Of a stretch of DNA of 41,141 nucleotides, positions 1-41,141 are shown in pieces. The position numbers and the translations under genes were made by a program. Under the pieces are notes generated by a model. The model worked only from the letters and a program-made list of their open reading frames with translations, did no database searches and was not told the origin of the DNA. Source of the DNA: Myxococcales bacterium (GTDB taxonomy: Bacteria > Myxococcota_A > Polyangia > Polyangiales > Polyangiaceae); the NCBI GenBank assembly GCA_003153495.1, contig PLYU01000333.1, positions 1 to 41,141 of the forward strand, given 5' to 3'. Position 1 is the first letter of the stretch; each line of letters opens with the position of its first letter.

Positions 1-525
1 GGCAACACCACGTCGGCCGCGGCGCTCGTGAGCGTCTTCACCGGCGCGCCCCCCGACGAGACGTGCGGCCGAGGGACCGGCGTCGACGACGCGACCCGGG
101 CGCGCAAGGTCGAGGTCGTGCGCGACGCCCTGCGCCTGCACGCGCCCCGGCGCGGCGACCCGGTGGGGGCTCTCGCGGCCGTCGGCGGTCTCGAGATCGC
201 CGCGCTCGCGGGCTTCCTGCGGCGGGGCGCCGAGCTGGGCCTGCCCGTGGTGCTCGACGGGCTCGTCACCAACGCCGCGGCGCTCGTCGCCCAGGCCCTC
301 GAGCCCTCGGTCGTGGGCTACCTCGCCGCGTCGCACGCCAGCCCCGAGCCGGGAGCGCGCATCGCCCTGGCTCACCTGGGGTTGCGTCCGCTGCTGTCGC
401 TCGAGATGCGGCTGGGGGAGGGGACCGGGGCCCTGCTCGCGCTCGACCTCGTCGGTGCCGCCGTCGCGCTGCAGGCCGAGATGGCGACGTTCGCGACGGC
501 CGGGGTCGTCCGGGAGGCTCCGTGA
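1..525 (+). CDS. cobT: CobT, nicotinate-nucleotide-dimethylbenzimidazole phosphoribosyltransferase (5' end outside window)
   Basis: The frame is open from the first base, so this is the C-terminal 174 residues of a protein that begins before the window. CobT transfers phosphoribose from nicotinate mononucleotide to dimethylbenzimidazole, giving alpha-ribazole phosphate for the lower ligand of cobalamin. The visible part starts in the conserved 'GNTTSAAAL' stretch. It contains the 'LDGLVTNAAAL' segment, the 'SHASPEPGARIAL' loop and 'RLGEGTGALLAL', whose first Glu is at the position of the catalytic base in this family. The stop overlaps the GTG start of cobS by four bases, so the genes are probably translationally coupled. 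The family call is secure; only the N-terminal half is unseen. Confidence 0.95.
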   Translation, partial: GNTTSAAALVSVFTGAPPDETCGRGTGVDDATRARKVEVVRDALRLHAPRRGDPVGALAAVGGLEIAALAGFLRRGAELGLPVVLDGLVTNAAALVAQALEPSVVGYLAASHASPEPGARIALAHLGLRPLLSLEMRLGEGTGALLALDLVGAAVALQAEMATFATAGVVREAP

Positions 526-1286
526 GCGCGCGCCTGGCGCTGCGCAGCCTGCGAGCGGCGTTCGTGTTCCTCACCCGCCTGCCGGTGGGGGGCTTTCCGT
601 ACCTGGACGACGAGTGGCGCTGGTCCGCCGCGTACTTCCCGCTCGTCGGCGCGGTGCTCGGCGCCGTGGCCGGCTGCGTCGACCGCGCGCTGCTGCCCCT
701 CGGCGAGCTCGCCGCGGCGCTCTTCGCCATCGGGGCCTCGCTGCTGCTCACGGGCGCCTTCCACGAGGACGGCCTCGCCGACACGAGCGACGCGCTCGGC
801 GGCGCGTTCGACCGCGAGAAGATGCTGACCATCCTGAAGGACAGCCGCGTGGGGACGTTCGGCGCCTGCGCGCTGGTGCTGTCGATCGCCGGGAGGGCCG
901 CGCTGCTCGCGCGCCTCGGCCACGACGCCCCGTGGGCCCTCGCCCTGGTGGGCGCCACGGCGCGCGTGGGGCCCGTCTGGCAGATCGCGGCCGTGCCGTA
1001 CGTCGCCTCGGAGCCATCGAAGAGCCGCGGCGTCGCCGCCGCCCGGTCGGCCCAGGCGGGCATCGCCACGGCGTGGGCCCTCTCCGTGGCGTTCGCCGTG
1101 GTCGTGACGATGGACGCCGCTCCGTCGCGCATCGCCGCGGTCTTCGCCGTGAGCACCGTGGTCACCGTCTTCACCGCGTGGCGTTACGTCCGCCGCCTGG
1201 GCGGCATCACGGGAGACTTCCTCGGCGCGACCGAGCAGCTCTGCGAGCTCGCCGCGTTCGCGGCGCTGGCGTGGAGCCGCGCGTGA
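522..1286 (+). CDS. cobS: CobS, adenosylcobinamide-GDP ribazoletransferase
   Basis: This 254-residue polytopic inner-membrane enzyme joins adenosylcobinamide-GDP and alpha-ribazole (or its phosphate) in the last assembly step of cobalamin. Family hallmarks are 'FLTRLPVG' near residue 15, the acidic motif 'GAFHEDGLADTSDALGG' near residues 84-100, and 'DSRVGTFGACALVLS' just after it. Several hydrophobic helices fill the rest, and the length is typical. The GTG start at 522 overlaps the cobT stop as GTGA, and the stop overlaps the cobC start in the same way. I chose it because the protein then opens directly on the conserved N-terminus; the longer frame upstream runs through cobT and is a shadow. 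Confidence 0.95.
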   Translation: MSARLALRSLRAAFVFLTRLPVGGFPYLDDEWRWSAAYFPLVGAVLGAVAGCVDRALLPLGELAAALFAIGASLLLTGAFHEDGLADTSDALGGAFDREKMLTILKDSRVGTFGACALVLSIAGRAALLARLGHDAPWALALVGATARVGPVWQIAAVPYVASEPSKSRGVAAARSAQAGIATAWALSVAFAVVVTMDAAPSRIAAVFAVSTVVTVFTAWRYVRRLGGITGDFLGATEQLCELAAFAALAWSRA

Positions 1287-1852
1287 GCGCCCCGGCGCTC
1301 CTCGTCGTCCGCCACGCTCCCGTCGCCGTGGAAGGCGTGTGCTACGGCCAGTCGGACGTGCCGACGCTGGTCGCCCCGGAGGCGGCGAGCGGCGCGATCT
1401 TCGAGCAGCTGGTCGCCGAGGGCGCGACCGTCGCGCGCGTCTGGACCTCACCGTGGCAGCGTGCGCGCGAGCCCGCCGCGGTCCTCGCGGCCCGCCTCGG
1501 CGTGCCTCTCGTGGTGGATGCGCGCCTGTCCGAGCTCTCGTTCGGCGAGTGGGAGGGGCGCCGCTGGGCGGACCTGGAGGAGGACGCGCGCTTCGCCGGG
1601 TGGATGAAGGCGTGGCAGGAGGGCGCCCCGCCCGGCGGGGAGCGCATCGCGGAGCTCACGGCGCGAGTGCGCGCGTGGTGCCGCGACGCCCGCGCGCTGG
1701 GGGAGACCGCGCTCGCGGTGACTCACGCGGGGGTCGTCCGCGTGCTCCGCGCGGAGGCGCGGGGGACGGGGTACGAGGCGGTCGTGGAGGAGGCGGTGAC
1801 GGCACTGAAGGTCGAGCGGGTAGGGGAGAGGCCGGGCGCGAAGGCAAGGTGA
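1283..1852 (+). CDS. cobC: CobC-like alpha-ribazole phosphatase (histidine phosphatase superfamily)
   Basis: This 189-residue member of the histidine phosphatase (phosphoglycerate mutase-like) superfamily is predicted to dephosphorylate alpha-ribazole phosphate. The phosphohistidine motif appears as 'VVRHAP' at residues 8-13, with Ala in place of the usual Gly, as in many CobC proteins. The middle motif is 'LSELSFGEWEGRRW', and the second catalytic His lies in 'VTHAGVVRVLRAE'. It starts at a GTG overlapping the cobS stop. The cobT-cobS-cobC order supports the substrate assignment, because sequence alone would only give a generic histidine phosphatase. No terminator is obvious in the 55 bases between it and the convergent gene. 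Confidence 0.88.
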   Translation: MSAPALLVVRHAPVAVEGVCYGQSDVPTLVAPEAASGAIFEQLVAEGATVARVWTSPWQRAREPAAVLAARLGVPLVVDARLSELSFGEWEGRRWADLEEDARFAGWMKAWQEGAPPGGERIAELTARVRAWCRDARALGETALAVTHAGVVRVLRAEARGTGYEAVVEEAVTALKVERVGERPGAKAR

Positions 1853-1907
1853 CGAGCGCGGCCTACTGCTGGCGTGCGCCGCACTGCGGTGCCGCGCCAT
1901 CAGCGAT

Positions 1908-2623
1908 CTACTGGCACACGCACGATCCGCCGTGGCAGGTTTCGCCCGGCGAGCAAGCATTGCCGCACGAGCCACAGTTGTTGCCGTCATTGGCGAGGTC
2001 GACGCACGCTCCCCCGCAGAGCGTGGAGCACGTCACGCACGCGCCGCCGTTGCAGGATTCACTCGGCGTGCACGAGTGGCCGCACGAGCCGCAGTTCGCG
2101 TTGTCCGAGCTGAAGTCCACGCACGCTCCTCCGCATGCCATGGCGCACGGCACGCACGCTCCGCCGGTGCACGACGAGCCCGGCGCGCAGGAATGGCCAC
2201 ACGAACCGCAGTTGGTGTCATCGCCGGTGAAGTCGGTACACGCCCCTCCGCAGACCGTGGAGCACGGCATGCACGCGCCGCTCGCGCAGACGTGATCGGA
2301 AGCGCAGACGTGCCCGCAGGCGCCGCAGTTGCCGTTATCCACGCTCGGATTGGCGCACGACGTTCCACAGAGAACCCCGCCGCAGCAGAGGCCCGCGCCC
2401 GCTTCGGCGCCGGAGCTGCCGTCGGATGCGGCGGCGTCTACCCCCGCTTCGGCCCCGGAGCTGGCGTCCGAGCCGCCACCGGATTCCGCCAGAGTGCTGT
2501 CTACCTCGGTGACGTGGTGTCGTTGGTTCCGGCGTAGCCGTTCCCGTTGCCATTGTCGCCACTCGAGCACGCGCAACTCCCCGAGAGGCTTGCGACAAGC
2601 CCGACGATTCCGAGTCTACGCAC
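1908..2623 (-). pseudogene. Stig1-repeat Cys-rich lipoprotein with an apparent -1 frameshift
   Basis: The minus-strand frame ending at 1908 encodes an Ala/Ser/Gly linker and then four Cys-rich Stig1-type repeats of the form C-GGAC-D-NCGSCG-C-C-GGAC. It has no signal peptide. An overlapping frame opens at GTG 2623 with a good lipoprotein signal (RRLGIVGLVASL, then SGSC). It continues as 'CSSGDNGNGNGYAGTNDTT' and stops at 2501. The two frames overlap between 2576 and 2501, and a single missing base (a -1 shift) would join them into one lipoprotein of about 238 residues. Stig1-type repeats are common in myxobacterial exported proteins; binding partners are unknown. It could be a real mutation or a sequencing error. 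The repeats themselves are intact, so the break is probably recent. Confidence 0.7.
1911..2264 (-). repeat. Three tandem 117-bp coding repeats (39-residue Stig1 units)
   Basis: Three consecutive units of 39, 39 and 40 residues lie inside the Cys-rich gene at about 2264-2148, 2147-2031 and 2030-1911. They share the spacing C-x3-C-GGAC-x8-NCGSCG-x2-C-x5-C-x2-G-x-C. A more diverged fourth unit precedes them. The similarity is visible at both DNA and protein level. Confidence 0.85.
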
Positions 2624-2777
2624 GATCCGTGGTCGCCTGCATGGATCGCGCCAGGCCCCCCAGCTGCTGGTGCCGCTCCGAGCGTCGCGGTTCCCGCCGA
2701 GCCCAGGTCCGGCCTGAGCCGGTTGCCCGCCCGGCAAGCGCCGGTTGCCGGAAAGCCGGCATCCTGTCGAGGTCGGC

Positions 2778-3878
2778 TCAGGGCGACAACGTGCAGGTGT
2801 TGCCGCAGTTGCCGCTCGGTTGCTGGGCGGTCATGGCGCGGTAGTGCGCGGTGATCTGCGCCTGGGAGAGCAGGGTGTCGTAGATGGCGACCTTACCGAC
2901 GGCGCCTTGGAACCAGGTGTCCAGGGCCATGCTGCCGATGTTCACCGCGCTGGCACCGGCGCGCGGCACGATGCTGTACTGGCTCATGCAACCGGTGGGG
3001 TTGTGCGCGGGCTGGCTCCAGGGGACACCGTCGACCCAGATGTTGATGGCGCCCGGATAGGCGGCGCTGTTCGGGCAGGCCGCCGGTTGGCTGAGCATGT
3101 TGTATTCGCCGACCACGTGGTACCAGCCCCCGGCCTGCAGCAGTCCGCAGGCCGGCTGCCAGTCGGCGCCTGATCCCAGCCCGGCGCCGGGATTGAAGAC
3201 GTACGCGGACAGCCGGTTGCAACGGTTCTGCGAGTTGTTGGTGTCGTAGAGGCGCGCCTCCCATTCGCAACTGGGCGCGTACTCGGCGCACTTGCCCATC
3301 CAGTCGACGTAGCCGCCGCCCCCGTCGTTGGGGAACTGCAGCACGTCGGGGCGGATCCAGGCCTCCCAGGTCAGGTTGCCGGTGGTGGGGATGGAGAACG
3401 ATGCCTTTGAGGGTATGGAAAGGTACTGGCTAGAGCCGTTGAAGTCGGCGGCGGTGTCTCCGTTCGGCAGGGCCGCCGACGCCGGCGTACCGCCGTGGTA
3501 GGCGCCGGCGCTTCCCTTGCCAGTGAGGTCGGGCTCGCTGGCGGCGGCACGGGTCATGGCCCAGTAGCCGACGGGATGATCCGCCAGAACGACCTCGTCA
3601 TAGGTGAGGGCGGGGGCGCCGTCGCCGCGGCCATCGCCGACATCGGGGGCATCACGCGCGTCGCCGGTATCGCCCGCCGGCGTCGCGTCGGTGGCGCCGG
3701 TGTCGCCCGCCGGCGTGGTGTCGGTGACGGCGGCGGCGTCGCGGGCCTTGCCTCCGTCGGGCGCGCCGCCGCTGCCGTCCGAGCAGGCCGTGGCCAGCGC
3801 ACAGAGCCCCCACATCAGTCGCCGGCCGCCTCGCCGCATCACCGCCATGGTCGCAGGAACCGACGCCGCGCGGCTCAT
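2778..3878 (-). CDS. LamG-domain (concanavalin A-like lectin fold) lipoprotein
   Basis: This 366-residue predicted surface lipoprotein has a signal peptide ending '..CALATAC-SDG'. A low-complexity Asp/Ala/Gly linker follows, containing two copies of 'TPAGDTG'. From about residue 95 there is a LamG/laminin G-like domain. Its hallmarks are 'VGYWAM', 'ADFNGSSQYLSIPS', 'LTWEAWIRPD', 'WYHVVGEYN', 'INIWVDGV', 'VNIGSM' and the closing 'QGAVGKVAIYDTLLSQAQI'. Such domains usually bind carbohydrate or protein partners; the ligand cannot be read from sequence. Start ATG 3878 was chosen over the upstream GTG at 3896 because GGGGAAG lies just before it. The 289 bases upstream, to the exporter permease stop, hold no gene that I can recognise. 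Confidence 0.85.
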   Translation of the reverse strand: MSRAASVPATMAVMRRGGRRLMWGLCALATACSDGSGGAPDGGKARDAAAVTDTTPAGDTGATDATPAGDTGDARDAPDVGDGRGDGAPALTYDEVVLADHPVGYWAMTRAAASEPDLTGKGSAGAYHGGTPASAALPNGDTAADFNGSSQYLSIPSKASFSIPTTGNLTWEAWIRPDVLQFPNDGGGGYVDWMGKCAEYAPSCEWEARLYDTNNSQNRCNRLSAYVFNPGAGLGSGADWQPACGLLQAGGWYHVVGEYNMLSQPAACPNSAAYPGAINIWVDGVPWSQPAHNPTGCMSQYSIVPRAGASAVNIGSMALDTWFQGAVGKVAIYDTLLSQAQITAHYRAMTAQQPSGNCGNTCTLSP

Positions 3879-4167
3879 GAAACTTCCCCGGCGCACGGCG
3901 CTGGTTCGCCAGGGGCGCTCGACGCGGACGCCTCTCGGGGGCCAGCGCGGCGGCCGAGGTGCGCGTCACGCGGTCGCCCGGTGGACAGCAACTACGCCGA
4001 AACCCTGCGCGACCGCAAACCCTGACCGATTGTCCGTTCGTCTCTCCGCGTCACGTCAGGCTTACGTGGTCAGCGAGAGCGCGTAGCTCGAACGGCAGCG
4101 ACAGCACCCACTGCCGCAAGGGCACCGCCGGCAGCTTCCGGGCGCGTGCGCCTCGTGCGGCGAGCTC

Positions 4168-5373
4168 TCACTCGAAGCGCAGCGCCGCCAGCGGGTTGAG
4201 CCGCGCCGCCTTGCGCGCGGGCCAGACGCCGAAGCCGATGCCGACCAGGATGCTCACCGCGAACGCCACGGCCGTGGAGACGGCCGGGACGACGAAGGGG
4301 ACGTGGATTCCGCGCGCGACGCCCCAGGCGCCGGCGAGGCCGAGCCCGACGCCGACCACGCCGCCGACGGCCGAGAGCGTCGTCGCCTCGACGAGGAACT
4401 GGGTGAGGACGTCGCGCGAGCGAGCGCCGATGGCGAGGCGCACGCCGATCTCCCGGGTCCGCTCGGTCACCGACACGAGCATGATGTTCATGATCCCGAT
4501 GCCGCCCACGACCAGCGACACCGCGGCGACGCCGGCCAGCAGGGTCGTGAGCATCCCCATCACCGACTGGAACACGGCCTGCAGATCGCGCGGATCGCGC
4601 ACGGCGAAGTTGTCGTCGTCTCCCTGGGCGATGTGACGGCGTCGGTGCAGGATCTCGACGATCTGCGCCTTCGCCTCGTCGATGCGGTCCGCCGACGCTG
4701 CCGAGGCCATGATCGCCGAGATGCGGTCGTTGCCGACGAGCCGGCGCGAGAACGACGAGTACGGCATGAAGACGACGTCGTCCTGGTCCATGCCCGCGGA
4801 CGCGCCCCTCGACTCCATGACGCCGATGATCCGGCACGTCTTGTCTCTCACGCGAAGATCCCTGCCGATAGGGCTCTGCCCGAGGTACAGGTCGTCGACC
4901 ACGGTCTGCCCGACGACGCACACGCTGGCCCCCTGACGCTCCTCTTCCTGGGTGAAGAGGCGCCCCGAGGAGACGCTCCAGGCGCGGATCTGGAAGTACT
5001 CGGGCATCAGCCCGGCGACCGCGGACGAGCGGTTGCGTCCTCCGTAGACGACGCGCTCGACGCGCTGCCCGGCGGCGCTGACCAGCGCGACGTCGCGCGC
5101 CTGGTGGCGGATCGCGTCGACGTCTCCGAGCGTGAAGAGCGGAACGCCCGTCGTCATCTGGCCGAGCCCGCGCGGGGTGCCGGGGATGATGATGAGCATG
5201 TTGCTCCCCAGCCCGCTGATGGCCTCGCTCACGTACTCGGTGGCGCCGCCTCCCATCGACTGCATCATCACGACCGCGCCCACGCCGATCACGATCCCGA
5301 GCATCGTGAGCGCCGAGCGCATCTTGTTGCGCAGGAGCGCCGCGAACGCCAGGCCCGCCGACGGGAGGATCAC
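4168..5373 (-). CDS. MacB-type ABC transporter permease (FtsX family)
   Basis: This 401-residue inner-membrane permease has the MacB layout. An N-terminal transmembrane helix ('SALTMLGIVIGVGAVVMM') is followed by a periplasmic domain of about 230 residues. Then come three helices with the FtsX signature around 'GGIGIMNIMLVSVTERTREI' and 'GARSRDVLTQFLVEAT'. The C-terminus 'PARKAARLNPLAALRFE' is nearly diagnostic for MacB/YknZ permeases. Such complexes act as mechanotransmitters, driving substrates through a periplasmic adaptor, often with TolC. Here ATPase and permease are separate chains, as in YknY/YknZ, rather than fused as in E. coli MacB. The substrate is unknown. The start is GTG 5373, overlapping the ATPase stop and preceded by AAGGAGG. 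Confidence 0.92.
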   Translation of the reverse strand: MILPSAGLAFAALLRNKMRSALTMLGIVIGVGAVVMMQSMGGGATEYVSEAISGLGSNMLIIIPGTPRGLGQMTTGVPLFTLGDVDAIRHQARDVALVSAAGQRVERVVYGGRNRSSAVAGLMPEYFQIRAWSVSSGRLFTQEEERQGASVCVVGQTVVDDLYLGQSPIGRDLRVRDKTCRIIGVMESRGASAGMDQDDVVFMPYSSFSRRLVGNDRISAIMASAASADRIDEAKAQIVEILHRRRHIAQGDDDNFAVRDPRDLQAVFQSVMGMLTTLLAGVAAVSLVVGGIGIMNIMLVSVTERTREIGVRLAIGARSRDVLTQFLVEATTLSAVGGVVGVGLGLAGAWGVARGIHVPFVVPAVSTAVAFAVSILVGIGFGVWPARKAARLNPLAALRFE

Positions 5374-6110
5374 GACGCCGCCTCCTTGCCGTCGTCGCGC
5401 ACGATGCACCCGTCGCGGAAGACCACCTGGCGCCGGGCGTACGCCGCGCAGGTCGCGTCGTGTGTCACCATGAGCACGGTGATGCCGTGGTCGCGATTGA
5501 GCGCCGTCAGGAGCTTCATGATCTCGGCGCCCTTCTTCGAGTCGAGGTTCCCCGTCGGCTCGTCCGCCAGCACGATCTCCGGAGCGTTCACGATGGCCCG
5601 CGCGATCGCGACCCGCTGCTGTTCGCCGCCGGAGAGCTGGTTGGTGCGCGCCTGCTCGCGCCCGGCGAGGCCCACGACCGAGAGCGCCTCGCGCGCCCGG
5701 CGCGCGCGCTCCCGGGTCCCGACGCCCGCGTACACCAGGGGCATCGCGACGTTCTCCAGCGCCGGCGTGCGCGCGAGCAGGTTGAACTGCTGGAAGACGA
5801 AGCCGAAGCGCGCGTTGCGCAGCGCCGCGAGCACGTCCCCCGACAGGTCCTGCACCGGGATGCCCTCGATGCGGTACTCGCCGCCGGTCGGCAGGTCGAG
5901 GCAGCCGAAGATGCTCATGGCCGTGGACTTGCCGGAGCCCGACGGCCCCGTGATCGCGACGAACTCGCCCGGGACGACGTCGAGGTCGATCCCGTCGAGC
6001 GCCCGCACCGCGGCGTCGCCCTCGCCGTAGGTCTTCGTCACGCCGCGCAGCGACAGCAGGGGCGCGGGCGCGGAGCCGTCTCCCGCAGGTCGACTAGTGG
6101 GCGAGCCCAT
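5370..6110 (-). CDS. ABC transporter ATP-binding protein (MacB/LolD-type)
   Basis: This 246-residue cytoplasmic ATPase powers the exporter encoded with its neighbours. It shows Walker A 'GPSGSGKST', a Q-loop in 'FVFQQFNLL', the signature 'LSGGEQQRVAIARA', Walker B 'IVLADEPTGNLD' and the switch His in 'MVTHD'. The text around the signature and 'DEPTGNLDS' is characteristic of the MacB/LolD/YknY subfamily, which pairs with FtsX-like permeases. It overlaps the adaptor gene by 17 bases and the permease by four, so the three genes are almost certainly one transcript. LolD is the main alternative. A single permease gene and a preceding HlyD-type adaptor argue for the MacB side. Confidence 0.95.
   Translation of the reverse strand: MGSPTSRPAGDGSAPAPLLSLRGVTKTYGEGDAAVRALDGIDLDVVPGEFVAITGPSGSGKSTAMSIFGCLDLPTGGEYRIEGIPVQDLSGDVLAALRNARFGFVFQQFNLLARTPALENVAMPLVYAGVGTRERARRAREALSVVGLAGREQARTNQLSGGEQQRVAIARAIVNAPEIVLADEPTGNLDSKKGAEIMKLLTALNRDHGITVLMVTHDATCAAYARRQVVFRDGCIVRDDGKEAAS
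5381..5387 (-). promoter_or_regulatory. Strong Shine-Dalgarno fixing the permease start
   Basis: On the minus strand AAGGAGG lies seven bases before GTG 5373, inside the end of the ATPase gene. It decides the permease start against the longer upstream frame beginning at 5409. Confidence 0.8.
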
Positions 6111-7335
6111 AGGCCTTCTTGCCGTCGCGGGTCAGATCGACGAGCACCTCTCGCCCGGGGTCGAGCGCGCCGGGCGCGATCGCCGTGAGCTCTTCGTCGG
6201 TCACCCCCGGCGAGACCTCGACGCGCCGCAGGGCGCCGCCCTCGAGCATCCAGACCCCCGGCTTGCCCCCGGGCTTCTCGCCCGGCGGGACGAAGCGCAG
6301 CGCCGCCGCCGGCACGCGCAGCGTGCCCGTCGCCGTCGCCGTGCGGACGCGCGCCGAGGCGGTCATCCCGGGCTTGAGGGCGAGATCGGCGTTGTCGACC
6401 TCGATGACCGAGCCGTAGGTCACGACGTCCTGCACGACCACCGGCGAGTTGCGAACCTCGGTGACGACGCCCTCGAAGGTGCGCTCCGGGTACGCGTTCA
6501 CGGTGAAGGTCGCGCGCTGGCGCTCGGCCACCTCGCCGATGTCCGCCTCGTCGACGGCCGCGATGACGCGCATCTTGCGCAGGTCGGCGGCCACCGTGAA
6601 GAGCACGGGCGTCTGGAAGACCGAGGCGACCGTCTGTCCGGGATCGACGTTGCGCGTGATGACGACCCCGTCGATGGGCGCCTGGATGATCGAGTGGTCG
6701 AGGTTGGTCCTCGCGACCTTGTACAAGGCCTGCTGCGCCTCGAGGTTCGCCGCCGCCGCGGCCACGCGCTGCTCGGCCAGGCGCGCCGCGGCCAGAGCGT
6801 TGTCCCGGTCGGCCTCGGAGATCGACCGGCTCGCGTAGAGCTGCTCGACGCGCGTCTCGTCGCGGCTCGTGCGCTCGCGATCGGTCTTCGCCTGCTCGAG
6901 CGCGGCCCGGGCGGCGGCGAGCGTCGCCTGGGCCTGCGCGAGCTGCGCGAGGAGGGCGTCGCGGTCGAAGCGCGCGAGCACCTGGCCGGCCCGCACCCGG
7001 TCGTTGTAGTCGACCTCGACGGTGGCGATGCGGCCGCTGATCTCGGCGCCGACCTGCACGGTGGTGACGGCCTCGACGTGGCCGGTGGCCCGCACCTCGC
7101 GCACGACGTCGCCCCGGGACACCGGCTCGACGCGGAAGCGCGCGGCCAGGGGAACCGGCCTCGGGCGGAGCGCCGTCCACGCGACCGCGAGGAGTACGAC
7201 GACGAGCGCGGCGACGGCCGCCCAGAAGATGCGCCGACGGCGGTGGCGGCGGTTCTCGACATCGATCAGCTGCGCGAGGCTGGTGCGCTTGCCTGGCACG
7301 GCGGTGCCGGTCGGGATCGGCTCGGCGAGGGACAC
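6094..7335 (-). CDS. MacA-like periplasmic adaptor (membrane fusion protein)
   Basis: This 413-residue protein is anchored by one N-terminal transmembrane helix ('[17 protein letters not shown]', about residues 37-53). The lipoyl/barrel-sandwich half-motif '[19 protein letters not shown]' follows, then a long Ala/Arg/Glu-rich alpha-helical hairpin (about 125-205). The returning half-motif is '[20 protein letters not shown]', and a beta-barrel and membrane-proximal domain end the protein. This is the MacA/RND-adaptor architecture linking an inner-membrane pump to an outer-membrane channel. It is the first gene of the operon and starts at GTG 7335. No TolC-type gene is in the window, so the outer-membrane partner must be elsewhere. 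Confidence 0.92.
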
Positions 7336-7413
7336 GTGGTCCCTCGAGCAAGGTCGGTGCCACGCAAGGGCGCGGCTGTCCTCCGAGGTCGGCCGCGGGT
7401 GGCTGGAGATTGC

Positions 7414-7435
7414 TGCGCCTGCGCGCAGCTTTTGC
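7414..7435 (+). terminator. Terminator-like hairpin in the leader of the aldehyde dehydrogenase gene
   Basis: GCTGCGC, a four-base loop, and GCGCAGC form a perfect 7-bp stem followed by TTTT. It lies about 120 bases upstream of the aldehyde dehydrogenase start, between two divergent genes. It could end stray transcription or act as an attenuator. The T-run is short, so the call is weak. Confidence 0.3.
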
Positions 7436-7555
7436 GCGCCGGGCGAGCGTGTGCCGGTAGCCGCCGGGAAGAGGGCGGCGCCACCCCGGATTGCAGAGCT
7501 TCAAGCAGGGCGTCCGTTGACAGGCTCGCCGACCGCGCCGACCCTGGCTGCCGCC

Positions 7556-8974
7556 ATGAAGACCTACGACAAGCTCTACATCGGCGGCGAGTGGACGTCG
7601 CCGTCCGGCAAAGGCTCCTTCGACGTCATCGACGCCTCGACCGAGGAGGTCATGGGGCGCGTCCCCGCGGGCGACGCAGCGGACGTCGACCGCGCCGTCC
7701 GCGCCGCGAGGGCCGCGTTCGACGCGTGGTCGCGCACGACCCCCGCCGAGCGCGCCGGGTACCTGCAGAAGATCCAGGCCGGCCTGGCGGCGCGCACGGC
7801 GGAGATCGCCGAGACGATCGCCGCCGAGGTGGGAATGCCCATCGCGCTGAGCACGATGATCCAGGCGGGGCTGCCCACGCTGACCTTCGGCTCGGCCGCG
7901 CAGCTCGCGACCAGCTACCGGTTCGAGGAGCAGACCGGGAACTCGGTCGTCCTGAGGGAGCCCGTCGGGGTCGTCGGGTGCATCACGCCGTGGAACTACC
8001 CGCTCCACCAGATCGCGGCGAAGGTCGCCCTGGCGATGGCCGCGGGCTGCACCGTCGTGCTCAAGCCGAGCGAGGTCGCGCCGCTCAGCGCGTTCATCCT
8101 CGCGGAGGTCATCGACGCCGTCCGCCTGCCGCGGGGCGTCTTCAACCTCGTCAGTGGGGACGGGCAGACCGTGGGCGAGGCCATCTCCGGCCACGCCGAC
8201 GTCGACATGGTGAGCTTCACGGGGTCGACGAAGGCCGGCAAGCGCGTCAGCGAGGTCGCGTCGAAGACTGTGAAGCGCGTCGCGCTCGAGCTCGGCGGCA
8301 AGAGCGCCAACGTCATCCTCGACGACGCGGACCTCTCCAGGGCCGTCACCGCCGGCGTGCAGGACTGCTACCTCAACTCCGGGCAGACGTGCTCCGCGTT
8401 GACGCGGATGCTCGTACCGAGAGCCAAGCACGACGAGGCGGCGCGCATCGCGAAGCAGGTCGCCGAGGCCTTCACGCCCGGCGGCGCCTTCGACGCGACG
8501 ACGAAGCTCGGCCCGCTCGTGTCGAAGACGCAGCAGGAGCGCGTCCGCGGGTTCATCAAGAAGGGCATCGAGGAGGGCGCGACCCTCGTCACCGGCGGCG
8601 CCGAGCAGCCCGCGAACCTCCCCAAGGGCTACTTCGTCAAGCCGACCGTCTTCGCGAACGTCAGGAACGACATGACCATCGCGCGGCAGGAGATCTTCGG
8701 CCCCGTGCTCTGCATCATCCCCTACGACGACGAGGAGGACGCGATCCGGATCGCGAACGACTCCAGCTACGGCCTCGGGGGCGGCGTCTGGTCCGCCGAC
8801 GTCGAGCACGCCAAGCGCGTCGCCCGCCGGATCCGCACCGGGCAGATCATGATCAACGGCGGCGCATTCAACCCGACCGCTCCGTTCGGTGGCTACAAGC
8901 AGTCGGGCCGCGGGCGCGAGTACGGGAAGTGGGGCTTCGAGGAGTTCCTCGAGATCAAGAGCCTGCAGTTGTAG
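7556..8974 (+). CDS. NAD(P)+-dependent aldehyde dehydrogenase
   Basis: This 472-residue cytosolic enzyme should oxidise an aldehyde to a carboxylate with NAD(P)+. All catalytic elements are present: Asn147 in 'TPWNYPL', Lys170 in 'VVLKPSE', the Rossmann motif 'FTGSTKAGK', the general base Glu245 in '[12 protein letters not shown]', and the nucleophile Cys279 in '[13 protein letters not shown]'. The C-terminal 'EIFGPVLCI' and '[15 protein letters not shown]' are also canonical. The start is the ATG opening '[11 protein letters not shown]'; the frame is open further upstream but lacks family similarity. Neighbours do not reveal a pathway, so the substrate is open. The upstream gap is shared with the divergent exporter operon. 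Confidence 0.93.
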
Positions 8975-9043
8975 AGCGCAGCGCTCATTGCGCGACCGGC
9001 GCGTCCGAGAAGGTCTGCCGGACCGCCGGCTTCAAGGCTCGGG

Positions 9044-9060
9044 GAAGTAGCCAACACGGG
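9044..9060 (+). repeat. Solo copy of the MITE terminal repeat
   Basis: This 17-base sequence reads as the right-hand terminal inverted repeat of the two MITE-like elements near 17.6 and 18.7 kb, with one mismatch (CAACACGGG versus CAAGACGGG). The body of the element is absent, so it is either a solo end or a chance match to a related site. Confidence 0.5.
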
Positions 9061-9082
9061 TGTTCCGGAGCGTCGTTCAGCC

Positions 9083-9096
9083 CCTGCACGTGCAGG
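9083..9096 (+). promoter_or_regulatory. Perfect 14-bp palindrome, operator-like
   Basis: CCTGCACGTGCAGG is a perfect palindrome centred about 34 bases before the GTG start of the small membrane-protein gene. Position and symmetry fit a dimeric repressor site. No regulator is encoded next to it. Confidence 0.4.
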
Positions 9097-9123
9097 TTTG
9101 ACGTAGTCTCGGGGTAGAGCCTC

Positions 9124-9633
9124 GTGTCTCCCCGCCAGCGCTTCTACCTCATCGGCCAGTCGTGCGTGGGCGCGGCCATCGCCAACGCGGTCATCAACGG
9201 CGCGATCGGCTGGGGCATCACGCGGGGGGGCCCCCTGTTTCCCATGTGGCGATTGCCGGGCGTGGCCGTCGACCTCGTCGCGACGGCCTTCGGCGTCACC
9301 TTCGGGACCTGCGTGTGCATGGCGATCCAGGTCCCCTGGGACCTGGGTCGCGGCAAGATCACGCCGGTGTCGGTCTCGCCGGGGCTCGCGGCCGTGCTCG
9401 CGCGCTTCCCGCGCGGCGTCCTCTATCGGGCCCTCGGGCTCGGCGCGCTGTCCGTCGCCGTCTTCGCCCTGCCGGTGGTGGCGGCGCTCGCCGCGCTCGG
9501 CTGGGGCGCGATGGAGCGCGAGCCGTACATCGTGCTCAAGGCGGCCCTGTCGGCGTTCCAGGGGGCAATCGTGACGCCGTTCCTCGTGCTGGCGGCGCTG
9601 GGGGACGTCGCTCGTCGTGGCGCGCCTGGCTGA
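9124..9633 (+). CDS. Hypothetical multipass membrane protein
   Basis: I do not recognise a family in this 169-residue protein. It has about four hydrophobic stretches: near 8-32 ('LIGQSCVGAAIANAVINGAIGWG'), 46-70 ('VAVDLVATAFGVTFGTCVCMAI'), 100-127 ('ALGLGALSVAVFALPVVAALAAL') and 135-162. Short loops with few charges lie between them. It should therefore sit in the inner membrane. It starts at a GTG with no good ribosome-binding site, just downstream of a perfect 14-bp palindrome. The downstream GlsB-like gene is on the same strand 53 bases later and may be co-transcribed. Confidence 0.7.
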   Translation: MSPRQRFYLIGQSCVGAAIANAVINGAIGWGITRGGPLFPMWRLPGVAVDLVATAFGVTFGTCVCMAIQVPWDLGRGKITPVSVSPGLAAVLARFPRGVLYRALGLGALSVAVFALPVVAALAALGWGAMEREPYIVLKAALSAFQGAIVTPFLVLAALGDVARRGAPG

Positions 9634-9686
9634 CGAGCCAACGGAGTCAGCCGTGGCGTGGAACGGGCGTTGCTTCACTCGTCGCC

Positions 9687-9971
9687 ATGACCGTCCTCGA
9701 GTTCGTCGTCTATCTCGTCATTGCCGGCGTCTGCGGCGCGATCGCTCGAGCTGTCGGGGGTGGAACGCCCGGCGGCTTCGTTGTGTCCATTCTGGTCGGT
9801 TTCCTCGGCGCTTTCATCGGCGTATGGATCGCCCGGATGATGCACCTGCCCGTCGTCGCCGTGGTGGCCATCGGGGGGCACCCCTTCCCGATCGTATGGT
9901 CGATTGCGGGCGGGCTGGTCCTCGTGGCCGTTGCCCACGCGCTCACCAGAGGGCCTCCGCTCCGGCATTGA
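9687..9971 (+). CDS. GlsB/YeaQ/YmgE-family small membrane protein
   Basis: This 94-residue protein has three hydrophobic helices with glycine-rich turns ('VIAGVCGAIARAVGGG', 'GGFVVSILVGFLGAFIGVWIA', 'VWSIAGGLVLVAVAHAL'). The pattern matches the transglycosylase-associated/GlsB family of short inner-membrane proteins, often stress-induced and of unknown biochemistry. Family members are usually 80-90 residues, so this one is complete. The ATG at 9687 is preferred because the frame upstream runs through the previous gene. Confidence 0.8.
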   Translation: MTVLEFVVYLVIAGVCGAIARAVGGGTPGGFVVSILVGFLGAFIGVWIARMMHLPVVAVVAIGGHPFPIVWSIAGGLVLVAVAHALTRGPPLRH

Positions 9972-10000
9972 GGCGGGAATTGCGACGAACGTCGCGCGCG

Positions 10001-10189
10001 TCACCCGAGGTCGAAGTCCTTGCACAGCTCGAGGTGCGCGCGCTCGAGCGCGTCCCTGCGCGGGGCGGCCGGGTAGCCCAGCGAGCAGCGCTCGCGGTCC
10101 GCGTCGAAGTGGGCGCAGTCGTCGCACGAGAAGCGGAACGCGAAGCGCGCGGCTTCGTCGAGGAGGCGGGAGTCGACGGGGGTTCGCAC
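10001..10189 (-). CDS. Small four-Cys protein, possible metal site
   Basis: This 62-residue protein starts at GTG 10189. It contains 'FSCDDCAHFD', then 'ERCSLGYP' and a final 'LCKDFDLG', giving a C-x2-C-x8-C-x~23-C pattern that could bind a metal ion or cluster. It has no signal peptide. I recall similar short proteins in myxobacterial genomes, but no function is known to me. It is divergent from the S74 lipoprotein gene 91 bases away. Longer open frames on both strands here are GC-driven shadows. Coding is supported by the Cys spacing and the clean frame. Confidence 0.65.
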   Translation of the reverse strand: MRTPVDSRLLDEAARFAFRFSCDDCAHFDADRERCSLGYPAAPRRDALERAHLELCKDFDLG

Positions 10190-10280
10190 GGGACGCGGCC
10201 TGGAGAATAGCGCCCGCGGGGCTCGACGAGGCCCGCGCCGCGGCCGACACTGAGGGAAGTCGAAACCCGAGGAGCCCCCC

Positions 10281-11252
10281 ATGGCGCAGAACCTTCGATC
10301 GCTATCTCGTTCTTCTCTCGCCTTCTTCGGCGCGGCGTCGACCCTTGCGGTGGCGTGCAGCCAGGGCCAGATCAGCCAGGTCGGCTCCGATGCGTCCTCC
10401 GGCAACGACGGTGCGGCGCAGGCCGACGCCGGCCTGCCGCAGGACGGCGCCGCCGCCTGCAGAGCGGACGCCGATTGCCCGAGCGGAGACGTGTGCGGCT
10501 TCCCCCCGGCGGGCGGCTGCTCGGCGGCCGGCACCTGCTTCCCCGCGCCGGGCGCCGTGTGCCAGGCGTACTCGCCCGGATGCGCCTGCGACGGGACCGA
10601 CATCAACGTCGCGTGCACGGGGCTGCCGGGCGGCTCCGTCTCCAGGCCGCTGCTGCACACCGGAGCCTGCGCGAGCGACGCGGGCCTCGACGCCATGGCG
10701 CCCATGCACTGGTACTCGACGTGCGGGGACCCGGTGTGCCACGTCTCGCCCGACGGGGGCTCCCCCGACGCGGGCCTCACGGATGACGCGGGCGCCCCCT
10801 GCCCGCCCGTCGGGTCCCTCTGCGCGAGCCGCGGACAGACGTGCGGTACCCGCGATCCCAACGTGAACTGCGGGGCGACCGAGGTCTGCAGCGACCACGA
10901 CCCGAAGCTCGGCTTCGGCGGTTGCCCGATCTCGACCCGGAGGCTCAAGAACGGCATCGAGTACATCGACGGCGCGGAGCTCGAGCAGCTGCACGACGAG
11001 GCCCTGCGGATACGGCTCGCGACGTACAGCTACAAGCCGGAGGTCGGCGACGAGAACCCGAAGCACCTCGGCTTCGTCATCGAGGACGACCCGCAGAGCC
11101 CCGCGGTCGACCGCGTGCGCAGCCGCGTCGACATGTACGGCTACGTGAGCATGGTCGTCGCCGCCATGCAGGTGCAGGAGAAAGAGATCGCCGAGCTGCG
11201 TGGCGAGCTCGCCGCCGCCCGTCGCGGCGTCTGCGCCGGGCCCCGGAAGTGA
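10281..11252 (+). CDS. Lipoprotein with Cys-rich N-domain and C-terminal S74-type intramolecular chaperone
   Basis: This 323-residue protein starts at ATG 10281 after GAGGAG. A signal peptide ends '..STLAVAC-SQG', with the lipid-accepting Cys at 26. A Cys-rich domain follows (about 60-215, some 16 cysteines). From about 218 comes 'STRRLKNGIEYI..LEQL', then 'ATYSYKP..HLGFVIEDDP' and a C-terminal helix 'QVQEKEIAELRGELAAAR'. This order matches the peptidase S74/endosialidase chaperone fold. In characterised members a Ser and a Lys five residues later catalyse self-cleavage after trimerisation; Ser218 and Lys223 fit exactly. The product could release or trimerise its surface domain. The assignment rests on motif pattern, not a database search. 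Confidence 0.75.
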   Translation: MAQNLRSLSRSSLAFFGAASTLAVACSQGQISQVGSDASSGNDGAAQADAGLPQDGAAACRADADCPSGDVCGFPPAGGCSAAGTCFPAPGAVCQAYSPGCACDGTDINVACTGLPGGSVSRPLLHTGACASDAGLDAMAPMHWYSTCGDPVCHVSPDGGSPDAGLTDDAGAPCPPVGSLCASRGQTCGTRDPNVNCGATEVCSDHDPKLGFGGCPISTRRLKNGIEYIDGAELEQLHDEALRIRLATYSYKPEVGDENPKHLGFVIEDDPQSPAVDRVRSRVDMYGYVSMVVAAMQVQEKEIAELRGELAAARRGVCAGPRK

Positions 11253-11377
11253 GCTGGACGCTGGCGACCGGGAAGCTCGAACCTCGCGGTCTCGGTTCCC
11301 GTTAAGATCTACTTGTCGCTCGGCTTCCGCTCGGACGTCGCCTCGACTCGGCCACGCCTCTCGGGTAGCCGTGGAGC

Positions 11378-11857
11378 ATGCTCCAAGCCTTCGATGTCTC
11401 CGCCGCCGTGTTCGTGCGCGGGCTCACCAACCTGAAGACGCTCCTCACGAAAGGCGAAGCGCACGGCACGAAGGTCTCGGCGTCCCTCGTCGAGGGTATG
11501 CAAGACTTGGCGGCGCAGGTCCACTGGGCGAGCGAGGGCTCGAAGCTCGCGCTCAATCGCGTGCTCGGCGTCTCGCAGGCACCGGCGGCCGCCGCGAGCG
11601 CGACGACCTTCGCCGATCTCCACGTGAGCATCGACAGCGCGATCGCGTATCTCGAAGCCATCGACCCCGCGGCCCTCGAAGCCGGCCTCGACCGTGCGAT
11701 CGAGCTTCCAGTGCGCGGTCGCACGAAGACCTTTCGCGGCGATCGCTTCTTGATCGAGTTCGCGCTCCCGAACTTCTTCTTTCACCTGACGATCGCGTAC
11801 GCGATCCTCCGCAACGAAGGCGTGCCGCTGGAGAAGGTCGACTTCATGGGGCAATAG
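11378..11857 (+). CDS. DUF1993 family protein
   Basis: This 159-residue cytoplasmic protein begins 'AFDVSAAVFVRGLTNLKTLL' and contains 'LVEGMQDLAAQVHWASEGSK'. It ends with 'FALPNFFFHLTIAYAILR' and 'VPLEKVDFMG'. All of these are hallmarks of the DUF1993 family, which has a DinB-like four-helix build. The length is typical. No enzymatic role is established. GGAG sits very close to the ATG, but the conserved N-terminus supports this start. Confidence 0.88.
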   Translation: MLQAFDVSAAVFVRGLTNLKTLLTKGEAHGTKVSASLVEGMQDLAAQVHWASEGSKLALNRVLGVSQAPAAAASATTFADLHVSIDSAIAYLEAIDPAALEAGLDRAIELPVRGRTKTFRGDRFLIEFALPNFFFHLTIAYAILRNEGVPLEKVDFMGQ

Positions 11858-12171
11858 CGCTTCGCCGAGGTAGTGCGGAGCGAGACCCTTCGGGCGCGGA
11901 CGGCCCCGCGGTGAACCGGCAAAGCGTCACCTTCAGACCGTGGCGGGGCCGCAAGTGCCTCAGATGCATCTCGGGGGCTGGGCGTCGTCATGGGAGCCGT
12001 TCCATCGCCAGAAGGTGACGCCCGTGGTGACGCCGCGCAAGGAGGACCTGCCCGAACGTCGCCGGATAGCCCTTGAAAGGGTGTCAAAAGAAGGTGTCTA
12101 GATAGCCAAGTACGGGCGCCGTGGCTCGACGCGTGCCTGCTCCGACCGCTTGCGCGGCTGTCCTGCCCCCC
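11858..12171. other. Gene-free gap with MITE-end-like sequence
   Basis: No frame here looks coding. The only visible structures are a short direct repeat (GGTGTC at 12080 and 12093) and, at 12101-12116, GATAGCCAAGTACGGG. The latter resembles the terminal repeat of the 120-bp elements further on, with one extra base. The stretch opens the eroded region that includes the IS110 remnant. Confidence 0.4.
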
Positions 12172-12750
12172 CTACGGCGTCAGCCCCGGCGCAAAGCACG
12201 CGAGGTACACGGGGCCCTCGCCGGTCAGACCGGTGAAGCCGATCCTCGCCGCCTCGCACGGCCCGCCTACAAGAGGACCGCCGTCGGGATCGCTGCCGTC
12301 GACCTCCGCGGCGTAACACCACGAGGATGACGACTCGTCCAGCGGCGGGCACATCGCGCCCCGCGGCAGCGCGTGGATTGTGCAGAGGCACTGGTACCCC
12401 GCCAGTCCGTCTCCGATGCTCTGCACGGCGATCGACGGCACGAAGGGCTCGAGGCCCGGCTCGCCGCACTGGCGGCACGTGGCGATGTCCTGGGCGCCTC
12501 CCGTGCCGTCGGGGAAGCGCGCCGTGACCACGAAGCAGTTCGGAAGCCCGTCACCTCCGGTGGGCAAGGGCTCGGGCAGACACTGGATGGTCAAGGTGCC
12601 CGGGGGCGCGTGCTCCGGGTAGGAGGCTCGGAAAAGAGGCGCGAGCGACCCGGTCGAGCCGTCGTCCGTCGCGGTGGTCGATACGACGATCGCGCGTCCA
12701 CCGCAAGCCGTCAGAACGAGTAGCAGCGCGAGTCTCGCGGCGATGGGCAT
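12172..12750 (-). CDS. Hypothetical Cys-containing lipoprotein
   Basis: This 192-residue protein has a compact lipoprotein signal (MPIAARLALLLVLTAC-GGR) followed by a globular domain I do not recognise. It contains about a dozen cysteines, including 'CRQCGE', 'YQCLCTIHALPRGAMC' and a C-terminal 'CFAPG'. It should be exported and disulfide-bonded. Three nested ATGs (12774, 12759, 12750) could start it. The last gives the most typical signal peptide and is the only one with even a weak GGA upstream. The frame is open further, into an IS110 transposase remnant, which is an accidental in-frame join and not part of this protein. Confidence 0.7.
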   Translation of the reverse strand: MPIAARLALLLVLTACGGRAIVVSTTATDDGSTGSLAPLFRASYPEHAPPGTLTIQCLPEPLPTGGDGLPNCFVVTARFPDGTGGAQDIATCRQCGEPGLEPFVPSIAVQSIGDGLAGYQCLCTIHALPRGAMCPPLDESSSSWCYAAEVDGSDPDGGPLVGGPCEAARIGFTGLTGEGPVYLACFAPGLTP

Positions 12751-12894
12751 GGGAGGCATCCACGCAAGGGCCATACCGCCACGAAACGGTTGATGTTCCG
12801 CCGATCGGACGAGCAAAGACACACCATCGGTGGCTGCCCACGCCAACGCGGTAGGCATCGGCAAGTCGCGCCGCTCACCGGCCGCGGACGACCT

Positions 12895-13131
12895 GAGAGT
12901 CAGCGGCACAATCCCGCGCACGGTCGTGATGTAGTGCGAGTGCGTTTCGACGAGCGCACGGCGAACACCCAGCTCGAGCCGCAATCGTTGCCGCGCCGGA
13001 GACAGCACGTGGGCGAGCGGGATGTGGCCCCGCTCGACTGCCAGCGCGAGCACCTCGGCGTCGACGCGGTCGGTCTTCTTGCCATGATGGCGGCGCGCTC
13101 TTCGGGCCGAGAGTATCTTCGGGCGTCCCAA
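12895..13131 (-). pseudogene. IS110-family transposase remnant
   Basis: The minus-strand frame reads 'KILSARRARRHHGKKTDRVD' followed by 'AEVLALAVERGHIPLAHV'. It then runs 'ARQRLRLELGVRRALVETHS' and 'HYITTVRGIV'. This is the segment of IS110 transposases (DEDD group) around the K-TDRxDA motif and the Arg-rich helix that follows. Only about 78 residues of an expected 340-400 remain. Nothing of the Ser-containing C-terminal domain is visible, and the frame runs on into a lipoprotein gene. A shifted frame just upstream (about 13170-13240) reads 'ADGRVVQRRTVP', compatible with the transposase N-terminus, so the copy may also carry a frameshift. I see no intact ends. Confidence 0.75.
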
Positions 13132-13303
13132 GATCCGGCACCGTGCGCCGCTGTACGACCCGACCGTCTGCGACCTCGCGGCGGCGGCGGGGCGTCCGAC
13201 GGTCGAGGCGCACGTGAAGGCTCCAACTCGCGCTCGTGCGGCGCGTCGACGTCGCTGCGGGCACCGCAGCTCGGACAGAGGACGCTCGACGAGAGGCGTG
13301 GTG

Positions 13304-13420
13304 ACAGGGCTGACCGACGGCCGTGCACATGGTCACCGGCTCGGTGCTCTTCGAGCCGCTGCTGGTGCTGGGCGGACACCCGCACAACGCCAGCGCGGCC
13401 GAGATCAGGAGATCGCGCAT
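13304..13420 (-). pseudogene. Truncated lipoprotein N-terminus next to the IS110 remnant
   Basis: The frame from ATG 13420 begins with a clear lipoprotein signal, 'MRDLLISAALALCGC', then 'STSSGSKSTEPVTMCTAVGQ' and a Cys. After that point (about 13304) the protein turns into Arg/Ser-rich noise that reads through the transposase remnant. The start lies 13 bases after the cupin stop on the same strand, so the two were probably one operon. From memory, short myxobacterial lipoproteins carry a similar C-T-x-x-G-x-x-C motif followed by a further Cys-rich tail. That tail is missing here, suggesting the gene was cut by the insertion. Confidence 0.5.
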
Positions 13421-13433
13421 CGGGGGAACGACT

Positions 13434-13982
13434 CTAACGCTTCAGCGGCCGCTCGATCAGCACGGCCAAGAGCAGCGCCGGACCCCCGTGCGCTTGCCAG
13501 GCGTGGTTCGTGCCGCGCTGGACCACAACCTGACCCGGCTTCAGGCGTGTCTCGCTGCCTTCCAGGATCAGCGACACGTCGCCCTGAAGCAGGCAGATGA
13601 TGTCGATGGTGTGGGTCTCGTGCATCGCCGGGTGCCGTGTCTGATCGATCATGTGTCGATCGCCGTCGGCGCCGGCAAAGGCTGCTCGCATGGCTATGTC
13701 CAGGTTCGCCTTGGGCACGCCCTCGGGAAGAGGCGACACCACGAACCACCGCACTTGCACGTTGCCTGGACGCGGCCCGAGCACAGGGCGCTTGGTCCCG
13801 AGATCCTTGTGCTCGCGCGGATCGAGCAGGCCCGAGGCGGCTTCCTCCCAGATTTCAAAGAGACCGCCGAGGTTCGTATCTCCAAGCGTGGAGGACGGGC
13901 CGCCGTCGAGGATGACGACCGACTGCCCGTTCGCGTCGTCGCCCGTGATGACCCGCCGCATCGCTTCCTGAAACGAGGACAT
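13434..13982 (-). CDS. Cupin-domain protein
   Basis: This 182-residue cytoplasmic protein has a cupin beta-barrel in its C-terminal half. Motif 1 is 'HETHTIDIICLLQG', with the two His of HxxH-type metal binding. Motif 2 is 'LKPGQVVVQRGTNHAWQAHG', with the third His. The N-terminal half contains 'RRVITGDDANGQSVVILDG', a common opening in a group of small cupins encoded with oxidoreductases or regulators. A single mononuclear metal site is likely, but reaction and substrate cannot be assigned. It sits between broken genes: a CoA-binding fragment lies divergently 38 bases upstream, and the truncated lipoprotein follows it. Confidence 0.85.
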   Translation of the reverse strand: MSSFQEAMRRVITGDDANGQSVVILDGGPSSTLGDTNLGGLFEIWEEAASGLLDPREHKDLGTKRPVLGPRPGNVQVRWFVVSPLPEGVPKANLDIAMRAAFAGADGDRHMIDQTRHPAMHETHTIDIICLLQGDVSLILEGSETRLKPGQVVVQRGTNHAWQAHGGPALLLAVLIERPLKR

Positions 13983-14020
13983 GACCTTGCTCCCTCAGCT
14001 CGAGATACTGGCCTACTACC

Positions 14021-14239
14021 ATGCGTTCGACGCGGCCGTCCCGGGTCGACGTGTTCCGGCGCTCTCGGGACGTGCCCGGACACCTGGACGACATCCTGGC
14101 CAAGCAGCCGCGTGCGGTGTGGCTGCAGCTCGGCATCCGCAACGATGGCGTCGCCGCGCGGCTGACCGCCGAGGGGATCGACGTGGTGCAGGACCGGTGC
14201 CTGCTCGTGGAGCACCCACGCCGGTTGGCGCAACCCTGA
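14021..14239 (+). pseudogene. C-terminal half of a YccU-like CoA-binding protein
   Basis: The 72-codon frame reads 'RVDVFRRSRDVPGHLDDIL' and then 'AVWLQLGIRND', 'AEGIDVVQDRCLLVEHPRRL'. These are the second half of the CoA-binding (Rossmann-like) domain of YccU-type proteins, which are normally about 135-150 residues. The nucleotide-binding N-terminal half is absent; upstream sequence runs at once into the divergent cupin gene. The expected C-terminus is complete. A gene deletion that removed the promoter and first half is the simplest explanation. Confidence 0.75.
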
Positions 14240-14253
14240 GCCCCGCCGCGATC

Positions 14254-14853
14254 TTGCGTCCCGGCGAATTGGGGCCGCTGGCACTCTCCGACGCCGCCTC
14301 CACCCCCGACGCGGAAGGCAGCGACGCGTCGACCTTCGCGTGCTTGAGTCCGCAAGACTGCACAGTCCACACCCCAGCCGGACCGGCGGTGTTCTGTTGC
14401 ATCGACAAGACCTGTATCTACGGCCAGGCCGCCTTGAGTGTGCCCTGCTCCGACGCCGAGGTACAAACCATCCAGGCGTCGAACTACGACCAGTCGTGCG
14501 CCACGGACTCCGACTGCGTTGCAGTAGGCGAGGGCAACTTCTGCCTCGCGGGTGCGGGTAACTGCCCGTCCGCGGCGATCAACAAGAGCGCATACGCCGC
14601 GTACCAGGCGGACGTTGCCAGAACGCAGGCGGCCGTGTGCACCGCGATCTCGAGCTGTGTCGCGTCCTCCGGTCCATGCTGCCGCCACGGCACCTGCCAG
14701 ATGAACCTGGCCTGCTTCTCCCCCGCCGACACGCTGCCCGCCTGCGCCGACGCGGGAGGTGTCTGCAGCGCGTTCGTCATCCAGTGCGGCGACAAGGGCA
14801 CGGGGCCCGCGGACTCCTGCGCCTACTCCGACGAGATGTGCTGCCTCAATTGA
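14254..14853 (+). pseudogene. Secreted Cys-rich protein lacking its signal peptide
   Basis: The frame ends at 14853 and encodes about 200 residues. It starts with a typical lipoprotein-type linker ('LSDAASTPDAEGSDAST'), then a Cys-rich body with 'CLSPQDCTVH', 'FCCIDKTC', 'SCATDSDCVAVGEGNFC', 'GPCCRHGTCQMN' and 'YSDEMCCLN'. Proteins of this build are exported, yet no signal peptide or lipobox exists in frame. The frame continues upstream only by overlapping the CoA-binding fragment, which is the real coding frame there. The only candidate starts are poor (TTG 14254). I read it as a gene whose 5' end was lost at the junction near 14240; it may be unexpressed. Confidence 0.6.
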
Positions 14854-15129
14854 CCCGAGCGGACGCGGCACGAGCCTGCCGGGTCGTAGCACCGAGGAGA
14901 CGGACGGGGAGCGGATGACCGTTGCGATCCGGCAGTGGTCCTGCAGCGCTGAGCTGACGCGCGTCTTGCCGAGGGCCTCGTCTGGGAGCAAGTCGAATAG
15001 GTCGCAAGCTGCGACACAATTCCCGACGGCAGACGCCTCTCCGCTGACGGAGCACGACAGGTCGGCGAACCGAGGGAAGGCGAACCGCCGTCGCGACGGA
15101 CGTGGTGAGGCGGTAGTCTCGCCCGCAAC

Positions 15130-16131
15130 ATGAACTCTCCCACGAATCTCGATCCCGCTCCGCTCATGCAGGCCCTCTCGGGTCTGCGCGTCAACGCCGC
15201 GCTCGTATCGGCCCTGGAGCTCCGCCTCTGCGGCCACCTTGCGCCGGGGCCCTGCACCACCAAGGAGCTCGGGGCGCGGGCCGGCGTCTCCGAGCGCGGC
15301 ACGCAGGCGCTGCTCGACGTGCTCGTGGCGCTCGGGGCGTGTGAGGTCGACGGTGGGGTCTACCGCAACGGCCCGATGGCCCACGCGTTTCTCGTGCCGG
15401 GGCGGCCGGGGTACCTCGGCGACGAGGAGGTGGCGATGTTCCGTGCGGCGTTCGCGTCGTGGGCGGAGCTCACGACCGTGGCGCGCAGCGGCAAGCCGGT
15501 GCACGAGAACGACTCGCCGCAGATGCTCGAGTTCTGGACGTCGCTGACGCCGGCTATCGGGCGTCGCCAGCGACCGCTGGCCGACGAGGCCGTCCGCTGG
15601 CTGGGCCTCGGGGAGGGTGCGCCGTCGCTGCTCGACGTGGGAGGCGGCGCCGCGCTCTACTCGCTCGCGCTGCTGCGCCTGAATGACAGAGCCCGTGCGA
15701 CGCAGCTCGACTGGCCACACGTCAACCGCATCGCGTCCGAGGAGGTGGCCAAGGCGGGTCTCTCGGCGAGGTTCCAGATGATCGACGGAGACTTCCGGAC
15801 GACGCCGCCCGGGGGGCCGTACGACGTGGTGGTCCTGTCGAACATCGTGCACCAGGAGTCGGAGGCCTCGGCGCATGACCTCATGAAGCGCTTGCACGAT
15901 GCGCTGCGTCCGGGCGGTCGCGTGCTCGTCTCCGAGTTCCTGGTCGACGACGGACGCACGGGCCCTGCCTTCCCGCTCATGTTCAACCTGAACATGCTCG
16001 TCAACACGAGCGGGGGACGCTCCTACGAGCGCGCGCACCTGGCGCGTCTGTACCGCGAGGCGGGCTTCGGGGACCCGACGTTCCAGAAGGTCGGGCCCGT
16101 CTCGACCCTGGCGGTGGCGGCGCGAGCGTAG
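15130..16131 (+). CDS. SAM-dependent O-methyltransferase-like protein
   Basis: This 333-residue enzyme has the two-domain build of plant-type/polyketide O-methyltransferases. An N-terminal winged-helix dimerisation domain comes first ('LMQALSGLRVNAALVSALEL', 'TTKELGARAGVSERGTQALL'). A Rossmann methyltransferase domain follows, with SAM motif I 'LLDVGGGAALYSLAL' near residue 162, 'FQMIDGDFRTTPPGGPYDVV' and the post-motif 'LRPGGRVLVSEFLVDDG'. The acceptor is unknown; relatives methylate carotenoids, bacteriochlorophyll precursors or polyketides. No biosynthetic cluster surrounds it. The 276-base gap upstream shows no gene that I can support. Confidence 0.88.
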   Translation: MNSPTNLDPAPLMQALSGLRVNAALVSALELRLCGHLAPGPCTTKELGARAGVSERGTQALLDVLVALGACEVDGGVYRNGPMAHAFLVPGRPGYLGDEEVAMFRAAFASWAELTTVARSGKPVHENDSPQMLEFWTSLTPAIGRRQRPLADEAVRWLGLGEGAPSLLDVGGGAALYSLALLRLNDRARATQLDWPHVNRIASEEVAKAGLSARFQMIDGDFRTTPPGGPYDVVVLSNIVHQESEASAHDLMKRLHDALRPGGRVLVSEFLVDDGRTGPAFPLMFNLNMLVNTSGGRSYERAHLARLYREAGFGDPTFQKVGPVSTLAVAARA

Positions 16132-16234
16132 TGTCCCGGATGGGCGCGCTCCGGACTCTTCTCTGGAGTTCCCGCCCCATGGTAGAGCGAGGTCGATGGA
16201 CGACGCCGTCGCTGCCCAGCGTCGGTGCCGCTTC

Positions 16235-16240
16235 GGAGGT
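16235..16240 (+). promoter_or_regulatory. Shine-Dalgarno selecting GTG 16246
   Basis: GGAGGT ends five bases before GTG 16246. It supports this start over the in-frame codon at 16225 and gives the protein a clean signal peptide. Confidence 0.75.
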
Positions 16241-16245
16241 GTTCG

Positions 16246-17493
16246 GTGACGTACAGATTGGGTGGTTCACTGTTCTCGGCGTTCTGCATCGCGGTGTGGC
16301 CGTTTCTCGCGGGCTGTGGGCTCGTCGAGGTACACACGTGGAGTTCGACGTCCGGCCAGGCTCGAACGCCGCGAGCCGCAGCCGCGCCGCGCGCGCCCGT
16401 CGCGCCGCCGCCCGCTTCGGATCCGAATCAGGCCGCGGATCCGGCTCGCCTCGCTGCAATCCAGAGGATGAACTCATGGACCCCCTCCGTGATGCCCGCG
16501 CTGTTGCGGCCGATCCCGCCGGACCCGTCGCTCCCGCTTCCCGCGCCCAGCGCTTATCGCAACCGGGTCGCGGGCATCGCGCTCGGCATGACGGAGAGCG
16601 AGGTGCTCGCCCTGTGTAGCCACCGCGACCGTCCGACCATTCAAGCAGAGCACGCTGCGATGAACCGCGACGGCGAGGAAGTCAGCGCCGACTCCGGCCC
16701 GAACAGATTGCTCGGCGGCAGTTACCTCCGCGCGATGACCTGCTTCTCCCACGACACCGGCCTCACGCAGATCAAGTTCGGGCCGCCACCCCTCGCGCGC
16801 GTCGTGCAGATCGATCATTCGGATCGCACGCTCGACGGCGCCCCGAAACCACTCGCCACCTACCTCGGCGCGCTGAAGGGGGCCTACGGTGAGCCCGCCG
16901 ACCAGATCGGCCCCGAGCCGATCAGGGATGGCCGCTACGCGCAGACCTACAAGTGGCTCTTCACGAAGAGTCCCGTCGATCTCGACTGCGCGCCCCACCT
17001 CCGGGAAAGCGGCAAGGACGTTTACGGCGCCGCACTGCTCAAGGGCATGCCCTGTGCCACCGAGCTCACCGTGCGCCTCGCGATCGAGGACGACACCTCC
17101 GTGTTCGCCGCCGACGTGAAGACTCTGAATCTCCGCCAATCGCGTGACGCCGAGCGCAACCACTTCGAGCAGCTTAACGCGCAGTACGGCACGCACCTCG
17201 TCGACACTGTCACGGAGCGGGTCGAGCAGCTGGGCTCGACCATCCTCTGCATCAACATCGTGACCCCTCTCCTCCAGCACTACCTCACGTCCAAGCGCGA
17301 ACAGTTCAGCGAAGCCCTCGCCGAGCGCCTCTTCCCGGACCAAGATCACGCGTGGATGGAGAAGCTCATCGAAAAGAGCGGCATTGACGATCGCCTCTTC
17401 GCGGACCCGAGCCACCATGGGGCCGAAGTCTTCTGCCAGGCCGCATTTGCAATGTACGACCAGCATGGGGCGGGGGATGTGTTTGCGCCGTAG
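16246..17493 (+). CDS. Hypothetical lipoprotein, 415 residues
   Basis: I do not recognise the family. The N-terminus is a lipoprotein signal ('SLFSAFCIAVWPFLAGC-GLV') followed by an Ala/Pro-rich linker to about residue 60. A first domain contains 'VAGIALGMTESEVLALC', reminiscent of the 'GMT-x-x-EV' helix of small outer-membrane BamE-like folds, though the resemblance is short. Further on are 'YKWLFTKSPVDLDCAPHLRE' and a charged helical C-terminal half (about 290-400). Seven or so cysteines suggest disulfides. It should be periplasmic or outer-membrane attached. The gene stands alone, with a MITE-like element 84 bases downstream. Confidence 0.75.
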   Translation: MTYRLGGSLFSAFCIAVWPFLAGCGLVEVHTWSSTSGQARTPRAAAAPRAPVAPPPASDPNQAADPARLAAIQRMNSWTPSVMPALLRPIPPDPSLPLPAPSAYRNRVAGIALGMTESEVLALCSHRDRPTIQAEHAAMNRDGEEVSADSGPNRLLGGSYLRAMTCFSHDTGLTQIKFGPPPLARVVQIDHSDRTLDGAPKPLATYLGALKGAYGEPADQIGPEPIRDGRYAQTYKWLFTKSPVDLDCAPHLRESGKDVYGAALLKGMPCATELTVRLAIEDDTSVFAADVKTLNLRQSRDAERNHFEQLNAQYGTHLVDTVTERVEQLGSTILCINIVTPLLQHYLTSKREQFSEALAERLFPDQDHAWMEKLIEKSGIDDRLFADPSHHGAEVFCQAAFAMYDQHGAGDVFAP

Positions 17494-17576
17494 GGGGCGA
17501 GCAGGTGGCACGTGGCCCCGCGGGCCGGCAAAGGCGGCGAGTCGACATAGGACCCGTTAGCAGAGGGTAGCGGCCT

Positions 17577-17696
17577 CCCGTCCTGGCTACTTCCGGAATC
17601 AGCGAGAAGTTCAGAGCCTTGGCGCTACCATTGTGCCTCAAGCTCGACCCCGTGTTCTTGGTCGCCTCCGCGGATCGGTGAAGTAGCCAAGACGGG
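17577..17696 (+). mobile_element. MITE-like element, copy 1 (120 bp)
   Basis: A 120-bp non-coding element is bounded by 17-bp terminal inverted repeats, CCCGTCCTGGCTACTTC on the left and GAAGTAGCCAAGACGGG on the right, with one mismatch. Similarity between the ends continues imperfectly for about ten more bases. It matches the copy at 18612-18731 at all but about three positions, in the same orientation. No transposase is encoded and no target duplication is evident. It lies in the gap after the 415-residue lipoprotein gene. Confidence 0.8.
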
Positions 17697-17789
17697 GGGT
17701 GTCTCCCGTGAATTTCGCGTGTCCGGCGCAAAGGAGAGCCACCAGGCGCGCCATGCGACGCGCGCCCGGTGGTGCCCCCCGGCGATCCG

Positions 17790-18326
17790 TCAGCTCGGCC
17801 GGCAGGTCAGGTCGAGTGAGAGGTTGAGCGGAGCGACGGCGCTGCCCTTCTGATACGCCGTGAAGTCCACGTGCTTGGCGTCGCAGGTCTCGTTGGGGCC
17901 CCAGGTGAACGTGCCCCACTCGCTGCCCGCCCAGTAGCTGTTGACGCCCCCGATGTTGCCGACCACGCCGGCGCCGTAGACGCAGGCAGCGGGCGTCCCC
18001 GACTGGTTGGCGGTCCTGTAGAGCCACATGTCGGTGGCCGCGCAGGTGTGCTCCACGACGGACTGCGTGCGAATGGCGTGCGCGGCGCCGGGGATGGCGG
18101 CCGCCTCCTTCTCGGCGACGTACGTGTCCCAGACGGCTCTGGTCACGTAGGTCACCGTCTCCTTCGTCGTACCGTCCGCGGCGACCTCGACCTGCGTCAG
18201 CATGACGCTGGCGCTGTCCGCCGACGTGGACCCCGCGGTGTCCCCCGTCGCCCCGGGTTCGCCCGATCCTCCGCATCCGATGACCACGGCCGAAAGGGAC
18301 AGCAAGAGCGTGACTCGATGATTCAT
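17790..18326 (-). CDS. Hypothetical lipoprotein between two MITE-like repeats
   Basis: This 178-residue protein has a textbook lipoprotein signal ('MNHRVTLLLSLSAVVIGC-GG') and a Gly/Ser/Thr/Ala-rich linker. The compact domain has no family I recognise: 'VWDTYVAEKEAA', 'HTCAATDMWLYRTANQSG', 'YWAGSEWGTFTWGPNETC' and a closing 'LDLTC'. Four cysteines probably pair. The start at 18326 is preceded by AGGAAG. The gene is flanked on both sides by copies of a 120-bp element in direct orientation. Its upstream region carries repeated motifs that look regulatory. Confidence 0.78.
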   Translation of the reverse strand: MNHRVTLLLSLSAVVIGCGGSGEPGATGDTAGSTSADSASVMLTQVEVAADGTTKETVTYVTRAVWDTYVAEKEAAAIPGAAHAIRTQSVVEHTCAATDMWLYRTANQSGTPAACVYGAGVVGNIGGVNSYWAGSEWGTFTWGPNETCDAKHVDFTAYQKGSAVAPLNLSLDLTCRPS

Positions 18327-18611
18327 GGTCTTCCTCCGATGGTGCGCCGGCGCTTGCCAGCGTCGGCGGCGCGTTACGCAAGAGGTGGGCCGTGGTCAGA
18401 TCTTGCGCGACAGATCGAAACGAGAAGGCTATTCGCACGCGAAATAGGCTCTCCGCAGCGAAACGAGAGTCAGGCCCGATCGCCGCTTGCGCGATCTGCC
18501 GATGGTCGGCCGACCGTCGACCGATGGTCGGCGAGAGTCGGTGCCGGCTTGACGTGGCGAACTGAACTGCGGGGCGTGTCGGGGGGTCGGCCTTGCGCAT
18601 GGCCTTGGACA
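18327..18611. promoter_or_regulatory. Repeat-rich upstream region of the 178-residue lipoprotein gene
   Basis: No gene is visible. CCGATGGTCGGC occurs twice in direct orientation, at 18499 and 18521. The 22-bp spacing (two helical turns) encloses the palindrome GGTCGGCCGACC. CGAAACGAGA occurs at 18416 and 18459, and CTTGCGCGA at about 18403 and 18486. Phased repeats of this kind upstream of a gene fit multiple regulator binding sites. Confidence 0.45.
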
Positions 18612-18731
18612 CCCGTCCTGGCTACTTCCGGGATCAGCGAAAAGTTCAGAGCCTTGGCGCTACCATTGTGCCTCAAGCTCGCCCCCGTGTTCTTGGTCGC
18701 CTCCGCGGATCGGTGAAGTAGCCAAGACGGC
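18612..18731 (+). mobile_element. MITE-like element, copy 2 (120 bp)
   Basis: This second copy has the same orientation as copy 1 and about three substitutions, with the same terminal inverted repeats (CCCGTCCTGGCTACTTC and GAAGTAGCCAAGACGG). It ends about 20 bases beyond the gcvP stop codon, so it forms the 3' trailer of gcvP mRNA. The near-identity of the copies implies recent spread or gene conversion. Confidence 0.8.
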
Positions 18732-18751
18732 CCGCGCCCGCGCCCGCCCCC

Positions 18752-21628
<2,877 letters not shown>

Positions 21629-21740
21629 GGGTGGGCCTGATCGCGCTATCTAGCACCCGAGGCGCCCACCGGCCGGGCTGGATTTTGGCGGTCGGCCGTA
21701 CTACACCGCGCTGGCTGTTTCGTCCCCACAGGAGCGCGCC

Positions 21741-22922
21741 ATGTCCCGCTATCGTTTCACGTCCGAGTCCGTCACCGAGGGGCACCCGGACAAGCTCTGC
21801 GATCAGGTGTCCGATGCGATCCTCGACGCGATCCTCGAGCAGGATCCCCGCGCCCGCGTCGCCTGCGAGACCCTCGCGAAGACGGGGATGGTCGTCGTCG
21901 CCGGCGAGATCACGACGAGCGCTCGCGTCGAGTTCGCGCAGATCGTGCGCCAGACCGTCAAGGAGATCGGCTACGTCGGCTCGGAGATGGGCTTCGACGC
22001 GAACACCTGCGCCGTGCTCACCGCGATCGAGCGCCAGAGCCCCGACATCGCCCAGGGCGTGAACGAGGGCGACGGGCTGCACAAGGAGCAGGGCGCCGGC
22101 GACCAGGGCCTGATGTTCGGCTACGCGACCGACGAGACGCCGGAGCTCATGCCGGCCGCCATCCAGTACGCCCACACGCTCGCCCGCCAGCTGGCCGCGG
22201 TGCGCAAGAAGAAGCTGGTCGACTTCCTCCGCCCCGACGGCAAGACCCAGGTCACCCTCGAGTACGAGAACGACGTCCCGGTGCGCATCGACGCCATCGT
22301 CGTCTCGACGCAGCACGACGAGAAGGTGAAGCACAAGCAGCTGCGCGAGGCCGTGATCGAGCTGGTCATCGAGAAGTCGCTCCCGAAGAAGCTCATCGAC
22401 AAGGCCACGAAGGTGCACGTCAACCCGACGGGGCGCTTCGTCGTCGGCGGGCCGATGGGCGACTGCGGGCTGACCGGGCGCAAGATCATCGTCGACTCGT
22501 ACGGCGGCATGGGCCGTCACGGCGGCGGCGCGTTCAGCGGGAAGGACCCCAGCAAGGTCGACCGCAGCGCGTGCTACTTCGCGCGCTACATCGCCAAGAA
22601 CGTGGTCGCGTCGGGCGTAGCGAAGCGCTGCGAGGTGCAGATCGCGTACGCGATCGGCGTGGCCCAGCCCGTCGGCGTGCACGTCGACACCTTCGGCACG
22701 GGGAAGGTGACCGACGAGGTGCTCGAGAAGTACATCGTCGGCGCGTTCGACATGCGGCCCAAGGCGCTCATCGACGCGCTCGGGCTCCTAGCGCCGATCT
22801 ACAGGCCGACCGCGGCGTACGGCCACTTCGGCCGCTCCGAGTTCCCGTGGGAGAAGACGAACCGCGCGGCGAAGATCTCCGACGACCTGCTCCGCAAGAC
22901 GCCCCGCCGCGCGGTGGCGTAG
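21741..22922 (+). CDS. metK: MetK, S-adenosylmethionine synthase
   Basis: This 393-residue cytosolic enzyme makes S-adenosylmethionine from methionine and ATP. Signatures are '[11 protein letters not shown]' near residue 12 (ATP/Mg site), '[12 protein letters not shown]' near 118 with the catalytic loop after it, and the P-loop-like '[19 protein letters not shown]' near 258. The length is standard. AGGAG lies eight bases before the ATG. I checked the 112-base gap shared with gcvP for a SAM or SAH riboswitch and saw no recognisable one. A hairpin that could end transcription follows the stop. Confidence 0.98.
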
Positions 22923-22930
22923 GGCGGTCG

Positions 22931-22976
22931 CCCCCGTTGTTGTCATCCCGAGCGGAGCGAGGGATGACAAGGGGGG
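22931..22976. terminator. Bidirectional hairpin between metK and the zinc-ribbon gene
   Basis: TTGTCATCCC (22940-22949) and GGGATGACAA (22961-22970) form a perfect 10-bp stem around an 11-base loop. Outer CCCCC and GGGGG tracts extend it across a four-base bulge. It sits between two convergent genes. The TCATCCC-GAGCGNAGCGA-GGGATGA pattern occurs as a scattered repeat in many bacterial genomes, so it may be a REP-type element serving as a terminator. Confidence 0.6.
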
Positions 22977-22982
22977 CGACCG

Positions 22983-23165
22983 TCAGTCCTCCGGCCGGTT
23001 CGATTTGCGCTTCGCCACCGGCGTGTGCGCCGCCGTCTGCTGCAGGTCGCCCGGCTTCGGAAGCTCGTAACCGCACGCGGGGCAGTGGGTGAGTGTCTCG
23101 TCCGGTCTGGTCGCCGGCAGCACCCGGAAGCAGGCAGGGCAGACAGGACGCTCGGGCGCGGTCAT
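22983..23165 (-). CDS. Small zinc-ribbon protein
   Basis: This 60-residue protein has two CxxC knuckles, 'VCPACFRVL' and 'HCPACGYEL', 19 residues apart, making a zinc ribbon. A basic, disordered tail follows ('VAKRKSNRPED'). It may bind nucleic acid or a protein partner; nothing more specific can be said. It follows the sigma54-type regulator gene by 48 bases on the same strand and is probably the last gene of that operon. Confidence 0.75.
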   Translation of the reverse strand: MTAPERPVCPACFRVLPATRPDETLTHCPACGYELPKPGDLQQTAAHTPVAKRKSNRPED

Positions 23166-23213
23166 CGCACGGAGAATACAGCGACGGCGGCGTAGAGAGC
23201 GAGACCTTCGCGG

Positions 23214-25121
<1,908 letters not shown>

Positions 25122-25124
25122 CCG

Positions 25125-25382
25125 TCAGAAGCTCCCGTGCGCGCCGAGCTGCGCGCCGCCGTGGGGGGTCGGCCCGATCGCCAGCTGGAAGGGCGGGACC
25201 CACGCCGCGGCGTCGGGCGGGTCGGTCATGTTCGCCGTGAGAGCGGCCGCCAGGCCGAGGCCGGCGAGCCAGCCGACGGCGTTCGCGATGAGACCGTGGT
25301 GCATGTCCGCTTCGTTGCCAATGTAGAAGATGTAGACGGGCATCGTCACCAGCGTGCCGACAAAAGCTCCCCTCGGACGCAT
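25125..25382 (-). CDS. Small membrane protein in the gpsA operon
   Basis: This 85-residue protein starts at ATG 25382, with GGAGGG (25386-25391) just upstream. It has a hydrophobic N-terminal segment ('GAFVGTLVTMPVYIFYIG'), a second one ('GLIANAVGWLAGLGLAAALTA'), and a polar C-terminus ending 'AIGPTPHGGAQLGAHGSF'. I recognise no family. Two membrane segments or a signal peptide plus one helix are possible. It lies 21 bases after gpsA and three bases before the sigma54 activator, so it belongs to the same transcript. Confidence 0.65.
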   Translation of the reverse strand: MRPRGAFVGTLVTMPVYIFYIGNEADMHHGLIANAVGWLAGLGLAAALTANMTDPPDAAAWVPPFQLAIGPTPHGGAQLGAHGSF

Positions 25383-25403
25383 GCACCCTCCGAGCACCCT
25401 GGT

Positions 25404-26435
25404 TCACCGCAACGTCGCCCGCGCGACCGCGCGCGGATCGAACTCGTACCCTAGCTCGCGCGCCATGAGATCCTTCACGGCCTGCTGCACGGGCTTCGCC
25501 TCGTAGAGGACCGAGTACACCTCGCGCGTGATCGGCATGTCGACCCCCAGCTTCTGCGCGAGGCTGTGGGCGCTCCTGGCGGTGTTCACCCCCTCGGCCA
25601 CGTGGCCCAGGGTCGCCAGCACCTCGGCGAGCTGACGCCCCCGCCCCATCTCGTGGCCGAGCGTGCGGTTGCGCGAGAGCTCTCCCGTGCAGGTGAGCAC
25701 GAGGTCTCCCATCCCGGCGAGCCCGGCGAGGGTCAGCGCCGACCCGCCCCTCGCCATGGCGAGCTTCGCGACCTCGGCGAGCCCGCGCGTGATGAGCGCC
25801 GCGCGCGTGTTGTGGCCGAAGCCGAGCCCGTCGACCGCGCCGGCGGCGATGGCGATCACGTTCTTCAGCGCGCCCCCGCACTCGACCCCGACCACGTCCG
25901 AGCTGGCGTACGTGCGGAGGTACGGCGTGTGAAACTGCTTCATCGCCTTCGCCCCGACCTCCGCGTCGTGCGCCGCGATGACCACGGCGGTGGGGAGGTG
26001 GTAGGCCAGCTCCTTCGCGAAGCTCGGGCCCGAGAGGAAGGCGAGCTGGCGGTGCGCCGCCGCCGGCAGCTCCTGCCCGAGGACCTCGTCCATGAACATG
26101 AGCGAGTCGTTCTCGATGCCCTTGGTGGCGCTGACCACGAGCGTCCCGTCCCGCAGGTGGGGGCCGGCCGCCCGGGCGACCTCGCGCGTCGCGTGGCTGG
26201 GCACGACGAAGACCACGGTCTTCGCCCCGTCGACCGCCGCGGACAGGTCGTGCGTGCACATCAGGTTCGGCGGGAGCTTGACGTCCGGCAGGTACCGGGC
26301 GTTCTCCCCGGTGGCCGCGATGGCCTCGCACAGGTCACGGCGGCGCGACCAGAGGACGACGCTGCTCTCCTTCTCCGCCAGGAGCTTCGCCAGCGCCGTT
26401 CCCCACGCGCCGGCGCCGAGCACGGCGACCTTCAT
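25404..26435 (-). CDS. gpsA: GpsA, glycerol-3-phosphate dehydrogenase [NAD(P)+]
   Basis: This 343-residue cytosolic enzyme reduces dihydroxyacetone phosphate to sn-glycerol 3-phosphate, the backbone of phospholipids. The nucleotide-binding motif 'VLGAGAWGTALA' opens the protein. 'SATKGIE' and 'SGPSFAKELA' follow, then the substrate-site signature 'NTRAALITRGLAEV' and 'LAGMGDLVLTC'. The catalytic Lys is in 'ECGGALKNVIAIAAG'. I chose ATG 26435, which opens directly on the Rossmann fold; the 15 extra codons upstream look non-coding. It heads the operon with the small membrane protein and the FHA-sigma54 activator. Confidence 0.96.
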   Translation of the reverse strand: MKVAVLGAGAWGTALAKLLAEKESSVVLWSRRRDLCEAIAATGENARYLPDVKLPPNLMCTHDLSAAVDGAKTVVFVVPSHATREVARAAGPHLRDGTLVVSATKGIENDSLMFMDEVLGQELPAAAHRQLAFLSGPSFAKELAYHLPTAVVIAAHDAEVGAKAMKQFHTPYLRTYASSDVVGVECGGALKNVIAIAAGAVDGLGFGHNTRAALITRGLAEVAKLAMARGGSALTLAGLAGMGDLVLTCTGELSRNRTLGHEMGRGRQLAEVLATLGHVAEGVNTARSAHSLAQKLGVDMPITREVYSVLYEAKPVQQAVKDLMARELGYEFDPRAVARATLR

Positions 26436-26503
26436 TGGCACCACGTTAGCACGCCCTCTATGGCGCCGGACCGTCCGCACCCGCGCTATGCTCCCGCCCC
26501 CCG

Positions 26504-27580
26504 ATGCGCCTCGCCCCCCACGCCCCCGCCGCGCGCCTGCCGCCGTCCGTCCTCGTCGCGCTCGCCCTGGCGCACGCGGTGGCCTGCTCGCCCAACACCG
26601 TCTGCAAGGTCTCGGGCCCCATCAACGACCCGTCCAACCGGACCCTCCGCCGCAACATCATGAGCTACGGCCTCGGGCAGTTCTGCCAGCAGATGACGAC
26701 GCGCAACGCGCCGCTGCGGCTCGCCCCGGATGCGCCGGTCATCGGCCGCTTCTTCCCGCAGCACTGCGCGCAGCAGATGCTGGCCAACGGCGACCTGTGG
26801 GTGCAGTTCGACGGGTTCGGCTACGCCTGGACGGACCTCTCGCGGAAGGTGACCTTCACCTCCGCCGCGACCATCCAGTACAACGACGACTTCAAGTGCG
26901 GCGAGGACAACGCCATCTACGCGTACTTCGATACGCGCAACGTGTCCCCGCCCGACTTCCGCGTGAACCAGATCGAGCAGCCGGTGGCCAACCTGGTGCA
27001 GTCGTGGATCGCCCCGTTCGCCGACACCTTCGGGCGGCAGATGGTCTCGGGGCAGCTCGGGCAGGGGTTCACGGTCATCCAGGGCACCGACGGGAGCACG
27101 GACTTCAGCGTCGGGCACCTGCCGCTCGGCAAGCCGCCGGCCCACCCGTACGCGATGCACGGCGGCGATCGCGTCACCTACGAGGATCTCCGCACGCAGG
27201 TGCACTCCGGCGAGCGCGACTTCATCGGCCCCGTGACGATCGACGGCTCGGGGCGCGCCCTCTACCTGCAGATGCACCTCGACGGGGTGCCGGCGGTCGA
27301 CGTGTTCGTCGTCCCCAAGTCCGAGGGCGACGCCTCGCTGCAGCTCTACTACCAGTACGGCGCCTCCGGCCCGCTGGCGTACCCTCCGCGGTTCGCCGAC
27401 GTGGTGCAGGCGGGGGTGGAATACCAGCGCAGCCTGCCCCTGCCGGCGGGTATGTACTATGTCGTGATCGACAACACGCCCTCGGCTGGCCAGGCCGCGC
27501 CGCCCGCTCCACTCTTCGGGGCCGTGGCGGACGTTCCGGCGGTGGCCAGCTACGTGATCCAGACCGGTGACGCGCCTTGA
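26504..27580 (+). CDS. Hypothetical lipoprotein coupled to lepB
   Basis: This 358-residue protein has an N-terminal signal ending '..ALAHAVAC-SPN'. The body contains 'NIMSYGLGQFCQQMTTRNAP', 'IGRFFPQHC', 'LWVQFDGFGYAWTDLSRKV', 'VDVFVVPKSEGDASLQLYYQ' and 'YYVVIDNTPSAGQAAPPAP'. I recognise no named family. The beta-rich C-terminal part resembles a small sandwich domain. The 'NPSAGxAAP'-like ending recurs in myxobacterial lipoproteins. Its stop overlaps the TTG start of lepB by four bases, so signal peptidase I is translated in step with it. Confidence 0.78.
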   Translation: MRLAPHAPAARLPPSVLVALALAHAVACSPNTVCKVSGPINDPSNRTLRRNIMSYGLGQFCQQMTTRNAPLRLAPDAPVIGRFFPQHCAQQMLANGDLWVQFDGFGYAWTDLSRKVTFTSAATIQYNDDFKCGEDNAIYAYFDTRNVSPPDFRVNQIEQPVANLVQSWIAPFADTFGRQMVSGQLGQGFTVIQGTDGSTDFSVGHLPLGKPPAHPYAMHGGDRVTYEDLRTQVHSGERDFIGPVTIDGSGRALYLQMHLDGVPAVDVFVVPKSEGDASLQLYYQYGASGPLAYPPRFADVVQAGVEYQRSLPLPAGMYYVVIDNTPSAGQAAPPAPLFGAVADVPAVASYVIQTGDAP

Positions 27581-28986
27581 GCACGGAAGAATCCCCTCGC
27601 GCCGCCGCGGCTGACCCGCCGCCCGGCGACAAGGAAGCGCCCGCGCCTCTGCCGGCGCGCGCGGTCTTCGAGCCGCCCCTCGCGAGGCGGTCGCGGGTGC
27701 TTCGCCTGGTCTACTGGACGGTCTGGTTCGGCATCCTGCCGGTCGCGCTCGCGTGCGTCCTGGTGTGGGCGCTGACGCCGGCGGGCGGCGCCGAGCTGAA
27801 TGGCGGGCTCGGGTGGCTGCAGTCGATGGTGCGGGCGCAGCCGGTCCCCGTCGGGATCGTCCTGTTCACCGCGCTCGAGATCGCGCTGTGGGCCGCGCGC
27901 CACGAGCTTCCGTTCGCGAAGGACGCGCACCCGCCCCTGCGGGCCGACCTACCGGCTCGCATGCGCGGCCCCTTCGAGCGCGCGCGCGCCCTGCTCGACG
28001 AGGCCGAGGTCATCCTGAGCCGGAACGCCAGGGCGATCGCGCGCGACGTGTCGCTCAAGGAGCGCGGCCGGCTGCGCTCGGACCTCGACGCGCTGGCCGA
28101 GGCGATGGACAGGGTCCCCTTCGACGAGGAGGGGTTCATGGGGGCGTTCGAGCGCGCGGACGGCGAGATCGACGTGCGCCTCGGCCGGTGGCGCAAGAGC
28201 GAGGTCCGCGAGTACCTCGAGGCGATCATGATGGCCGTCGCGGTGGCGTTCGCCCTGCGCGCGTTCGTCATCGAGGCGTTCAAGATACCGAGCGGGTCGA
28301 TGATCCCGACGTTGATGGTGGGCGACCACATCTTCGTGAACAAGTTCACCTACGGCCCGGCGATCCCCTATGCGCACGCGCGCGTGTGGACGAGCATGCC
28401 GCCCCGCCGGGGCGATGTCATCGTGTTCGCGTTCCCCGAGCACCCCGAGCAGGACTTCATCAAGCGAGTCATCGTGGTCGAGGGGGACAAGCTGGAGGCG
28501 AAGGACGGGCACCCCATCATCAACGGGTGGGAGGTGCCGAGCTGCCGCGTCGGGTCGTGGGGATACAGCGACTACGACTCGCCGATCACGCACCACGAGG
28601 GGGACCTCTTCGTCGAGTACCTGGGGGACGACGAGTACCTGACGTTCTACGACCGCGCCTCGAGCGTGTTTCCGGAGTACCAGGGGCCTTTCTACGCGAA
28701 GAAGGGCGAAGCGTGGGTGATGGGGGACAACCGGAACAACAGCCACGATTCGCGGATGTGGTTCGGGGGGCAGGGGGGCGGGGTGCCGTTCGACAACATC
28801 CGGGGGCGGGCGCTGTTCGTGTGGCTGAGCGTGAGCGACAACGGGGTGGACTGGTCGCGCGAGGGCGCGCCGGTGATGGGTCGGCCGAGGCTGCCGCCGA
28901 GCGCGATGGGGCTGGAGGGGCAGTTCGAGGCGTGTCTGAAGAGCCGACCGGCCGTGACGAACCCGCCGGCGGGACCGCCGCTGTGA
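27577..28986 (+). CDS. lepB: LepB, signal peptidase I with long N-terminal region
   Basis: This 469-residue membrane protease removes signal peptides from exported proteins. The Ser/Lys dyad is present: Ser241 in 'FKIPSGSMIPTLMVGDHIFV' and Lys296 in 'DFIKRVIVVEGDKL'. The third family box 'MGDNRNNSHDSR' begins at 382. Ahead of the catalytic part lie a proline-rich cytoplasmic tail (1-40) and two hydrophobic helices (about 45-66 and 90-106). A charged, helical stretch of about 100 residues follows, before the membrane helix at 213-234 that leads into the Ser box. Bacterial LepB is usually 250-330 residues, so about 150 extra residues sit at the N-terminus. The start TTG 27577 overlaps the upstream lipoprotein stop. 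Confidence 0.93.
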   Translation: MSTEESPRAAAADPPPGDKEAPAPLPARAVFEPPLARRSRVLRLVYWTVWFGILPVALACVLVWALTPAGGAELNGGLGWLQSMVRAQPVPVGIVLFTALEIALWAARHELPFAKDAHPPLRADLPARMRGPFERARALLDEAEVILSRNARAIARDVSLKERGRLRSDLDALAEAMDRVPFDEEGFMGAFERADGEIDVRLGRWRKSEVREYLEAIMMAVAVAFALRAFVIEAFKIPSGSMIPTLMVGDHIFVNKFTYGPAIPYAHARVWTSMPPRRGDVIVFAFPEHPEQDFIKRVIVVEGDKLEAKDGHPIINGWEVPSCRVGSWGYSDYDSPITHHEGDLFVEYLGDDEYLTFYDRASSVFPEYQGPFYAKKGEAWVMGDNRNNSHDSRMWFGGQGGGVPFDNIRGRALFVWLSVSDNGVDWSREGAPVMGRPRLPPSAMGLEGQFEACLKSRPAVTNPPAGPPL

Positions 28987-29093
28987 CGTGAGGGGCGCTC
29001 GGGCTCGAGTGCGCCACCTCGTCGAGCCGGTCTTCCTGGAGCAGCTACTCTCCACCATCGAAGTCGCGCGTGATAGCGCGCTCGATGAGGTTC

Positions 29094-30509
29094 TCAGCTC
29101 GCGCCCCGACCCGTCAGCACGACGGGCAGAGTCTTGAGGATGAGCTCGAAGTCGTGAGCGAGGGTCCAGTGGTCGATGTACTGCATGTCCAGGTACATCC
29201 ACTCCTCGAACGATATCTGGTTGCGCCCGCTGACTTGCCAGACGCACGTCAGCCCGGGGCGAACCGACAGCCGCCGACGCTGCCACGCGCTGTACTTGGC
29301 GACCTCCGCGGGGATGGGCGGTCGGGGACCGACGACGCTCATCTCCCCCCGGAGCACGTTGATGAGCTGGGGAAGCTCGTCGATGCTGTACTTGCGGATG
29401 AAGCGTCCGAAGGGCGTGATGCGAGGGTCCCGCGTCATCTTGAACACGGGTCCCGCCTGTTCGTTGTGGGCCATGAGCTTCGCCTTCAGTTCCTCGGCGT
29501 TCGCGATCATGGAGCGAAACTTGAGCATGTTGAACGGGCCGCCGTGGCGGCCGACACGTCGCTGCTTGAAGAGAACCGGTCCGCGCGAGCCCAGGCGGAT
29601 GATGACCGCGACACCGAGCATCAGCGGAGAGAGGAGCACGAGCGCGGTCGCCGAGGCCGCGATGTCGAACAGGCGCTTGAGCGCGCGCTGAGCAGGCTTG
29701 TGACGAACGCTCAGGTAGTGGATGTACCCGTCGGCCATGGCATCTTCGTACGCGGGGCGTGCCCGGCCGAAGCGAAACCCGCTGACGGGAAGCGCGAACG
29801 GGATCCCGAGGCGCTCGAGCACCCGGATCGCCCCCTGCATCTCTGCTCGATGCGAATCGCCGTTGCCGGCGATGAATACTTCGCTCACCACGTGCCGCTC
29901 GAGCACCTCGTCGAGGGCGCTCGCGGCGCCCAGCAGCTCGGCGGGGAGGCGGTCGTGCGCGAGCTCGTCGGCGAAGCGCAGGTACCCGACGACGCAACGG
30001 TGGTCGTTGCGCTCGAGAACCTCGAGCCCGGTGTGCCGGCCGAGCGGACCGATACCGACGATCAGAATGGGCTCCACGGGCACGTCGCGTCGCCGCAGCC
30101 AGCTCGTCGTGAGCCGCAACCAGAGGATGGCCGGGACCGCGACGACCGCGAAGCGCCCGAGCGATCCGTATGCGGCATACACGGGGAAGAAGAACCGCAG
30201 GACCGCCATGATCGCGACCAGCGCACAGAGCTGAAGGGCGGTGAGCGCCACGTCCCCCTGGAGGTCTCGACCGTTCGCGACATCGTAGTGACGGAGGATC
30301 CGACCGCCGAGCGTCCACACGAGGGTCGCTCCGGTGAGCATCCCGAGAGCCACCATCCAGTGCCAGTGCGCTCCCGGCAGCTTCGTCGCCAGGGCGGAAG
30401 CCAGCGAGAGGATGACGCAGTCGCCGGCCAGGTTCAGGTTCTGGGCGCCTTGCCTCAACCCTTGCCTCAACGGAGGGAACGTCTCGTCACGGACTGGGTT
30501 GACCGACAT
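29094..30509 (-). CDS. Undecaprenyl-phosphate sugar phosphotransferase (WcaJ/WbaP/EpsZ type)
   Basis: This 471-residue inner-membrane enzyme should transfer a sugar-1-phosphate from a UDP-sugar to undecaprenyl phosphate, starting synthesis of an exopolysaccharide, capsule or O-antigen unit. The N-terminal part has four hydrophobic helices and a CoA-binding-like Rossmann domain ('ILIVGIGPLGRHTGLEVLER'). The C-terminal catalytic domain has the membrane helix 'SATALVLLSPLMLGVAVII' and the motifs 'FKQRRVGRHGGPFNMLKFRSM', 'YSIDELPQLINVLRGEMSVV' (begun by FIRK) and 'RPGLTCVWQVSGR'. ATG 30509 is preceded by GAGG. No glycosyltransferases or Wzx/Wzy genes are adjacent, so the polymer is not identifiable. 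Confidence 0.93.
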   Translation of the reverse strand: MSVNPVRDETFPPLRQGLRQGAQNLNLAGDCVILSLASALATKLPGAHWHWMVALGMLTGATLVWTLGGRILRHYDVANGRDLQGDVALTALQLCALVAIMAVLRFFFPVYAAYGSLGRFAVVAVPAILWLRLTTSWLRRRDVPVEPILIVGIGPLGRHTGLEVLERNDHRCVVGYLRFADELAHDRLPAELLGAASALDEVLERHVVSEVFIAGNGDSHRAEMQGAIRVLERLGIPFALPVSGFRFGRARPAYEDAMADGYIHYLSVRHKPAQRALKRLFDIAASATALVLLSPLMLGVAVIIRLGSRGPVLFKQRRVGRHGGPFNMLKFRSMIANAEELKAKLMAHNEQAGPVFKMTRDPRITPFGRFIRKYSIDELPQLINVLRGEMSVVGPRPPIPAEVAKYSAWQRRRLSVRPGLTCVWQVSGRNQISFEEWMYLDMQYIDHWTLAHDFELILKTLPVVLTGRGAS

Positions 30510-30650
30510 GATGACCTCGAGGGAGAGCACGAGCCGTGCCCGGGTGAGCGCCTGCGGGAACCGCCTCGGAGCGGGGCTCGTCGGCAGCTCCTGGCAATAT
30601 GCGAATCTGCCTGGCCCTCTTGCGCGCTGATGTCTGTGCCGCGTCCTGGC

Positions 30651-30881
30651 ATGACGCGTGCATCGGCGAGCAATCGAGAACCGGAGGTCCACGCGAGAAA
30701 ACGGGTCTGTCAGGCATTCGTCCTTGGGCTATTGAGCGCGTCGCTCTGCGCGGGGTGCTTCTGGCATGAACGTCCGGATGATCCGGGCACCGTCACCGGA
30801 TCGGGCCAGTCCGCGCAGAGCGCGACCACGGTCAGCGTGAGCGGATCGAGCGCGTGCGTCGCGGTGTGTTGCCCGGTGTGA
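30651..30881 (+). CDS. Small lipoprotein, 76 residues
   Basis: ATG 30651 opens a short frame with a basic N-terminus, a hydrophobic core ('CQAFVLGLLSASLCAGC') and then a Ser/Thr/Gly-rich tail of about 40 residues ending 'ACVAVCCPV'. It is too short for a folded enzyme and looks like a surface lipoprotein or toxin-like peptide of unknown role. It is divergent from the sugar transferase gene, 141 bases away. The alternative is that the frame is non-coding, but the signal and lipobox favour a real gene. Confidence 0.5.
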   Translation: MTRASASNREPEVHARKRVCQAFVLGLLSASLCAGCFWHERPDDPGTVTGSGQSAQSATTVSVSGSSACVAVCCPV

Positions 30882-30966
30882 ATGGAACGGCGCCCTGCCC
30901 CGCGACGAACCAGTGCCCCTAATCGATCCGGGCTCACGAGAACGCGCCTGACACTCGCAGAGCGCC

Positions 30967-31419
30967 CTATCTCACCCAGCATCCCCGATCTCCGAAGCCC
31001 TGCTGGACGATCCCGCCGACGGCCACGAGGCCGCTGCCGAGCGCGGCGAGCGATCCCGCGCTCACGCCGAACAGGATCTTGCCCGTCGTATCGTTGAGGC
31101 CCGTGGCGTACGCACCACCGATGGTGAGTCCGGCGGCCATCGCCACCAAGATGCTGCCGGTCCACGTCAGGCCGTTCTTCCACGTGTACGACGACCGGCA
31201 CGAGGCGTCTTCCTTCTGGATGGATTGCTCTTCCTCCGGGAGCAGCGGGGGAGCGACCGTATTGATGAGCTCTGCGGACACCCCTGATTTCCTCGCGCGA
31301 GTCAGGAGCTTGTCCCGCTCGTCTCGTTCGTGTTGCGACGGGCCAATGACGCTGGCCGGTATGCATCCGGACGCGCCAGCGAGAACGAGCAGCAACGCAG
31401 CAGCGGTCCGGAGAGTCAT
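30967..31419 (-). CDS. Hypothetical lipoprotein with membrane-like helices
   Basis: This 150-residue protein begins 'MTLRTAAALLLVLAGASGC-IP', a good lipoprotein signal. A charged helical section follows ('SQHERDERDKLLTRARKSG', 'LLPEEEQSIQKED'). The C-terminal half is glycine-rich and hydrophobic ('GSILVAMAAGLTIGGAYATG', 'ILFGVSAGSLAALGSGLVAV'), with the GxxxG spacing of glycine-zipper proteins. Three cysteines remain in the mature part. I recognise no named family. It may sit in the outer membrane or span it. Confidence 0.75.
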   Translation of the reverse strand: MTLRTAAALLLVLAGASGCIPASVIGPSQHERDERDKLLTRARKSGVSAELINTVAPPLLPEEEQSIQKEDASCRSSYTWKNGLTWTGSILVAMAAGLTIGGAYATGLNDTTGKILFGVSAGSLAALGSGLVAVGGIVQQGFGDRGCWVR

Positions 31420-31553
31420 GCGCGCACTACACGCATGATCTATTCCACCTGGGCCGCTGGCTCAAAGGTCTCCGCGATCCCTCCAAATGCGAACGCTCTT
31501 CTGGCACACACTGTGCGTTGTCACCCTGACCCACTCGCCATTCACGATGCGCC

Positions 31554-33251
31554 TCAATGCGAACTTCGCAGGTCGAGAAGCAGATCGGTGATCTTCTGCT
31601 GATAGGGGCGTCCGCCGAGGACGCGCGTCACATCAGTGTGGATCGACTCGCTCGTCCGGCGAGGATTCCCGACGATCAGCGGGATCTCGGAGTCCTGCCG
31701 GGAAGGACTTCCATGCCAGGATCGATACGGCGACGCGAAATAGAACCGGTCCGCCGGGTCCTTCCGGTCGCCATTGTGTGCGAGGAGCAGGATGTCCCCG
31801 GCCCGCTCGCCCCGAGGGCCCACCGCCAGATCGCGGAAGCGCGCCGCCGCGTCGATGTACGTCGGATGGGGGTGCTCGCTCAAGTACACCTCGAGAGGCA
31901 CGGTCTTGCCGCTCCCGACGTAGACCTCGAACGGCAGATCGACCTCCGGCACGGGCTTCGGGTGTCGCGTCAGGACCAGATCCAGCGTGCCTTTCATCTC
32001 GGGCACGCTCGAGCCGTCCTCGTTGTTCTTGTAGAACGCCTCCGCCATCGGCACGACGTCCTCCTCGAACCGCGGCGGTCGCGCCCAGTCGCACGGCGTC
32101 CCCGTGGCGGCGCACGTCGATCGGTCCGCCACATAGACGTAGGCCATGGCGCCTCCCTCGACGAGCACCGAGTCGAAGTCATCCTTCTCCGAGACGTCGA
32201 GCGAGAACGGTCGCACACGATAGCCGGCCTTCTTCATGAGCGCCGGCGGATAGGCCGGTCCCTGGGCGGAGAGCGCGTGCGCGTCGTCTCGCACGACCTC
32301 GGTGTGGCCGTGGTCGGCCGTCACAATGATGTAGCGATCGTCCAAGGCGTGACGGTCGCGCAGACGCGCGAGGAGCTTCGCCAGCGCAGGGTCCACGATC
32401 TCCTTCAGGTACGACTTCCGGGCCTCGTCCGGCCCCTCGTCCGCCACGTGGGCATAGAGGTCGGTTCCCGGGAGATAGATCGCGAGCACGTCGGGGAGGT
32501 CGCCGTGCTCGAGCTCGGTCACCACCGCGGAGACCACTTGCTCGTCGAGCTTCTTGAAGCCATCGCGCGTCACTCGCGCTCCGGCCGCCACTTGCTCGAA
32601 GAAGTGCTCGAATGCCTGCACCAGAATCGTCGGTTTGGTCACGATGAGCTTGTCGGCACCGGAGAAGATCTGATGCATCGCGACCCATATGAGGATGTCA
32701 GGCTCCCGCTCGCGCATGCGATCGTAGACGCTGGGCGCCTTCTTCAGCGCGTCCAGGTATCCGTCCGTGTAGATCGACAAGGTTGTTTTCGAGTCGTCGA
32801 AGCTGACCGGCGCGGGTGCGGCGAGGCGCCGCTCCTCCCGGATGAAGAACTCGTTGCCCGTCACTCCGTGCGTCGCCGGAGGGACTCCCGTCATCGCCGT
32901 CGTCCACGCGGCCATCGTCGACGACGGAAGTGTCGACAGGAGTGTCTCGTCGAAGCAGGCGTGCGGGAACCGACCTTCGCTCCCTCCGAGCAGTGCTTCG
33001 AGAGCGGGGAGCTCGTTCTTTCGGAGGAGCTCATAGAGAAGATGGCGATCGACCCCGTCGAGCGCGATGAAGAGAATGGGCGGATGCCCCGCGGAAGTGC
33101 GGGGAGCATCATCGGCGCGCTTGCGCTGCTCACGGGCTTCACCACCCGTGACGAGGTCGGTGACCTTCATCGCGGCGCCGCAAGCGGCGCCCGCACCGAG
33201 GGTGGCAAGAGCGAAGGCGAAGCGGGGCGCCGCACGCGATCTGGTGTTCAT
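31554..33251 (-). CDS. Exported type I phosphodiesterase / nucleotide pyrophosphatase-like protein
   Basis: This 565-residue member of the alkaline phosphatase superfamily has an N-terminal export signal ('RFAFALATLGAGAAC'). The metal/active-site pattern is of the phosphodiesterase-pyrophosphatase branch. Asp65 lies in 'ILFIALDGVD'. The nucleophile Ser111/Thr112 is in 'LPSSTMAAWTTAMTGV', followed by 'ATHGVTGNEFF'. A metal Asp is in 'YLPGTDLYAH', and the pair 'TADHGHTEV' follows. Substrates in the family range from nucleotides to phospholipid head groups, so only hydrolysis of a phosphate ester is safe to claim. I chose ATG 33251 over 33278 because it gives a normal signal and has AAGGG upstream. 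It is divergent from cti. Confidence 0.85.
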   Translation of the reverse strand: MNTRSRAAPRFAFALATLGAGAACGAAMKVTDLVTGGEAREQRKRADDAPRTSAGHPPILFIALDGVDRHLLYELLRKNELPALEALLGGSEGRFPHACFDETLLSTLPSSTMAAWTTAMTGVPPATHGVTGNEFFIREERRLAAPAPVSFDDSKTTLSIYTDGYLDALKKAPSVYDRMREREPDILIWVAMHQIFSGADKLIVTKPTILVQAFEHFFEQVAAGARVTRDGFKKLDEQVVSAVVTELEHGDLPDVLAIYLPGTDLYAHVADEGPDEARKSYLKEIVDPALAKLLARLRDRHALDDRYIIVTADHGHTEVVRDDAHALSAQGPAYPPALMKKAGYRVRPFSLDVSEKDDFDSVLVEGGAMAYVYVADRSTCAATGTPCDWARPPRFEEDVVPMAEAFYKNNEDGSSVPEMKGTLDLVLTRHPKPVPEVDLPFEVYVGSGKTVPLEVYLSEHPHPTYIDAAARFRDLAVGPRGERAGDILLLAHNGDRKDPADRFYFASPYRSWHGSPSRQDSEIPLIVGNPRRTSESIHTDVTRVLGGRPYQQKITDLLLDLRSSH

Positions 33252-33333
33252 GGGGTGCCCTTGGTCGCGCTTCGCCATCTCACCATAGGGCCGCCCCGCG
33301 GCTTTTGCTATCGTCGGGTCTGCGATCCCTTCC

Positions 33334-35697
33334 GTGACTCGACATCCCTTCTTTCTTGCCTCCTTCTTCGTGGGCTTCTGCGCGCTCTCGCTGTTCGAGG
33401 CTTGCCGAGCGCCTTCGAACGCGGCCTATCCAGCGCGTTCGAAGGAGCCCTACGCCGCGCCCGTGACGCAGCCCACGCCGGCGCAGGCGAAGGTCGCGTG
33501 GGAGAGAGCGCAGGCGGTCTTCGAGAACCGCTGCGTGGTTTGCCACGGGTGTTACGACGCCCCCTGTCAGCTCAAGCTCGGATCGTTTGATGGAATCGAT
33601 CGCGGCGCGACGGCCGCAAAGGTGTACGAGACCTCGCGCCTCACCGAGGCGTCACCGACACGGCTCTTCATCGATGCGCGTACGACCGGCGAGTGGCGCG
33701 GCAAGGGGTTTCACGCGATCTTGCCGGAGCTCGCGCCGGAGAGCGCGCACGCGGACATCCGCGCGAGCGTCCTCGTCCGCATGCTGGAGCTCAAGCGAGC
33801 GCACCCCATCGATGCAACGACGGACATCGCGAGAGATTTCACGCTCGATCTCGATCGCAAACAAACGTGCACCGACGCAGAGCACTTCGACGACTACGCG
33901 GGCGCCCATCCGTCGTGGGGAATGCCCTACGCGCTGCCTGCGCTCGGCGATGCGGAGCACGGCGCCCTCGTGGACTGGGTCGAAGGAGGCGCGCCACACG
34001 CGGATCCCGACCCTGTCTCGGCGCAGCTCGCTGCGGCGATCGGTACGTGGGAGACGTTCTTGAACGACACGTCACGCAAGAGCCGCCTGGTGGCGCGGTA
34101 CATCTACGAGCACCTATTCCTCGCCAGCCTCCACTTCGAAGGCGTCGACGACCACACGTTCTTCCGACTCGTTCGTTCGAGAACGCCTCTCGGTGCGGTT
34201 GACGAGATCGCGACGCGACGGCCCTTCGACGATCCGAAGAGCGACCAAGTCTACTACCGCTTCGTGCTCAGGCCGGAGCGCCCGCTGGCGAAGACCCAGA
34301 TGCCGTATGCCCTCAGCCCGGTGCGCCTCGCTCTCTACCGCAAGCTGTTCATCGAGCCTGACTTTCGAGTCGACCGACTCCCAGGCTACGAGCCCGCGGT
34401 CTCGTCCAATCCGTTCCGGGCCTTCGAAGCCCTGCCGGTCCAGTCGCGCTACCGCTTCATGCTGGACGAGGCCGAGTTCACGATGATGGGGTTCATCAAG
34501 GGACCCGTATGTCGGGGGCAGGTGGCGCTCGACGTCATCGAGGATCGATTCTGGATCGCGTTCTTGAGCGCCGACGCAGCCTGGACACGGGACGAAGCGA
34601 CGTTCTTGGCGGGCGAGAAGCTGGATCTCGAGATGCCCTCGGCCGGGGGAAGCAATGCACCGCCGACGATCTGGTTCGGATACGGCGCCGCACACGACCG
34701 GTACGTGAAAGAGAAGAGCCGGTACCTCGAAGCCGTCACCCGACGAGGAGAGCGGCTATCGATCCGTTCGATCTGGGATGGCGACGGGCACAACCCCAGC
34801 GCCGGGCTCACCGTCTTCCGTCACTTCGACAGCGCGACCGTCGTTCAGGGCTTCGTTGGCGGGGCGCCGAAGACGGCCTGGGTCGTCGATTATCCGCTGC
34901 TCGAACGCATTCACTATCTTCTGGTGGCGGGGTTCGACGTGTTCGGCAACGCGACTCACCAGGTCACGACCCGGCTTTACATGGACTTTCTCCGCATGGA
35001 GGGCGAGTCGAATTTCCTGACGTTCCTTCCGCCTTCACGGAGAAGGAAGCTCGCGGACGCCTGGTACCGTGGCGTCGACGGCAAAGCGAAAGATCGCGTG
35101 TACGCCGAGCTGGCGAGCTTCACAGGCACGCCGAACATCCGCTACGCGACCGCCACCCCCGAGCTCGAGCTCTTCGCGATGTGGAAGACCGACCTGGGAC
35201 GGGTGCTCGCGACGGGGTACGATCTGGAGAACATCGACGACGTCGAAGTCCGGTCCGCGCTCCAGCGCCTCGCCCAGGTCAAGGGGACCGCGGCCTCGTG
35301 GATGCCCGAGACGTCTTTCGTGACGATCACGCGGGGCGACGGGCACGAAGCGCACGCCTCGGTATTGCGAGAGAGCGCGCACACGAACGTCGCCCACCTG
35401 TTCGAGGAGACGGCGCGTCGCGTGAAGGAAGAGGACGCGTTGTCGGTCGTGCGAGGATTCCTCGGCGCCTATCCGAACGCGCTGTTCTCGGTACCGGTGG
35501 ATCAGCTCGCCGCGTTCGTTGATGCAGTTTTGAAGCTCGACAGCGAGGTCGCGTACAAGGTACTGCGCTCGCGCTTCGGGGTGCTCCGCACCGACCCGGC
35601 GTTCTGGAAGTACAGCGATCGGATCAACGAGGCGTACCGGCGGCAGGCGCCGCTCGAAGGGGGGCTCTTCGATTACAATCGACTCGACGCGCTGTGA
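33334..35697 (+). CDS. cti: Cti, cis/trans fatty acid isomerase
   Basis: This 787-residue periplasmic cytochrome-type enzyme converts cis to trans double bonds in membrane phospholipid acyl chains as a rapid response to solvents or heat. The c-type haem site and its extension 'CVVCHGCYDAPCQL' (Cys67, Cys70, His71) is diagnostic. The N-terminus is a signal sequence ending 'LSLFEAC', and length and C-terminal 'LRTDPAFWKYSDRINEAYRR' fit the family. It starts at GTG 33334. The gene is best known from Pseudomonas and Vibrio. It lies divergently 82 bases from a secreted phosphodiesterase and directly upstream of a DJ-1/PfpI pseudogene. Confidence 0.93.
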   Translation: MTRHPFFLASFFVGFCALSLFEACRAPSNAAYPARSKEPYAAPVTQPTPAQAKVAWERAQAVFENRCVVCHGCYDAPCQLKLGSFDGIDRGATAAKVYETSRLTEASPTRLFIDARTTGEWRGKGFHAILPELAPESAHADIRASVLVRMLELKRAHPIDATTDIARDFTLDLDRKQTCTDAEHFDDYAGAHPSWGMPYALPALGDAEHGALVDWVEGGAPHADPDPVSAQLAAAIGTWETFLNDTSRKSRLVARYIYEHLFLASLHFEGVDDHTFFRLVRSRTPLGAVDEIATRRPFDDPKSDQVYYRFVLRPERPLAKTQMPYALSPVRLALYRKLFIEPDFRVDRLPGYEPAVSSNPFRAFEALPVQSRYRFMLDEAEFTMMGFIKGPVCRGQVALDVIEDRFWIAFLSADAAWTRDEATFLAGEKLDLEMPSAGGSNAPPTIWFGYGAAHDRYVKEKSRYLEAVTRRGERLSIRSIWDGDGHNPSAGLTVFRHFDSATVVQGFVGGAPKTAWVVDYPLLERIHYLLVAGFDVFGNATHQVTTRLYMDFLRMEGESNFLTFLPPSRRRKLADAWYRGVDGKAKDRVYAELASFTGTPNIRYATATPELELFAMWKTDLGRVLATGYDLENIDDVEVRSALQRLAQVKGTAASWMPETSFVTITRGDGHEAHASVLRESAHTNVAHLFEETARRVKEEDALSVVRGFLGAYPNALFSVPVDQLAAFVDAVLKLDSEVAYKVLRSRFGVLRTDPAFWKYSDRINEAYRRQAPLEGGLFDYNRLDAL

Positions 35698-35724
35698 GGC
35701 GTCGGCTCCCGAGGAACCACCGGC

Positions 35725-35943
35725 ATGGCATCACCCAGGACCATCGGCGCGCTGCTCTTCGAAGGCTTCGAGCTACTCGACGTGTTCGGACCGGTAGAAG
35801 CATGGGGCATGCTCGCGTCCGCGGGCGGTTGGAAGGTCGTCACCACCGCCGCGAGCGCGGGCTCCGTGGCCAGCGCCTAGGGACCACGCGCGGTGGCAGA
35901 CCACTCGCTCGCGGACTGCCCGATGCTCGACGCTCATCCCGTC
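35725..35943 (+). pseudogene. DJ-1/PfpI family pseudogene (nonsense and 3' truncation)
   Basis: ATG 35725, preceded by GAGGA, opens 'TIGALLFEGFELLDVFGPVE' and 'GWKVVTTAASAGSVASA', the N-terminus of DJ-1/PfpI proteins (isonitrile hydratase-like group). A TAG follows at 35878-35880, and beyond it the same frame continues with 'GPRAVADHSLADCPMLDAHP', which is the next stretch of the same family. A single CAG-to-TAG change therefore interrupts it. Similarity then stops near 35943, before the nucleophile elbow, so about two thirds of the gene is gone. It follows cti by 27 bases and may once have been its operon partner. Confidence 0.82.
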
Positions 35944-35975
35944 TCGAGGTACCACAATGATAAGGTGCGCCCCCC

Positions 35976-36212
35976 ATGCCCCGCCCCGCTCGCCTCTTCG
36001 CGGTCCCTCTCGCGCTCTGTCTGGCCCCCGGGGCCGTCGCCTGCGCCAGCGCCCAGCGCGCCGCCGAGCGCGACCCCATGAAGTGCGAGCGAGACCCCGC
36101 GTGCTCCAAGGCCCGCGGCAGCTACGCCGACTGCTCCAGGCAGTGCAACGACGACCCCGCGTGCGTCGACCGCTGCCGCGAGATGCAGACCGACCGCGTC
36201 GGCCACCCCTGA
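35976..36212 (+). CDS. Small Cys-rich lipoprotein, 78 residues
   Basis: This protein begins with a signal ('RLFAVPLALCLAPGAVAC-AS'). A charged mature part of about 55 residues follows, with three C-x3-C-type pairs ('CERDPACSKA', 'CSRQCNDDPACVDRC'). AAGGTG lies ten bases before the ATG. The spacing suggests a disulfide-stapled helical hairpin. I know no function. Its promoter may lie in the remains of the DJ-1 pseudogene just upstream. It converges with the aldehyde dehydrogenase gene, whose stop is ten bases away. Confidence 0.7.
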   Translation: MPRPARLFAVPLALCLAPGAVACASAQRAAERDPMKCERDPACSKARGSYADCSRQCNDDPACVDRCREMQTDRVGHP

Positions 36213-36222
36213 CGCGCGAGCC

Positions 36223-37620
36223 TCACCACCCCAGCCGGAAGTGAATCGCCTTCGGCCTCGTCAGCGCGTCGAACCCCAGCGTCCCCAGGCTCACCCCCCG
36301 CCCCGAGTCCTTCCACCCGCTCCACGGCAGCCCCGGATCCAGGTAATCGCACCGGTTCATGAACACCGTCCCCGCCTCCAGCGCCCCCGCCAGCCGCTCC
36401 GCCCGCCCGCGATCCCCCGTCCACACGCTCGCCGTCAGCCCCAGCCGCGAGTCGTTCATCTTCTCCAGCGCCTCCTCGTCCGACGCCACCGACATCACCG
36501 GCAAGATCGGCCCGAACGACTCCTTGCGGAACAGCTCCATCGCCTGGCTGCAGTCCGCCAGCAGCGTCGGCTCGAAGAAGCGACCCCGCCCCCCCACGTT
36601 CGTCGCCTTGCCCCCCGCCAGCAGCCGCGCCCCGCGCGCCCGCGCGTCGCGCACGAACCCCTCGAGCTCCGCCACGTGCGCCGGCTGCGCGATCGGGCCC
36701 AGCGTCGTCTCCTCGCGCATCGGGTCGCCCATCACGTACGCCCGCACCAGCGGCTCGGCCATCTCCACGAAGCGCTTGTAGACGCTCTCGTGCACGTACA
36801 CCCGTTCCACCGCGCAGCAGCTCTGCCCCGCGTTGTACATCGCGCCGTCGACGACGTTCTCCACCGTCTTCGCCAGATCGCAGTCGGGAGCCACGTACGC
36901 CGGGTCGTTCCCCCCGAGCTCGAGGCACGGGTGCATGAACCGCTTGGAAGCCGCCAGCACGATCCGGTGCCCCCCGAAGATGCTCCCCGTGAACACCACG
37001 TGGTCCACACGCTCGTCGCCCACGATGCGCTGGCTCTGCGTGTGATCGCAGTGCAGCGCCTGGACCAGGTTCGCCGGCGCCCCCGCGCTCGCGAACGCGC
37101 GCGCGAAGTGCTCCCCGCACAGCGGCGAGCGCGGGCTGTGCTTCACCACGACCGAGTTCCCGGCCAGCACCGCCGGGACGACGCAGTTGACCGCCGTCAG
37201 CAGCGGGTAGTTCCACGCGGGCAGGTCGAGCACCACGCCCAGCGGCTCGCGCACGACGCGGCGCTCGAAGCCGGGCAGGGGCGGGAGCACGACGTCGGCG
37301 AGGGCCTCCGGCGCGACGCCGATCAGGTGCCGCGCCCGCGCGGCCATCGTCTTCACCTCTCCGCGCGACTGCGCGATGGGCTTGCCCATCATGTGCGTCA
37401 CGTCCGCGGCGATCGACGCGGCGCTCGCCTCCATCGACGCGACCGCGCGCTCGCAGAGCGCCATCCTGTCTTCCAGGGTGCTCGTGCGCCAGCTGCGCGC
37501 AGCGGCCCGCGCGTGATCGAGCACCGCGCCCGCGGCACCCACGTCGGCGAACTGCACGGCGCACGCCGGCTCTCCGGTGAACGGGTCGTCGACGACGAGA
37601 GCGCGCGTGGTGTCTGCCAT
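36223..37620 (-). CDS. NAD(P)+-dependent aldehyde dehydrogenase
   Basis: This 465-residue enzyme belongs to a subfamily distinct from the aldehyde dehydrogenase at 7.6 kb. Catalytic residues are Asn137 in 'LPAWNYPL', Lys160 in 'VVVKHSP', Glu234 in 'CLELGGNDPAYV' and Cys268 in 'NAGQSCCAVERVYVH', where two cysteines are adjacent. 'FRKESFGPILPV' and 'DYLDPGLPWSGWKDSGRG' complete the fold. The 'ELGGNDPAYV' and 'GQSCCAVER' pattern suggests a broad succinate-semialdehyde- or glyceraldehyde-type group, but the substrate is not determined. ATG 37620 was chosen. GTG 37638, which overlaps the uvrA stop as GTGA, is a real alternative and would add six residues. Confidence 0.9.
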   Translation of the reverse strand: MADTTRALVVDDPFTGEPACAVQFADVGAAGAVLDHARAAARSWRTSTLEDRMALCERAVASMEASAASIAADVTHMMGKPIAQSRGEVKTMAARARHLIGVAPEALADVVLPPLPGFERRVVREPLGVVLDLPAWNYPLLTAVNCVVPAVLAGNSVVVKHSPRSPLCGEHFARAFASAGAPANLVQALHCDHTQSQRIVGDERVDHVVFTGSIFGGHRIVLAASKRFMHPCLELGGNDPAYVAPDCDLAKTVENVVDGAMYNAGQSCCAVERVYVHESVYKRFVEMAEPLVRAYVMGDPMREETTLGPIAQPAHVAELEGFVRDARARGARLLAGGKATNVGGRGRFFEPTLLADCSQAMELFRKESFGPILPVMSVASDEEALEKMNDSRLGLTASVWTGDRGRAERLAGALEAGTVFMNRCDYLDPGLPWSGWKDSGRGVSLGTLGFDALTRPKAIHFRLGW

Positions 37621-37634
37621 GACAGGAAAGGATA

Positions 37635-41141
<3,507 letters not shown>

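Follow-up and report, generated by a model that had tools for sequence, protein, structure and literature searches.

A divergent S74 domain, likely to be self-cleaving, at the end of a predicted cysteine-rich lipoprotein from a myxobacterium

The window, by which we mean the whole stretch of 41,141 nucleotides that was analyzed, comes from a Myxococcales MAG of 4.77 Mb in 382 contigs that is 78% complete. Our subject is one gene in it, the features of which are listed in Table 1. The G+C content of this gene at codon positions 1, 2 and 3 is 68, 58 and 92%, respectively, so that it looks coding in this G+C-rich genome. The first-pass annotation, made from the letters of the sequence, had proposed a lipoprotein that ends in an S74-type chaperone, with a Cys-rich region ahead of it, a Ser-x4-Lys dyad and a C-terminal coiled coil, and all of these elements were recovered. 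The LAVA-C26 lipobox, together with its n- and h-regions, agrees with the lipoprotein pattern rule. The region directly ahead of the S74 domain is a module with eight Cys (residues 148, 153, 174, 181, 188, 197, 203 and 215), which are conserved in the main type of the subfamily described below. Four residues separate Ser218 from Lys223, and 106 residues follow the predicted cut (323-217). The terminal helix presents an a/d heptad at residues 296, 299, 303, 306, 310, 313 and 317, of which Gln299, one of the d positions, never varies among the 38 rows of the subfamily alignment. As Cys215 lies three residues ahead of Ser218, the cut would coincide with the domain border.

Table 1 Features of the S74 lipoprotein gene, with window positions and the basis of each reading.
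Feature	Position	Strand	Basis
S74 lipoprotein gene (P0001, 323 aa)	10281..11252	+	323-codon ORF, ATG start, coding-type G+C
RBS-like GAGGAG	10269..10274	+	6 nt ahead of the ATG, read from sequence
Predicted signal peptide of type II with lipobox LAVA-C, residues 1-25	10281..10355	+	PROSITE-type lipoprotein pattern rule
Cys26, predicted lipid-modified, mature residue 1	10356..10358	+	pattern
First Cys-rich module, residues 60-130	10458..10670	+	C..D.DC..G..CGFP...GC...G.C...PG.VC....GCACDG...N..C.GLPGG....PLLH.G.C
Second Cys-rich module, residues 144-217	10710..10931	+	W-Y-x-T-C-G-x-P-V-C ... G-G-C-P-I, eight Cys
Predicted scissile bond Ile217-Ser218, Ser218 the putative catalytic Ser	10929..10934	+	PF13884 profile start at 218; Ser invariant
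Lys223, second member of the Ser-Lys dyad	10947..10949	+	invariant
S74 domain (intramolecular chaperone autoprocessing), residues 218-323, the 106 aa predicted to be released	10932..11249	+	profile and model
C-terminal helix bearing the heptads, residues 286-318	11136..11234	+	heptad reading and model

The setting of the gene is ordinary chromosomal DNA, and the neighbours with Pfam matches are housekeeping, transporter or enzyme genes (among them ALDH, DUF1993, MacB/HlyD, GcvP and SAM synthetase). Across the loci of the subfamily, no conserved neighbour was found beyond a few clusters that are driven by kinship or consist of shadow frames, and no prophage or tailocin cluster was seen around members in other genomes. 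Three other frames of the window can be mentioned here. Upstream of the S74 gene, the end of a minus-strand frame (10001-10210, -) resembles a small Cys-containing protein (FRFSCDDCAHFDADRERCSLGYP), the whole frame being without a Pfam match. The frame at 12172-13131 (-) joins a piece resembling an IS110 transposase (PF01548, 20.7 bits, below the cut-off) to a downstream lipoprotein-like MPPMPIAARLALLLVLTACGG, and is probably an IS remnant beside a lipoprotein gene. A further Cys-rich, exported-looking protein without a Pfam match is encoded at 13981-14853 (+).

The S74 assignment was examined by profile and by fold. When the whole protein was compared with Pfam, residues 218-268 matched positions 1-47 of PF13884 (Peptidase S74) with 24 bits (E 4.8e-5), so that the first profile position falls on Ser218, and residues 218-323 taken alone reached 27 bits (E 5.5e-6); the curated cut-off of this family is 22 bits. 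Among the 38 subfamily members, 27 matched the same profile at E<0.01, and weakly. Sequence searches of the PDB returned no S74 chain and, like those of NCBIfam with the subfamily, chance matches only, while PHROGs gave no match for the window protein.

For the fold, two monomer models were made with AlphaFold, one of residues 140-323 of the window protein with the 38-row alignment and the other of a compact member of the subfamily (L046). In the first model, the pLDDT is mostly 80-97 across the S74 part and falls to ~50-55 in places within the Cys module, which in the window protein bears an insert. VIA-align ranked all four solved S74 domains that were found on top for this model, namely MyRF 7dc3 (Z 7.7, 3.3 Å, 104 aligned), endoNF 3gw6 (Z 7.0, 2.8 Å, 96 aligned), T5 4uw8 (Z 6.5, 3.7 Å, 88 aligned) and GA-1 3gud (Z 5.7, 2.8 Å, 82 aligned), with the best unrelated row at Z 3.6. 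For the L046 model, in which the Cys module is well folded (pLDDT 84-96, residues 1-60), the same four entries again came first in the same order (Z 6.5, 6.2, 5.4 and 4.8), and the next row had Z 4.4. Named viral matches in Foldseek were mainly S74 and tail-fibre proteins, and both models present a small alpha/beta domain with a long terminal coiled-coil helix, as in the S74 fold. As every VIA Z is below 8, the fold claim rests jointly on the sequence match, the dyad and the ranking, by which the C-terminal part of the protein is assigned to the S74 fold family. The Cys-rich modules matched no named Pfam family, and in the structural searches the matches were taken up by the S74 part.

A contig scan with the window protein alone as the query found nothing. 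An alignment of the window protein with 13 homologues, taken from related genomes, brought 53 loci from GTDB genomes. The relatives come out as Myxococcales, Polyangiaceae, Sandaracinaceae and 'Deltaproteobacteria' MAGs, which places the window in the phylum Myxococcota and probably in the order Polyangiales; the protein is one of soil and water myxobacteria. The 38-row profile (A3), at E<=1e-20, then found relatives in 73 of 377 genomes of the phylum, about a fifth, and in 49 of the 235 of good quality. Judged by sequence, this is a divergent S74 subfamily whose members were seen only in Myxococcota and related "deltaproteobacterial" MAGs. The ATG start and the lipobox rule are present in 44 of its 73 reading frames. 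The first Cys-rich module turns up in further predicted lipoproteins, which have no S74, from this genome and its relatives (L019, L024 and L028) and is absent from the same-genus S74 homologue (L004, in G001); by eye, this module (GFP...GCACDG...N..C.GLPGG...PLLH.G.C) looks Kazal-like, with no significant Pfam family. A second S74 protein of the same genome (L001, G000 contig C106:24718-24873, -) carries the canonical SDRNVK (SDxxxK) and reaches 50 bits; it is also Cys-rich, and its start lies outside the available stretch. We found no literature on S74 in myxobacteria, subscription journals being mostly outside our reach.

Ser and Lys are present in every row of the alignment of the 13 homologues with the window protein, in all 38 rows of A3, which has just 15 invariant columns, and in 71 of 71 complete domains of the widened set, where gapped rows, being matches to other Cys modules or fragments at contig ends, were not counted as complete. 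Self-cleavage before Ser218 is supported by this strict conservation. A YxY pair is also conserved (Tyr249 as Tyr, Trp or Phe; Tyr251 invariant) and by its position probably corresponds to Tyr615 and Tyr617 of MyRF, which are together needed for correct cleavage (PMC8326128). Several points were counted against autoproteolysis. The Asp or Asn after Ser is usual for S74 (SDxxxK) and not strictly defining, but all 38 rows of A3 have R, T, S, K, Q, L or A in its place (Thr219 in the window protein). The motif of the GFIAQE type, which is the S74 consensus, reads GFIIED or GFIIDD in the subfamily, and the domain is short. In MYRF, the Asp of SDxxxK is strictly conserved (PMC3742443).

The first-pass annotation had also predicted a trimeric surface fibre, and this part found no support. 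In known S74 proteins, the client that is folded is a triple beta-helix or a beta-prism. Directly upstream of the S74 domain, we found the 8-Cys module instead, and no part of the protein showed likeness to a stalk of either kind. In four compact members (L041, L046, L061 and L063), only 12-15 residues lie between the lipid-modified Cys and the 8-Cys module, and mature cores of ~185 residues contain nothing besides the Cys module and S74, so that no part is left to form a fibre. The anchored part may or may not make a stable trimer, as the beta-helix known to hold trimers together is absent. Surface exposure should be considered an assumption, as anchoring that faces the periplasm fits equally well.

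We consider a lipoprotein that matures by S74-type autoproteolysis the best explanation and a fairly probable one, with the self-cleavage likely to be gated by trimerisation. The protein would be exported and then lipidated at Cys26. Three chains would then pair through their C-terminal helices in a coiled coil that gathers three S74 domains, as the fold and the example of MyRF suggest. The completed trimer would set Ser218 by Lys223 and cut Ile217-Ser218, a step to which the conservation of the dyad points. This would leave behind a lipid-anchored, disulphide-rich N-terminal part of 192 residues from Cys26 and would release the 106-aa C-terminal trimer. The anchored Cys-rich head would most likely be the useful product, and the S74 part a one-time tag for assembly and quality control. 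A client arginine was proposed as the folding sensor needed for cleavage in T5 and endoNF (PMC4690869). As the window protein has no beta-helix to supply such a sensor, trimerisation itself is expected to be the trigger, as in MyRF, where cleavage needs only the Ser-Lys dyad and trimerisation of the ICA while the stalk takes no part (PMC8326128), and where mutation of the leucine zipper impairs processing (PMC3742443).

The cut may also be real but serve for release, with the 106-aa trimer as an active shed signal or effector and the anchored part as a mere tether. In favour of such a role, the S74 part is better conserved than any other piece of the gene (identity with the same-genus homologue of 60%, compared with 54% in the 8-Cys module and 25% elsewhere), and members have swapped their N-terminal modules. 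Catalysis and assembly suffice, however, to explain this conservation, the S74 part contains no domain other than the chaperone, and in phages and Bdellovibrio the corresponding piece is thrown away, so that we hold a released effector to be unlikely. The same low probability is given to a domain that has lost cutting and was kept purely for trimerisation. Such a scaffold would suit a subfamily that has lost both the AQE-type motif and the Asp that follows Ser, and that has no beta-helix whose folding could be sensed. A scaffold would nonetheless have no need of a Ser and a Lys that are conserved throughout the complete domains and above most neighbouring positions. A chromosomally captured remnant of a phage or tailocin tail fibre, suggested by S74 being known mostly from phages, is highly improbable given the signal peptide and lipobox, the housekeeping neighbours and the dozens of genomes that hold the same architecture with no conserved neighbours, as well as A3 scans that found no relative in viral contigs or plasmids and one weak match in phages (E 0.008, 32% over 68% of the query), on which ground a phage or plasmid origin was rejected. 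An ancient phage origin of the S74 domain as such is possible.

Two S74 domains of the set, from two related large genomes (L111 and L112), lack a signal peptide. Viewed with their flanks, they end proteins of 182 and 190 aa (L113:7781-8329, +, and L114:7192-7764, +), belong to the same subfamily and follow a lasso-type leader, YVPPQLRHLGSVRxLTL (NF033521 16.8 bits, below the cut-off of 19). After the leader comes GDTGSLGDKAGTFMGGGTMMM or GPTGNNGDGPGQFQTGGGMMGMGM and then SSREAKEDI or SSREVKEEI, such that a putative core (G1...D8) directly precedes S74. Both proteins belong to a lasso gene cluster, in which the downstream genes encode an Asn-synthase-type cyclase, an HPrK-like kinase, a PqqD/RRE, a B2-like protein, a lipoprotein and an ABC transporter. 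A same-genus genome (G022, L127) holds a matching cluster (identity of 55% for the cyclase, 74% for the RRE and 59% for the ABC transporter), in which the precursor frame has 87 residues and no S74, and precursors in G013 and G109 end in ...GGNTMNM and ...AGNTMNM. A comparison of the two fused genes gives dN/dS values of 0.13 for S74, 0.59 for the leader and 0.50 for the putative core, the last from 21 codons only. The fusion of a lasso-type precursor with S74 is thus real, and its S74 part is under constraint. Our hypothesis is that S74 trims the lasso core, as a possible self-excising follower. No literature on lasso peptides with endosialidase chaperones was found, again with most subscription journals outside reach.

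A broader reading, which we put forward tentatively, is that in Myxococcota a divergent S74 has become a C-terminal tag of general use that excises itself and does not depend on beta-helices. Its carriers would be disulphide-rich lipoproteins and also, within one genus, a lasso-type precursor, whose core would have its C-terminus fixed by the cut. If the self-cleavage of the lipoprotein is borne out, S74 autoproteolysis would not be bound to the folding of triple beta-helices, and the subfamily, largely missed by Pfam's model in about a fifth of the sampled Myxococcota genomes, would offer a very small natural bacterial case for asking what triggers the S74 cut. The lasso fusion hints at a possible new route to finishing a RiPP core peptide.

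Three kinds of known system are closest to the window protein. The ICA of MYRF/MrfA (human MyRF, 7dc3), the top structural match, has a similar compact size, the Ser-x4-Lys spacing and the C-terminal coiled coil, and needs no stalk residues for its cleavage (PMC8326128). MyRF, however, is a membrane-bound transcription factor of the cytosol/ER with a beta-helical stalk and SDxxxK, whereas the window protein is a predicted bacterial lipoprotein. The MAT fibres of Bdellovibrio are likewise cellular, exported bacterial S74 proteins, and in Bd3182 the S782A mutation abolishes cleavage (PMC10769870). These fibres are trimeric beta-helix proteins of ~1000 aa with SDxxxK, unlike the subfamily of the window protein, which has no beta-helix, a mature core down to ~185 aa, a predicted lipid anchor and a Cys-rich composition. 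The phage endosialidase, the L-shaped fibre of T5 and the GA-1 protein (3gw6, 4uw8 and 3gud) share the fold, the dyad and the C-terminal position, but their long tentacles serve to fold a client (a beta-helix or beta-prism), of which an arginine is proposed to be necessary for cleavage (PMC4690869). The S74 domain of T5 has 133 residues, as compared with 106 in the domain of the window protein, which is without the long tentacle hairpin.
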